Part shown: positions 1-64,000 of the stretch, piece by piece | Layout: the number at the start of each line of letters is the position of its first letter | Numbering within the stretch: position 1 is the stretch's first letter | Assembly: GCA_913043205.1 (NCBI GenBank) | Contig: CAJWLF010000002.1 | Span: forward strand, 45,206-109,205 | Length of the DNA: 64,000 bases | Source of the DNA: an uncultured Chloroflexota bacterium | Lineage (GTDB): Bacteria; Chloroflexota; UBA11872; VXNJ01 | Direction of reading: 5' to 3' | Program-made: the position numbers and the translations under genes | Notes under the pieces: generated by a model | Told to the model about the DNA's origin: nothing | Database searches by the model: none | The model's input: only the letters and a program-made list of their open reading frames with translations

Positions 1-954
1 GCAAGTCCAACTCCCACAACAGAAACGTTGTCCCCTCTAACTGGTCTTCCATCAGATAAAACTATAGTTAACAGAAGGCCCCTAGCGATAAAAATAGGTA
101 ATAACCCGGAGGCCCGACCCCACTGGGGCCTTAACGAAGCCGAAATTGTAATGGAGCATTACACCGAAGGTGGAGTTACTCGCTATACAGCCCTATTCCA
201 AGGAAGCGACTCTGTCAGGGTAGGCCCTTTAAGAAGCGCAAGATTAATAGACATTCAAATTTCCCAAGAATATCAAAGTTTGTTTGCTCATGTTGGTGGT
301 AGCCCAGGCGTGAGAAGCGCCTTAAAAGTCTTAGGTCGATTGGACCGAGACGAATTTTTTTACGGATCAGACGGTCCTTTTTTCCGAACAGGAGACCGCG
401 TGCCGCCGGAAAACGCTTGGGTCAATCTACTAAAGTTACGCGATGAGGTCGAGCGGCTAGGACTGAGCCCCGAAGTTAACATTGATTCCTGGAATTATTA
501 CAACAGTATGTCAGAACCAATCAATGCTCGATTGGTTATCGTGCCTGCCCCGCCAATGTCATCAGAAACCTACAGATCTCGTTATCAATTTGAGTCAGGC
601 AATGGCAAATACCTCAAGTTCATTGGACAAGCCCCTGCCATCGATGGGAAAACCGGTGACCAGATTAGCGTCAACAACCTGATCATTCAGACTGTAGGGC
701 ACTACATTACTGATATCGAAGAAGACTCTCTCGGTAACATGAGCCTGGAAATACAAACTATTGGAGAAGGGAAAGTGACTGTTTTTCGGGACGGATCAGT
801 CGTGGAAGGCTTATGGAAGAAACCTACTCGGGATACCAGGACACAATTTTTTCAGAACGATGGCTCCCCAATACAACTCAAGCGGGGCAACTCTTGGATC
901 CACTTTTTACCTGACAACGAAACGGTGAACTGGCAAGCATCCCTTGACACTTAA
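1..954 (+). CDS. DUF3048 (YerB-like) domain protein, 5' truncated by window start
   Basis: Frame 1 is open from base 1 (ASPTPTTETLSPLTGLPSD...); RPLAIKIGNNPEARPHWGLNEAEIVMEHYTEGGVTRY...VGPLRSARLIDI is typical of DUF3048/YerB. Confidence 0.85.
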   Translation, partial: ASPTPTTETLSPLTGLPSDKTIVNRRPLAIKIGNNPEARPHWGLNEAEIVMEHYTEGGVTRYTALFQGSDSVRVGPLRSARLIDIQISQEYQSLFAHVGGSPGVRSALKVLGRLDRDEFFYGSDGPFFRTGDRVPPENAWVNLLKLRDEVERLGLSPEVNIDSWNYYNSMSEPINARLVIVPAPPMSSETYRSRYQFESGNGKYLKFIGQAPAIDGKTGDQISVNNLIIQTVGHYITDIEEDSLGNMSLEIQTIGEGKVTVFRDGSVVEGLWKKPTRDTRTQFFQNDGSPIQLKRGNSWIHFLPDNETVNWQASLDT

Positions 955-1059
955 GTGCCCTTACTTGTCGGAGCCACTCAGGCTTAGACCTTTTTGCGAC
1001 CGCACATCCATCAGAAGTAAGATTTCGGTTCTGGTGGCAAGCAGAGACACCAAGTCGTC

Positions 1060-2703
1060 ATGAATGCCGCTCAGATCACAGTGTTCGGCGGAGCTGGACA
1101 AATCGGCGGCAATAAGATTCTTTTGCAAGATAGCGGCACTGATTTATGGTTTGATTTTGGGTTAAATTTTGAGCAGTCAGGACGCTATTTTGCCGAATTC
1201 CTAAAACCACGCGACAGTAATTCCGGACTATATGATTACTTGATGATGGATTTACTACCTCCCATCGAAGGTCTATACCGAGAAGATGCCGCAGTAAACC
1301 CCATCCACAAAACAGCTTGGCAAGCATCGATTGGGCGCTGGGGACAAAAAAGTTCAAAGACCGATGGAGTTTTATTGAGCCATGCACACATCGATCACAC
1401 CGGTTACATCGGTTTCTTGAATTCGAAAATACCCATCATTTCATCTGCAATGACTGCCGTAATCGCCAAAGCTATCCAAGATACAGGACAATCCACACTC
1501 AGCTCAGAGATTGCGTATTTCACCAAACGTCACCAAGTCGACAATCTGCCAACTCGCCTGCTTGACACTGGAATCGACCTTGAGGTGCCTCGACTAAAAA
1601 AGCCCGTTAGCACCAAGAACACCGTCTTGGCTCGACCTTGGCTAATTACTGACTACAACAATTGGACCATTGCGGCAGACGAATTTTGGCAAGCATCGCC
1701 AAACCCTCAACTTCCAATTTCAGGACCCATCGTTCAACCGTTCAATGGGTCAATAGGTCAATTAACCGTACGGCCTTTCCCAGTAGACCACTCGATAGAA
1801 GGCGCACATGCTTATGCAGTAAAAACGTCAGCTGGTTGGGTTGTGTATACGGGAGACATTCGAATGCATGGACGGCGCGGCCATCAGACTAGAGCATTTG
1901 CCGAAGCGGTCCGGAATTTAAAACCGATAGCCCTAATATGCGAAGGAACTAGAGTAAGCCCAAATCAATCTGTCTCGAGTACAGAGCAGATTGTTTCTGA
2001 AAAATCGCAACAAGCAGTAATTCAAAGTGATGGCTTAGTGATAGCTGATTTCGGCCCTAGAAACGTGGAAAGACTGATTTCGTTTTTGAATATTGCAAAT
2101 AGAACTGACCGTTATCTGGTGGTCTTGAGTAAAGATGCGTATTTATTAGAAGCAATGAACAAAGTGGATAACTCAGTACCGACGGCAGCAAATCACCCCA
2201 GGATAAAGATATATTTGGACCGTTCTAGTCAAATGAAAGTGTGGGAGCAGTTACTAGTAGCAAAAAACAAGAACAAGTTGGTTCGTTGGCAAGACGTATC
2301 TGACAATCCAAACAAATACATAATCTGTTTGAGTCTTTATGACCTACCTAGATTACTTGACATTAATCCTAAGCAAGGCACTTATATACTGTCGACTACT
2401 GAACCCTTCAACGTGGAAATGGAAATGGATTTTGCTAGGCTAAACAACTGGATAAAAAGATTTAATTTGTCACTAATCGGTGACCCAGATAAAAAGACCG
2501 ATCAAAAGCATGCAGGATTCCATACAGGAGGACACGCTACCAGCGAAGAAATATTTGCATTCATAGAAACTGTAAACCCGCAGATGTTAATCCCTGTACA
2601 TACTGAATACCCAAATTTGATGGCAGAATATGCAGACAATCTAGGAATTCATTGCGAGATTCCCAAGTTAGGGCATACCATCAAAGCCAAAAGAATGACC
2701 TAG
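1060..2703 (+). CDS. Metallo-beta-lactamase/beta-CASP hydrolase, RNase J-like
   Basis: FGGAGQIGGNKILL, LLSHAHIDHTGYIGFL, VVYTGDIRMHG, C-terminal HTGGHATSEEI...PVHTEYP motifs. Confidence 0.8.
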   Translation: MNAAQITVFGGAGQIGGNKILLQDSGTDLWFDFGLNFEQSGRYFAEFLKPRDSNSGLYDYLMMDLLPPIEGLYREDAAVNPIHKTAWQASIGRWGQKSSKTDGVLLSHAHIDHTGYIGFLNSKIPIISSAMTAVIAKAIQDTGQSTLSSEIAYFTKRHQVDNLPTRLLDTGIDLEVPRLKKPVSTKNTVLARPWLITDYNNWTIAADEFWQASPNPQLPISGPIVQPFNGSIGQLTVRPFPVDHSIEGAHAYAVKTSAGWVVYTGDIRMHGRRGHQTRAFAEAVRNLKPIALICEGTRVSPNQSVSSTEQIVSEKSQQAVIQSDGLVIADFGPRNVERLISFLNIANRTDRYLVVLSKDAYLLEAMNKVDNSVPTAANHPRIKIYLDRSSQMKVWEQLLVAKNKNKLVRWQDVSDNPNKYIICLSLYDLPRLLDINPKQGTYILSTTEPFNVEMEMDFARLNNWIKRFNLSLIGDPDKKTDQKHAGFHTGGHATSEEIFAFIETVNPQMLIPVHTEYPNLMAEYADNLGIHCEIPKLGHTIKAKRMT

Positions 2704-2808
2704 AATTGTTCTCGCTGTTAGGTGTTATATTTGACCTATGGATGTAAACAAGCACCACTCCTCGGTATGCTGCTACACATACAATAGCTCTATAGAGCCA
2801 ACAACGAA

Positions 2809-3435
2809 TTGGATAAGCAATTGCCACGAAAAACCATAGATGTTACTCGTTGGCTCCAGGCAGATGGCCTTGCAGATGACGCCATTAAGCTGGACATTGA
2901 GCAAGGTGATTCACGGTCATCCCCTGTACGAACATCTCGTCATTCGTTACAAGAGGGCCAAGGAACACACGTACTTACCCCGTACTTCACAAATCTGGAT
3001 GGAGCAACATTATCGGATCTCGACAACAGAATTTTCTTTGGTGAAGGCCTTATTCTACGGTTTAAATTCCCGGAAGCTAACATCGGTATTGGGCAAGCGG
3101 AGGTAGAAGAAGGAGCGGGAGGAGCTATACACGCTGGCGACATCGTGTTCATGGCAAATCTCGGAGGCGAAGAGAACTCTCCTATCCTTACACCCCAAGC
3201 CGCTAAATGGCTCGTCGAACAAGAAATCAAACTCGTGGGTTTCGACGAAGCATTCCAAGTTGATGTCGCGGATCGTTATGAGACTCACAAAGTGTTCTTA
3301 GATGCAGGGATACCCATCATACGTAACTTAACTAATCTAGATTCACCGGTGGGATTACGGGTAGCAGTGATGGCTCTTCCGCTAGCAGTTTCCAAGTCGG
3401 CATCATCACCTTGCCGGGTTTTGATTTTAGATTAA
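2809..3435 (+). CDS. Cyclase/kynurenine formamidase-like family protein (divergent active site)
   Basis: GTH motif followed by the family-like C-terminal pattern NLTNLDSPVG...VMALPLAV...SPCRVLILD; TTG start. Confidence 0.55.
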   Translation: MDKQLPRKTIDVTRWLQADGLADDAIKLDIEQGDSRSSPVRTSRHSLQEGQGTHVLTPYFTNLDGATLSDLDNRIFFGEGLILRFKFPEANIGIGQAEVEEGAGGAIHAGDIVFMANLGGEENSPILTPQAAKWLVEQEIKLVGFDEAFQVDVADRYETHKVFLDAGIPIIRNLTNLDSPVGLRVAVMALPLAVSKSASSPCRVLILD

Positions 3436-3443
3436 ATATCCCA

Positions 3444-3869
3444 TTATTCAGCAGGGATAATTAGCTCTTGGCCGACGCTTATAAGAGACGGATCAGTGAT
3501 TTGGTTAACTTTTGCTATTAACTCCATACCAACGTCGTACCGAGTAGCAATTCCGGACAACGTGTCTCCCGGCTTGACTATATATGTTTCTTCCTTCACT
3601 TCACCTGGTTGTGAAATCCGAGTTGGAGTCGGCACAGCAATGAAAACAGCGCCTGGCACTTCCAGTGCTACTATCCTAGGCGTTGGAGTCCGTAGCGGGT
3701 CTAATGCGGCGATTACTGACTTACTACCATCGCTCGTAGTTTCCATATCGAAAACCGCAGGAATCTGAGACGTATTCCGCACGTAGACCTCTAACACTAC
3801 CAACGCTACAACAGTAATCGCTATAACGAAAAGAAGTGGCCAAAACAATACACCGCCCCTATATTTCAA
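3444..3869 (-). CDS. Membrane-anchored LysM domain protein
   Basis: N-terminal TM segment; C-terminal LysM YIVKPGDTLSGIATRYDVGMELIAKVNQITDPSLISVGQELIIP. Confidence 0.9.
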   Translation of the reverse strand: MKYRGGVLFWPLLFVIAITVVALVVLEVYVRNTSQIPAVFDMETTSDGSKSVIAALDPLRTPTPRIVALEVPGAVFIAVPTPTRISQPGEVKEETYIVKPGDTLSGIATRYDVGMELIAKVNQITDPSLISVGQELIIPAE

Positions 3870-3971
3870 TTTGGCCTACTTGAATACAAATTGCCACCAG
3901 CTCTCTTAGTGACCGGAACTTAAAATACGGCTCTTCCTATTCAGATCGAGACCATAATTTGCAACATTCAT

Positions 3972-4049
3972 TGGGGTGGCCGAGGGGGTTCGAACCCCCG
4001 ACCTCTTGGGCCACAACCAAGCGCTCTAACCGACTGAGCTACGGCCACC
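3972..4049 (-). tRNA. tRNA-His (GTG)
   Basis: Reverse complement G-GTGGCCGTAGCTCAGTCGGTTAGAGCGCTTGGTTGTGGCCCAAGAGGTCGGGGGTTCGAACCCCCTCGGCCAC-C-CCA; cloverleaf arms, GTG anticodon, encoded CCA. Confidence 0.96.
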
Positions 4050-4252
4050 ATGCTAAATCCCACAAAACTTTTGATCTCTAACTTCAACCACATGGCAAAT
4101 TCTAGCAGTGTTAGCCCGAACTAAACACTGAACAAAACCAAAAGAATAGTTGGAGTGTAGGCTGAACCAGAAGTACAATCTGGCTAAACTAACCCACAGT
4201 ATGAAAATGTATCATCTAACATACAACCACACGCGAAAGATACCACAAAGAT

Positions 4253-4684
4253 TTGCTTGCACGTAGGACGTTAAATTCATGGGTTCCCGTATGTGTATGG
4301 TCTGCAGCGATATTTGTCTTATCGCACCAATCATCCCTGCCAGAGCTTCCCAACAAAACTACTGACACCATGGCAAAAGCATTCGGTCACTTCGTAGAGT
4401 TCGGTGTTTTATCCCTTTTGGTGTACCGTGCACTATACCGGAAACATGTTGACTGGACTAAGGCGGCTGCTATTTCCATATTTTTCTGTTTGACATACGC
4501 AATATCGGACGAATTACACCAAACGTTTGTACCTGGCAGACACCCATCATTGTCAGACATAGTGATTGATGTATTGGGAGTAATTACGGGCATGTTGGTT
4601 GCCGTAGCCATATCTGTTAAATTCCCGCTAAACACTGTCATTTTCCCAAACCAAGTAACCACAACCAGAGAAAGGAACCAGTAG
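4253..4684 (+). CDS. VanZ family membrane protein
   Basis: SHQSSLPELP...KAFGHFVEFGVLSLLVYRAL...DELHQTFVPGRHPSLSDIVIDVLG; TTG start. Confidence 0.85.
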   Translation: MLARRTLNSWVPVCVWSAAIFVLSHQSSLPELPNKTTDTMAKAFGHFVEFGVLSLLVYRALYRKHVDWTKAAAISIFFCLTYAISDELHQTFVPGRHPSLSDIVIDVLGVITGMLVAVAISVKFPLNTVIFPNQVTTTRERNQ

Positions 4685-4687
4685 CCA

Positions 4688-6169
4688 ATGCATGGCGAAA
4701 AGTTTATGGATCACGGCTTAACCTTCGATGATGTTTTATTGGTGCCAGGAAAATCAAATATTCTTCCTATGGAAGCCACACTGGATACTAAGTTAACTCC
4801 TAACATAACGTTAAAAACCCCTCTGTTGTCATCACCCATGGATACCGTCACCGAATCTGCCATGGCGATAGCTATGGCTAGAGAAGGTGGATTAGGGGTA
4901 ATTCACCGCAACCTATCGATCGAAGAACAGGTATCAGAAATAGACAAGGTCAAAAGATCTCAGTCTGGAATGATTACAGACCCCATAACACTGGAGCCTC
5001 AATCCAAACTAGGTGAAGCCCTTGACGCTATGCGCAAATACCATATATCTGGAGTTCCAATTACAGGTCCAGACGGCAAACTCATGGGTATTCTGACCAA
5101 TCGAGACATACGTTTTGTTCGCGACAATAACGTACCGGTAGAAGACTTGATGACAAGCGACAACCTAGTGACCGTTCCCATAGGTACTACACTAGATGAT
5201 GCAGAAGATATCCTTCATCAACATCGAGTGGAAAAATTACTAGTCGTCGACGACGGGTTCTACCTAAAAGGCCTAATTACTGTTAAGGATCTGTCAAAAC
5301 GAAAACAACACCCTGATGCATCTTTTGACCCAAAAGGCCGACTATTGGTAGGGGCAGCGGTGGGAGTAGATGAAGATGCGAAAGACCGTGCCGTCGCCCT
5401 TGCAGAGTCCGGAGTAGATGTCCTTGTCTGCGATACAGCTCATGGCCATAGCTCTAGAGTTTTGGCAATGACAGAGTGGTTGAGATCAAACTTAGATGTG
5501 GACATTATCTCCGGTAACGTCGCTACAGCGTCCGGAGCTTCAGATCTCATTGCGGCAGGCTGTCATGCGGTGCGAGTTGGGGTGGGACCTGCCGCAATCT
5601 GCACAACTCGTGTAGTAGCAGGTGTAGGTGTTCCTCAAGTGACAGCCGTCAACGATGCTGCATCAGTATGCACGGAGCACGGTATTGGATTAATTTCCGA
5701 CGGAGGGATACGGTACTCTGGGGACGTTGCCAAAGCCATAGCAGCTGGGGCGGATGCTGTCATGATAGGTAGCTTGTTTGCAGGCACTGACGAAAGCCCA
5801 GGCGAAATAATACTCTCACAAGGCGAGCGAGTTAAAGACTATCGAGGGATGGGGTCCATCGGTGCTATGCGAGCCAGAGGCTATAGTAAGGACAGATATT
5901 TTCAAGATAGTATTGAGGACGATTCCGGGCTCATTGCTGAAGGCATAGAGGGGCAAATTGCTTATCGAGGAGCACTCTCTATAACGGTCAGGCAATTGAT
6001 TGGAGGTCTGCGACAAGCTATGGGTTACTGCGGCACGCCTGACATAGCTGAACTTAAGGCAAAGGCAAGATTTGTAACCATGTCAGTCGCTGCACTGCGT
6101 GAGAGTCATCCTCACGACGTAATAATCACCAAGGAGGCTCCAAATTACCAGACTCAAGCGCGCCGTTAA
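4688..6169 (+). CDS. guaB: Inosine-5'-monophosphate dehydrogenase
   Basis: [20 protein letters not shown] pair, [20 protein letters not shown] active-site loop, [10 protein letters not shown]. Confidence 0.97.
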
Positions 6170-6282
6170 CTCGAAGATTGAGCTATAGAGGCAAGTCTAT
6201 GACCCTATTGAGGGCAATCAAAACAGCATTACTGGTGATTTCTTATTGGACATACCGACCAATAAGCAAGCAACATATTTAA

Positions 6283-7776
6283 ATGCAAACAAACCCACCA
6301 AAAGGCGAAGAGTTAGACGGCAATTTAATTGCCCCACGGCTAGATAAGCTCGCACGAATCCGAGAATTAGGTTTGTCACCTTACCCTGATCAGTTCGCAC
6401 AGACTCACACATTGAAGGAGGTGGTAACCTTCAACCCGGAGGCGCCTGACACACCTACCAAATTCGCAGCATCCGGGAGATTAATGCGCATAAATCACAT
6501 GGGTAAGAGCTCTTTCGCGCATATACAGGACGATGGCCACAGACTTCAACTCTATTTTCAGAAGGACACGCTAGGAGAAGAATCTTATTCTCAATTTGTT
6601 GATTTGTTTGACCTAGGTGATTTCTTGGGAGCGGAAGGCAAATTATTCAAGACTCGAACCGGTGAACTTACTCTGCGCGTGGAGCAATATTTAATGCTTT
6701 CTAAAAGCCTTAGACCATTGCCAGAGAAATATCACGGTCTACAAGACCCGGAAACTCGCTATAGACAACGATACCTGGACCTTATCTCCAACAAAAATAC
6801 CAGAAACATTTTTGTAGCCAGAACAAAAGTCGTTTCGGCAATGCGCCATTTCTTGGACTCTAGTGGATTTATTGAAGTGGAAACCCCAACCCTTCAACCG
6901 CTCTATGGAGGGGCTTCGGCCGAACCATTCACCACCCGTTACAGGGTATTGGACCGAGATTTCTATCTACGCATCTCCGACGAGCTCTACCTAAAGAGGT
7001 TAGTCATAGGTGGATTAGATCGGGTGTATGAAATCTGCAAGGACTTTCGTAATGAAGGAATTGACCGTACCCATAGTCCAGAATTCACAATGATGGAATG
7101 TTATCAGGCCTACTCCAATTACTTGGACATGATGGATCTAACGGAACGACTAGTCGCCCATATTGCTGTTCATGTAAATGGAACCACTAGCGCCGCATTT
7201 GGGGACAACGAATTAAACTTCAACCCACCATGGAACCGACTGGATTTTCGGGAATCGATACTCAATACAGTAGGAATAGATTTAGACGATTTCATAGAAG
7301 CCAAACAATTGGCATCAGAATCGCTTAAGGCCGGAGTGAAAACCAATCCGGAACTTGGCTTAGCTAAAGTCCAAGACCAATTATTTGAAGCAACTGTCGT
7401 ACCCACTCTGATACAGCCCACTTTTGTACACGATTTCCCGTTAAGCATGTCTCCACTCGCAAAGGAACTTAGCGATAAGCCCGGATATGCTGCCAGGTTC
7501 GAACCGTACGCCGGTAAAATGGAGTTTGGGAATGCTTTCAGCGAATTAAACGATCCTCAAGAACAACGACGTCGTTTCTTAATGCAAGCAGAAGCCATAA
7601 AACTAGGCGACGCAGAAGCTCAACAACTGGACGAAGATTTCATACGTGCAATGGAGCACGGAATGCCCCCCACCGGAGGCCTTGGAATCGGTATAGATCG
7701 ATTAGTGATGCTACTTACAGGAAACCAAAATATCCGTGAGGTCATCTTGTTCCCTTCATTGAGGACGTTGGAGTGA
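6283..7776 (+). CDS. lysS: Lysyl-tRNA synthetase (class II)
   Basis: RQRYLDLI, FIEVETPTLQPLYGGASAEPF, NEGIDRTHSPEFTMMECYQAY, GLGIGIDRLVMLLT. Confidence 0.96.
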   Translation: MQTNPPKGEELDGNLIAPRLDKLARIRELGLSPYPDQFAQTHTLKEVVTFNPEAPDTPTKFAASGRLMRINHMGKSSFAHIQDDGHRLQLYFQKDTLGEESYSQFVDLFDLGDFLGAEGKLFKTRTGELTLRVEQYLMLSKSLRPLPEKYHGLQDPETRYRQRYLDLISNKNTRNIFVARTKVVSAMRHFLDSSGFIEVETPTLQPLYGGASAEPFTTRYRVLDRDFYLRISDELYLKRLVIGGLDRVYEICKDFRNEGIDRTHSPEFTMMECYQAYSNYLDMMDLTERLVAHIAVHVNGTTSAAFGDNELNFNPPWNRLDFRESILNTVGIDLDDFIEAKQLASESLKAGVKTNPELGLAKVQDQLFEATVVPTLIQPTFVHDFPLSMSPLAKELSDKPGYAARFEPYAGKMEFGNAFSELNDPQEQRRRFLMQAEAIKLGDAEAQQLDEDFIRAMEHGMPPTGGLGIGIDRLVMLLTGNQNIREVILFPSLRTLE

Positions 7777-7782
7777 TAACGC

Positions 7783-9051
7783 TTGCTTAGCCTGGATTAC
7801 GTACGAAACCACAGCGACTTAGTACGCTCTGGAATACGAGCAAAAGGCCACGATCCAAAGATTCTAGATTCTGTATTAGAGCTGGACCGGCAACGTCGAC
7901 AAGTACTTGTTGACTTAGAGTCGTTGCGCCATAAAGTAAAAAGCTTGTCTAAAACAATTGGTAGCTGCAAAAAAGATGAGCGTGAAGAATTGATAAAAAT
8001 GTCAAAGGCCATTTCAGCGCGTATTTCACCATTAGAAACCCAGTTAGGGACTATTGACAACGATCTTCGCAAGGCAATGCTCAACATTCCCAATATCCCT
8101 CATCATTCTGTACCTGCAGGAGATAGCGCTTCAGACAACAAAGAGTTAGAGCGGGGCGGCAGAATGGTTACGTTCGAGTTCGATCCTCTCGATCACGTAT
8201 CACTAGGGACAAGGCTTGGACTAATTGATTTCGACAGAGCGGCAGCAGTTTCCGGGACAGGATTCTGGGTGTTTTGCGGAGCCGGAGCCCGTCTTCAACG
8301 AGCACTAATCAATTTGATGCTAGATACACATACGGCAAACGCTAATTACAAAGAGATTTACACACCTTCCTTGATACGAACTGAGTCACTTGTCGGCACC
8401 GGGCAATTGCCCAAATTTGCCGAAGATCAATACAAGATTCAAGGGGAGGACCTGTGGCTGACTCCTACTGCAGAAGTTCCAATTACTAACCTTCACAGAG
8501 ATGAGATAATCATTGGTGAAGATTTACCCATATATTATGCGGGCTACACACCCTGCTTTAGAAAGGAAGCCGGAGCTGCTGGCCAAGACACCAAAGGCTT
8601 GCTGAGAGTCCATCAGTTCGACAAGGTTGAATTGGTAAAAATCGTAAAACCTCAAGACTCCTATGACGAACTCGAATCGCTGCTACGATCCGTTTTGGAA
8701 GTAGTTTCGATACTAGAGTTACCTTATCGAGTAATTGAACTCTGCAGTGGAGAGTTGAGTTTTTCAAATAGTAAATGTTACGACCTGGAAGTCTGGGCTC
8801 CTGGTACCAACGCCTGGCTAGAAGTATCGTCAGTATCAAATTTCGAAAGCTATCAAGCCAGAAGAGCTCAAATTAGATTCCGTAACGACGCTGGCAAAGT
8901 TGAGTATGCTCACACTCTGAATGGATCGGGCACAGCTCTACCAAGAATAGTGGTATCCATTCTAGAAAATTATCAGAACTCAGATGGAAGTGTCACCGTT
9001 CCAAAGGCTCTACAAGAATCCATGGGCACTGACATTCTTACCATTGAATGA
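7783..9051 (+). CDS. serS: Seryl-tRNA synthetase
   Basis: Coiled-coil arm, LTPTAEVPITNLHRDEII, TPCFRKEAGAAGQDTKGLLRVHQFDKVELV, LNGSGTALPRIVVSILENYQ; TTG start. Confidence 0.97.
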   Translation: MLSLDYVRNHSDLVRSGIRAKGHDPKILDSVLELDRQRRQVLVDLESLRHKVKSLSKTIGSCKKDEREELIKMSKAISARISPLETQLGTIDNDLRKAMLNIPNIPHHSVPAGDSASDNKELERGGRMVTFEFDPLDHVSLGTRLGLIDFDRAAAVSGTGFWVFCGAGARLQRALINLMLDTHTANANYKEIYTPSLIRTESLVGTGQLPKFAEDQYKIQGEDLWLTPTAEVPITNLHRDEIIIGEDLPIYYAGYTPCFRKEAGAAGQDTKGLLRVHQFDKVELVKIVKPQDSYDELESLLRSVLEVVSILELPYRVIELCSGELSFSNSKCYDLEVWAPGTNAWLEVSSVSNFESYQARRAQIRFRNDAGKVEYAHTLNGSGTALPRIVVSILENYQNSDGSVTVPKALQESMGTDILTIE

Positions 9052-9100
9052 AATTTGATTCTATATCATCAGAATTGGTGAACTTTCAAAATTATGTGCG

Positions 9101-10195
9101 TCAGAGGGTGTCTTTGCTACCCGATCCTGAGTATTGAAACATCACCTTGAATCGACCCATTTCCAACGGGTCTAACAGTTGCGCAATGGATTCTCGCTCC
9201 TGCGAATAACGGTCACCAGAAACGCCACTTTGATACAAATAAGGCAAATAGTCTCCTATTCCAAGATCGGTTAGAAATTGGGCCTGTGAAATGACAGTCG
9301 CAGACCTGATTCCATACTGCTTAGCTACTCCCGTTAAGTGATCAAAGTTCACATGGGCCGTCAGATCTTGGAGCCCTGGCCTTTGAAGCAAATTTTCCGA
9401 AATCCCATTATCGCCATATGCCAACGCAGTTCCCTTAGGAAAACGTCCTGAATGTATTTCGGAAGAAGATCCTCCATAGTCGATCACCGTCATTGCCAAG
9501 GTCGAAGACATGTTACTTATGCGGTGGTACTGACGCTCCATATCAGGTCGGAATTCTAACTGGCCTCCATCTGGCACATTAGATCCATATTTTGTGGCAT
9601 ATTGGACAGCATCGTCTTCGGCGGGATACGGAATCCATCCCAAATCCCTTCCGTTACCCGAGACACCTACACGCATCTCTAGCCATTTCAAACCATGCCG
9701 TTTCAAAATATCAAAAGGTAGTGAATCAAAATATTCATTGGCGATTATCAGACAATATTCATGATATTCAATCTCCTCAATATCACTGACCAATTCCAGG
9801 CCTCTCAACTTATTTGCCCGACATCTCCGTCCAGGGCCGATCTCAACCCCAATGTACTCCATAGCTTGCCCCCAATTTGTTTCATCCGAAATTGCCAAAA
9901 TTGATTCGGCAATTCGACCTTCACCACAACCCAACTCTACAACAGCAAATTGGCCCGGTTGACCAAAGCTATTCCATGTATTTTTCACATGGTTAGATAG
10001 CATGCCGCCAAAAACCGGATGCATGCTCGCACTAGTCCCATAATGTGCATACGGGTTTCCAACACCCATGTAGTACCCAAAATGCTGATCGTATAAAGCC
10101 ATCGACATAAAATCAGAAAACCTAATAGGTCCGTTATCGGCAATACGACTCTTGAGGCTACCGAATACTTCATGGGCCATATCGCAATCAGTCAC
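9101..10195 (-). CDS. SAM-dependent methyltransferase, MidA/NDUFAF7 family (COG1565-like)
   Basis: GPIRFSDFMSMALYDQHFGYYM...VVELGCGEGRIAESIL...IIANEYFDSLPFD. Confidence 0.88.
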   Translation of the reverse strand: MTDCDMAHEVFGSLKSRIADNGPIRFSDFMSMALYDQHFGYYMGVGNPYAHYGTSASMHPVFGGMLSNHVKNTWNSFGQPGQFAVVELGCGEGRIAESILAISDETNWGQAMEYIGVEIGPGRRCRANKLRGLELVSDIEEIEYHEYCLIIANEYFDSLPFDILKRHGLKWLEMRVGVSGNGRDLGWIPYPAEDDAVQYATKYGSNVPDGGQLEFRPDMERQYHRISNMSSTLAMTVIDYGGSSSEIHSGRFPKGTALAYGDNGISENLLQRPGLQDLTAHVNFDHLTGVAKQYGIRSATVISQAQFLTDLGIGDYLPYLYQSGVSGDRYSQERESIAQLLDPLEMGRFKVMFQYSGSGSKDTL

Positions 10196-12236
10196 TACGC
10201 AAATTTCGATTGCGAATCAATAAGGCCAAATGCTCGTCAACAACACAGTTCCAATTCGGAGGCACAAGGACCGTACAGCCATCTTCCAAAATTATCGCCG
10301 GGCCTGATATTTCACTGCCAACCACCAAATTTGCGCGATTGAACACAGGTGTACTGATCTGTTGATCGGCAAATGCCACTAACTCAAACAACGATTCAGC
10401 CCCTAGTTTTTTGGATGCAACATGATCTTCAGCAACTATTAATTCGGTTGGTACTGTAGCTATCAGTCTTATAGACACAATTTCAGTTTTCATCGCTAAA
10501 TCTTTGAATGTATATTGGCGTTCATGCTCTAGATGAAACCTATCTATCGCAGCAAATAGATCCTTCCCATCAAACGGTACCCTTATCGCAAACGACTGCC
10601 CTTTATATCTGATGTCGCATTCATAATTGCAGACAACAGCTTCTCTTGTAGAGCTAAAATCTGCGAAGGCCCTATTGCTTAATTCTTCGATCAAATCTAG
10701 TACGAATGGCTCTGATGGGCCCTCCCCCGGCAGCATCACCGTTTTTGAGTATTCACGAGTATGATCCGAGAACAAAGCACCAAACGCAGATAATACTCCA
10801 GGGTTTTTCGGCACCATAACCGACGATATTCGCAAACGCTCCGCTAACTCACATACGTGCAAAGGACCAGCCCCTCCAAAAGCTACTAGTGTGAATTTCC
10901 TGGGGTCATATCCCCGCTCCACCGAAATTAACCGCAGGGCCGCCTCCATTTGAGCATTGGCCAAATCGATGATTGCACGCGCCGTCATAATTCGCGTGCG
11001 TGAGTTCGGAATGTCAGCCAATTCTGGAATCTGATCTGACAAACCATCTATGGCTTCTGCGGCCCTTTCATAGTCAAGTTTGACATGACCATCACCGATA
11101 CGACTGACCATCGGAATTCGTCCCAAGACAACATTAGCATCAGTAACAGTAGCCTCTCTCCCTCCCAAACCGTAGCATGCAGGCCCAGGGACAGCTCCGG
11201 CCGACCTAGGACCAACTCTCATAACGCCCGCTTCATCGAGTCCAGCTACTGACCCTCCTCCAGAACCCACGGTATGCACGTCAATCATGCTGACTGAAAC
11301 GGGCATGTCCTCTATTGTTCCCTCGTTAGTCTTTACAAGTCGCCCAGGGCACAGACAAACATCTGTTGAAGTTCCTCCCATGTCGAAAGTTAGAACATCT
11401 TTAAAGCCCGATAACTTACCCATGTGACGGGCACCTACCACGCCAGCAGCCGGGCCGCTAAGCACTGTCCTTACGGGCTCTTCCATAGCTTCCGAAGTCG
11501 TGAGTATTCCTCCATTTGATTGCACAGTCCACAGCGTTCCCGACGATATTTCATTGACGCTCGCAAGATAATCCGCCATTACTGGGGCTACATACGCATT
11601 GAGTGCGACTGTGCTAGTACGTTCATATTCCCTGAATTCCGGCATTATCTGAGATGACAAACTGACGTGCTTCATTCCAGCTTTCTTCAGTGCCGCTCCA
11701 ATGCATTGCTCGTGATCGGGATATAGAAATGAAAAAAGCAGCGAAACCGCACAAGTCTCTACTTGATTTGTTGTCATTTTTTCAATAATCGAGTCCAGAT
11801 CCGATTGATTCAACTGAACAACCACTTTGCCTAATCGATCAACACGCTCCTCAACCCCGAAACAATCTTCCGGGTGTACTACGTGAGCGTTTTTGATTGG
11901 CTCAACAGCATAAATATCTGGTCGGTTTTGTCGACCAATATGGAGCACATCCCTGAATCCTCTAGTTGTGATCAACGCTGTGCGAGACCCATTACGTTCT
12001 AAAATCGCATTCGTAGCAACAGTAGTTCCATGTACCGTTGCATCCACATCGTCAATATCGAAATACCGTAATCCCTTTTTAATTGAATCTCTAGGATTGT
12101 CAGGGTTGCTCAATACTTTCATAGTGCTAATTAATTCGTCTTGGACTAAAACCAAATCCGTGAAAGTACCACCTACGTCTATCCCTAGGCGGACTTGTCC
12201 TTCTTGCAACGATTTTTGATGATTTGCGGAGTTCAT
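10188..12236 (-). CDS. hyuA: Hydantoinase/oxoprolinase family protein, A subunit
   Basis: RLGIDVGGTFTDLVLV, VHGTTVATNAILERNG, LSGPAAGVVGA, DMGGTSTDVCLC, FGGAGPLHVCELAE. Confidence 0.9.
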   Translation of the reverse strand: MNSANHQKSLQEGQVRLGIDVGGTFTDLVLVQDELISTMKVLSNPDNPRDSIKKGLRYFDIDDVDATVHGTTVATNAILERNGSRTALITTRGFRDVLHIGRQNRPDIYAVEPIKNAHVVHPEDCFGVEERVDRLGKVVVQLNQSDLDSIIEKMTTNQVETCAVSLLFSFLYPDHEQCIGAALKKAGMKHVSLSSQIMPEFREYERTSTVALNAYVAPVMADYLASVNEISSGTLWTVQSNGGILTTSEAMEEPVRTVLSGPAAGVVGARHMGKLSGFKDVLTFDMGGTSTDVCLCPGRLVKTNEGTIEDMPVSVSMIDVHTVGSGGGSVAGLDEAGVMRVGPRSAGAVPGPACYGLGGREATVTDANVVLGRIPMVSRIGDGHVKLDYERAAEAIDGLSDQIPELADIPNSRTRIMTARAIIDLANAQMEAALRLISVERGYDPRKFTLVAFGGAGPLHVCELAERLRISSVMVPKNPGVLSAFGALFSDHTREYSKTVMLPGEGPSEPFVLDLIEELSNRAFADFSSTREAVVCNYECDIRYKGQSFAIRVPFDGKDLFAAIDRFHLEHERQYTFKDLAMKTEIVSIRLIATVPTELIVAEDHVASKKLGAESLFELVAFADQQISTPVFNRANLVVGSEISGPAIILEDGCTVLVPPNWNCVVDEHLALLIRNRNLRSD

Positions 12237-12257
12237 GCACTTACTCGATAATTAAGC

Positions 12258-12275
12258 ATGTGAGAATTTTCACAT
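12258..12275. promoter_or_regulatory. Candidate Rex operator (ROP-like palindrome)
   Basis: ATGTGAGAATTTTCACAT: 18-bp palindrome with one mismatched pair, TGTGA-N6-TCACA core, in the hyuA/rex divergent intergenic region. Confidence 0.6.
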
Positions 12276-12365
12276 AATAGAGGTATCCCACGCTAATATG
12301 CGCAACGCATGAACGTTGCTTGTCCCCGTCAATAATCTAGTAAATAGAGAACAGCGAGCTCTAAA

Positions 12366-12992
12366 ATCGGCGACCGAAACATACCGCAAACTACAGTACG
12401 ACGCCTATCGCTTTACCTCCGAACATTAGGATTGGAAGCTGCAAGCGGCGGTACCAGCATATCGTCGGATCGTCTGGCACATCTAACTGGTCACACTGCT
12501 GCACAAGTTAGACGAGACCTCGCATACTTCGGGAATTTTGGTAAGCGAGGAGTAGGTTACTCTGTCTCAGATTTAAGTAATCAACTAGTTTCGATAGTTG
12601 GAATAGATCACAACTGGAACATGGCCTTGATCGGAGCAGGAAACTTAGGCAAAGCGTTACTAGCATATAAGGGATTTGAACAGCGTGGCTTCAAGATAGT
12701 CGGAGCGTACGACAACGACGCTAGAAAGATTGGATCAACGATTTCAAATTTGACTGTAGAATCGCTTTCTAAGCTTTCGGAATCGGCGAAAAGATTGGAC
12801 ATTCAACTTGCCATTATTGCTACTTCAGCAGAATCCGCCCAAGAAGTCCTAGACCTATCAGTAGACAGTGGCATTATGGCTGTATTAAATTTTGCACCGG
12901 TCCGCCTTAATGCACCAGATACTGTTCAAATCGCTAATGTCGACTTAACTGTGGAGGTTGAATATTTGTCTTACTGGCTAACAAACAAGTGA
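12366..12992 (+). CDS. rex: Redox-sensing transcriptional repressor Rex (non-canonical start inferred)
   Basis: IPQTTVRRLSLYLRTLG...QVRRDLAYFGNFGKRGVGY, ALIGAGNLGKALL, C-terminal FAPV; the ORF-track start at 12432 (TTG) would cut the conserved N-terminal helix; start ATC 12366 or ATA 12381 uncertain. Confidence 0.85.
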   Translation: MGDRNIPQTTVRRLSLYLRTLGLEAASGGTSISSDRLAHLTGHTAAQVRRDLAYFGNFGKRGVGYSVSDLSNQLVSIVGIDHNWNMALIGAGNLGKALLAYKGFEQRGFKIVGAYDNDARKIGSTISNLTVESLSKLSESAKRLDIQLAIIATSAESAQEVLDLSVDSGIMAVLNFAPVRLNAPDTVQIANVDLTVEVEYLSYWLTNK

Positions 12993-13047
12993 TTTCCTTA
13001 GAATTAGGTTGTCATCTTCCAGAAATACGAAAGGTTTCTCGTTTTAA

Positions 13048-13428
13048 ATGCCTTCATATGTAGGAGTAGCTCTCTGCTCTTTAATAGGACTTGTCTTTAT
13101 TTGTGCAAGTCTTATAGGCGCGAGCGTATTGAGACCCAAAAGACCATTTGCTTCTAAGACCGAAGCGTACGAGTCAGGCATGCCAGCAGTAGGAGATACC
13201 AGGGGAAGACATGAGATTAATTTCTACATGGTCGCCATGCTTTTTGTCGTTTTCGATTTAGAACTAGCATTTTTATATCCATGGGCCGTATGGTTTGCAG
13301 GTGCTCAGACAGTGGAAAGTAAGATTTACCTAGGGGCTGTCATGGCAGTATTCATAGCCCTACTAGGAATTGCAGACATTGTAGCCTGGAAACTAGGCGT
13401 ATTCGATTGGGGCAAGCGTAGTGATTAG
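13048..13428 (+). CDS. nuoA: NADH-quinone oxidoreductase subunit A
   Basis: KTEAYESGMPAVGDTRGRHEINFYMVAMLFVVFDLELAFLYPWAV. Confidence 0.95.
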   Translation: MPSYVGVALCSLIGLVFICASLIGASVLRPKRPFASKTEAYESGMPAVGDTRGRHEINFYMVAMLFVVFDLELAFLYPWAVWFAGAQTVESKIYLGAVMAVFIALLGIADIVAWKLGVFDWGKRSD

Positions 13429-13440
13429 GGTATCTGTACA

Positions 13441-13998
13441 ATGCTAAAGGGGGCACTAAAACCACTGTTGTCAAACCAGCAATTGATTGAACAGATAGAG
13501 TCAATAGTTGGTTCAAAGCTTGATTCGACTGCAGAGTACTTGGGTGACGTAACCATCATGATACGGCCAGATTCGCTCTGCGAAGTATTACAGTCGCTGC
13601 GAGACGATAAATCATTGCAATTTGAAATGCTCGTTTCAATAACTGCGGTTCATTGGCCGGATCGCAAAGACGAATTCGAACTCGTATATCACCTGAGATC
13701 AATAGTGAACAACTTGTTTGTAGTTATCAAAACTCAAACAGGCCTAGGTGAGGCAATTCCAACTACTGCGCACCTCTTTAAGACAGCTGATTGGCAAGAA
13801 AGAGAAGTTTTCGACATGTTCGGCATAAGGTTCGATGGTCATCCGAATTTAAAACGCATCTTGCTTCCGGAAGGTTACCCATGGTTTCCTTTGCGTAAGG
13901 GATTCCCAATTGAAGGTCCCGATTTCCCAATAGATGCCTATCAAACTGATGCAGCAGGATTGGTGCAACCTGATGATTTCTGGAAGGATTCTACGTAG
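13441..13998 (+). CDS. nuoC: NADH-quinone oxidoreductase subunit C
   Basis: [45 protein letters not shown]. Confidence 0.95.
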
Positions 13999-14003
13999 GA
14001 ACG

Positions 14004-15260
14004 ATGGCAGCTGAAACTAGCCCCAAAAGAGTGGTGCAGCCTGAGATAAGCGAAGCTGAAGACGGTCGCATGATTCTGAACATCGGGCCTCAACACCCCA
14101 GTACCCACGGCGTGTTACGAGTATTGGCAAAAGTTGCGGGAGAGACTATCGAAGAAGCAGAGTGCGATATCGGTTATCTTCACCGCGGCGTCGAGAAGTT
14201 GATCGAAACAAAACGCTACTACCAGGGCATGACGTACACAGACCGCACAGACTACACTGCCGCACCTGCTAACAATCTGGGTTACATACTGGCGGTGGAG
14301 AAACTGCTAGGAATTGAAAATGAAATTCCGGACAGGGCCCACTATTTGAGAATGATCGTTATGGAACTCGCCAGGATATATGGTCATTTAATCTGGATCG
14401 GAACTCATGCACTGGACATGGGTGCCATGTCGATGTTCCTATATGCATTCCGAGAACGCGAAAAAATATCCGGCCTATTCGAGGAAGGTTGTGGAGCAAG
14501 ATTAACAACTAACTTCTTTCGTGTAGGTGGAGTCGGGCGCCATGATGACCCACCGGGGTGGCTGGAGCACGTCCAGGAGTTTGCCGAGACCTTTACCGTA
14601 GAGGAATTTGATACCTTGCTCACAGATAACGAGTTATATAAATCTCGTACCAAAGGCGTAGGGATCATATCTACTGAAGACGCAATTAGTATAGGTTTAA
14701 CCGGACCGTCATTGCGAGGATCAGGGGTTGAGTGGGACTTAAGACGACATCGGCCCTATGCGCGCTATAACGAAATCGATTATAAAATCCCAGTGTTCAC
14801 CGAGGGAGATGTGTACGCAAGATATATGGTTAGACTAAATGAGTTGTATCAATCCCGTTCGATGATTGCGCAATGTGTAGAAAGAGCCAGAGATCTTCGC
14901 GGCGAGCCAGCCAACGCAAACCTTGCAGATGTCGTCTGGCCTGAAATTGAGCGGGTTTCTGGATGGCAACCAGACAAAAGAAGCGGTGATATGGAAGCTA
15001 TGATTAATCACTTCAAACTGGTAATCGAAGGCTACAAACCACCAGCTGGAGATGCTTATTTTGGGGTAGAATCCCCCAAAGGAGAGTTGGGATTTTACTT
15101 TGTTAGTGATGGATCAGGAATACCCTACAGATGCCACATACGGTCACCATCTTTCGTAAATCTATCCAGTCTTAAACAGCTGGTAGAAGGAGGATTGATG
15201 GCCGATCTGGTGGCGTGTATTGGCAGCATCGATATAGTTCTTGGCGAAGTAGATCGGTAA
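14004..15260 (+). CDS. nuoD: NADH-quinone oxidoreductase subunit D
   Basis: LNIGPQHPSTHGVLRVLAKVAGETI, IGYLHRGVEKLIE, GELGFYFVSDGSGIPYRCHIRSPSF. Confidence 0.96.
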   Translation: MAAETSPKRVVQPEISEAEDGRMILNIGPQHPSTHGVLRVLAKVAGETIEEAECDIGYLHRGVEKLIETKRYYQGMTYTDRTDYTAAPANNLGYILAVEKLLGIENEIPDRAHYLRMIVMELARIYGHLIWIGTHALDMGAMSMFLYAFREREKISGLFEEGCGARLTTNFFRVGGVGRHDDPPGWLEHVQEFAETFTVEEFDTLLTDNELYKSRTKGVGIISTEDAISIGLTGPSLRGSGVEWDLRRHRPYARYNEIDYKIPVFTEGDVYARYMVRLNELYQSRSMIAQCVERARDLRGEPANANLADVVWPEIERVSGWQPDKRSGDMEAMINHFKLVIEGYKPPAGDAYFGVESPKGELGFYFVSDGSGIPYRCHIRSPSFVNLSSLKQLVEGGLMADLVACIGSIDIVLGEVDR

Positions 15261-15284
15261 TAACTCGAAATAGGAGACGACCCC

Positions 15285-17732
15285 ATAGCAACAGAAACCA
15301 CAACCAACACAGTTACGCTGACCATAGACGGTCAGGAAGTGACCGTGCAAAAAGGTATGACAGTCCTCCAAGCCGCTAATTCTATCGGCATTGATATTCC
15401 AACATTGTGCAATCACGAAATATTAGACCCTGTTGGTGCGTGCCGAATGTGCGTCGTCGAAATCCAGCCAGGACCACCCAGGCCGACGGCATCATGCACA
15501 ACTCCAGCCACCGACGGTATGGAAGTTAAAACCAATACCGACTCCATGCAGAAAACTCGCAGACAGACAATCGAGTTACTTCTCCAACACCACCCCTTGG
15601 ATTGTCCTTACTGCGATCAATCTGGTACCTGCGAATTACAAGACGAAACTTTCGGTCAAAACATATGGCAGAGTCCATTTGAGACAGTGTCCAAAGCATT
15701 CCCTGAAGAGAACTTGAACGAAGTGATTATGATTAATCACAACAGGTGCATCCTGTGTTACAGGTGTGTCCGCGTATGCGATGAGCAAATGGGGGTGCAC
15801 GCATTAGACGTAGCTGAAAGAGGTGGTAGATCATTCATAGTATCGGCACAACACAAATTCATGGATTGCGAACGTTGTGGAATGTGCATCGAAGTATGTC
15901 CTGTTGGAGCCGTGTTGAGTCGACCTTTCAAACACGTAGCAAGGGCATTTCAAACTCTAACATCAGAAACAACATGCCCACACTGTAGTGTCGGTTGCAG
16001 CCTCCAACTTGAATCACGAAAAGGAGAAGTCCTTCGTGCTCGAGCACGGCCAGTCAAAGAACCCAATCGAGGAATACTATGCAATAAAGGTTTCTTCGGA
16101 TGGGAACATGTCAATCATCCAAATCGAATCCATGCACCCATGATTCGGAGAGCCGGAAACCTAGTGGAGGTTGGCTGGCAAGAAGCTCTAAACCATGTGG
16201 CCGAACGGTTTCTGGCTATAGCCGAACTTGATGGCGCGGACACTATTGGAGCCATTGGATCTGGCAATCTCACCGTGGAGGATAACTATGCTCTACAGAG
16301 ACTTATGCGAGGTAGCATAGGGACTAACAACCTGTACCTAGGACGCAATGGCTATGAAGTTGCCGCAAGCACTATTGAAACCGCACTTGGATCGGAAGCT
16401 CTATATAACAACCAAGACCAACTACTAAATTCGGACGTCTGCCTGGTCATTGGGGGAGACATCAATGGATCGCACAACGTCCTGTCCGCACATCTGAAGT
16501 CGGCAACAAGAAAAGGTTTGACTAGAATCATTGCCGTAACCCGAGTGGATTCTGCAATCGACCCGTTTGCCAGCCTGTCATTACGGATTAAACCGGGCAG
16601 CGAATCAACATTCCTGACTGCACTTACTAGCGATGCTGATGAAGAATTCGAGAACTTAACTGGTATAACCAAGGAACAACTATCCGAAGTGCAAAAGGCT
16701 CTGGAAGATTCAACTTCCTCGTCTGTAGTGTGGGACACGGGAATATGGACCTTCGGTCGGGAGAAAAACATTGCAGCTGCAGCATGCCGAATGTCAAAAA
16801 AGTTTGGATCCTTATTATTTCCGCTCCCCGACAAAGCAAATATCGTTGGAGGAATCAAGGCTGGCATGGCCCCCAACAGATTGCCCGGTGGATGCTCGGT
16901 AAGTAACCAGCACGCCAGATCACTAATCGAATCCAAATGGCAGACCGCAATTCCTTCTGAACCAGGTAAACCCATGGATGATTTTCTCGCTAGCGCAAAG
17001 GCTATATACATCGCGGGAGAAGACATAATCAGTTCCTCTAACAACCCGGCCGCTGTGAGAGACTGCCTTGATCGAGCCAGCTTTGTCGTGGTTCAAGAAA
17101 CATTCATGAATGCTACAACCGAATATGCAGACGTCGTATTACCAGGTTCAACATCTGCAGAAAAAACTGGTCATTTCGTAAATTTCGAAGGGGCTGAGCT
17201 GTCCGTGAAAGCGGCAATCGCTGGGATCGGTAAGGCTAGAGAGGATTGGGAAATTTCGGCAAGGATAGCGGCCAAGCTGGGAGCAGATTTTGGCTACCGA
17301 AAATCAGTCGGTTTGTGGGATGAATTCACAGAGCTATCCCAAGATCATAGCGTCACTCCAACTGGGGCCATTCCAACCATCAATGGTCGAATGCAGATTC
17401 CAACTGTGGAATTCCCATACCATCTAGTAACTGAGACTCACCTATTTACAGGACAGCCAGATCTACGCTTAGGAACCACGATGCACGATTTGTACGAAGC
17501 CGCCGCAGAAGTGAACGAATTAGATTCACACCAAATGGGTGTTCAGGATGGAGATCGAGCCATGATACGTACGGAACACGGCGAGTTTGAACTGCCTGTT
17601 CGCGTTTCCAGCGTTGTCCCACGGGGAGTCGTATTTATAGCGGACCATTTATCGGAAGCACCTGTGCTAACACTCAATCATAACGGGCCTGACGGTATGC
17701 CGGTCGGAGTTAAGAAAGTAGTTGTTAAGTAA
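15285..17732 (+). CDS. nuoG: NADH-quinone oxidoreductase subunit G (ATA start inferred)
   Basis: 2Fe-2S domain CNHEILDPVGACRMCVVE, HHPLDCPYCDQSGTCELQD, CERCGMCIEVCPVGA, CPHCSVGCSL molybdopterin-like domain; AGGAG 8 nt upstream of ATA at 15285; track start at 15339 removes the first beta strand. Confidence 0.9.
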   Translation: MATETTTNTVTLTIDGQEVTVQKGMTVLQAANSIGIDIPTLCNHEILDPVGACRMCVVEIQPGPPRPTASCTTPATDGMEVKTNTDSMQKTRRQTIELLLQHHPLDCPYCDQSGTCELQDETFGQNIWQSPFETVSKAFPEENLNEVIMINHNRCILCYRCVRVCDEQMGVHALDVAERGGRSFIVSAQHKFMDCERCGMCIEVCPVGAVLSRPFKHVARAFQTLTSETTCPHCSVGCSLQLESRKGEVLRARARPVKEPNRGILCNKGFFGWEHVNHPNRIHAPMIRRAGNLVEVGWQEALNHVAERFLAIAELDGADTIGAIGSGNLTVEDNYALQRLMRGSIGTNNLYLGRNGYEVAASTIETALGSEALYNNQDQLLNSDVCLVIGGDINGSHNVLSAHLKSATRKGLTRIIAVTRVDSAIDPFASLSLRIKPGSESTFLTALTSDADEEFENLTGITKEQLSEVQKALEDSTSSSVVWDTGIWTFGREKNIAAAACRMSKKFGSLLFPLPDKANIVGGIKAGMAPNRLPGGCSVSNQHARSLIESKWQTAIPSEPGKPMDDFLASAKAIYIAGEDIISSSNNPAAVRDCLDRASFVVVQETFMNATTEYADVVLPGSTSAEKTGHFVNFEGAELSVKAAIAGIGKAREDWEISARIAAKLGADFGYRKSVGLWDEFTELSQDHSVTPTGAIPTINGRMQIPTVEFPYHLVTETHLFTGQPDLRLGTTMHDLYEAAAEVNELDSHQMGVQDGDRAMIRTEHGEFELPVRVSSVVPRGVVFIADHLSEAPVLTLNHNGPDGMPVGVKKVVVK

Positions 17733-17737
17733 TCATC

Positions 17738-18742
17738 ATGGTAGACGGTTGGGACATAGTCATATTAGCGATTAAAGGACTAGTAGTACTAGCCTTGCTA
17801 GCACTTGCCCCCATGATATTTGTACTCGCCGAGCGAAAGATTTTGGGCAGAATACAAGCGCGTGTGGGTCCGAATAGAGTAGGTCCCCGCGGATACTTAC
17901 AAACATTTGCTGATGCTATGAAGCTAGGCGCCAAAGAAGATTTAATACCACCGGGCGGAGACAAACTCATATTTTGGCTAGCACCCTTGTTCATGGCCGT
18001 TCCAGCAGCGACTTCCTTGTCCGTGTTACCCATAGGTCCTGAGGTGGAGATCGGGCGAACCATAGGCCTTTGGGTTACAGATCTAAACGTGGGCGTGTTG
18101 CTAATTTTAGCTATGGGTTCTTTAGCCGCATATGGACCAGTAATGTCAGGCTGGAGCTCAAACAGTAAGTATGCTCATTTCGGCGCTCTTAGATCGAGCG
18201 CCCAAGTGATAAGTTATGAAATTAGTCTTGGCCTAGCGGTGCTAGCAGTACTAATGTACGCAGGCTCATTTAGCCTAGTAGACATCGTCAATTCTCAAAA
18301 GCAAATGTGGCACATAGTTCCTCAAATCCTCGGATTCTTCATCTTTGCAGCATCTGCCGTAGCCGAGACTAATCGACCTCCGTTTGACTTGCCAGAAGCA
18401 GAGACCGAAATCGTCGCTGGTTACCATGTTGAGTATTCAGGAATGAGATGGGCGATGTTTTTCTTAGCTGAATATGCAAACATGTTTGTAGCATCAATGC
18501 TGGTAACAATTTTGTATCTTGGAGGATGGAACGGTTGGACCATTCCAGGACTCGAAGGAATTATGGGAGTCATGTGGACTCTGCTAAAAGCATTTTTCTT
18601 CATTTTTGTGTATTTCTGGTTGCGAGCTGTCCTTCCGAGACTACGCTATGACCAACTAATGGGATTTTGCTGGAAAATACTTCTTCCGGCCGGCGTTCTA
18701 AATTTATTCCTCGTAGCAATATTAAGAACCATCTGGAGTTAG
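17738..18742 (+). CDS. nuoH: NADH-quinone oxidoreductase subunit H
   Basis: ERKILGRIQARVGPNRVGPRGYLQTFADAMKL, AETNRPPFDLPEAETEIVAGYHVEYSGMRWA. Confidence 0.97.
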   Translation: MVDGWDIVILAIKGLVVLALLALAPMIFVLAERKILGRIQARVGPNRVGPRGYLQTFADAMKLGAKEDLIPPGGDKLIFWLAPLFMAVPAATSLSVLPIGPEVEIGRTIGLWVTDLNVGVLLILAMGSLAAYGPVMSGWSSNSKYAHFGALRSSAQVISYEISLGLAVLAVLMYAGSFSLVDIVNSQKQMWHIVPQILGFFIFAASAVAETNRPPFDLPEAETEIVAGYHVEYSGMRWAMFFLAEYANMFVASMLVTILYLGGWNGWTIPGLEGIMGVMWTLLKAFFFIFVYFWLRAVLPRLRYDQLMGFCWKILLPAGVLNLFLVAILRTIWS

Positions 18743-18748
18743 CTAGAT

Positions 18749-19201
18749 ATGCCTTTTGGAACAGGAATCATTAAGGGAATGGCTAAAGTATTAGGGATTG
18801 GATCTAGGGAGCCTGTCACTTACCACTACCCGGAAAACCCTAGACCAGTAGCAGAACGATTCCGTGGCATGGTAGGTATGCGGAGGGATGAAGTTACAGA
18901 TCTTTTATCCTGTGTAGGGTGCGGACTATGTGAGACTGCATGCCCAAACGAAGTTATACACATCGACACCTCCCAAGCAGAGGATGGAACACGCTGGGTA
19001 GAACGTTATGAGTTCGATCTTGGCAGATGCATTTATTGCTATCTGTGCATAGAAGCTTGTCCCGTTGATGCTCTCCAAGTCACGCATGCGTACCACACAC
19101 TAACCCCAGACCGATCAGAATTAGTCATCTCATCCGAGGAAATGATGGAGATGTGGGAAAGCCAGGATCGATTCTTGTTCGAGCGTTATTGGAATGAGTG
19201 A
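18749..19201 (+). CDS. nuoI: NADH-quinone oxidoreductase subunit I
   Basis: Two 4Fe-4S motifs: CVGCGLCETACPNE and CIYCYLCIEACPVDAL. Confidence 0.95.
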   Translation: MPFGTGIIKGMAKVLGIGSREPVTYHYPENPRPVAERFRGMVGMRRDEVTDLLSCVGCGLCETACPNEVIHIDTSQAEDGTRWVERYEFDLGRCIYCYLCIEACPVDALQVTHAYHTLTPDRSELVISSEEMMEMWESQDRFLFERYWNE

Positions 19202-19829
19202 TCTAGCGTGTACCTGGCTAGGGTTGATGGCCACAATCTTCGGACTTGGAACAGTCTTACTACGAAGCCCTGTTCATTCGGCACTATCATTGGTAATGGT
19301 GGTATTTCATGTAGCCGGGTTGTTCGTGTTGATGGGAGCTGGATTTCTGGCAGCGTTGCAAGTGATTGTGTATGCGGGAGCCATAATAGTGCTGTTTTTA
19401 TTCACTATGATGCTTCTCAATCTTGAACAGCACGATAATGAACCTCATATGCACAGATACCAAAAATGGCTGGGGTTTCCACTGGGTGGAGCGTTATTGA
19501 TCGAAGCAACTTGGATAGCATTGGCCCAGGCAAATCCTTCAGAAACACTTTTAGGCAAATATTCTCCAGAACGATTGAGCGAGTTAGGTGGAACCGCATT
19601 TGGCATAGCCGACGCAATGTTCACCAGCTATCTCTTACCTTTCGAAGTAGCAGGCGTATTGCTTCTAGCAGCTTCAGTTGCTGCCTTATCATTGGCACGC
19701 AAACCAGATGAAGACATCATGAAAGCGATGCCAGACATGGTGTCAGACGCCGCTGGATCTATGACCCAACCATCTGTTCAAGAGTCGAAACTCAATCAGT
19801 CACCTACAGAGCGCGGAGATAATCACTAA
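19194..19829 (+). CDS. nuoJ: NADH-quinone oxidoreductase subunit J
   Basis: PVHSALSLVMVVFHVAGLFVLMGAGFLAALQVIVYAGAIIVLFLFTMMLL. Confidence 0.94.
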   Translation: MSDLACTWLGLMATIFGLGTVLLRSPVHSALSLVMVVFHVAGLFVLMGAGFLAALQVIVYAGAIIVLFLFTMMLLNLEQHDNEPHMHRYQKWLGFPLGGALLIEATWIALAQANPSETLLGKYSPERLSELGGTAFGIADAMFTSYLLPFEVAGVLLLAASVAALSLARKPDEDIMKAMPDMVSDAAGSMTQPSVQESKLNQSPTERGDNH

Positions 19830-20134
19830 TGGCTGACTACTTGAATTCGTACTTGTTCATCGGGGCCATTTTGTTCACATTGGGGGCATTCGGTGTGCTT
19901 GTTCGGCGAAACATCATAGTGGTGTTACTTTCAGTAGAACTGATGCTCCAGGGAGTAAATCTATCTCTCGGAGCCTTTTCCACCTTCTACCACGATATGG
20001 GTGGATACATGCTTGTCTTGCTTTCACTTGCAATTGCTGCTGCAGAAGCCGTTGTCGGACTAGCTATTCTTGTAGCACTTAGCCGGCATGTGGATGAATT
20101 TTATGTAGATCGTCTGAAGAGCCTGCGATGGTAG
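19829..20134 (+). CDS. nuoK: NADH-quinone oxidoreductase subunit K
   Basis: GVLVRRNIIVVLLSVELMLQGVNLSLGAFS; AAAEAVVGLAILVAL. Confidence 0.95.
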   Translation: MADYLNSYLFIGAILFTLGAFGVLVRRNIIVVLLSVELMLQGVNLSLGAFSTFYHDMGGYMLVLLSLAIAAAEAVVGLAILVALSRHVDEFYVDRLKSLRW

Positions 20135-20168
20135 AACAACTTAGTGTCGCCCAGCTTGAGGTATCAAA

Positions 20169-22073
20169 ATGAGTGAAGCCCCATGGCTCATACCACTTAG
20201 CCCACTAATAGCCTTTGCAATAAACGGCTCTCTAGGGCCACGTTATTTAAAACGTGCTACAGGCATCGTAGGTTCGTTAGGGATATTAGCCTCTTTCCTT
20301 CTCACTATAGGGCTCTGGTTAGACTTGCCCAAAGAGGATTCCCAGCGGGAATACATCCTGTACAGGTGGCTGGAATCAGGCTCCCTAAGGATAGATATAG
20401 GATTCACCCTGGACGAATTAACCGTAGTTATGCTTTTGGTAGTAACTGGTGTCAGCTTCTTAATTCATGTGTACTCTAACGCCTACATGGACCACGACAA
20501 CTCATTCGCTCGTTTCTTTACATGGTTACCGCTATTTGTGTTCTCGATGATCATGTTGGTAATGGCCAACAACTTCTTGTCTCTTTTTGTGTTCTGGGAA
20601 ATGGTAGGCGTATGTTCCTACTTTTTAATTGGTTTTTGGCACAATAGGGACAGCGCGAATAACGCAGCCATGAAAGCCTTCATCACCAATAGAGTAGGTG
20701 ATTTTGGGTTTGCAGCAGGGATTTTTCTAATATTTTGGAATTTTGGCACTGTCAATTACAGTGAAGTCCATGGGGCAATAGGTACGATTACCAACGGTGC
20801 TGCAACAACCATCGCATTACTCTTATTCATTGGTGCCATGGGTAAGTCCGCCCAATTCCCTTTGCATATTTGGCTTCCTGACGCCATGGAAGGCCCAACT
20901 CCTGTTAGCGCTCTCATTCATGCAGCTACGATGGTGACGGCCGGAATTTTCATGGTAGGCAGAAACATACCTATATTTGAAGCAGGAGGTGTTTCCCTAA
21001 TCGTCATTGGAGGGATCGGGGCATTTACTGCTCTGTTTGCAGCGACGATAGCAGTAACACAGACCGATATTAAACGCGTCCTCGCATACTCTACCGTCAG
21101 CCAACTTGGATTGATGTTTCTAGCATTAGGATCGGGAGCCTACGTAGCTGCTCTTTTTCATCTAGCAACGCACGCTTTCTTCAAAGCGCTGCTCTTTCTG
21201 GGTTCTGGCAGTGTCATCCATTCGATGCAAAACGAACAGAATATGCATGAATATGGTGGTCTTAAATCAAAGCTTCCTTGGACTTATGCGACTTACGTCA
21301 TTGGTGGGCTAGCTCTGTCAGCCATCTTCCCTTTAGCTGGCTTCTGGAGCAAAGATGAAATTCTTGCGGGAGCATTCTTTAGAGGAGCTTCATCAAACGG
21401 TGATGTCTTATTCTTGCTTTTTTGGATAATGGGATTAACAGCATCTCTCCTTACAGCGTTCTATACCTTCCGAATGATCCATTTAACTTTCCACGGAATG
21501 CCAAGAAACAGGGCTTTGTATGACCATGCGCATGAGTCGCCATGGTTGATGATACTCCCTCTAGTTTTGCTAGCAGTGCTATCAATAGCAGCAGGCATAG
21601 GCCTAGGATTCCCTCCAGAACACGGCATAATTCATGACTACTTGCATCATGTTATTCATTCAAAGCATTTCGAACTTACAGGGGACTCTACAATCATCGT
21701 GTCTTTAGCAATAATATCTACTGCCATAGCATTGATCGGTGTGATGGCTGCCTCTTCCATATATCAAAGAGGTCGACCTAGACCAGAAGCCATGGGCAAG
21801 CTATTTCCGGCCCTATATACACTCAGTTACAAAAAGTACTATGTAGATGAATTAGTAGAAATACTTGTCATTAAGAGTAGCAAAGCAGCCGGCTTCGTCC
21901 TGTGGGCTATAGATGCCAAACTTGTAGATGGAATGGTAAATCTCTTGGGCTGGCTAATTAAAGCCTTCAGTTCCATCGGCCGACGCGTACAAACAGGGCA
22001 AGTACAAAATTATGTACTTATTATGGCTACCGGATTAGTTGTATCCCTTGGCATTATCATGGTTATGCAATGA
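20169..22073 (+). CDS. nuoL: NADH-quinone oxidoreductase subunit L
   Basis: MANNFLSLFVFWEMVGVCSYFLIGFW, QFPLHIWLPDAMEGPTPVSALIHAATMVTAGIFMVGR. Confidence 0.97.
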   Translation: MSEAPWLIPLSPLIAFAINGSLGPRYLKRATGIVGSLGILASFLLTIGLWLDLPKEDSQREYILYRWLESGSLRIDIGFTLDELTVVMLLVVTGVSFLIHVYSNAYMDHDNSFARFFTWLPLFVFSMIMLVMANNFLSLFVFWEMVGVCSYFLIGFWHNRDSANNAAMKAFITNRVGDFGFAAGIFLIFWNFGTVNYSEVHGAIGTITNGAATTIALLLFIGAMGKSAQFPLHIWLPDAMEGPTPVSALIHAATMVTAGIFMVGRNIPIFEAGGVSLIVIGGIGAFTALFAATIAVTQTDIKRVLAYSTVSQLGLMFLALGSGAYVAALFHLATHAFFKALLFLGSGSVIHSMQNEQNMHEYGGLKSKLPWTYATYVIGGLALSAIFPLAGFWSKDEILAGAFFRGASSNGDVLFLLFWIMGLTASLLTAFYTFRMIHLTFHGMPRNRALYDHAHESPWLMILPLVLLAVLSIAAGIGLGFPPEHGIIHDYLHHVIHSKHFELTGDSTIIVSLAIISTAIALIGVMAASSIYQRGRPRPEAMGKLFPALYTLSYKKYYVDELVEILVIKSSKAAGFVLWAIDAKLVDGMVNLLGWLIKAFSSIGRRVQTGQVQNYVLIMATGLVVSLGIIMVMQ

Positions 22074-22103
22074 TGATAATCATTCTCCAAAGGATATTAA
22101 AAA

Positions 22104-23567
22104 TTGGCTCCTGACCCGCAAGCACCATTACTATCCATAGCACTTTGGGCGCCGATAGTTGGGGCAATCTTGACTTTACTTAGTAAAGGACGCAATTCCT
22201 CTAGCGGTATCGCATTTTTTTCTTCCCTCATCACACTCGGTGCAACACTTGCGATAGTCTTCCAGTTTGACCCTGGTTATGCTGGGTACCAAATGCTGGA
22301 ATCAATAGATTGGATACCAGCTCTGGGAATCAAATACCAGCTCGGCGTCGATGGAATCAGCATATTGATGATCCTTTTGACGGCCATCATAACCCCAATC
22401 GTTATAGGGACCTCTTGGTTGAGTATTTCTAAGCAGACACGAGAATTTATGGCTGCAGTCCTAGTACTGACTACCGGGATGTATGGGGTTTTCATCGCGC
22501 TCGACCTGATCTTGTTTTACGTATTTTGGGAATTGGTGCTTATACCCATGTACCTAATTATCGGAATTTGGGGAGGACCAAACAAGATTTATGCCACGGT
22601 GAAGTTCTTCTTGTTTACATTTGTCGGCAGTGTTCTAATGCTGGTTGCAATAATAGCTATCGCGCTTGAAACAAACACTTTTGATGTTGTCAAACTGCCC
22701 GATCATATTATCAATACAGAATTGCAATCCCTCATTTTCCTAGCATTTTTCCTGGCCTTTGCCATCAAAGTACCTATGTTCCCATTTCACACATGGTTGC
22801 CAGACGCCCACGTCGAAGCCCCCACGGGAGGTAGTGTCATCTTGGCAGGAGTACTCCTAAAAATGGGAGGATACGGATTTTTGAGGTATGTTCTGCCCCT
22901 AACACCGGATGCTGTAGATGATTGGCGCATGGTCATAGTGATTCTTTCCGTGACAGCTATCATTTATGGGGCTCTGATAGCAATGATGCAACGAGATGTT
23001 AAAAAGCTGATCGCTTATTCAAGTGTGAGCCACATGGGATTTGTCACTTTAGGAATCTTTACTCAAGAACAAATAGGTATAGACGGGGCTATAGTTCAAA
23101 TGTTCAGCCACGGACTAATCACCGGGGCGCTCTTCCTTTGTGTAGGAATACTGTATGACCGCACACACACCCGTATGTTTGCAGACTTGGGGGGATTTGC
23201 TACACGAATTCCGGTCTACGCAGTATTTTTCGGGTTTTTTACACTCGGTTCTCTAGGATTGCCTATGATGAGCGGTTTTGTCGGTGAATTTATGGTTCTA
23301 TTAGCTGCTTTCGGTTGGTCCTATTTAGCAGGCTTAATTGCATTACTTGGAGTAATTCTAGCGGCGGCTTACATGCTATGGATGTATAAACGAGTAATGC
23401 TTGGTAATATTGGAAACGTGTCCTTCGAACAAGTTGGCGACATGAATCGTGTCGAAGTGATGGCATTAATCCCATTAGCTTTCTTGGTTGTATGGATGGG
23501 CGTATCTCCCGACACTTTTGTGCATCTCATACAAACAAGTACCAGCCTAATAGCTGGATATAAATAG
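22104..23567 (+). CDS. nuoM: NADH-quinone oxidoreductase subunit M
   Basis: LILFYVFWELVLIPMYLIIGIWGG, KVPMFPFHTWLPDAHVEAPTGGSVILAGVLLKMGGYG; TTG start. Confidence 0.97.
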   Translation: MAPDPQAPLLSIALWAPIVGAILTLLSKGRNSSSGIAFFSSLITLGATLAIVFQFDPGYAGYQMLESIDWIPALGIKYQLGVDGISILMILLTAIITPIVIGTSWLSISKQTREFMAAVLVLTTGMYGVFIALDLILFYVFWELVLIPMYLIIGIWGGPNKIYATVKFFLFTFVGSVLMLVAIIAIALETNTFDVVKLPDHIINTELQSLIFLAFFLAFAIKVPMFPFHTWLPDAHVEAPTGGSVILAGVLLKMGGYGFLRYVLPLTPDAVDDWRMVIVILSVTAIIYGALIAMMQRDVKKLIAYSSVSHMGFVTLGIFTQEQIGIDGAIVQMFSHGLITGALFLCVGILYDRTHTRMFADLGGFATRIPVYAVFFGFFTLGSLGLPMMSGFVGEFMVLLAAFGWSYLAGLIALLGVILAAAYMLWMYKRVMLGNIGNVSFEQVGDMNRVEVMALIPLAFLVVWMGVSPDTFVHLIQTSTSLIAGYK

Positions 23568-23587
23568 GCAGCACTGGAGCATATTAA

Positions 23588-25063
23588 ATGCCATTCCCTA
23601 TGAACGACCTAATACTCTTACTTCCAGAGATCATAGTGGCCAGCATTGCTTCAATAATCCCAGTGATTTGGGCGTTTAGCTCTCGGGACAATCGATGGCT
23701 AATATTGCTAATTGCACTTGCCGGAAACATAACAGCTGCTGCCATCGCACTATCGTCGATAGGGATAGAATCCACTGAAATTATGGGCGGTCAGTTTACC
23801 GTAGATAGATTCACCACATATCTTCGGCTAGCAATATTGTTCGTAGCCTCGGCTAGCCTTATCATGATGGTAGACCAGTTCGAAAAAGTTCCTTTTGGTG
23901 CTATGGCTAGCATTCTAATGTTTTCAACAAGTGGGATGTTATTGCTGGTTGGAGCCACAGACTTGATTCTTGTATTCGTGGCAATCGAGTTAATGTCCAT
24001 ACCAATCTATGCATTGACGGGCATGACGAGATATAGAGCTGGATCAGTGGAAGCAGCGATCAAGTATTTCACAATGGGAGCTTTCGGTACTGCAATTCTT
24101 GCCTACGGAATTGCATGGACTTATGGAGTTACTGGATCGACTTCGCTAAAGAACATTTCTACCGTAATAGCCCAGTCAGAAATGAATTCAGCATTTTTGT
24201 TTGCAATGGGGCTCCTATTGGCCGGTATAGCTTTTAAGATCGCAATCGTTCCTTTTCATGCGTGGACCCCCGACGCTTATGATGGTGCTCCAACTCCAGT
24301 GACGGCATTTATGTCAGTTGCGCCAAAAATCGCAGCGTTTGCTATCCTCATCAGACTGATCGGTGTAGCTTATAGCCCCTTAACTGACACTGTACAAGTT
24401 TTGTTGGTGACACTCGCTACCATAACGATGATTGTAGGAAACCTACTCGCTGTGTCACAACAAAACGTAAAGCGATTACTAGCCTATTCTAGTATTGCTC
24501 ACAGCGGATATATGCTAGCTGGTATCTCAGCCACTACACTTGTAGCCGGCAACATGGTGTACATCGGATTTCATACACTGCTGTACTATGCAGTCGCCTA
24601 TGCCTTAATGAACCTGGGAGCATTCGGCATAATATTCTGGGTGGAGCAGAACAAAAACACGGTTGACCTAAACGGATTCAAAGGCTTAGCCCGCTCAGCT
24701 CCAGTGTCTGCATTGGTAATGACGCTAGTACTGATTTCTTTGACAGGAATACCTCCGACTGCCGGATTTTTCGGTAAGTTGTTTATCATTCAGACATTAG
24801 TTAGTAGTCAACTAGGTTGGCTAGCCATAATCCTTGTACTAATGTCCGTCGTATCCGCCTATTATTATTTGCGAATCGTTGTAAACATGTTCATGCATGA
24901 GCCAGATAATGTTGCTACAGAGGCCAAAAGTGGTACAGCTTCTATGCCTGACTCAATCGGATTTGTAGTACTGGTATCTGGAATAGGCACCTTAGCCTTA
25001 GGTATTTTTGCTAATTGGTTATATCAGTTTGCAGTTGATAGTATCGCGCTAGCGGCACTGTAG
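23588..25063 (+). CDS. nuoN: NADH-quinone oxidoreductase subunit N
   Basis: VPFHAWTPDAYDGAPTPVTAFMSVAPKIAAFA, KRLLAYSSIAHSGYMLAG. Confidence 0.96.
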   Translation: MPFPMNDLILLLPEIIVASIASIIPVIWAFSSRDNRWLILLIALAGNITAAAIALSSIGIESTEIMGGQFTVDRFTTYLRLAILFVASASLIMMVDQFEKVPFGAMASILMFSTSGMLLLVGATDLILVFVAIELMSIPIYALTGMTRYRAGSVEAAIKYFTMGAFGTAILAYGIAWTYGVTGSTSLKNISTVIAQSEMNSAFLFAMGLLLAGIAFKIAIVPFHAWTPDAYDGAPTPVTAFMSVAPKIAAFAILIRLIGVAYSPLTDTVQVLLVTLATITMIVGNLLAVSQQNVKRLLAYSSIAHSGYMLAGISATTLVAGNMVYIGFHTLLYYAVAYALMNLGAFGIIFWVEQNKNTVDLNGFKGLARSAPVSALVMTLVLISLTGIPPTAGFFGKLFIIQTLVSSQLGWLAIILVLMSVVSAYYYLRIVVNMFMHEPDNVATEAKSGTASMPDSIGFVVLVSGIGTLALGIFANWLYQFAVDSIALAAL

Positions 25064-25164
25064 TGGAAAAATAACCCTGCTAAACAGCATTAGCCATCTA
25101 GCAGAACACATCATAAAGTAGGGCCCTAGATCCATGCCAATACCACCATCAGGTAGATCCTGAA

Positions 25165-26088
25165 ATGAAATATCAAACCGTCCCGGGCGTTCCAAAACCC
25201 GTTTCAAAATTCACATTGGGATCAATGATTTTTCCTCACTTATCACAATTACAAGTTGATTCAATTTTAGATTCATGGATTGCTGGTGGGGGCAATATGA
25301 TAGACACGGCGCGTATCTATGGTTCTGGTCGCTCAGAAGAGCTTTTAGGAAATTGGCTTTCTAAAAACAACAACCGTCAAAAGATAATGCTTTTAACTAA
25401 AGGATGTCATCATGACAATTCCGGTCCGCGAGTTACCCATCAAGATCTCAAGTTAGACTTAGAACAAAGCCTTGAGTCACTACAGACAGACCACATAGAA
25501 CTCTATTTGCTGCATAGAGACGACCCCAACGTACCAGTCACAGAAATTGTAGATTGGTTGGATGAACACAGAAAAGAAGGGTTGATTGGTGCATTTGGAG
25601 GATCCAATTGGTCAGTTCATAGAGCTCAAGAGGCCTATGACTATTCTGCCCGTTCTGGAGCAGGAATATTTGCCGCAACAAGCAATTATTTTGGACTGGC
25701 AACTACAAACGAAGAGATGTGGCCGGGCGTAGAACTAATTGATAAAGACGATAAGGAATGGTACTCAAAAACTGGGACTGTAAATTTTGCTTGGTCGTCT
25801 TTAGGTAGAGGCTATTTTGCCGGCAAAGGTGAAGGGGAAAACGCGGACGAGGATGTTGCACGCGTATATGTCAACAAAGAAAACTACAATCGACGGTCTA
25901 GAGCCATTGAATTAGGTAAACAAAAGGGGCTTACATCTGTGCAAATTGCCGGAGCGTATGCCATATGTCAGCCTTTCGCTTCCATCGCACTTGTCGGATG
26001 TGCTAGCGCAGATGAGGTGCAAGATACTTTACAAGTAGCAGACATATCCCTGACTCCAGAAGAGGTGTCTTTCTTGGAAACAGGCTAA
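25165..26088 (+). CDS. Aldo/keto reductase family protein
   Basis: GGGNMIDTARIYGSGRSEELLGNWL, LESLQTDHIELYLLHRDDP, IALVGCASADEVQDTL. Confidence 0.92.
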   Translation: MKYQTVPGVPKPVSKFTLGSMIFPHLSQLQVDSILDSWIAGGGNMIDTARIYGSGRSEELLGNWLSKNNNRQKIMLLTKGCHHDNSGPRVTHQDLKLDLEQSLESLQTDHIELYLLHRDDPNVPVTEIVDWLDEHRKEGLIGAFGGSNWSVHRAQEAYDYSARSGAGIFAATSNYFGLATTNEEMWPGVELIDKDDKEWYSKTGTVNFAWSSLGRGYFAGKGEGENADEDVARVYVNKENYNRRSRAIELGKQKGLTSVQIAGAYAICQPFASIALVGCASADEVQDTLQVADISLTPEEVSFLETG

Positions 26089-26570
26089 ATATCAATAGCC
26101 GCATAGTCGCCATCGAAATACACCAGTGGCTTGTCTTTTGACTGGATATGTGCCGCTACGACAGATCCAATAAACAACGTATGATCGCCAACGTCAACTT
26201 CGTCCACAATACGAGATTCGATGTGACCGATACATCCTTGGATCAATGGGCATCCAGTGACACCAGAAATATATTCGGTCTCAAAAAAACAGTGGAATTT
26301 ATCGTCTTTAGGGTCAGCAAAACGACTGGATATATCTCTTTGTTTTTCAGACAGGAGATTGACCGAATAAACGCCAGATTCCTGTATCAGAGGATAACAA
26401 TGCGAAGATTTTGATATCGATACTAATACTCGCAAGGGATCCAATGATAGCGACACAAAGGAATTGACCGTGAGTCCACGACGTACGCCATTATTGATCG
26501 TAGCTACTATCGTAACCCCCGTAGGAAACACCCGCATAACTGCTCGTAGATCATCGGCCGACACGTTCAT
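26085..26570 (-). CDS. Flavin reductase-like FMN-binding protein
   Basis: RVFPTGVTIVATINNGVRRGLTVNSFVSLSLDPLRVLVSISKSSHCYPLI...FIGSVVAA. Confidence 0.92.
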   Translation of the reverse strand: MNVSADDLRAVMRVFPTGVTIVATINNGVRRGLTVNSFVSLSLDPLRVLVSISKSSHCYPLIQESGVYSVNLLSEKQRDISSRFADPKDDKFHCFFETEYISGVTGCPLIQGCIGHIESRIVDEVDVGDHTLFIGSVVAAHIQSKDKPLVYFDGDYAAIDI

Positions 26571-26596
26571 CTAAATATTGAAACCTGACTCAAGCA

Positions 26597-27511
26597 TTAC
26601 GCTGACATGCCGAACATTTCCTTTATCCAACGAACTTTCTGAACCGTGTGAAGATAAGCCGTACCAGCTTCATGCGCTGCATTTTCATACTGGCGAATAT
26701 CTAAGGAACCCGAAATCTTATCCGCCATAGACAATATAGGCGGGGTTGGACATATGTCGTCCTTCATTCCGACTGCCATTAACACTGGACACTGGATATC
26801 TTTCGCGAAATTATCGACATCAAAATATCTTAGCGTTTCCCATATCGCTTGTTCTCTTTCAGGATATTTACGGATGAAGTCCGGTATCTCGTTATAGGGA
26901 TAAGAGGAGGAAAGACGAACCGACTCTTGTATATTCGTCAAGAATGGTACATCAGCTGCTGCCCCTAGAATGCGACCTGACATCAATGCTGACGTTACCA
27001 ATGTAAGAGCACCACCCTGACTACTACCTGAAACCACTATTTTGCCTGTATCGACTTCTTCCCGCTCTAGTAGAAACTTAACACCGTTTACAGCGTCACA
27101 AAATGCGCCCCTGTAAATATAGCTTTCTCGATCCCATACGTTGTAACACAAATATCCAGGAAAACCAGGGGTTATGGAATCCCCGAAAGAATGCCCTCTA
27201 ATTGACAACCATAAGCATGCTATCCCTTGCTCTGCCCATGTGCGAACCCCCATGTTTGGATGATTACTATACGCAGGCAATAGCATCAAGGCAGGGAAAA
27301 CCCCGGTTTCCCGAGGCACGGCATACCAGCCTCCAACTATAATTCGTCCAAGGCTGTTCAAAGCAACCTTATAGACCACCGCTTCGTCATTACTTCTTAA
27401 TGGATCTTCGATTAGAGATGCGTCGAGACCAAAACGACTGCTTTCATCAATCGTCCTATTCCAAAACTCCGCAAAATCATGAGGTCGTTCCGAAGAATTA
27501 TCTGGATCCAT
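26597..27511 (-). CDS. Acetylxylan esterase/cephalosporin-C deacetylase-like alpha/beta hydrolase
   Basis: FAEFWNRTIDES, VSGSSQGGALTLVTSAL nucleophile elbow, GMKDDICPTPPILS, HEAG. Confidence 0.85.
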   Translation of the reverse strand: MDPDNSSERPHDFAEFWNRTIDESSRFGLDASLIEDPLRSNDEAVVYKVALNSLGRIIVGGWYAVPRETGVFPALMLLPAYSNHPNMGVRTWAEQGIACLWLSIRGHSFGDSITPGFPGYLCYNVWDRESYIYRGAFCDAVNGVKFLLEREEVDTGKIVVSGSSQGGALTLVTSALMSGRILGAAADVPFLTNIQESVRLSSSYPYNEIPDFIRKYPEREQAIWETLRYFDVDNFAKDIQCPVLMAVGMKDDICPTPPILSMADKISGSLDIRQYENAAHEAGTAYLHTVQKVRWIKEMFGMSA

Positions 27512-27533
27512 TTCAGTGGTCTACTTCACTCAT

Positions 27534-27773
27534 TCAAGAGCCAGAATTGCTTTCTATGTAATTTACGGCATCTCCAACACTTGCAATGTTTTGAGCATCC
27601 TCATCAGGAATCGAAATGTCATAGTGCTCTTCCAATTCCATTATGAGCTCAACCAAATCAAGAGAGTCAGCGTTGAGATCATCCTCAAATCGCGTCTCCA
27701 TCGTAATTTCTGACTTATCTACTCCTTTAAGAGTCTTCGAGATAACTTCTATGACATCTTCCAAAACAGCCAA
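27534..27773 (-). CDS. acpP: Acyl carrier protein
   Basis: [42 protein letters not shown] with DSL phosphopantetheine site. Confidence 0.97.
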
Positions 27774-27869
27774 AATGAATCTCCTTATTCCAAATCGCCA
27801 AATGGCAAATACTTGGCTTGGTTACCAATATTACGTTCAATCCTCATAATCAGGAAACAAGTGTATTCC

Positions 27870-28553
27870 TCATCGTTGGTGATACTCTTTACGATTTCCT
27901 ACAATAGCCCAAGCTGAAGGGGCCACAGTTGAGGCTAACACTACCTTAAAAAGATCGCCTGGTATAAATGGCTTCAACCCGGCCTCAACAGCTTTGGTAA
28001 TTACGTCAGTCCCGAGCAAAGCCAAATTGCCATCACTTAAAACCACACTTACAAACTCCAGTACGTCCCCAGAAATCTCCACTCCAGCTGCAGGCAAAGC
28101 CATGGCCAGAGCTAGCCAAGGAACCCCAAACACATATATGCAAACATTACCAATTAGCATCGCCCCTATGGACAAAATATAACTTTTGTACCATCCACGC
28201 TCAGACAAAAACCCAGTTACAAAAGCTGCAGGAACAAAACCGATCAAATAACCGTAAGTAAATATTCCTCCAGAACCGGCAAAAACAGGAAGACCGACCA
28301 TTCCTTCCCCTAAATAAACAATGATGGCAAGCGCACCTCGACGACTTCCCAAAATTGAACCAGTAAGCAGAACAGCCAATGTTTGGCCCGTTATAGGAAC
28401 CGGTGTAAACCATAGCGGAATACTTATCTTTGCACTGGCAGCAATAAAACCAGTAAATGCAATGATCAGCAAAGCATCTCTGACAAGCCCTTCTTTGGGA
28501 ATCACATGATCTGCAATCACCGTATGACGTTGTCGTATTTGTTGTGCGTGCAC
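27870..28553 (-). CDS. bioY: Biotin transporter BioY
   Basis: FTPVPITGQTLAVLLTGSILGSRRGALAIIVYLGEGMVGLPVFAGS...GGIFTYGYLIGFVPAAFVTG. Confidence 0.93.
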   Translation of the reverse strand: MHAQQIRQRHTVIADHVIPKEGLVRDALLIIAFTGFIAASAKISIPLWFTPVPITGQTLAVLLTGSILGSRRGALAIIVYLGEGMVGLPVFAGSGGIFTYGYLIGFVPAAFVTGFLSERGWYKSYILSIGAMLIGNVCIYVFGVPWLALAMALPAAGVEISGDVLEFVSVVLSDGNLALLGTDVITKAVEAGLKPFIPGDLFKVVLASTVAPSAWAIVGNRKEYHQR

Positions 28554-28581
28554 TTATCTAACTCCAATAATCCTGCTTAGT

Positions 28582-29031
28582 TTATCGTCCATTATGTTGC
28601 TCATTACCGTGTGGTCGCAACTTCAATATGGACATTCCAGCTCTAACATCGGTCGAATCTTCCACAAGAATCTCTTGGATTACTCCACCTTTATCAGAAA
28701 CGACCTCATTAAATATCTTCATTGCTTCAACTAGTCCTATTACTTGCCCTACAGTGATCTCATCTCCAACATCAACAAACGGGGGATCTCCAGGGGTTGA
28801 GGATCGGTAGAATACTCCGGTGATAGGGGATTCAACCTCTATCGTCCCTTTTGCCAAATCGGGACTGATCTTTACTGTATTAACACCTGATCCTTCGTCC
28901 TTATTCTCCACACTAGAATCAAAACGATTGATCTTTATTTCCACCTCTTCGTGCTGAACCTCAACACCTACCACCGACGTACCCTTAATACGCAGTAGTA
29001 AATCCGTCAGCAAGTCTGATATTTCAGTCAA
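28582..29031 (-). CDS. accB: Acetyl-CoA carboxylase biotin carboxyl carrier protein
   Basis: ESPITGVFYRSSTPGDPPFVDVGDEITVGQVIGLVEAMKIFNEV. Confidence 0.95.
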   Translation of the reverse strand: MTEISDLLTDLLLRIKGTSVVGVEVQHEEVEIKINRFDSSVENKDEGSGVNTVKISPDLAKGTIEVESPITGVFYRSSTPGDPPFVDVGDEITVGQVIGLVEAMKIFNEVVSDKGGVIQEILVEDSTDVRAGMSILKLRPHGNEQHNGR

Positions 29032-30263
29032 TTTCTTGCAAAAATGAGAGCGGCATTTTGCCCGCCAAATCCGAAGCTATTGCTTAGAGCCACATTAACC
29101 TCAGTAGATCGAGCTTCATTGGGAACCACATCTAGATCACAAGCCGGGTCAGGATTCTCATAGTTAATGGTAGGTGGTATAGCTCCTTTGCACAAAGTGA
29201 GAATTGAAACAATAGCCTCTACCGCCCCTGCTGCCCCGATCAAATGGCCCATCACTGATTTTGTTGCGCTCACAGGCATATTATCAGTATGTTGTCCGAA
29301 CACCGCTCTAATAGCAGCCGCCTCAGCCGCATCCCCTACTGGTGTGGATGTAGCATGAGCATTTAGATAATCAATATCGCTGGGATCAATTTTTGCACTA
29401 TCTATCGCACGTGACATCGCTAGAGCAGCACCGGCTCCATCATCAGGCGGTTGAGTCATATGAAAGGCATCGGAGCTGGCCCCATAACCAACCAAAACTG
29501 CATGGATTTCTGCTCCTCGTGCCTTTGCATGTTCCATATCTTCCAAAACCAATATACCCGCGCCTTCAGCAGAAACAAACCCATCACGATCGGCATCGAA
29601 AGGCCTAGACGCTTGCTGTGGCTTATCATTGAATTGCGTGCTCATCGCACGACCTTGTGTGAAACCGGCTAACGCTATTGGGGTGATAGCAGCCTCAGAA
29701 CCACCAGCAAGCATCACACTAGCGTCCCCTCGATTGATGACAGCGGCCGCCTCTCCAATAGAATGAGCTCCCGAAGCACACGCCGACACATGGGCCATAC
29801 TAGGACCGGTCAGACCCAAGTCGATCGCTACTTGCCCTGCAGACATATTGGGAATCATCATGGGTATGAGAAACGGAGAGACCCTTTTGTTTCCTTTTTC
29901 TTCCAAAACCTTTGTTTGTTCAGACAGAGTAGTTAGCCCGCCAATGCCACTCCCTATGTAAACCCCAGTATTTGCTGTAACGGAATCCCCAGCATTCAAA
30001 CCTGAATGACTGAAGGCTTGACGGGCTGCATACATAGCAAATTGCACGAACCGATCGAGTCTTCTAGTGGCCCGTTCCCCAAAAATTTCGTCCGCATCAA
30101 AATTGTTGATCTGAGCGGCTAACTGGCAGGGAAATTCACTGGGATCGAAATGGTCAATCCGGTCTACGCCACTATTGCCCTCAATTAGATTAGCCCACAT
30201 TACATCAGGGGTCAGCCCGACAGGACTGGCTACCCCAACTCCGGTTATTGCTATAGGGTTCAA
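29028..30263 (-). CDS. fabF: Beta-ketoacyl-ACP synthase II
   Basis: ITGVGVASPVG, HVSACASGAHSIGEA active site, HATSTPVGDAAE, KSVMGHLIGAAGAVE, SFGFGGQN. Confidence 0.96.
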   Translation of the reverse strand: MNPIAITGVGVASPVGLTPDVMWANLIEGNSGVDRIDHFDPSEFPCQLAAQINNFDADEIFGERATRRLDRFVQFAMYAARQAFSHSGLNAGDSVTANTGVYIGSGIGGLTTLSEQTKVLEEKGNKRVSPFLIPMMIPNMSAGQVAIDLGLTGPSMAHVSACASGAHSIGEAAAVINRGDASVMLAGGSEAAITPIALAGFTQGRAMSTQFNDKPQQASRPFDADRDGFVSAEGAGILVLEDMEHAKARGAEIHAVLVGYGASSDAFHMTQPPDDGAGAALAMSRAIDSAKIDPSDIDYLNAHATSTPVGDAAEAAAIRAVFGQHTDNMPVSATKSVMGHLIGAAGAVEAIVSILTLCKGAIPPTINYENPDPACDLDVVPNEARSTEVNVALSNSFGFGGQNAALIFARN

Positions 30264-30486
30264 TTAAATAAGACCACCTAGATTTACGAATTAGACATAC
30301 CACATCCAGCAGGAAACCAATTGGGTTCCCTTTGGATTTGTTCAACATGCAGATTATAACAACGGTTAGTACATGCGTAAGCTGATACTACCGTTTAATT
30401 AACAAGCGACATGTAAACTTAATAGAACGATACGGGATATCTTCGTTGTATATTAACTGCGAACCAAGGATTGAAGGGCAACACAG

Positions 30487-31455
30487 TTGAGCGATGGGCA
30501 ACAGACACATGTGATCGGATGGGGTATTGGCCTGCCCACCCAAATATTGACCAACGAAAAACTAGAATCCATTGTTGACACCTCCAGTCACTGGATTCAA
30601 AGTCGAACCGGTATAGTAGAACGTCGCATTGCCTCAACAGATGAATCTACCTATTCGTTAGGTCTAACCGCTGCCAAACAGGCTCTCCATGAAGCCGGAA
30701 TGCTTGCAAGTGATGTTGAAATGATCGTCGTAGCCACCAGCACAGGAGAGTACGGCTTCCCAGCAGTCGCCAACCAGATTCAACACGGTATAGAAGCAGA
30801 CCACGCAGCAGCCTTCGATATAAATACTGCCTGTACAGGATTCGTTTCTGCAATTTCTGTAGCCGACTCTTTGATCAGAAGCGGCCAGCACAACAATGTA
30901 CTAGTAGTGGGATCAGAAACCATGTCTCGCATAGTCGATTGGACGGACAGATCTACATGTGTTCTCTTTGGTGACGGAGCCGGAGCTCTACTGTTACAAG
31001 GATCCCGTAAGCAGGGTGGCATATTGAGCTCAGTCCAGTGGTCCGACGGATCTGGCGCGCCATACTTATATGTCGAAAACATTAATCATGATGTTGATAG
31101 AAGAAACTTTATCAAAATGGATGGTAGAGAGGTATTTAAATTCGCTGTCCGAGCAATGACCGAGGCGACAATAAAATCCGCAACTTTGGCAGGTATCTCG
31201 ATCCCTGAAATCGATCTCGTAATTCCCCACCAGGCCAACATCAGAATTATCGAGGCCGCAGCAAGGGCGCTAGATATGCCTTTGGATCGCTTCGTGACTA
31301 ATGTTGATAAGTATGGAAACACCTCAGCCGCATCAGTTCCTATAGCTCTCTATGAGGCCATCATAGATGGGCGGATTCAATCTGGGATGAAGCTAATACT
31401 AGTAGCCTTTGGAGCTGGTTTATCAGCCGGTGGGGTAGCAATAGAGTGGGCCTAA
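30487..31455 (+). CDS. fabH: Beta-ketoacyl-ACP synthase III
   Basis: GWGIGLPTQILTNEKL, RTGIVERRIAS, DINTACTGFVSAISVADSLI, VIPHQANIRIIEAAA, GNTSAASVPIAL; TTG start. Confidence 0.95.
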   Translation: MSDGQQTHVIGWGIGLPTQILTNEKLESIVDTSSHWIQSRTGIVERRIASTDESTYSLGLTAAKQALHEAGMLASDVEMIVVATSTGEYGFPAVANQIQHGIEADHAAAFDINTACTGFVSAISVADSLIRSGQHNNVLVVGSETMSRIVDWTDRSTCVLFGDGAGALLLQGSRKQGGILSSVQWSDGSGAPYLYVENINHDVDRRNFIKMDGREVFKFAVRAMTEATIKSATLAGISIPEIDLVIPHQANIRIIEAAARALDMPLDRFVTNVDKYGNTSAASVPIALYEAIIDGRIQSGMKLILVAFGAGLSAGGVAIEWA

Positions 31456-31605
31456 ATGGGAACCCTTGCAAGTTTGGATTGTTTAAATTAATTAGTTAGT
31501 AAAAATACGCACTTAATTTAGTGAGGCAAATACAGTTACACACATGTTTTCCACAGGCTACTATCATCGAAAATACATCACTTAATTTTAGATAGTTGCC
31601 AACAA

Positions 31606-32316
31606 TCAAGTAGCGTCCACATTTAGCGGGCGCCTAGCTGGTACTCCCACGCGTCGTGGATATCTTTCAGGCGTGGCAGATAGTTTATCTATTACGACTA
31701 GACACCTTATTAATTTCATCTTTGGGATTTCGTAGGATTCAAACCCGAGTAATTCTCCCCCGAGTTCTGCCATGATCGGCAAAGCAGCCATCACGTCAGC
31801 TTTCTGGGCAATTGTTTTGTAGAAAGCAACACGCCCCCCAATTCTGCAAAATGGAAGAGTCAATTCTATTTCTACCGAAACCTTGCTAACCGCACGAGCC
31901 AACACAACGTCAAACGCTTCACGCATCCCTTCCTTTCTAGCGGCCTCTTCTGCCCTAACCTGGATAATCTTTACATTATCCAACTGCAACCGCTCCACCA
32001 CTTCTTCCAAGAACCGAATACGTTTCCCGACAGAATCTAGTAGTGTAAATGATAATTTTGGGTGCGCTATGGCTAAAGGTATCCCTGGTAAGCCAGCCCC
32101 AGAGCCTATATCAATCACTCTGGATCGTTCATCAAAATGTGACAGAAAATCCACAGCCGCTAATGAATCCTTTATATGAACCTCATCAATACTAGAAACC
32201 GTTTTGGAAGCAATTAGGCCCCTAGGGGCTGCTATCTTTATTAGCAGTTGTGAAAACGCATCCATGCGTTCACGGGCGTTCACGTCTAAAATTGTAGTCA
32301 AAACAGCAAGCCGCAA
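31606..32316 (-). CDS. rsmG: 16S rRNA (guanine527-N7) methyltransferase RsmG
   Basis: VIDIGSGAGLPGIPLAIAHPKLSFTLLDSVGKRIRFLEEVVERL, VLARAVSKV. Confidence 0.93.
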   Translation of the reverse strand: MRLAVLTTILDVNARERMDAFSQLLIKIAAPRGLIASKTVSSIDEVHIKDSLAAVDFLSHFDERSRVIDIGSGAGLPGIPLAIAHPKLSFTLLDSVGKRIRFLEEVVERLQLDNVKIIQVRAEEAARKEGMREAFDVVLARAVSKVSVEIELTLPFCRIGGRVAFYKTIAQKADVMAALPIMAELGGELLGFESYEIPKMKLIRCLVVIDKLSATPERYPRRVGVPARRPLNVDAT

Positions 32317-32354
32317 TTGGGTTTACAGGTAAAGAATCCTAGACTGGAAAACAA

Positions 32355-32846
32355 ATGAAACTTAAACGCCTTTGGAGTCCATGGCGCATGGCATACATCG
32401 AGAGAAAGACTGGCAACAAATGTCCTTTTTGCAACAATTCCGATCATAATAAAAAGTCTTCTGACCTCACTGTAATTCGAGGACAACACGCATATGTACT
32501 CATGAACCTTTACCCTTATAACGGCGGCCACTTACTTGTCTTGCCATATAGGCACATAAAAGACATATCAGAAGTCAGCAAGCACGAGTTTGCAGAAATC
32601 ACCAAATTCCTCCAACAAGGAGTTGCCGCCTTGAAGCATGCTTTGAATGCAGATGGCTTCAATATAGGGAGCAATCTTGGATCGGTGGCAGGAGCTGGCA
32701 TCCCTGATCACATTCATTTCCATATTGTGCCTCGTTGGAAAGGGGATACAAACTTCATGCCTGTGGTAGGCGAAACTAAAGTCATGCCAGAATCCTTAGA
32801 TGATACAAAAGCGCGCCTGATTGAGTGTTGGCCACAAGAGAACTGA
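32355..32846 (+). CDS. HIT domain protein
   Basis: LWSPWRMAYIE, CPFC, YPYNGGHLLVLPYRH, GIPDHIHFHIVPRW HxHxH triad. Confidence 0.95.
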   Translation: MKLKRLWSPWRMAYIERKTGNKCPFCNNSDHNKKSSDLTVIRGQHAYVLMNLYPYNGGHLLVLPYRHIKDISEVSKHEFAEITKFLQQGVAALKHALNADGFNIGSNLGSVAGAGIPDHIHFHIVPRWKGDTNFMPVVGETKVMPESLDDTKARLIECWPQEN

Positions 32847-33452
32847 TCACCTTATTAAAATAGGTAGCGGTTCTCGTTCAGGCACCGTTGTTGGGAAAAC
32901 AGAAATTTCGGATAATGGCCAGTAGACAGCCCATACTTTGCCAACAATAGCACCGGACGGGACGGCACCAAACCGTCGGGAATCCTCACTTTCAATCCGA
33001 TTATCTCCAAGCACAAAATAATTGCCATCCGGAATGTCAACAGATGCCATAGATTGACTCCCAATCGCCTGAATATATTCAGACTCATCATATCCAATTC
33101 CATTTAAATGAATTTTTCCATTGATAATCTCTACAGTCTCCCCGGGCATTCCAATAATTCTTTTCACCAAATCCTGCTCAGGGTTACCAGGTCTGCTGAT
33201 CACAACTACATCTCCTCGCCTAGGAGAACCTGTTAGATAGGCGAATTTGCTAACCAATACGAGTTCATCAGATTGCAATCCAGGATGCATACTTCTGCCT
33301 TCAACCCGAAAGTTCTGTATGAACAATCTGGAAGCAAAAAATATGAAGGCAGCAAGTAGAAGTGTTTCAATAATTTCTAGCCCTGCGAGGCGCCCACGTG
33401 ACCACAATTTATCCATATAACACCTCGGCCGGCTCGATATTGTTAGTCGCAC
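32847..33452 (-). CDS. lepB: Signal peptidase I
   Basis: FRVEGRSMHPGLQSDELVLVSKFAY, RRGDVVVISRPGNPEQDLVKRIIGMPGETV, YFVLGDNRIESEDSRRFG. Confidence 0.95.
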   Translation of the reverse strand: MRLTISSRPRCYMDKLWSRGRLAGLEIIETLLLAAFIFFASRLFIQNFRVEGRSMHPGLQSDELVLVSKFAYLTGSPRRGDVVVISRPGNPEQDLVKRIIGMPGETVEIINGKIHLNGIGYDESEYIQAIGSQSMASVDIPDGNYFVLGDNRIESEDSRRFGAVPSGAIVGKVWAVYWPLSEISVFPTTVPEREPLPILIR

Positions 33453-33575
33453 CGTATACTATCAAATCAAAAATCGAAACAATCAACGATCAAATGGTAA
33501 CATCCTCTGAGCAGCGGATTTGCCCATTTTCGCCATATAGATGGGAATTAATTCTCCTAATGAATCAGGACATGG

Positions 33576-34100
33576 ATGACAATGCTTTCCATTAGCCCAC
33601 GATTAGTAACATCACTGCTCCCAAGCATTATTTCAGGATCAGTCGTAGTAATCCTGGATCAAATTATTAAACACTGGGTTGAGTCATTACTATCCACAGA
33701 GCCAGAGCCCTTCCTATGGATATTGAATCCATTTTTAAAGCTCCGGCTCGTTTATAATGACGGGTTGATATTCGGGATATTTAGTGATCTGGATCGACCG
33801 TGGATAATGACTATATTAGTTTTGGTCGCTATTTCAGTATTGTCACTTCTGTACACTCAACAACTAAATGCTCCTACAACCGCCACAAAATTGACTTTCG
33901 GGATAACATTAGGAGGAGCCTTAGGCAACCTCGTAGACAGATTGCGCTTGGGCTATGTAGTCGACTACATGGATTTAGGGTGGTGGCCAGTGTTCAATCT
34001 TGCTGATGCTGCAATCAATGTATCTATGGTCCTCTTCCTTTTCCTGTTGATGACAGGACGATTAGAAAAACCTTCAACAACACACCCTCCATCCGCATAA
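33576..34100 (+). CDS. lspA: Lipoprotein signal peptidase
   Basis: ILDQIIKHWVESL, LVYNDGLIFGIF, GGALGNLVDRLRLGYVVDYMDLGWWPVFNLADAAINV. Confidence 0.95.
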   Translation: MTMLSISPRLVTSLLPSIISGSVVVILDQIIKHWVESLLSTEPEPFLWILNPFLKLRLVYNDGLIFGIFSDLDRPWIMTILVLVAISVLSLLYTQQLNAPTTATKLTFGITLGGALGNLVDRLRLGYVVDYMDLGWWPVFNLADAAINVSMVLFLFLLMTGRLEKPSTTHPPSA

Positions 34101-34103
34101 TTC

Positions 34104-35093
34104 ATGCCTTTCGATATATCAGACCATAAATTCGAAACGGTCAGATTGACAGTGCAACAGTCTGAAAATGGCTATCGTGCAGACCGTTTTTTGGCTAGTC
34201 GACTAAATCAATATAGCCGTGCTCAAATACAAAAATTAATCAAATCCAATTGTGTTTTGATAGACGGTAGCCCGATACGGCAATCGCAAAAACTAGAATC
34301 CGACTCAGTAATAGAATTACAACTTCATGAACAAAACGCGGCCCAGCTAGAACCCCTAGAACCCCAAGACTTGAATTTAAAAATACTACATTCAGACTCT
34401 GATATTGCAATTATTGATAAACGCCCATCTCTTGCCATACACCCTGGAGCAGGTCGAGATGACGGAACTTTGGTAAACGGCTTACTACACCTATTTCCTG
34501 AGATAAGGGACGTAGGAGGAAGCAAAAGACCCGGCATCGTACACAGGTTAGACATGGACACATCGGGTGTGCTGGTAATCGCCCGAACTCAGCGGGCATA
34601 TTTACATATGATTAGTCAATTTGAGAAACGCCGCGTAGAGAAAACATATTTGGCGCTAGTACATGGGATACCGAAACACCCTAAAGCAACCATAGAAGCC
34701 CCCATCGGCAGAAGTAAGAGGGATAGAAGACGTATGGCCATCGATGGAGTAGGCCAAGCAGCAATCACAAGGTATAAAACATTGTATTCTGGGAAAAACT
34801 CCACCTTATTACAATTAAGCCTAATTACAGGCCGAACACATCAAGCAAGAGTGCATCTTAGCGCAGTTGACTTACCAATCATGGGAGATCGTGACTACGG
34901 CGGGAATAACAGCAGAAATGACAACCCTTTACGTCAGATGCTTCATGCGTGGAAACTTGGCTTTGAGCTGCCGACTGGCAAGACCGTCAGTTGTATAGCT
35001 GGCATACCAGAAGATTTTGTGGCAGCTTGCACCCAATCCGGCATAATGCACAACAATCTCGAACCCTATCTAAAAGATGAGGTTATATTATAA
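34104..35093 (+). CDS. rluD: RluA-family pseudouridine synthase
   Basis: S4 domain; HPGAGRDDGTLVNGLLH, GIVHRLDMDTSGVLVIARTQ, ITGRTHQARVHLS. Confidence 0.93.
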   Translation: MPFDISDHKFETVRLTVQQSENGYRADRFLASRLNQYSRAQIQKLIKSNCVLIDGSPIRQSQKLESDSVIELQLHEQNAAQLEPLEPQDLNLKILHSDSDIAIIDKRPSLAIHPGAGRDDGTLVNGLLHLFPEIRDVGGSKRPGIVHRLDMDTSGVLVIARTQRAYLHMISQFEKRRVEKTYLALVHGIPKHPKATIEAPIGRSKRDRRRMAIDGVGQAAITRYKTLYSGKNSTLLQLSLITGRTHQARVHLSAVDLPIMGDRDYGGNNSRNDNPLRQMLHAWKLGFELPTGKTVSCIAGIPEDFVAACTQSGIMHNNLEPYLKDEVIL

Positions 35094-35159
35094 AAATAAT
35101 CCATAGTGAATTGCGCCCATGAATTTGCTCCGCATTAGTTACATCGCTGCGAACAAGAT

Positions 35160-35948
35160 CTATTCACTATCTGTCTGCTGAGACGCAGATTCATCAGTTT
35201 CATCATCTGGAACGGCTATACGGGCCAATAATACGCCCATCTCATATAACAGATACATCGGTATCGCCACGGACATCTGAGTGAATGGGTCCGGAGTCGG
35301 AGTGATTACCGCTGCCAGTATCACAATTACTACAATCGCATACCGCCTAAGTCCCTGAAGCGTACGCGACTTGATGATACGTAATTTGGCCAACAGGAAT
35401 ATCACAAACGGTGTTTCAAACACCAACCCCACAATCAGCAACATGCGAGAAACAAAATTCACATGGTTATCTATACTGAGTTGCGTCGGAATATCTTCAG
35501 GGCTAAATTGTGTGAGGAATCCTAATGTGAACCTAAGCACTACAAACCAACAGAACAATACGCCAAGAATAAACATAGCAGCAACGGCAGGAATTGACAC
35601 ATACAGCAACCGTCTCTCACTGGAGTAAAGCCCCGGAGAAACAAATGCAAGTATCTGATAAATAATTAGCGGACTTGCGATACCTAACCCACCGAAAATG
35701 CTCACTCTGACAAACGCAAAAAACGACTCTGTGGGGGCTATTTGCTGTAATTGAACATTGTCCGGTAGCGGCTGTTGCAGCAAATCAAATACGTGCTCAC
35801 GTACCGGCCAAAAGGCCATACTAGCTACAATCACTGCCAACACGGATATCGTGAGACGGGTACGGAACTCAACCAAATGCTCTCGAAGAGTCATCATCCC
35901 TTCATCATCTTGCTCCGGTGTTGGAGGAATCACTGGTGCATCAGCCAT
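35160..35948 (-). CDS. tatC: Sec-independent protein translocase TatC
   Basis: MTLREHLVEFRTRL, TESFFAFVRVSIFGGLGIASPLIIYQILAFVSPGLYSSER, ITPTPDPFTQMSVAIPMYLLYEMGV. Confidence 0.96.
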   Translation of the reverse strand: MADAPVIPPTPEQDDEGMMTLREHLVEFRTRLTISVLAVIVASMAFWPVREHVFDLLQQPLPDNVQLQQIAPTESFFAFVRVSIFGGLGIASPLIIYQILAFVSPGLYSSERRLLYVSIPAVAAMFILGVLFCWFVVLRFTLGFLTQFSPEDIPTQLSIDNHVNFVSRMLLIVGLVFETPFVIFLLAKLRIIKSRTLQGLRRYAIVVIVILAAVITPTPDPFTQMSVAIPMYLLYEMGVLLARIAVPDDETDESASQQTDSE

Positions 35949-36375
35949 CTGACACTGATCCTACAGTTGAATTAATGTTCTTGATAACAGTTCCTAGCAC
36001 CCCGTTCACAAAGGATTGTGAAGATTCAGATCCGTATAATTTTGCTATATCGACGGCTTCGTCTATTGCAATTGCTACAGGCACGCGTCCAGAAACAATC
36101 TCAGAAACTGCTAGCTGCATAATGGCCAAGTCAATCTTTGACATTTGGTCAAGAGGCCATTGAGGAGCCGCATCTGCGATTAATTCATTAACCACCTTCC
36201 GATGGCCCTCCACCGCGGCCAAAGATTCCCGAATAAAAGCCAAGTCCTCGTCAGAGACCACCACATCACTAAGACGATCCTTCATAAGTTGATGAGCATC
36301 TATCTCGACAAATAAAGCCTCATATATCAATCCAAACACGAAACGCCGAGATGAACGTCGCCCCTTGATTTTCAT
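35941..36375 (-). CDS. nusB: Transcription antitermination factor NusB
   Basis: RRFVFGLIYEA, PLDQMSKIDLAIMQLAVSEI, VAIDEAVDIAKLYGSESSQSFVNGVLGTV. Confidence 0.95.
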   Translation of the reverse strand: MKIKGRRSSRRFVFGLIYEALFVEIDAHQLMKDRLSDVVVSDEDLAFIRESLAAVEGHRKVVNELIADAAPQWPLDQMSKIDLAIMQLAVSEIVSGRVPVAIAIDEAVDIAKLYGSESSQSFVNGVLGTVIKNINSTVGSVSDG

Positions 36376-36431
36376 AACGCTATTGAGAACCTCTACTATC
36401 TTCGTACCACGGACAAAAGGATAACACCGGT

Positions 36432-37775
36432 CTAATCCATGTTGGCTAATCCAAGATTCGAATCCAAGTCATGACTAGCAGTCCTGAATTGTGGAGCCAG
36501 TATCACTCGCTTAAGATATGGAAGGTTCGATCGTACACCAGACAACTCGACTCCTTCTAGTGTGGCCTCCATCAAATTAACCGCTGACTCACGGTCCTTG
36601 CCCCAGCAAATAATCTTTGCGAGCAGAGAATCGTATTGTGGGGGTATTTCGTAACCAGAATACACATGCGTGTCCACTCTAATTCCTGGGCCCTGAGGAT
36701 AATTAAATGCCTGTAGCATTCCTGCCGCCGGCACCCAATTGTTCTCCGAGTCCTCTGCGACCAACCTACATTCAATTGCATGACCGGTCGTTTTGACGTC
36801 CTCCTGAGTAATTGTCAGTGGTTCACCTGAAGCGATCATAATCTGCTGTTTTACTATGTCTACTCCCGTAATCATTTCTGTGACAGGATGTTCTACTTGA
36901 ATGCGAGCATTCAATTCAATGAAATGATAATTGTCGTTAGAGTCCACCAGAAATTCCACAGTTCCTGCACTTACGTAATTTAGGCTTTTCGCAAGCTTGA
37001 CAGCCGCACCTGTTATATCCTCCCTAAGCTCAGCTGAAATACTAGGAGCCTTCCCTTCTTCTATAACTTTCTGATGCCTACGCTGTACCGAGCAATCTCT
37101 ATCATATAAATGAATTACCTCATTTCCATCACCAAGAATCTGTACTTCCACATGCCGAGCATTTGTTAAAAGGCGCTCCAGATACAAACCAGAATTTCCA
37201 AAGGAAGCTTTCGCTTCCGCCTGTGCATTGTTGAACTCGGCGGTCAAGTCGGAGATTGAATGTATCCGACGCATGCCGCGCCCACCACCCCCAGCCACCG
37301 CCTTCAACATTACGGGCAACCCTATATCATCTATCTCCTCACGGGCACTCTTTAGCCCATCTAGCGCGCTGCCCGTACTGCGCAATGTTGGTATATCCAC
37401 ATTGCGAGCAGCCCGAATAGCAGCCGACTTATCGCCCGCCTGAGTCAAATGGTTTGGACTTGGCCCAATAAAGCAAATGTCATACTCGGAACATACATCG
37501 GCAAAATACGGATTTTCTGCCAAAAACCCAGCCCCCGGATGTATAGCTTCTGCACCAGAGGTAACTGCCGCAGAAATAATGTTCGCAATATTCAAATAAC
37601 TGTCAGCAGATGATGGTGGTCCAATACAGATTGACTGGTCGGCAATGTGAGTGTGCAAAGCATCAGAGTCGGCCTCAGAATATACGGCTACTGTAGCAAT
37701 TCCCATACTCCGGCAGGCCCTGATAACACGTACTGCAATCTCGCCGCGATTTGCAATTAGGATTTTTTTAAACAT
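36432..37775 (-). CDS. accC: Acetyl-CoA carboxylase biotin carboxylase subunit
   Basis: FKKILIANRGEIAVRVIRACRSMGI, VAGGGGRGMR, RDCSVQRRHQKVIEEGKAP, FIELNARIQVEHPVTEMITGVDIV. Confidence 0.97.
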   Translation of the reverse strand: MFKKILIANRGEIAVRVIRACRSMGIATVAVYSEADSDALHTHIADQSICIGPPSSADSYLNIANIISAAVTSGAEAIHPGAGFLAENPYFADVCSEYDICFIGPSPNHLTQAGDKSAAIRAARNVDIPTLRSTGSALDGLKSAREEIDDIGLPVMLKAVAGGGGRGMRRIHSISDLTAEFNNAQAEAKASFGNSGLYLERLLTNARHVEVQILGDGNEVIHLYDRDCSVQRRHQKVIEEGKAPSISAELREDITGAAVKLAKSLNYVSAGTVEFLVDSNDNYHFIELNARIQVEHPVTEMITGVDIVKQQIMIASGEPLTITQEDVKTTGHAIECRLVAEDSENNWVPAAGMLQAFNYPQGPGIRVDTHVYSGYEIPPQYDSLLAKIICWGKDRESAVNLMEATLEGVELSGVRSNLPYLKRVILAPQFRTASHDLDSNLGLANMD

Positions 37776-37787
37776 GAATTGCCTTGC

Positions 37788-38540
37788 TCACATCGACAAA
37801 CCACCATCTACTACAACCACCTGACCTGTTACATATTCCCCGGATTCAGAAGCCAACATTGACACCCATCCAGCTATTTCTTCTGGAGAGCCTAATCTAC
37901 CGATTGGTATGGTCTCCAGTATTTTTTGCATAACATTATCCCCAACATCACGAGCCATCGGGGAATCGATGAAGCCGGGCGCAACCGCATTCACCGTCAC
38001 CCCGCGAGAAGCCACTTCACGAGCTAGTGCTTTAGTGAACCCTATAATCCCTGCCTTTGCCGCCGAATAATTAACTTGCCCAGCATTACCCATTAATCCC
38101 GAAACAGAAGAGATATTGATTATCCGGCCAAAACGGGCTTTCAACATTGGCCTCAATACTGCACGGCTTACCATGTATGTAGATTTAAGATTCGTATCTA
38201 TAACACTATCCCAATCGGTTTCTGACATCCGGGCCAGCAGACCATCTTTAGTGATGCCCGCATTATTCACCAGAATATCCAAACCACCTGAAAACCCCAT
38301 AGCCTGTTCCACAACATCAGTAGCTCCGTTAACAGTCGATATGTCACCCTGAACCAACCCACTGTGTCCACCATTACCATCTATCTCATCAACCAGCGAT
38401 TGGGCACTATCTAGGTTATGCCTGTAATGAACAACAACCTTGACTCCATGCTCTGCCAACGATTTAGCAATTGCACCACCGATAGTGCCAGACGCACCAG
38501 TTACCAAAGCAGAGCGGCCACGCAACCCATCAAAATGCAT
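37788..38540 (-). CDS. fabG: 3-oxoacyl-ACP reductase
   Basis: ALVTGASGTIGGAIAKSLA, LVNNAGITKDGLLARM, INISSVSGLMGNAGQVNYSAAKAGIIGFTKALA, VTGQVVVVDGGLSM. Confidence 0.96.
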   Translation of the reverse strand: MHFDGLRGRSALVTGASGTIGGAIAKSLAEHGVKVVVHYRHNLDSAQSLVDEIDGNGGHSGLVQGDISTVNGATDVVEQAMGFSGGLDILVNNAGITKDGLLARMSETDWDSVIDTNLKSTYMVSRAVLRPMLKARFGRIINISSVSGLMGNAGQVNYSAAKAGIIGFTKALAREVASRGVTVNAVAPGFIDSPMARDVGDNVMQKILETIPIGRLGSPEEIAGWVSMLASESGEYVTGQVVVVDGGLSM

Positions 38541-39531
38541 TCGAAAAATTCCCTTTCAGGAGTGAAGCGAGCGAAATCACCCCTTCTATATCACCAAAAG
38601 ATTCACCCTTTACGGACGAATCTATACGTTTAGTTAATCGAGACAGAACCTGACCAGGTCCGATTTCACAAAACATTTCCACTCCATTATCAATTAGATT
38701 AGCTACAGACTCAGCCCACCGAACAGGAGAGGAAACCTGCCCAAACAGCTCTTTCCGAATAGCTTCAGAACCAACCAAAGGTAATGCATCGATGTTGCCA
38801 TATACAGATATCAATGGATCCTTAATTTGAACAGCTAAAAGAGAATCCTTCAACACTGTAGAGGCAGGCAGCATCGCGGTCGAATGGAAAGCACCCGATA
38901 CAGGCAAATTGACTGCTCTGCGAAATCCAAACTCCACCGCCAATTCTGATGCCTTTATTATAGACTCGAAATCACCAGCCAACACAGTTTGATCATTGGA
39001 ATTGATATTAGCGACATCAATATAACTGGCGTCTACCGAAGACCTAACATGCTCACAAAGAACACGGGCTTCTTGCTCTGACCCTCCGAGTAATGCCAAC
39101 ATCGTCCCTGGGCGTAACATGCCTGCCTCGTGCATTGACCGACCCCTGACTGATACTAAGTTGAATGTATCAACAAGATCTATAGCACCTGCTGCTGCCA
39201 ATGCGGCATATTCACCCACGCTATGTCCAGCTAAGTGACTAGGCGGATTCGCTACTTCGCTCAAATCCATAATTTCGTCTACCACATACCCAGCCTCTTG
39301 CATGGCTGCAGCCAATACAGCCAAGCTAGTAGCCACCACACAAACCTGCAAATTCGATGTCAACACAACTTCTTCTGGCGGTCCCTCAAAGCACAATCTC
39401 TTAACGGGAATTCCAGATGCCGACTCCGCTATGTCATAAATCAAACTGGCTGCTTGCCATCTCCCGGCCACATCTGAACCCATCCCAACATACTGAGAAG
39501 CTTGTCCAGGGAACACCATTGCATAACTCAA
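38530..39531 (-). CDS. fabD: Malonyl-CoA-ACP transacylase
   Basis: MVFPGQASQYVGMG, LAGHSVGEYAALAAAGAIDL, PVSGAFHSTAMLPA, EIGPGQVLSRLTKRID. Confidence 0.95.
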   Translation of the reverse strand: MSYAMVFPGQASQYVGMGSDVAGRWQAASLIYDIAESASGIPVKRLCFEGPPEEVVLTSNLQVCVVATSLAVLAAAMQEAGYVVDEIMDLSEVANPPSHLAGHSVGEYAALAAAGAIDLVDTFNLVSVRGRSMHEAGMLRPGTMLALLGGSEQEARVLCEHVRSSVDASYIDVANINSNDQTVLAGDFESIIKASELAVEFGFRRAVNLPVSGAFHSTAMLPASTVLKDSLLAVQIKDPLISVYGNIDALPLVGSEAIRKELFGQVSSPVRWAESVANLIDNGVEMFCEIGPGQVLSRLTKRIDSSVKGESFGDIEGVISLASLLKGNFSNAF

Positions 39532-39574
39532 TAGTCAAACGCCAATCACTAACAAATCCAGTAGTACTTTTGAT

Positions 39575-39775
39575 TTATCTGAATTTAACTTTTGGTTGAT
39601 CCATCTCATAAATCTCCTTGCTGCGATAGTGACCACACACAGGACAGGTACGGTGAGAAGGCAGCAACGAGTTGCAATTATCGCAGCGGCTCATCTGCCG
39701 ACTATTAATCGCACTGTGAGCACGACGATTTCCACGCCGTCGTTTGCTAATCTTTTTCTTGGGTAGAGCTCCCAT
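39575..39775 (-). CDS. rpmF: 50S ribosomal protein L32
   Basis: MGALPKKKISKRRRGNRRAH...CDNCNSLLPSHRTCPVCGHYRSKEI. Confidence 0.96.
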   Translation of the reverse strand: MGALPKKKISKRRRGNRRAHSAINSRQMSRCDNCNSLLPSHRTCPVCGHYRSKEIYEMDQPKVKFR

Positions 39776-40333
39776 TCAATCATCTCCTTTTAATTGTTGG
39801 CTTTCCATATCAACAGATCTTTTCATCAGTCCCTTTAGAGGCTCCCATCTTGGGTCTATATCATCAGATATGTCAGATCCAAATGCAGATAATACCGCGT
39901 CATAGCCCTCGCATGAACCATTACAGTCAATATTCGGATCAATACTGGAAACTATGCACTGCCTAGCAAGGTCACTCAAATCAAGATTCCCAGATACATC
40001 CAGTGGAAAAACATCTGGGTCATAGTTAGGAGATTCAGGGACAATGTCCTCTGCTAATGAATCAACAAACCGTCCTTCCAGTTCGATCTCTGTTGACTTA
40101 ACGATAGGATCGAGACACAGTCTGCATGGAGTAGCTAGATCCGTTAGCACAGACCCAACAACCATAACATCCTTCGTTCCCTTCAATATCCTTAATGAAC
40201 CGCTTATACAGCCCTGCAATTCAGGGACACCAAGACTCTGGGCATCGGCGTTTAACTCTATATATATTTCGGTACCTGCTTGTGAACCAAGCAACTTAGA
40301 TACGTTGACCGTAAATTCACGCATAGCGGACAT
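39776..40333 (-). CDS. DUF177 (YceD-like) protein
   Basis: Position immediately upstream of rpmF; PCRLCLDPI, DLARQCIVSSIDPNIDCNGSCEGY. Confidence 0.85.
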   Translation of the reverse strand: MSAMREFTVNVSKLLGSQAGTEIYIELNADAQSLGVPELQGCISGSLRILKGTKDVMVVGSVLTDLATPCRLCLDPIVKSTEIELEGRFVDSLAEDIVPESPNYDPDVFPLDVSGNLDLSDLARQCIVSSIDPNIDCNGSCEGYDAVLSAFGSDISDDIDPRWEPLKGLMKRSVDMESQQLKGDD

Positions 40334-40355
40334 TTAAATACTACTATTTAAATAA

Positions 40356-40835
40356 TTATGTAGATGCGTCTTCACTATGAGGTTGAGATATATCATTCTG
40401 TTCGTCGATGCCATCGTCCAAAGCCGATACAGCTCTTTCAATGCTAGTGAGATGGGTCGTAAGCCTACGTTCGATATCTTGCAGCATATTCAATGCATAC
40501 ATGTCCATTTCTTCCCGTGCTGCCAATGTAGCTTCCTCAGCCTCCACCTTCGCTTGTTCTGCCCTAGCATGAGCTTGACGAACTATCTCTTCGTCGCTCA
40601 CAATAAGCTCAGCCTGCTCTCTCGCTTTAGCCACAATTTGCTCAGCCTCTAATTGAGCAGATTGTGGAATCTGCTCACGCTCCCGCAGAATGCGTCTTGC
40701 CTCCCGAATTTCTTCCGGAATGCTAATACGCATCTGGTCCACTATGGCGAGCGCTTCACGCTCACTTATAAGCACCTTTTTCCCTAAAGGAACACGCTGT
40801 CCCTCTTCAATTAGTGCTTCCAGTCGCTCGATCAA
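40356..40835 (-). CDS. Coiled-coil protein (function unknown)
   Basis: Long Glu/Ala/Arg-rich heptad-like sequence EARRILREREQIPQSAQLEAEQIVAKAREQAELIVSDEEIVRQAHARAEQAKVEAEEA, between coaD and DUF177. Confidence 0.75.
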   Translation of the reverse strand: MIERLEALIEEGQRVPLGKKVLISEREALAIVDQMRISIPEEIREARRILREREQIPQSAQLEAEQIVAKAREQAELIVSDEEIVRQAHARAEQAKVEAEEATLAAREEMDMYALNMLQDIERRLTTHLTSIERAVSALDDGIDEQNDISQPHSEDAST

Positions 40836-40857
40836 ATTAATAAGGTCGATTGAAAAA

Positions 40858-41355
40858 TTACTCCCCTGTGCTCGGATCTCTCAGCTCAAGTTTACCGCGT
40901 AGTTGCTCAGAAACGTTAATCGGCACCCAAAGGTCAACATTCTGGCCCAACGCAGCAACTTCCTTAATTAAGCTAGAACTAATGAAAGAATGCTCTTGTG
41001 ATGTGACAAAAAATACAGTTTCAACTCCTACTTCTATCGCTCTATTCATAGAAGCAATCGCAAATTCATATTCAAAATCCGATAGCGCGCGCATGCCTCG
41101 AACAATAGCCTTTGCACCGATTTTACGGGCAAAATCTACAGTTAGTCCATCGTAAATGACTGCAGACACATTGTCCACATGAGAGATGGAATTACAAACC
41201 ATGTCTAGCCGTTGTTCCGCATCGAATAGAGGGGATTTATTTGGACTCTTATACACCCCTACTATGACCTCATTCATTAGGTTGGATGCACGATGGATTA
41301 GGTCTAAATGTCCATTTGTGACTGGATCAAACGTGCCAGGAAACAGGGCTTTCAA
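40858..41355 (-). CDS. coaD: Phosphopantetheine adenylyltransferase
   Basis: ALFPGTFDPVTNGHLDLIHRAS, VRGMRALSDFEYEFAIASMNR, SSSLIKEVAALG. Confidence 0.96.
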   Translation of the reverse strand: MKALFPGTFDPVTNGHLDLIHRASNLMNEVIVGVYKSPNKSPLFDAEQRLDMVCNSISHVDNVSAVIYDGLTVDFARKIGAKAIVRGMRALSDFEYEFAIASMNRAIEVGVETVFFVTSQEHSFISSSLIKEVAALGQNVDLWVPINVSEQLRGKLELRDPSTGE

Positions 41356-41421
41356 GAAAATTCAAATCTGCTTGTAATCGGACCCCGCACGATATTTGTC
41401 TGCATATCAGTTAGCCATTCG

Positions 41422-41976
41422 TTATTCATTGCCATACAAACTAAAGGCAGAATCTCCATGAGTCCTCGTCTTTAACAGGACCAGACCGCTCCCAGGCTCC
41501 GGAGCTATCATTCGCGAACGATGTTCCAATACTAAGATTCCTCCAATGGTAAGTACTTTAGCAGAAAGCCTAACCACAGATTCACACTCTCCCAGTGCAT
41601 GATATGGGGGATCCGCGAAAATCAAGTCGAATCTTTCTGCTGTAGTTTGAAGAAACTTTGCACTCTTCTGTCTCACAACGCATGACTTACTGCTTAAGCT
41701 TAGCTTCGACAAATTAGAGTTAATCGTTCGTAAAGCCCCAGATGCAATTTCAACTAGAGTTACATCTTTTGCACCACGACTCAGTGCCTCTATAGCCAAC
41801 ATCCCGGTTCCGGCATATAAATCTAGAATCTTCTGACCTTCTATCTTGCCTACCATAGAAAACATCGCCTCGCGAATGAGGGATGAAGTTGGCCTCGTAT
41901 TTGAGCCGCGCATCATAGCCATACGTTGGCCACGAAATTCCCCACCCGTTATTCTCAATTCTCTTCGACGGGCCAT
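41422..41976 (-). CDS. rsmD: 16S rRNA (guanine966-N2) methyltransferase RsmD
   Basis: LRITGGEFRGQRM, TRPTSSLIREAMFSMVG, ILDLYAGTGMLAIEALSRGA, DLIFADPPY. Confidence 0.95.
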   Translation of the reverse strand: MARRRELRITGGEFRGQRMAMMRGSNTRPTSSLIREAMFSMVGKIEGQKILDLYAGTGMLAIEALSRGAKDVTLVEIASGALRTINSNLSKLSLSSKSCVVRQKSAKFLQTTAERFDLIFADPPYHALGECESVVRLSAKVLTIGGILVLEHRSRMIAPEPGSGLVLLKTRTHGDSAFSLYGNE

Positions 41977-41980
41977 AACG

Positions 41981-44086
41981 CTAAGACAATTCTGACAATT
42001 TATGCCAAAAATCTCTCAATCGATTTTTTATCCCTTCGTTTTCAGGAAGGCATAAGTCAGGATCAAATTTGAACAAAGCTATAGCCTGTCTTCTGGCTAG
42101 GACTAACGTGTCCACATCAGTGAGACTGGCTACACGTAATTCTGGAATACCACTCTGCTTCTGTCCTAAGATTTCACCTGGCCCACGAATGATCAAATCC
42201 TGTTCAGCAAGTTCGAATCCATCAGATATTTTTGTCATAGCTAGTAATCGCTCATTGCCATCAGCATCCTCAGAATCACTCATCAGCAAACAATAGCTTT
42301 GGTGTGAACCTCGCCCCACCCGACCACGAAATTGATGCAGTTGAGCTAGGCCAAACCTTTCAGCTCCTTCAATCATCATCACAGTCGCATTCGGAATATC
42401 CACTCCCACTTCGACTACAGATGTACTAACCAAGATCTTAATTCCACCATCGCGAAACGCCTTCATGACTTCAGATTTTTGAGCCGAACTCAATCGCCCA
42501 TGCAGCAAACCCATTCTCGTAGAGAATGATGAGAATTCATCCCTTTGCAGCCTGGCAAATTCGTCCTCTGCTGCCCTAACCTGTTGATTCTCTGATTCTT
42601 CAATCACCGGGAACACTATAAAAGCCTGCCTGCCTTGATTAACCTGATCACAAACAAAAGCATAGGCCTTGGATCGTCTATCGGAGCTCACTAATCCTGT
42701 TTTAACAGTCTGCCTGCCTTCCGGCATTTCTGTAAGCCTTGAAACATCCAGATCCCCGTACATTGTCAACGTCATAGTCCTAGGAATTGGAGTGGCCGTC
42801 ATAACCAACATATGAGGGTTGTAACCATTCCCTCGTAACCTAGCACGCTGCTGCACGCCAAATCTGTGCTGCTCATCGACCACAACCAAATTCAAGGAGT
42901 CAAACTTTGCTTCTTTGCTGATAAGAGCATGAGTCCCTACGACCACTTGCACTTCACCATCACTGACCCGTTTCCATGCCTCTCGCCTCTTAACCGATGT
43001 TAACGCCCCAGTTATCATTTCCAATCTAACGTCGTACCCGTGAAATAACTGGCACAACGTATTGAAGTGTTGTTCTGCAAGTAGCTGAGTCGGCACCATT
43101 ATTGCGACTTGAAAACCTGCTGAAGCCACTGCAAGAGATGCGCAGGCTGCAACCACTGTTTTACCTGACCCTACATCCCCTTGGAGCAATCGGTTCATCG
43201 CCATACTATTACCAAGATCGTTGAGGATCTCTGCTACAACTGTTTTTTGGTCCCCCGTAAGTCGAAACTCCAATGCTGTAACAAAACTTCTGATTTCGTC
43301 GCGTTTAACCATCACCGGTAACCCCGGCATAGACTCTCGCCATTCTCTACGCCGGGTCAAAACTCCGAGTTGCAACAAAAACAGCTCGTCAAAACTTAAT
43401 CGTTGCACCGCCTTTCTAAGTTCCCGATCAGAATCAGGAAAGTGGATCGTTTTCAAAGCCCGATTGATTTCAACCAATTTCCCATCAACAAGAACTTTGT
43501 CCGGCAAATGCTCTGGAATCATGTCAGCAAAATTGTTGACTACTTGTCCTATCCATATACGAAGCCATTTTTGGGAGAGGCGGCCAGTAGACCTATACAC
43601 AGGGACAATACGACCTGCATGAAACGATTTATTTAGATCAAATTCGAACTCGGGCGACTGGAGTTGCATTCCATCTCGCCCTCTTCTAATTCGACCAAAA
43701 AATGCGACATGCCGCTTGTTTCGCAATTGTTTTTCTCGATAGGGCTGATTGAACCAAATAGCACTTATGGAACCCGATTTGTCACGCAGTTCCGCAGTCG
43801 TCAGCTGGTATCGACCTCGAGTTGTTCGTACCGTGCGAAGTTTGACTACATCGGCAACAATATTGACCGAATCACCAGGCATAACTTCTGACACTGGGGT
43901 AATGGTATGCCGATCTAAATATTTCCTAGGGAAATGAAACAAAAAATCATTGCATGATCGGATGCCAAGCTTTGCAAGTAGTTTTGCATATTCTGCGCCT
44001 ACTCCATGCAATGCAGTGACTGGGCTTGACAGGGTTACTCCATCGGCCCTTAGATTAGATGCTGATTCGTGCCTTACGGGTACCAT
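41981..44086 (-). CDS. recG: ATP-dependent DNA helicase RecG
   Basis: NRLLQGDVGSGKTVVA Walker A, VVDEQHRFGVQQR, VMTATPIPRTM, RGRVGRGSHQSYCLL. Confidence 0.97.
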   Translation of the reverse strand: MVPVRHESASNLRADGVTLSSPVTALHGVGAEYAKLLAKLGIRSCNDFLFHFPRKYLDRHTITPVSEVMPGDSVNIVADVVKLRTVRTTRGRYQLTTAELRDKSGSISAIWFNQPYREKQLRNKRHVAFFGRIRRGRDGMQLQSPEFEFDLNKSFHAGRIVPVYRSTGRLSQKWLRIWIGQVVNNFADMIPEHLPDKVLVDGKLVEINRALKTIHFPDSDRELRKAVQRLSFDELFLLQLGVLTRRREWRESMPGLPVMVKRDEIRSFVTALEFRLTGDQKTVVAEILNDLGNSMAMNRLLQGDVGSGKTVVAACASLAVASAGFQVAIMVPTQLLAEQHFNTLCQLFHGYDVRLEMITGALTSVKRREAWKRVSDGEVQVVVGTHALISKEAKFDSLNLVVVDEQHRFGVQQRARLRGNGYNPHMLVMTATPIPRTMTLTMYGDLDVSRLTEMPEGRQTVKTGLVSSDRRSKAYAFVCDQVNQGRQAFIVFPVIEESENQQVRAAEDEFARLQRDEFSSFSTRMGLLHGRLSSAQKSEVMKAFRDGGIKILVSTSVVEVGVDIPNATVMMIEGAERFGLAQLHQFRGRVGRGSHQSYCLLMSDSEDADGNERLLAMTKISDGFELAEQDLIIRGPGEILGQKQSGIPELRVASLTDVDTLVLARRQAIALFKFDPDLCLPENEGIKNRLRDFWHKLSELS

Positions 44087-44211
44087 TTTCTTTTGTTATT
44101 TATTGAATCCCATAAAACCGTCCGGCCGTTTTGTTGGTAGACACCTTTGCAATTGATCAAAAATACCTCGCACTCCAAATTCGTCACAACACGACTCTTT
44201 GTATTGTCGCG

Positions 44212-45843
44212 TCATTCGATACCTACCACATAGTCATAGTGCGGCTGTCCTCCGTACACCACTTCTACATCGGCATCAGGAACAATATCCTGCACTATAT
44301 TTGCGGCATTAGTCTCACTTGTGTTGCCAACATCTTCCCCCACATACACTGTGACAAGTTCAACATCGTCAGAATCCATTAGCTCTATCAATTCTGCAAG
44401 CGCGCTGTCAGGATTTTCAGCAACAACCTTAATTTCACTATCGACGAGGCCTATGTTCTGGCCCTTACGAATACTGAATTCATTTGTCTCCAGATCCTTT
44501 GTTGCCCTCGTAACTTCAAGAGTAGAGATTTCATTAATTGCAGAATTCATAGCCTGAACGTTAGCTTCGAATTCAGCCCCAACGCTAAACGCTAATGCGG
44601 CACTTACTCCTTCCGGCATAGTCCTGCTATCCAAAACATGGACAACTCTTTCAGATGCCTTTGCCGCTTGTTGTGCGGCCATTAGTACATTTGCATCGTT
44701 AGGTAAAACTACAATTGACATACCAGGGCACCTATCAATGCCTGCAATAATTTCAGCAGTGCTAGGGTTGGTAGTCGGACCACCGTCAACAACCGAAACT
44801 CCAATACTACGCATTATGTCTGAAAACCCGGGCCCCGATGAAATTGCAACAACATCCATCACAGACGCACTTGTATCATCCTTATTAGAATTAGACACAT
44901 CTGCTAGATGGGTCTCTTGCTGAAGCTGCATATTCTCGATAGATATGTGACTTACCTGTCCTAACTGGACCGCATAGTTGAGTGCATCACCAGGATTCAT
45001 AGTATGGACATGTACACGTACAAGATTTTGGTCGCCGACCACAATAGTAGAATTCGTAGTTTCTTCAAATTTCTGACGAACAATATCAACATTGATCGAT
45101 TCCCCGGCAATCAAGAATTGGGTGCAAAAACCTTGCTCATCATGCTCATGGTCTTGTGCGAACCCAGCAAAAACATTCTCAACTCTTTCTTTTGTACCAG
45201 TACTGGGAATCTCTTGCCCGTTGTAATGCCTTCGGAATCCATCCAATATGATATAAATTCCCTGTCCTCCAGCATCAACAACCCCAGCTTCCTTCAGAAC
45301 CGCTAATTTATTTGGCGTATCTTCAACTGAACGTTCTGCAGCAAGTACTGCAGCCTCTAAGACATCACCTACATCAGCACCGTTACTGTCAGCCCTCATA
45401 GCAGCAGAACCTGCATGCCTAATCACTGTAAGCATGGTGCCTTCAACCGGCTTTGATACAGACTGATAGGCGATATCCGACGCTTTAGCTAATGCCAAAG
45501 CAAAATCGCAGGAAGAAAATTCTTCTAGACCTTCGAGTCCTACCGATATGCCCCGAATGATCTGAGACAAGATAACTCCCGAATTCCCTCTTGCTCCCAT
45601 AAGCGCACCCCGGGCAGCAGATCCAGCAACCACTGTAGCACTCTCCGAGGCGGACTTTTCAGCCTCGGCAACGGCCTCCTGCAATGTAAGAACCATATTG
45701 GTTCCAGTATCTCCGTCAGGAACAGGAAAAACATTAAGCCGGTCTATCGCTTCGCTATTTGACCTCAACCAAGCTAGACCTGCCTTGTATGCCTGCAAAA
45801 GCCCACTACCGTTGCTCAAATCGTTACCAGCGTTGGGTTTCAC
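44212..45843 (-). CDS. DAK2 domain fatty-acid/dihydroxyacetone kinase-like protein (YloV/FakA-like)
   Basis: NVFPVPDGDTGTNMVLTLQEAV, GARGNSGVILSQIIRG, GVVDAGGQGIYIILDG; adjacent to rpmB and recG. Confidence 0.9.
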   Translation of the reverse strand: MKPNAGNDLSNGSGLLQAYKAGLAWLRSNSEAIDRLNVFPVPDGDTGTNMVLTLQEAVAEAEKSASESATVVAGSAARGALMGARGNSGVILSQIIRGISVGLEGLEEFSSCDFALALAKASDIAYQSVSKPVEGTMLTVIRHAGSAAMRADSNGADVGDVLEAAVLAAERSVEDTPNKLAVLKEAGVVDAGGQGIYIILDGFRRHYNGQEIPSTGTKERVENVFAGFAQDHEHDEQGFCTQFLIAGESINVDIVRQKFEETTNSTIVVGDQNLVRVHVHTMNPGDALNYAVQLGQVSHISIENMQLQQETHLADVSNSNKDDTSASVMDVVAISSGPGFSDIMRSIGVSVVDGGPTTNPSTAEIIAGIDRCPGMSIVVLPNDANVLMAAQQAAKASERVVHVLDSRTMPEGVSAALAFSVGAEFEANVQAMNSAINEISTLEVTRATKDLETNEFSIRKGQNIGLVDSEIKVVAENPDSALAELIELMDSDDVELVTVYVGEDVGNTSETNAANIVQDIVPDADVEVVYGGQPHYDYVVGIE

Positions 45844-45921
45844 TTTTGCTCCCCTTTTAGTGACTCAATTCCTTTATACAGAATACACAACACAATAATC
45901 ACTCCACCTGAAGTTAATGAC

Positions 45922-45930
45922 TGCTATACT
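45922..45930 (+). promoter_or_regulatory. Candidate extended -10 promoter element for rpmB
   Basis: TGCTATACT (TGn-TATAAT-like) in the rpmB/DAK2 divergent region, about 70 bp upstream of rpmB; no convincing -35. Confidence 0.35.
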
Positions 45931-46001
45931 GCCCGTCTGCGGTATTTCGCAGTCCCATAATGAGATAATTCGATTAATAACGCCATAGGAGCCTATAGAG
46001 A

Positions 46002-46229
46002 TTGGCAAAGTGCGACGTTTGCGGAAAAGGCCGATTGTTTGGCCGCTATATAAGACACAAGGCGACAGGTCAATGGGCGTACCGTGCCCCCAAAAAACCA
46101 CGACAATGGATCGCTAATGTCCGGCGTAAAAAAGTCACTTTAAATGGTCGTACTCAAACGGTAAACATCTGCACTAGATGTCTCAGAACACTGCATAAAG
46201 TTGATACCAGGAACGCCCCATCAGCATAG
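46002..46229 (+). CDS. rpmB: 50S ribosomal protein L28
   Basis: MAKCDVCGKGRLFGRYIRHKATGQW...RKKVTLNGRTQTVNICTRCLRT; TTG start, upstream AGGAG at 45987-45991. Confidence 0.94.
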   Translation: MAKCDVCGKGRLFGRYIRHKATGQWAYRAPKKPRQWIANVRRKKVTLNGRTQTVNICTRCLRTLHKVDTRNAPSA

Positions 46230-46898
46230 TTACATAGACGAGCGCTTAGCTTGGTACCTAAGCTTCTTTATGGCATCTTCCGGGCTGCTTTTTTCAGAAA
46301 ATATGGCTGTTCCAGCCACGAAAGTATCTGCCCCGGCTTGGGCTGCAAGCTGAATTGTAGACAGCCCGATACCTCCATCAACCTCCAACATAACGTCTCT
46401 CCCGCTTGATTTTATGGCCTTATGAATACTATTGATTTTAGCTACCATTTCAGGCATGAATACTTGCCCACCCATTCCTGGCTCAACAGTCATGACCAAA
46501 GCAAGGTCGATCTCTGAAAGCAATTTTATTAGGTGATCAGCCGGAGTATTGGGACTGATTGCCACACCAGCCAGCACCCCTAAGTCGCGAATACGTCTAG
46601 CCAATTTCACTGGCTCAGATTCCACCTCTAGATGAAAAGTTATAATCTTAGGCCTAATGGGGGCAAAATATTCCACCTGCTCTTCAGGACGTGACACCAT
46701 CAGATGCACATCTATGGGTATATCTGTTGCAGATGCTATGTTTGCCACAACATCATGGCCAAAACTGATGGATGGGACAAACGATCCATCCATGATGTCA
46801 CAATGCAACATATCAGCATCTGCCATTTCCAAGACTTCGACTTCTCGGCTCAGTGCGCCAAAATTGGCCGCTAACAAAGAGGGCGCAATACGAATCAT
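46230..46898 (-). CDS. rpe: Ribulose-phosphate 3-epimerase
   Basis: IAPSLLAANFGALSREVEVLE, ADMLHCDIMDGSFVPSISFG, VDVHLMV-like PIDVHLMV, MTVEPGMGGQVFM. Confidence 0.96.
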   Translation of the reverse strand: MIRIAPSLLAANFGALSREVEVLEMADADMLHCDIMDGSFVPSISFGHDVVANIASATDIPIDVHLMVSRPEEQVEYFAPIRPKIITFHLEVESEPVKLARRIRDLGVLAGVAISPNTPADHLIKLLSEIDLALVMTVEPGMGGQVFMPEMVAKINSIHKAIKSSGRDVMLEVDGGIGLSTIQLAAQAGADTFVAGTAIFSEKSSPEDAIKKLRYQAKRSSM

Positions 46899-47944
46899 GT
46901 TAAATCCCTTGCGGCCAATTGCCCACAGGCAGCATCAATATCTCTCCCTCTGGGTGTCCTGACGGTCACAGGTATACCATTTCCAGCTAGGATTCTTTCA
47001 AAACGTGCCGTTGAAACACTATCAGATGGGCTGAATGGAGCTTCAGTAACTCGATTGAAAGGAATAAGATTTACGTGACAAAGCTGCCCTTGAAGCAATT
47101 TAGCCAGAGATTCGGCCTGGGACTCAAAATCATTCACATGCCGTAACATGACATACTCATAAGTCGTACGTCGTTTTGTCACATATTGATGGTCTTTGCA
47201 CTCCTGCATTAATCCAGCCAACGGGCTGTTACGTACGGCTGGCACCAATCGCATTCGCAATTCATCGTCAGGGGCGTGTAGAGAAACAGCTAACCCTACA
47301 TTTTTCAATGATTTTGACAACCGAGACACCCAACCCTTTACCCCGATTGTCGAAATTGTTATTCGTCGCACCCCGAATTGGCATCCATCCTCAGAAATAA
47401 TCCGACATATGGCCTTCCGCACATTTGGGAAATTAGCCATAGGCTCCCCCATGCCCATAAATATTACCGACACGACCTCTTGATTCATTTCTCGTGTGTG
47501 ATCTCGCACAGATAGAAATTGATCTATTATTTCTCCTGATTCTAAGTTCCTCGACATTCCCATGTATCCCGTCGCACAGAATGGGCAACCCATCCCACAA
47601 CCGACCTGACTGCTGATGCATAGTGCATACCCGTCTTTTCTTGGGATCAAAACCGACTCTATCGCATGATTATCCCGAGTATAGAAGAGTAATTTACGCG
47701 TCGAATCTTCCGCGGAACAATATTCGGATTGCAATTTGATGCTCCGAATAGAAACCCTTTCCGCCAGTCGTATACGCAGCTCATTTGGCAAGTCAGACAT
47801 CTGGGCAAAAGTTGACACATTATCCTTGTAGACCCACCGAAGTATCTGGTCAAGTCTGTATCTAGGCTCACCTAATTTCGTCAATGCAGACCGTAATTGT
47901 TCATCATCAAGTGAAGTTAAAAATTGTTTAGCCATCAAACACAA
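46895..47944 (-). CDS. rlmN: 23S rRNA (A2503-C2) methyltransferase RlmN
   Basis: CISSQVGCGMGCPFCATGYMG radical-SAM motif, VIFMGMGEPMANFPNV, AVSLHAPDDELR, RRTTYEYVML. Confidence 0.96.
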   Translation of the reverse strand: MCLMAKQFLTSLDDEQLRSALTKLGEPRYRLDQILRWVYKDNVSTFAQMSDLPNELRIRLAERVSIRSIKLQSEYCSAEDSTRKLLFYTRDNHAIESVLIPRKDGYALCISSQVGCGMGCPFCATGYMGMSRNLESGEIIDQFLSVRDHTREMNQEVVSVIFMGMGEPMANFPNVRKAICRIISEDGCQFGVRRITISTIGVKGWVSRLSKSLKNVGLAVSLHAPDDELRMRLVPAVRNSPLAGLMQECKDHQYVTKRRTTYEYVMLRHVNDFESQAESLAKLLQGQLCHVNLIPFNRVTEAPFSPSDSVSTARFERILAGNGIPVTVRTPRGRDIDAACGQLAARDLT

Positions 47945-48011
47945 TGCCTATGCCGATTATCAGTCGCTTGCGCAAATGTTGCCTAAACGAACTCAAATCC
48001 GATCAATGAAT

Positions 48012-48719
48012 CTAGTCTCTACGGCCCATCAATACAGTAACCCAATACAGAATCGTAAGCAGAGATGTCGCCATTGCCGCCACATATGTCAAGGCCGCTG
48101 CATCTAACACCTTTTTACTCGCTACCAATTCTTTTGGACTACTAATACCGTTAGCTTCAAGTAAGGTCAACGCACGTTTGCTGGCATCAAATTCCACAGG
48201 CAATGTGACTATTGTGAAAATGAGTGTTAGTGAATATAACCCAAGGCCCAACCACGCAACTTGTATACCGAAAGGGCTGCCTGCCATTAACGTCAGCATG
48301 ATGCCTCCAATCAACAACAGGTAACCAAAAGTAGATCCAAATTGCGTAGCCGGTACCACACTCGTACGAAGCACAAGAAGAGGATATCTGACTCGATCCT
48401 GGATTGCATGACCTGTCTCATGAGCTACTATCGCCATGGCTGCGACCGACGCACTATCATATACACCTTCCGACAATCTTAAGGTCCGAGTTCGTGGGTC
48501 ATAATGGTCACTCAAAGTTCCACCAACCCTCTCTACGGAGACACCTTCCATTCCGACAGATTGCATTAAACGATGGGCTATTTGTGCGCCGGTCATCCCG
48601 ACAGAAGACGGTACTTTACTATATTCCTGATAACTTGATTTGACACGATTCTGGGCCCACAGAGTAAAAATGAACGCCGGGCCAACAATTACTAGATATA
48701 GAGGGTCAAAGAAAAACAC
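48012..48719 (-). CDS. YugP-family membrane zinc metallopeptidase
   Basis: MAIVAHETGHAIQDRVRYPLL HExxH, VEFDASKRALTLLEANGI, multiple TM segments. Confidence 0.92.
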   Translation of the reverse strand: MFFFDPLYLVIVGPAFIFTLWAQNRVKSSYQEYSKVPSSVGMTGAQIAHRLMQSVGMEGVSVERVGGTLSDHYDPRTRTLRLSEGVYDSASVAAMAIVAHETGHAIQDRVRYPLLVLRTSVVPATQFGSTFGYLLLIGGIMLTLMAGSPFGIQVAWLGLGLYSLTLIFTIVTLPVEFDASKRALTLLEANGISSPKELVASKKVLDAAALTYVAAMATSLLTILYWVTVLMGRRD

Positions 48720-48896
48720 TTATAAAATCCGATTTCACAATCAATACGAACCCAATGACTCTGTTCACGCCAAACCAATTGACATGGCCCATGGCCTTAG
48801 AACTCAGTGGCGATATAGAGCCCCTATATCTTACCAAGTCAATTATCAGTCCTAGAGAAAATCGAATCTAAAAGACCCATATCACGAAAAGCCAAA

Positions 48897-49832
48897 TCAC
48901 TCTCGAGTACCCCATGTAAGATCAAGTAATTTGGGATACCCACGACTGAATTCGGCGGCAGACTGCGCCTTCTTGCCTGCTACTTGCAATACGCTAATAG
49001 CTAATGCTTGCTGTCCGGTGGTGACAAATAGCTCATCCCCAGTAAATCGCACACTCCCAACAGGAGAGGCACAATTCTCATCCACCACCCTACAATCCAA
49101 TATCTTTACCGTCTTATCTCCGACGTAGGAATATAGGCCAGGCCAAGGCTGGTAGGCTCTCCATTTGTTGTATATATCAATAGCAGAATCTAGCCATGCA
49201 ACCTCCCCATCTTCCCTTCGTAACGTCCTAGTAAAGGTAGCGATAGAATTGTCTTGAGGAACCGGGGAAACACCTTCTCTTTCTATGTTGTCTAATGTAC
49301 GCACTAGTAGATCCGCACCCCGTCCAGACAATTCCCTCGACAATTCTGCGGTAGTCGTCGTGTTAGCAATACGAGTTGTGCAGAATCCGTAAATTGCACC
49401 GCCATCAAGACTTTGGTCCATTTTTAGAACAGTCACTCCAGTCTCAGAATCACCGGAGGCTATAGCTGTTTGTATAGGACTAGGTCCCCTATAGCGCGGA
49501 AGAATCGACGGATGGACATTGATTGCTCCATGCATAGCCGTAGAAAGCAGTCTTTCCTTGAGTATGACTCCATAAGCCACTACTACCACTACATCAGGCA
49601 CGCACGCGAAGATATCATCAACTGAGCTATTTACATTTATATCTACAGGCTGCATAACAGGTATGAAAAGCTCTTTTGCTTTTACAGCTACTGGCGGATC
49701 GGTCAGTATTCGGCCGCGACCCTGGGGCCTAGCTGCACGTGTCACAACGAGTTCGACCTGATGCGTGCTGTTGTGCAACGCCACCAATGATGGCAAAGCA
49801 AAACATGGAGTTCCTATAAAAACCACTTTCAT
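48897..49832 (-). CDS. fmt: Methionyl-tRNA formyltransferase
   Basis: KVVFIGTPCFALPSL, HGAINVHPSILPRYRGPSPIQTAIASGDSETGVTVLKMDQSLDGGAI; downstream of def. Confidence 0.95.
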   Translation of the reverse strand: MKVVFIGTPCFALPSLVALHNSTHQVELVVTRAARPQGRGRILTDPPVAVKAKELFIPVMQPVDINVNSSVDDIFACVPDVVVVVAYGVILKERLLSTAMHGAINVHPSILPRYRGPSPIQTAIASGDSETGVTVLKMDQSLDGGAIYGFCTTRIANTTTTAELSRELSGRGADLLVRTLDNIEREGVSPVPQDNSIATFTRTLRREDGEVAWLDSAIDIYNKWRAYQPWPGLYSYVGDKTVKILDCRVVDENCASPVGSVRFTGDELFVTTGQQALAISVLQVAGKKAQSAAEFSRGYPKLLDLTWGTRE

Positions 49833-50323
49833 ACAGACCGCTCGTATTCAACATCATCTGTACCTACATAACGGAGATCCGATCCCTCCACCAAACGGTC
49901 AGTGAACAACACTCCATTAGTATGGTCTATTTCATGTTGTAAAGCCCGAGCTAGGATACCCTCTGCCTTATGCTTTACCATTTTCCCGTTTTCGGCCATC
50001 GATTTAACGGTCACCCTACTAGCTCTTTCTACTTTCCCATAGTAGAGAGGAAGGCTCAAGCACCCCTCTTCATCAATTTCAGAACCATTTTCATGGACTA
50101 TTTCTGCGTTCACAAGAGTCATCAGCACATCATTCACACGAACAACTAGAACTTTCAACGGCCTTCCAATTTGCGGGGCTGCTAGCCCGATACCACCATA
50201 TGCGTCCATAGTCTCAATGAGATCTTCGATTAATTGGTAAATAGACTTATCGTACTTGCGAATCCGACTACATTTTTTTCGCAACATAGAGTGTTGAAAT
50301 GGAAGAATTTTGTGCCTGGTCAT
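49829..50323 (-). CDS. def: Peptide deformylase
   Basis: GGIGLAAPQIG, DEEGCLSLPL, LARALQHEIDHTNGVLFTDRL. Confidence 0.97.
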   Translation of the reverse strand: MTRHKILPFQHSMLRKKCSRIRKYDKSIYQLIEDLIETMDAYGGIGLAAPQIGRPLKVLVVRVNDVLMTLVNAEIVHENGSEIDEEGCLSLPLYYGKVERASRVTVKSMAENGKMVKHKAEGILARALQHEIDHTNGVLFTDRLVEGSDLRYVGTDDVEYERSV

Positions 50324-50332
50324 GACTATTTC

Positions 50333-52789
50333 TTATAGTAGGTCGACTGGATCAACATCGATTACCCATCCACGATGCGGAATTTGCAGCAGAGAGCATA
50401 CTTCTTCTTCATCGCCGCTGACTACCAAATGCCATCTGTAAAGTCGGCGTTCACGCGAAATAAAACACGGAGCTGGACCAAGTATCCGAAATCCTTTGTG
50501 AGACACCTTTGAGGCTGATTTTAAGTTCTCAGCAAGTCTATGAGCCTCTTCTCGAGCTTTCTCTCCGTCTTTGTTGCTGTACAGAAATCTCACCATACGA
50601 CTTGCAGGTGGAAAACCGTGAGCTATTCGGCTTTGAATTTCAGATCGGAAATATTTCAGGTAACTACCACTACTTGTAGCCAACATAACCGGATGCTCAG
50701 GAAACAAAGTTTGTATTACCATACGGCCATCAATCTGCCCTCCCAACACTTTCCTCCTCAATCTCATCAACGACTGAAAAACACGCTCAGGGGCAGTATA
50801 GTCGGGAAATCCTATACCTACATCGGCCTGAACTATACCCAATAGATCAGACGACAATTTAGATGCAAATCTAAAAATATAAGAGGTTCCGACAAGAATT
50901 TGGGTGGCACCTATTTCAAATGATTCTGCAACCGTAGAGGCAACTCCTGGAGCCACGTCACTATCTAAACGACCAATCCGTATGGTCGGAAATAGAGCCT
51001 TCAGTGAATTTACTACTGCCTCTGTTCCATATCCCCAAAACCTCAGTCTAGTACTACGGCAATCAGGACAATTCTTCGGTAGTGATTTCCGGTGATTACA
51101 AGTGTGACAAACTAAGCTTGAAGACCGATTGTGATGAACCAGATACATACTGCAATCAGGACATTTAAAAGAAAAACCGCAATCCCTGCAGACAGTAAGT
51201 GAGGCAGCCCCTCGCCTATTTACAAACAGTACTGCACGCCCCTTCTGCTGCATACAATCTTGCAAAGCGTAAAATAGTTCTTCTGACAATACACCTCCAT
51301 GCCCCATCAAAGGCGCAACTCTCATATCAACCACATCCACTACTCCAGCAGGACCATGCGCCCCCCATCCACGCCCCACTCTCATTCGTGCCCTTCGCAG
51401 CTGCCCTGCACTACTCATCAGAATAAGTCGATATCGCTCTTTCTCCACATTATCGAATGTCTCAATAGATGGAGTTTCCGATCCTAATATAACTGCAGCT
51501 CGTCTAATCCGAGCTGCACGGATACCAACTTGACGTAGATGAGCTCTAGCACCTCGCCTCTCTTTGTATGACCTATCCTCTTCGTGGTCGATGATCACTA
51601 ATGCTAGGCGAGTCATAGGTGCGTACACCGCATACCCGGGCCCTACAACCACATCTACTTCACCACTCCTTATAGATCTCCACACACCAAGCTTAGTAGA
51701 GACCGTACTAGAATTGGTCATCAAGACAACATACGCTGACACATTGCTTGCTATGGAATTAAACAATGATTCTGCCTCGTGTTCCGTAGGGGCGATTACC
51801 ATAACTTTTCCTCCCCCAGCTACAACTTTTTCAATGGCAGCTATATACACCGCTAATCGGTCGGCATCGGCTCCAAGCAACACGGATACAGCATGTCCAT
51901 CACGATCAAGAAATGCTTCGATGGAATTCCATGCATCCAGGTCTGGGCCTTGTAATACATCATCTTCCTTTGTCACCCTCTGTGGTAATCTAAATTGTCT
52001 ATTGACAGTCACTAGACCTCTGTCAATCAGAGCCATTAATGAGGATCGAGACGCCCGGCATTCTGCCAAGAGTTCTTTAACCGGAACATCAGTAGCACGT
52101 CTTGCAAGAACACGTAACAACTCCGCTTGTTTAGGAGCTCGTTTTAATTGGCAAAGATCATGTTTTAGTTGTCTCGGCGAAGACACCATACGCACAAATT
52201 GCGAGCCGATTTCCGGCATCTCTAATTCAGTCCAACGTCTAACCACCCCCGTACTAACCAAATGGGATAATGATTTTACGCAGCTCTTACCAATCGATTT
52301 TTCTAACGTTTCATATGCACTGGGGCCGAGAACGGTAAGCTTTTTCAGCGTTTTCGCCTCTACAGCCGATAGTTTTTCCTCATAATTTGAGGAAGGATCA
52401 GCCGCATAGTAGTGCTTTATGTACTTTGACAACCTGGGCGGCAACATAGTCTCAATAAGAAGCCCCAAAGGAGCACCGTAATTACGAGCCACCCATCGGG
52501 CCAATTCTAGTCTTCCAGGGTCGATAAGAATAGCATCAGATATTATGTCAAGCACGGGTTTTGTGGAATAGACTGGGCTAGAGTTTGCAACACTGAGTAC
52601 GACTCCGTGCAAAAGGCGATTACCAAATTCAACTGTAACTAGTTGTCCAGGATATATCCGATCCGTAAACTCGTTAGGAACCGAATAATGGAAGCTTCGA
52701 TCCCCTCGCACATTTGAAGCAGCGACCGCTATTTCGGCGTAGAGACCTGCATCTGTCGAACGATCAGTACGCCGATTGGAGTCCAACAT
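50333..52789 (-). CDS. priA: Primosomal protein N' PriA-like, degenerate helicase motifs
   Basis: Zn region CRDCGFSFKCPDCSMYLVHH...LVCHTCNHRKSLPKNCPDC, FWGYGTEAVVNSLKALFP, ILGPAPCFISRERRLYRWHLVV; Walker A/B and motif VI altered. Confidence 0.9.
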   Translation of the reverse strand: MLDSNRRTDRSTDAGLYAEIAVAASNVRGDRSFHYSVPNEFTDRIYPGQLVTVEFGNRLLHGVVLSVANSSPVYSTKPVLDIISDAILIDPGRLELARWVARNYGAPLGLLIETMLPPRLSKYIKHYYAADPSSNYEEKLSAVEAKTLKKLTVLGPSAYETLEKSIGKSCVKSLSHLVSTGVVRRWTELEMPEIGSQFVRMVSSPRQLKHDLCQLKRAPKQAELLRVLARRATDVPVKELLAECRASRSSLMALIDRGLVTVNRQFRLPQRVTKEDDVLQGPDLDAWNSIEAFLDRDGHAVSVLLGADADRLAVYIAAIEKVVAGGGKVMVIAPTEHEAESLFNSIASNVSAYVVLMTNSSTVSTKLGVWRSIRSGEVDVVVGPGYAVYAPMTRLALVIIDHEEDRSYKERRGARAHLRQVGIRAARIRRAAVILGSETPSIETFDNVEKERYRLILMSSAGQLRRARMRVGRGWGAHGPAGVVDVVDMRVAPLMGHGGVLSEELFYALQDCMQQKGRAVLFVNRRGAASLTVCRDCGFSFKCPDCSMYLVHHNRSSSLVCHTCNHRKSLPKNCPDCRSTRLRFWGYGTEAVVNSLKALFPTIRIGRLDSDVAPGVASTVAESFEIGATQILVGTSYIFRFASKLSSDLLGIVQADVGIGFPDYTAPERVFQSLMRLRRKVLGGQIDGRMVIQTLFPEHPVMLATSSGSYLKYFRSEIQSRIAHGFPPASRMVRFLYSNKDGEKAREEAHRLAENLKSASKVSHKGFRILGPAPCFISRERRLYRWHLVVSGDEEEVCSLLQIPHRGWVIDVDPVDLL

Positions 52790-52970
52790 TCACATCCCTG
52801 ATCAAATTCAAATACTTCCCTAGTTAGGCAAACACAGTCCAAAAAGCAATACACTCTTCCAGTGTTCCTGACTCTGAACCCTAAAGTGATGCTCCACCCC
52901 ACATCATACAACCTTCAGTCCACTCATTTACATACACAACACTGCAACAAAATTAGTTCTGGTTAATTCA

Positions 52971-53582
52971 TCAATATGAGTCTATAAGTCTCATTTTTCG
53001 TTCAGAATGTATTATTCCAACCACTTGTTCCACGGCACTATTTACGCAGCCTGTCTTGTTTTCCACCACATAGTCTGCTTGCTCACAGAACCTCAACTCT
53101 TCTTTAGCTGTAGACACTCGCAATTTCACTGCCATTTCCCCATCAGCGTCTCTAATATGAAGTCTTTCCAAGCCCGCGGCTATCGACTCAGGTCGCACGA
53201 AGATCACGACCGCACTTTCGCAAACACCCATTATTGCTCTAGCCCCTTGCACGTCCACTCTCAAAATGACATCTATTCCATTCAACAAGTGATCTGTGAT
53301 CTCACTTTTTGGAGTACCGTACCTGCGCCCGTATACGTTCGCCCACTCAACAAAGCGATTATCTCGCAGCCAGTCATCAAACCTTGTTGCCGACAAGAAG
53401 AAATGGTCCTCTCCATGAACCTCACCAGGCCGAGGTTCTCGTGTCACAGCAGTAACGGCTTTACGAATCCCTGGCAGAACCCGGATCACAGAATTCATAA
53501 TAGTATCTTTCCCGCTACCAGAAGTACCTGTAATAATAAACAAAATACCGGAACCCTCAGACATGGTTATTTCTCCAACCAC
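52971..53582 (-). CDS. gmk: Guanylate kinase
   Basis: IITGTSGSGKDTIMNSVI, AVTAVTREPRPGEVHGEDHFFLS, EWANVYGRRYGTPKSEI. Confidence 0.95.
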   Translation of the reverse strand: MVGEITMSEGSGILFIITGTSGSGKDTIMNSVIRVLPGIRKAVTAVTREPRPGEVHGEDHFFLSATRFDDWLRDNRFVEWANVYGRRYGTPKSEITDHLLNGIDVILRVDVQGARAIMGVCESAVVIFVRPESIAAGLERLHIRDADGEMAVKLRVSTAKEELRFCEQADYVVENKTGCVNSAVEQVVGIIHSERKMRLIDSY

Positions 53583-54465
53583 TTATAATCATCACCCTGT
53601 TTATCCCATCAAAATCTTTCTTTGCTTCGACACGCAAAAACGGAATTTCACGTAGGACAAATGACTTCAACATTTCAAATTGATTATTTCCTAGTTCGAG
53701 AAAAAGCACTCCCTCTTCGACTATCCGAATCTCTAGAATCAGGCGCCGAATGAGGTCTAGCCCATCTGCTCCACCATCAAGGGCGATAGAGGGCTCATAG
53801 TCCCTTACTTCAGGGGCTAAGGAACTTAGATCATCGCTCGCAATATAAGGTAGATTCGCTACAACCAAATCTGGTTCGAGAGACCTCGGAGGCTGCAAAT
53901 CTGCCAAGGAAATATCAACTGATTTATCAAGATTGTGCAAACTAACATTCTCACTTGCAATATCTACCGCTGCCAGAGACACATCAAATCCGTATACTCT
54001 GGCGCCAGGCAACTCTTTCCCTAACGCGACTGCAATGGCCCCAGACCCCGTCCCTATGTCATGTATGACCAGATCTTGACCACGACATCCCGCAATTTGC
54101 CGTGCGACAGCCAATACAGATTCCACTAGTGATTCTGTAGACGGCCTTGGAGTCAAAACTAATTTATTTACTAGAATTTCATACCCATAAAACTCCCATT
54201 TCCCAATAATCTGTGGTACTGGCTCCCTTCTTTTCCTCCGACATAAGAATTTTTTGAAGTCCTCCTTAGCTTCTTTAGAAACTTCAAGCAAAGAATTAAA
54301 GTGTAAATTCGATACGGTAGTGCCAATTGCCTCAGCAAGTAGAATCTCTACATCGTGGTGCGGAGATTCGATCCCAACCTTCAACAATTCAGACACAGCA
54401 GATCGGAACAATGCTTTAACTGTGCATGGTGTGTTAAATACGACTGACATCTCAGCCGTCACCAT
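53557..54465 (-). CDS. prmC: Peptide chain release factor N5-glutamine methyltransferase
   Basis: [56 protein letters not shown] (NLPY-type NPPY motif). Confidence 0.93.
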
Positions 54466-55531
54466 TACTTGACAACATAAGTTCTTCCTGGCGTGCAGTC
54501 ATCAGTGCATCCAATAAGTCGTCTATGTCTCCATCTAAGAATGCGCTCATCCCATGCAGCGTGTGGCTTATACGATGATCAGTTATTCGATCTTGAGGAA
54601 AATTATACGTTCGCATCTTGGCGCTACGATCGCCCGATCCTATTTGACCTCTTCTATCAGCGCCTCGTTCCTCCTGTTGCTTTATTCTCTCTAAATCAAG
54701 AAGTCGCGCCCGAAGCACGGCCATGGCTTTAGCACGGTTCTTGTGCTGGGATTTTTCGTCTTGTATGGAGACAACTATCCCCGTAGTTAAGTGCGTTATA
54801 CGAACCGCTGAGTCGGTAGTGTTGACAGACTGTCCCCCATGCCCTGAGGAACGAAAAACATCTATGCGTATCTCTTCTTCAGAAATCGCAATATCTATCT
54901 CTTCAGCCTCAGGCAATACGGCTACAGAGGCCGCCGAAGTATGAAGACGGCCAGACGATTCGGTTACAGGCACTCTCTGAACACGATGCACACCACTTTC
55001 ATATTTCAGCCGACCAAAGGCACCATCACCTCTCACAGCTATTATTGCCTCTTTGACTCCTCCAACCCCTGAGCTAGTCACACTAATTATCTCAAATGAC
55101 CATCCTTGCCTGTCAGCATACCGTGAGTACATACGAACCAACTCACCAGCAAACAACGACGCTTCTTCACCACCAGTACCCGCGCGCACTTCGACAATAA
55201 CGTCTCGATCATCATGAGGGTCACGAGGTAGAAGTAAATTCTTGAGCTTGCCTTCGATTTCATTCTTCTGTGACTCCAAATACTGGAGTTCTTCACGGGC
55301 TAATTCTTGCACTTCTAAATCAGGGTCCTGACAAGCAAGTTCCGTTGATTGAAGACCGTCAAAAATCTCACGTAACCGCTTAATGAGAACAACCTGCTCA
55401 TCGATCCGACTGTATTCGCGACCTAGTTTCGCTAGCCTGCCTGGATCAGATGCGATTGTCGGTTCTGCCAATTGGGCTTCAAGGTCAGCATGTTGCTGCT
55501 CTATAGCTTTGAGTCTATCACCCGTCAACAT
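54452..55531 (-). CDS. prfA: Peptide chain release factor 1
   Basis: [76 protein letters not shown]. Confidence 0.96.
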
Positions 55532-56538
55532 GCTCTAATATTTACCCCTTCAATCACCAACGGTGTCTTAGTGTCCACGTCCGGCAAAACTGCATCCATA
55601 GCAATGATTGCCACTTCACATTGTTCATAAGAAGGAGGATACGTGGTTAGAGTTTGAAGCCACATACCTGGACCCATTAATACCTTGGCCCAAGGCCTAG
55701 CTCTATTCTGTGCCGTAAATCGAATTAGTTCGAAGGCTACACCTGCAATTATGGGAACGAACATAATTCTTGAGGCTATTCGAATCGGTAGATCAGGACG
55801 GCCAAGAAAGCAAAACACAACTATTGAAATCAGTACAATTATTAGTAGGAAACTAGTGCCACAACGAGGATGAGTAATGCTTTGTTTAATCACCTCGCTA
55901 GAAGTTAGAGGCACACCATTTTCAAGAGCATTCACAGTTTTGTGTTCAGCCCCATGATATTCAAATGTCCTTCTTACATCGGATAATCTTCCAATTGAGA
56001 TCATGTAGGAAACCAAGACACATATCCTTACAATTCCCTCAATCAAATTACTCAGAATATCGGATTGTACAAATGGATCTATGAATTGAACTATCAGCAA
56101 GGGAAGAACAAAAAACAGTATGATCCCCCCCCCTATCCCCATCACTAATGAAGCCCAAACAAATGCTGAATCATCGTTCCCTGGCAACGATCCCTCATTC
56201 TCTTTACTGTCGGGCGAGACGCTCTCATCCTCGCCTAAAGCTATCTCGGCCGAAAAAGCCAATGACTTCATGCCCAAATTAAGCATATCCCAAAGGCTGA
56301 AAATTCCACGCAGTACAGGAATGTTTCTAACAGACTCAGAAACTCGACCTCGTGTAATCTGTCTTACCTGTAAGAATACATCTCCATCGGGATGCCTCAC
56401 TGCAGTAGCCACACGATCACGGCTTCTCATCATCACACCCTCTATCACCGCCTGGCCGCCATAAGCAATCTCATCTTCAACGCTTTGGCCCATGCTAGAA
56501 GAGTCGACGGTCATCGTTGTTGAGCCAGCCTGTACCAA
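55525..56538 (-). CDS. DUF1385 (YqhQ-like) membrane protein
   Basis: [62 protein letters not shown]. Confidence 0.92.
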
Positions 56539-56566
56539 TATGCCCTATCAGCAACCACAGCTACTT

Positions 56567-56884
56567 CTACTCGTCTACAGACTGAGCAGCCCCATCTAAT
56601 TCAACAGCCACAGACTTCTGGTCGTCACTTGGAGCTGACTCCATCTTCTTAGGAGGGGCTTCTTCAGACATGGATTTCATTGCCCCGTGACGATCCAATC
56701 TTCTCTTAAAGCGATCCACCTGACCCTGTGTATCCACCAGTTTTTGCGTCCCAGTAAAGAATGGATGACAGTTCGAACATATATCTACATGTAACTCAGC
56801 TTCGGAAGACATGGTTGTGAACGTATATCCACAGCCACAGGTCACCCGCGTTTCTACAAATTCAGGGTGTATACCAGGCTTCAT
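56567..56884 (-). CDS. rpmE: 50S ribosomal protein L31 with charged C-terminal tail
   Basis: MKPGIHPEFVETRVTCGCGYTFTTMSSEAELHVDICSNCHPFFTGTQKLVDTQGQVDRFKRR. Confidence 0.95.
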   Translation of the reverse strand: MKPGIHPEFVETRVTCGCGYTFTTMSSEAELHVDICSNCHPFFTGTQKLVDTQGQVDRFKRRLDRHGAMKSMSEEAPPKKMESAPSDDQKSVAVELDGAAQSVDE

Positions 56885-56916
56885 AGTCCCTCACGCTTTC
56901 ACTACCAGATTATATA

Positions 56917-56948
56917 AAACAGAAAAAGAAACGGCCAACACTGGCCGT
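56917..56948 (-). terminator. Rho-independent terminator for the MraY/WecA-type gene
   Basis: Minus strand ACGGCCA-GTGT-TGGCCGT followed by TTCTTTTTCTGTTT: 7-bp perfect stem, 4-nt loop, U-rich tail. Confidence 0.75.
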
Positions 56949-57027
56949 CGGAACCAGTTTAACAGGCAAATAGATAAAGGTGAGACTATCTTTTGGTTAA
57001 TATAGAACTATCAGAACCTCAACGATT

Positions 57028-58059
57028 CTAAGAGGGTTTTTGTCGATCAGTCCGGGCTAAGCACAATGCCACGATTATGATCAGCGCAAACATGATTCCA
57101 AACGCAAATAATTTCTGGTATCGGGTCAGTATCAGAGCACTAAGCCCAAAAGTAGCGCATACTCCACAGTAGACAGCAACAACCTCTATTTGAGACATTC
57201 CCGTCCTAAGCAGTCGATGATGGAAATGATCGGTGTCACGGGACGTTATACCGGTTCCAGAATGCCATCTTCGGATCACAGACCACGCAACATCCATTAT
57301 AGGTACGCCTAAAACCAGTAGCGCTGTTGCTAACTTTGCTCCGCCCACTATAGCAAGGGTAGCCAACATATAACCCAATAAATGCGCCCCCGAATCACCA
57401 AGAAATATGGTCGCACGAAAAATATTAAACGGCAAAAAGCCTATAATTGCCCCTACAAGAGCCAGTCCAAGAGTAGCTACTTCTGGCTGACCTAATCGAG
57501 CTGAAAGAATAACGAGGATCGTAACAGCTACCAAAGCTACGCCAGCTGCTAAACCATCCAATCCATCGGCCAAATTGACTGCATTCATCAATGCAACTAT
57601 CCACATGACAGTGAATGGTATCGCTAGCAGAAGCGGTATCATTAAGATTCCACCAAACGGATTGCTGACCCCTTCTATCCTCATCCCAAAAGCCAATGGG
57701 ATTACAGCTGCCACACACTGCCCTGCCAGCTTGTTACGAGGGCTTAGCTCCTGAATATCGTCTATCAACGTTAATCCAGTTATTACAGAGGCACCTAACA
57801 ACAGCCCCAACACTGGACCGTCAATACTCACACTAATCACAGCACCGAGTAGCAAACCAAGGAGAATAGGAGGTCCTCCAAGACGCGGAACGGATCGCGT
57901 ATGTATCCGACCAGGCCCAGGCTCGTGCAACCAATTGAATTTGTGGCCTAAATTTCTAGCCAACCAAGTCCCAGCCAAGCCCACTAAACAGGATATTGGT
58001 AAGACCGTCCAGCTTATCTCAGTCAGAATCATACCCTCCCAAACAGAGCAAACAAACAA
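57028..58059 (-). CDS. MraY/WecA/TagO-type undecaprenyl-phosphate sugar-1-phosphate transferase
   Basis: GRIHTRSVPRLGGPPILLG, LIDDIQELSPRNKLAGQ, NAVNLADGLDGLAAGVALVAV, FLGDSGAHLLGYMLATLAI, DTDHFHHRLL. Confidence 0.94.
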   Translation of the reverse strand: MFVCSVWEGMILTEISWTVLPISCLVGLAGTWLARNLGHKFNWLHEPGPGRIHTRSVPRLGGPPILLGLLLGAVISVSIDGPVLGLLLGASVITGLTLIDDIQELSPRNKLAGQCVAAVIPLAFGMRIEGVSNPFGGILMIPLLLAIPFTVMWIVALMNAVNLADGLDGLAAGVALVAVTILVILSARLGQPEVATLGLALVGAIIGFLPFNIFRATIFLGDSGAHLLGYMLATLAIVGGAKLATALLVLGVPIMDVAWSVIRRWHSGTGITSRDTDHFHHRLLRTGMSQIEVVAVYCGVCATFGLSALILTRYQKLFAFGIMFALIIIVALCLARTDRQKPS

Positions 58060-58294
58060 CCAATAGAAAGTACATTAACAAAGAGGGAAGCCAGATTATA
58101 TATGTCAGATGTGCTAGACGAGAGTCAGACCTATTGGTATTCTCCTCCACTGGGGTTGGTGCTGGCGGTAGTCGAAACAGTATGTTTGGTGACCCATGGT
58201 GACCAAGTCACAGGCCAATCTCACCATGTTCTCGTCGGGTGGCACGATTTATTGTTGTGCTGAATTACAAGCGGTAATGCCGCAGGAGTTATGC

Positions 58295-58516
58295 GTGACC
58301 CAAGTAACACTGGGATCAAACGAATCTTTTGAAGCCGGTTTACGCCGATTCAACAAGCGGGTTCAACAAAGTGGAATACTAACTGAAGCACGTCGGAGAA
58401 AGCACTATGAAAAGCCAAGTGCTAGGCGGAAGAAGAAGCAAGCTGCAAGAGCTCGAAAAGCTCGTCGTGCTTCTATGAAAGCCAATCGATCGCAAAACTC
58501 CGAGTATGCATTCTGA
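58295..58516 (+). CDS. rpsU: 30S ribosomal protein S21
   Basis: VTQVTLGSNESFEAGLRRFNKRVQQSGILTEARRRKHYEKPSARRKKK; GTG start preceded by AGGAG at 58284-58288; track start at 58196 is too long. Confidence 0.92.
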   Translation: MTQVTLGSNESFEAGLRRFNKRVQQSGILTEARRRKHYEKPSARRKKKQAARARKARRASMKANRSQNSEYAF

Positions 58517-58578
58517 ACAAATCACTGTTGCGAAACCTATAAGTCGCAATAGCTGAAAACAAGACAAGAGCATACCCA

Positions 58579-59064
58579 ATGATGCCAGGACTCGATATTT
58601 TAAATAACCTACTAAACGAGGAACGCAAGGCCATGAAATTGCGTGATTCACAGCGCGTTCAATCCCTTCGAAGCATTCGCAACGAACTCCAATTGGCTGA
58701 GAAAGAAAAACAGGATTCACTCACACACGATGAAGTAATCGCCAATCTCACCAAACAGGCCAAAAGCAGACGCGACTCGATCGAAGGATTCCGGGACGCT
58801 AACAGGCAGGATTTAGTTTCTCGAGAGCAATTGGAACTTGAACTCATTACGTCTTACTTGCCTGAAATGATGGATCGAGCAAGCATACAAAAAGAAGCCC
58901 TAGCCGTGATAGCTAATTTTGCTTCGCTTGACCAATCGCAAACCGGGAAGATCATTGGGCAGTTGATGGGCAACCTAAAGGGTAAAGCCGATGGTAGATT
59001 AGTAAGTGAAGTCGTGAAGGAACTGATGCAAGAAGTTTCAGAACCCGAGGATTCAGAAGGGTAA
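58579..59064 (+). CDS. GatB/YqeY domain protein
   Basis: LNNLLNEERKAMKLRDSQRVQSLRSIRNEL, QLELELITSYLPEMM, GKIIGQLMGNLKGKADGRLVSEVVKELM. Confidence 0.93.
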   Translation: MMPGLDILNNLLNEERKAMKLRDSQRVQSLRSIRNELQLAEKEKQDSLTHDEVIANLTKQAKSRRDSIEGFRDANRQDLVSREQLELELITSYLPEMMDRASIQKEALAVIANFASLDQSQTGKIIGQLMGNLKGKADGRLVSEVVKELMQEVSEPEDSEG

Positions 59065-59508
59065 ATTACCGTCGTTAATCAGCCCGCAAATATCGATGTT
59101 GTTTGGCAAAATCGTTCAGACGCGCATCTCTGTGACATTGCACATACAGCATGTGCCACTGCCATAGAAGTCTCTGGGCAAGTATTGACTGATGTACGTG
59201 TACTCTTGTCAAACTCCAGCCATCTAGCCGAGCTTAACCATAAATTCCGCGCTAAAAACCAACCAACCAATGTACTATCTTTCCCTGACGAAGAACAAGG
59301 CGGCGACATCGCTGTGGCGATCGATATTGTCTCGTCAGAAGCGGATCAACAAGGGGCCACATTACACCAAATGGTGGCTATGCTAGTCACTCATGCAACA
59401 CTACACTTGGCAAGTTTTCATCACGAGCACGAATCGGATTATCAAACCATGCTTAGACTCGAACGCCAAGTCTTGTCCAAAATGTCATTAGATCATCCGT
59501 TCGACTAA
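59065..59508 (+). CDS. ybeY: Endoribonuclease YbeY (ATT start inferred)
   Basis: ITVVNQPANIDVVWQNRSDAHLCDIAHTACATAIEVSGQVLTDVRVLLSN...NVLSFPDEE...LVTHATLHLASFHHEHESD; track start at 59185 loses 40 N-terminal residues. Confidence 0.88.
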   Translation: MTVVNQPANIDVVWQNRSDAHLCDIAHTACATAIEVSGQVLTDVRVLLSNSSHLAELNHKFRAKNQPTNVLSFPDEEQGGDIAVAIDIVSSEADQQGATLHQMVAMLVTHATLHLASFHHEHESDYQTMLRLERQVLSKMSLDHPFD

Positions 59509-60386
59509 TGGCCCATCCAGAAATCACCTTGCAATCATTCGCAAAGATAAATCTCGGCCTGGAAATATGCTCTTTCCGGGATGACGGATTCCATGAGGTG
59601 GTTTCCATAATGCAAGCGGTAGATCTTTATGATTCTATTTTCATTTCTATAGCGGATAACTTAGATGTGCTTTCCGGTGTTGAAAACTTGAAACCCGATG
59701 ATGACTTAATGCTTAAAGCAGCTAATGCCTTGCGTATAGCAACCGGAACTAGGCTGGGTGCCAAGATACGCGTAGACAAACACATACCATCTTCTGCTGG
59801 ACTTGGTGGAGGAAGTTCCAACGGGGCTACAGTGTTGCTAGGCCTAAATCAACTATGGGAAACTGAACTTACACATCCAGAGCTGGCTTCTATTTCCGCT
59901 AAACTAGGGTCAGATGTAACATTTTTCTTGACCGGAGGGACTGCTTTAACCACAGGAAGAGGTGAAAAAGTAGGCCCTCAATTACCCACCCCAAATTGTT
60001 GGGTGCTGCTGGCGAAACCCGCTCATGGACTCAGTACTAGCACCGTATACAGCCAGTTGAGAAACTCCGAATACTCCAACGGTTCTAAGACAAGGGCTTT
60101 GATGGAGTCGATTGTCAACAAGGACCCCGATTATTCACTTATGATCAATAGTTTGTCATCACCAGCCACTAGGCTTTTACCTGAGTTAAATGAAACATTG
60201 TCAGCTCTTGCTAATTCGAGCCCGAATACACTCGTGTCTGGCAGTGGGAGTACATGTTTCGCACTATTTCAATCAATGCATGAAGCCCAACTTGCCAAAA
60301 ACAACCTTAGAAATACTGGACTTTGGACACATATCTGCCCGTTCGTGGGAGAATGGTCAAACAAATATAATAGAGGTCGCTCATAG
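59508..60386 (+). CDS. ispE: 4-diphosphocytidyl-2-C-methyl-D-erythritol kinase
   Basis: SFAKINLGLEICSFRDDGFHEVVSIMQAVDLYD, HIPSSAGLGGGSSNGATVLLGLN, VSGSGSTCFALF. Confidence 0.95.
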   Translation: MAHPEITLQSFAKINLGLEICSFRDDGFHEVVSIMQAVDLYDSIFISIADNLDVLSGVENLKPDDDLMLKAANALRIATGTRLGAKIRVDKHIPSSAGLGGGSSNGATVLLGLNQLWETELTHPELASISAKLGSDVTFFLTGGTALTTGRGEKVGPQLPTPNCWVLLAKPAHGLSTSTVYSQLRNSEYSNGSKTRALMESIVNKDPDYSLMINSLSSPATRLLPELNETLSALANSSPNTLVSGSGSTCFALFQSMHEAQLAKNNLRNTGLWTHICPFVGEWSNKYNRGRS

Positions 60387-60440
60387 TAATCATGGCTACA
60401 GCGATAAATTGCAATTACAGTGCATCGAATAATAGCTCAT

Positions 60441-60515
60441 TGGGGCGTCGCCAAGCGGTAAGGCATCGGACTTTGATTCCGACATTCGCAGGTTCGAATC
60501 CTGCCGCCCCAGCCA
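60441..60515 (+). tRNA. tRNA-Gln (TTG)
   Basis: TGGGGCGTCGCCAAGCGGTAAGGCATCGGACTTTGATTCCGACATTCGCAGGTTCGAATCCTGCCGCCCCAGCCA; TTG anticodon, encoded CCA. Confidence 0.97.
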
Positions 60516-60534
60516 ACATAGATACACATCACCG

Positions 60535-61908
60535 ATGACTAGTACTAACGGAGGCATAATCCTAGCCGCGGGAAAAGGTACACGTCTCAAATCCACGTTG
60601 CCCAAACCACTGCAAATGCTAGCGGGTATGCCACTAATTGAATATTCGCTACGGCTATGCGATTCCGCATCTTTGTCTACTGTATGCGTAGTAGTAGATC
60701 CAAAAGCAAATTCCCTAAGGGACGCTATAGGACACCGTGCCATCGTCATACCTCAGGATTCTGACGGATATGGCACCGGACATGCATTAAAGTCTGCTTC
60801 TCCATACTATGAGAATCTAGATGGCACTTTAGTCGTTTTGTACGCTGACACGCCCCTCATTCGACCAGAAACAATAAACTCCCTGGTAGCAGCGAGAGAG
60901 TCTACCAACGCTGTAATAAGTTGTTTAACAGCCAAAGCCGAAGACCCAGGGGGGTATGGTCGGATTATTCGGGATAGCAGCGGCACCATCACTTCAATCA
61001 GGGAAGCTTCATCCTGTACAAATGATGAATTAAGAATTTCGGAATTCAACACCGGAGTGATGGCATTTGATTCGTGCTGGCTCCGAAACGCCATAACTAA
61101 GCTGAAATTGGACATCGAACATAATGAAACGTTGCTAACGGACATCGTGTCTATAGCTATATCGTCGGGAGAAATAGTTACTTCAACGTTGCTTGTTGAT
61201 TCAACGGAAGGATTAGGCTGTAACACAAGGGCCGAGCTTGCTATTGCTGAAAAATATTTATGGCAGCGCAAAGCATTAGAATTAATGGCAACAGGGGTTA
61301 GGATCCAACATCCAGACACAACCTACATCGATCAAGATGTTGTTGTGGGAGAAGACTCTAACATATTGGCCGGCACTCATTTAGAAGGCAAAACGATTGT
61401 AGGACGCGGAAGTCTGATCGGGCCTCGAACCACACTATCGAATTCAACTGTTGAAGACGGATGCGAAATTCGTGAGTCAACAGTTGAGGATTCGGTAGTC
61501 AAGTCAGCGTGTACAATCGGCCCATACTCCCATTTGAGACCAGGAACTGTCTTGGCAGACAATGTCCATGTAGGAAATTATGCGGAAGTGAAAAATTCAT
61601 ATGTAGGGGAAGGAACACAAATTGGTCACTTTAGTTACATCGGCGATGCCAAACTAGGCAATCAGGTAAACATAGGGGCCGGTGTAGTGACCTGCAATTT
61701 CGACGGTAAAAACAAAAATCAAACTAGAATAGGGGATGATTCGTTTGTTGGGAGCGGCTCAATGCTTGTCGCCCCGGTTACAATTGGAACAAAATGCGTA
61801 GTTGGAGCTGGGTCAGTAGTTACGCGAAGCATCCCAGATGGAATCAAAGCATATGGGAATCCGGCAAAGGCTCAACCAAAGCCTGGAGAGATACTAGGCA
61901 ACGAATAA
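60535..61908 (+). CDS. glmU: Bifunctional UDP-N-acetylglucosamine pyrophosphorylase/glucosamine-1-phosphate N-acetyltransferase
   Basis: ILAAGKGTRLKSTLPKPLQMLAGMPLIEYSL, DGYGTGHAL, left-handed beta-helix GNYAEVKNSYVGEGTQIGHFSYIGDAKLG, NIGAGVVTCNFDGKNK. Confidence 0.96.
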   Translation: MTSTNGGIILAAGKGTRLKSTLPKPLQMLAGMPLIEYSLRLCDSASLSTVCVVVDPKANSLRDAIGHRAIVIPQDSDGYGTGHALKSASPYYENLDGTLVVLYADTPLIRPETINSLVAARESTNAVISCLTAKAEDPGGYGRIIRDSSGTITSIREASSCTNDELRISEFNTGVMAFDSCWLRNAITKLKLDIEHNETLLTDIVSIAISSGEIVTSTLLVDSTEGLGCNTRAELAIAEKYLWQRKALELMATGVRIQHPDTTYIDQDVVVGEDSNILAGTHLEGKTIVGRGSLIGPRTTLSNSTVEDGCEIRESTVEDSVVKSACTIGPYSHLRPGTVLADNVHVGNYAEVKNSYVGEGTQIGHFSYIGDAKLGNQVNIGAGVVTCNFDGKNKNQTRIGDDSFVGSGSMLVAPVTIGTKCVVGAGSVVTRSIPDGIKAYGNPAKAQPKPGEILGNE

Positions 61909-61937
61909 GTCAATACATTAGGAGATAGCAAGCGAAA

Positions 61938-62888
61938 TTGGACGCTGACCTGCAAGTTTTTACAGGGACTGCAAATCCCCTTCTCGCAAATCAAATTTGC
62001 GATGACTTGGGGGTGCCTATAGGTAGTTCAACGGTCACAACATTCCCTAATGGGGAAACTCGTGTCAGGATTGAGGAAAACGTTAGAGGCTTAGACGTGT
62101 TTGTAGTGCAATCGCTGTGCACTCCAGTTAATGATCACTTAATGCAGTTACTAATCTTAATAGATGCATTGAAAAGAGCCTCTGCCGACCGAATTACCGC
62201 GATAATCCCATACTTCGGCTATGCCCGACAAGAGAAAAAAACTGCTGGGCGTGAACCAATCACAGCAAAACTTGTTGCAAACCTAATTCAAACTTCTGGC
62301 GCTGACAGAATAGTCACTATGGATTTGCATGCTCCAGCCATCGAAGGTTTTTTTGACATCCCTGTAGATCATCTTAGATCAGCCGGATTGCTTGCACAAC
62401 AGGCTCGAGAATATACAAATCAGGATGGATTAGTTGTTGGATCAGCAGATGCGGGCGGAGTCGCAAGAGCCGAAGACTTCGGAAGAAGAGTTGCAGCCGA
62501 CGACATATTCGTTACTTTCAAGCAGCGTGTAACACCCGAAGAAGTTCGTCCACTTTCATTAGTTGGAAAAGTAGAAGGTCGCATAGCAATATTAGTGGAT
62601 GACATAGTTTCCACAGGAAGTTCCCTCATATCCGCGAGCCAGCTACTTCTAGAACGTGGTGCTCGCGAGATACACGCATGTGCTGTTCACGCCGACTTCA
62701 ATTCCGAAGTTACCGAGCTTATAGAAAAATCAACTCTAGCCAGCCTATTAATTACAGATACAATACCCGTATCCTTACCCAGCCACGGGTCTGGTAGTAA
62801 AATCAAGCTGTGTACCACATCAACATTGTTTTCAGAAACTATAAGACGTATACACATGCACGAATCAGTAAGCGCATTGTTTTCGTAA
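61938..62888 (+). CDS. prs: Ribose-phosphate pyrophosphokinase
   Basis: FPNGETRVRIEENVRGLDVFVVQSL, IIPYFGYARQEKKTAGREPITAKLVANLI, VDHLRSAGLLA, ILVDDIVSTGSSL; TTG start. Confidence 0.97.
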   Translation: MDADLQVFTGTANPLLANQICDDLGVPIGSSTVTTFPNGETRVRIEENVRGLDVFVVQSLCTPVNDHLMQLLILIDALKRASADRITAIIPYFGYARQEKKTAGREPITAKLVANLIQTSGADRIVTMDLHAPAIEGFFDIPVDHLRSAGLLAQQAREYTNQDGLVVGSADAGGVARAEDFGRRVAADDIFVTFKQRVTPEEVRPLSLVGKVEGRIAILVDDIVSTGSSLISASQLLLERGAREIHACAVHADFNSEVTELIEKSTLASLLITDTIPVSLPSHGSGSKIKLCTTSTLFSETIRRIHMHESVSALFS

Positions 62889-62969
62889 TCGCATGCTTGC
62901 TTAATTTCAAGCATCGCAGTGTACTAGTAGGCTTAGGACTGCTAGTAAGAAGGAGGTCGATTCCGCTCT

Positions 62970-64000
62970 TTGGAGCCTTCCAGTTGGGTCGCTTTCGGGG
63001 CGATTTTCTGTTTGACAGGTGCCAGCGCATTTTTCGCTGGCACGCAGACCGCTGTGTTGTCAGCAGAAGCAAATCGAATCGCCATATTGGCAGAAAACGG
63101 TAATCATAGCGCACACCGCCTTCAAAAATTCCTTGATGATCCGGGCATGAGTATTTCAATAGGCAGAATAGGGTCGATAATTTCCCTGGTAGTAGCAGCT
63201 GCAATAGCTGGAGGACCTGTCACATCAGAGATTTCTACGGTATTAGGAAATAATACCTTAGCATCCTTTCTCACAATCGTTATCACAGCGATATTGCTAA
63301 TATTATTTGGCACTACCATACCTAGAGCTATTGCAGCTCGACATTGGGAGCCTTGGTCTCTAACAATGGTGATTCCTTACGCAATAGCAGGCTGGATCTT
63401 GCGCCCAGCCATCTACTTATTTGCGCTATCCGGTGACTGGATCCTGAAACCATTTGATGCACACTCACATGCAAAAAGCAGTACTGAAGTTGCAGCAGGA
63501 ATTCGCGAACTTATCGAAGAAGGGGAAAAGCAAGGCCCTATTGATCCTGAAGGGGTAGCTATGATTCATGGTGTGCTGGATATTTCGCATGAGCCAGTCA
63601 GATCAATCATGGTGCCTAGGCCTGACATGGTCATGGTTCCAGCCGGAACCACTGTAAGGGAAGCTTTAGATACAGCCATGGAAAAAGGATTCTCACGACT
63701 ACCTATTTACGTAGACAGTGTCGATACAGTGTTAGGCATAGTATCAGTTAGAGAGATTGCTGGAATTCTTAGGGAAGAAGGGAACGGTTCCACGCTGGTA
63801 GAAAATGTAGCTTGGAAGCCTCATTTTGTTCCAGAAACCAAACTGATCGACGATCTTTTGTCAGAGCTCCGGTCGCTGCAGATACATTTGGCAATAGTTG
63901 TAGACGAATACGGTGACACTGCAGGCATAGTTACCATGGAAGACATAATTGAAGAGATAGTTGGTGAAATACGGGACGAAACCGATGTCGAAGAGCCCGC
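62970..64000 (+). CDS. CNNM/CBS-domain (CorC/HlyC-like) membrane protein, 3' truncated by window end
   Basis: Open frame to base 64000, not in ORF track: LEPSSWVAFGAIFCLTGASAFFAGTQTAVLSAEANRIAILAENGNHSAHRLQKFLDDPGMSISIGRIGS...HEPVRSIMVPRPDMVMVPAGTTV...RLPIYVDSVDTVLGIVSVREI; AGGAGG upstream. Confidence 0.88.
   Translation, partial: MEPSSWVAFGAIFCLTGASAFFAGTQTAVLSAEANRIAILAENGNHSAHRLQKFLDDPGMSISIGRIGSIISLVVAAAIAGGPVTSEISTVLGNNTLASFLTIVITAILLILFGTTIPRAIAARHWEPWSLTMVIPYAIAGWILRPAIYLFALSGDWILKPFDAHSHAKSSTEVAAGIRELIEEGEKQGPIDPEGVAMIHGVLDISHEPVRSIMVPRPDMVMVPAGTTVREALDTAMEKGFSRLPIYVDSVDTVLGIVSVREIAGILREEGNGSTLVENVAWKPHFVPETKLIDDLLSELRSLQIHLAIVVDEYGDTAGIVTMEDIIEEIVGEIRDETDVEEP

Follow-up and report, generated by a model that had tools for sequence, protein, structure and literature searches.

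Canonical bacterial PriA uses ATP in helping stalled DNA replication to restart. The window, by which we mean the entire 64,000-nucleotide stretch of Chloroflexota DNA analyzed here, contains a priA gene encoding an 818-residue protein (50333..52789, minus strand) with degenerate helicase motifs, and this raises the question of what such a PriA could still do for its host. On the basis of its open reading frame, profile matches, domains, and structural relatives, we classify the protein as a PriA, and from its degenerate motifs as a pseudohelicase.

With respect to its identity, the protein scores 335 bits against the TIGR00595 profile (cut-off 230), passing the threshold for the PriA family, and 455 bits against the stricter PRK05580.1-3 equivalog profile, below that profile's cut-off of 813. 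The 3' DNA-binding domain (PF17764, 74 bits; residues 25-117; 52439..52717, minus strand) and the PriA C-terminal domain (PF18074, 48.5 bits; residues 729-814; 50348..50605, minus strand) both score above their cut-offs. Between them lies the cysteine-rich zinc region (residues 534-577; 51057..51190, minus strand), in which all eight cysteines are present and for which the Zn_ribbon_PriA profile gives 25.0 bits against a cut-off of 26. The first-pass annotation was therefore right that the Zn-binding cysteines and the C-terminal domain are kept. Likewise, the relatives of known structure recovered by sequence are PriA chains only, and the AlphaFold2 model (mean pLDDT 88.3, pTM 0.88) adopts a PriA fold whose nine top matches in the PDB are all PriA.

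The gene also sits where a priA would be expected from conserved gene order, gmk-priA-def-fmt, with gmk upstream (52971..53582), def downstream (49829..50323), and fmt beyond it (48897..49832), all on the minus strand. A second intact priA elsewhere in the genome, which the first-pass annotation held would undo its reading, was not found in the assembly (1.87 Mb, 93.6% complete): a priA profile search recovered the window gene at 336 bits and otherwise five weak partial matches, spread over three long ORFs (1170, 704, and 691 residues). The 704-residue ORF is the RecG encoded in the window (41981..44086, minus strand), and the other two are, judging by their size, probably Mfd and UvrB.

We compared the helicase motifs of the protein to those of intact PriAs. 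At the site of the P-loop, residues 306-315 read GADADRLAVY (51845..51874, minus strand), as had been reported; the interval given for them in the first-pass annotation, 51851-51874, encodes only residues 306-313 (GADADRLA). Its other readings agree with the translation of the ORF: Walker B is the degenerate DHEE (residues 401-404; 51578..51589, minus strand) within IIDHEEDRSYK, the counterpart of GTQMxAKGHDFP is GTSYIFRFASKLSSD, and that of QVAGRAGR is SLMRLRRKVLG. The GSxTP motif had been described as kept; motif III is GSETP, retaining the threonine and proline but not the alanine. Walker A, Walker B, and motif VI would all be intact in an active PriA helicase; in the window PriA they are not, motif VI being lost entirely, and motif V has no lysine.

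The same losses are found throughout the class to which the host belongs, a breadth that the first-pass annotation did not note. Among 32 PriA proteins from four families of this class (f1, f2, f4, and f5), none has the last glycine, the lysine, or the threonine of Walker A, the first glutamate of the Walker B DEEH, or the glutamine and first arginine of motif VI (QxxGRxGR), whereas intact PriAs conserve each of these residues at 97-100%. In motif V, GT is present in 32 of 32 proteins and the lysine in one. A displaced P-loop was considered and rejected: the Walker A-like pattern [AG]x4GK[ST] does not occur at any position in any of the 32 proteins, indicating that the P-loop has been lost, as first proposed, and not moved. 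In the AlphaFold2 model, only two residues separate the first strand of lobe 1 from its helix, compared to five in an intact Chloroflexota PriA (L101) modeled in the same way, so the modeled loop is shortened relative to this control. Since equivalent states occur in every class member, and since the window RecG has intact motifs (GDVGSGKT, DEQH, and QFRGRVGR), the loss cannot be attributed to sequencing error.

Other features of the protein have been retained. The class proteins keep most of NRRG, the TP of motif III, the proline of motif Ia, and the aspartate of Walker B, and the eight zinc cysteines are conserved with a single substitution in one of the 32 sequences. The persistence of both helicase lobes, together with NRRG, TP, GT, and the Walker B aspartate, would suit a protein that still binds or hydrolyzes ATP through an unconventional pocket and acts as a weak translocase. 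We regard this as very improbable, however, given that the P-loop, the Walker B glutamate, and motif VI have disappeared together and that the protein contains no alternative Walker A pattern.

A gene that has lost its motor might instead be decaying toward loss and encode a functionless protein, and priA has indeed disappeared from this very locus in another family of the class. Nevertheless, the open frames are full-length across all four PriA-bearing families, the zinc cysteines and C-terminal domain are conserved, and dN/dS for close pairs, calculated by the pairwise Nei-Gojobori method, which is noisy on short stretches, is about 0.05-0.46 in every main domain including lobe 1, with the lowest values in the zinc and C-terminal parts. 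Values this far below 1 in every domain indicate that the class PriA is a maintained, selected protein, and decay seems to us scarcely credible. That selection has kept the scaffold after the motor was lost supports the idea that the indispensable part of PriA lies in recognizing forks and recruiting partners, not in unwinding.

Sampling of 41 genomes of the class found PriA in families f1, f2, f4, and f5, motif-less every time. In the fifth family, f3, none of nine genomes yielded a PriA; even a broad PriA profile gave only partial matches there, inside long ORFs of other helicase-like proteins. At six f3 loci (L268-L273) the order gmk, def, fmt is kept and nothing between the first two genes matches priA; in L270 the gap between gmk and def is about 15 bp, and in L271 it holds an aminotransferase-like gene. 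A tree of gmk, def, and fmt did not fix the branching point of f3. The window genome has a DciA, as does every one of the 24 class genomes with completeness of at least 90% and contamination of no more than 5%; in f3, DciA was detected in two of the nine genomes, and the seven lacking it are all less than 90% complete. Since f3 does without PriA, the function of PriA may be dispensable or replaceable in this class. One could tentatively see replication restart in this class as having shifted from a PriA with a motor to a scaffold that has none and, in f3, where DciA was undetected in most genomes, to no PriA, although we consider this reading rather doubtful. If true, it would imply a PriA-independent route of helicase loading or restart. 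The occurrence of a priA-less family beside motor-less PriAs offers a natural series on what can replace PriA, and the complete absence of priA from f3 is the most interesting loose end of this analysis.

Outside the class, the motifs are intact in PriA from nearly all of the roughly 50 other Chloroflexota families sampled. The exceptions are another family, f6 (L052:2-1255 and L216), with a motif-less PriA in which motif II reads VVLDEHD or VLVIDEHD, and two Limnocylindrales-like PriAs (L097, and L238 of family f24), which have GRT for GKT and largely keep the other motifs; the same change in E. coli PriA, K230R, abolishes ATPase activity. No PriA match was found in the sampled genomes of four further families (f11, f40, f56, and f60), some of them 97-99% complete. 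Of 30 sampled Actinomycetota proteins, 10 are intact and 20 have no GKT at Walker A, in agreement with the earlier statement that actinobacterial PriAs can lack helicase motifs. Our literature search found no paper documenting that loss, so the point rests on the present sequences, and it likewise found no paper combining PriA, Chloroflexi, and replication restart.

Whether the motifs were lost separately in the two phyla, a question the first-pass annotation proposed to settle by phylogeny, was addressed with trees from which Deinococcota are absent. A tree of 109 rows, computed with the motif columns removed, places the class as one clade (SH-aLRT 96) within Chloroflexota (98) and the motif-less Actinomycetota as a separate clade (100) outside Chloroflexota, giving three changes of motif state when f6 is counted. 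A single origin of both groups, by common ancestry or transfer, would account for a 37-row tree in which they are joined at SH-aLRT 89, and a sister relation is not rejected on a 41-row set (AU p 0.37). Against such an origin, a tree constrained to keep Chloroflexota together scores higher on the 37-row set, Chloroflexota are supported at 99 in the 41-row tree with the actinobacterial clade again outside, DEEH occurs in some Actinomycetota but in no class member, and the profile of the window PriA is far nearer to PRK05580 than to PRK14873. We therefore consider a shared origin unlikely. Union of the class with f6 in one clade is not rejected either (AU p 0.59). The loss in the class is likely independent of the actinobacterial loss; the trees, in which long branches are in play, favor independence but fall short of proof.

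Taken together, sequence, structural model, and analogy with characterized PriAs suggest that the window PriA is very probably the only PriA of its genome, now a pseudohelicase that recognizes forks and recruits DnaB without hydrolyzing ATP. This matches the original proposal of a DNA-binding or scaffolding restart factor without ATPase activity, which is the best reading, the missing ATPase being predicted from sequence and model. With its 3' DNA-binding domain, its winged helix, both helicase lobes, the zinc region, and the C-terminal domain, the protein would still recognize stalled forks or D-loops and keep hold of the lagging-strand ssDNA. PriA would then recruit or position DnaB, which was detected in the host genome, at the fork, probably with the loader DciA; cooperation between PriA and DciA has been suggested but not demonstrated (PMC9825169). 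The protein itself would neither hydrolyze ATP nor unwind the lagging arm, a step that may be skipped or performed by another enzyme, for which the window RecG is a candidate as a source of fork remodeling. We infer all four elements of this scheme: the lack of ATPase activity, DNA binding, partner recruitment, and substitution by RecG. When the ATPase of E. coli PriA is inactivated, the protein can still support DnaB loading that depends on PriB and DnaT in vitro, and PriA-PriB restart in vivo does not require the ATPase/helicase activity of PriA (PMC10175261). A protein without its motor, in a class where a sister family has no PriA at all, could also have been repurposed outside replication restart, for instance as a scaffold for recombination or repair. 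Such a role is improbable, given that the DNA-binding, zinc, and C-terminal domains and the locus itself have been kept.

Compared to known PriA systems, the protein shares its domain order and fold with canonical PriA from E. coli and K. pneumoniae (PDB 4nl4, 6dgd, and 8fak), among which are its best sequence and structure matches, and differs in that motifs I, II, V, and VI are not intact. With the motif-less, PRK14873-type PriA of Actinomycetota it has in common a retained zinc region; unlike them, it scores 455 bits to PRK05580 and at best 148 to PRK14873, and no class member has the DEEH seen in some actinobacterial proteins. The closest experimental precedent, which the first-pass annotation does not mention, is the Deinococcus PriA pseudohelicase. 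No ATPase could be measured for D. radiodurans PriA and its unwinding activity is negligible, yet it binds ssDNA, fork DNA, and DnaB (PMC4504706), and in both proteins Walker A and Walker B are degenerate while the remainder is kept. The window PriA thus has the sequence hallmark of a pseudohelicase, degenerate ATPase motifs in an otherwise intact PriA. In Deinococcus-Thermus PriA, arginine replaces the Walker A lysine and motif II matches poorly (PMC4504706), whereas in the window PriA, which belongs to another phylum and is known here from sequence, the changes take in Walker A, Walker B, and motifs V and VI. The lineage is new but the kind of protein is known: this Chloroflexota case, which spans a class and is probably separate, joins the PriA pseudohelicases already described.
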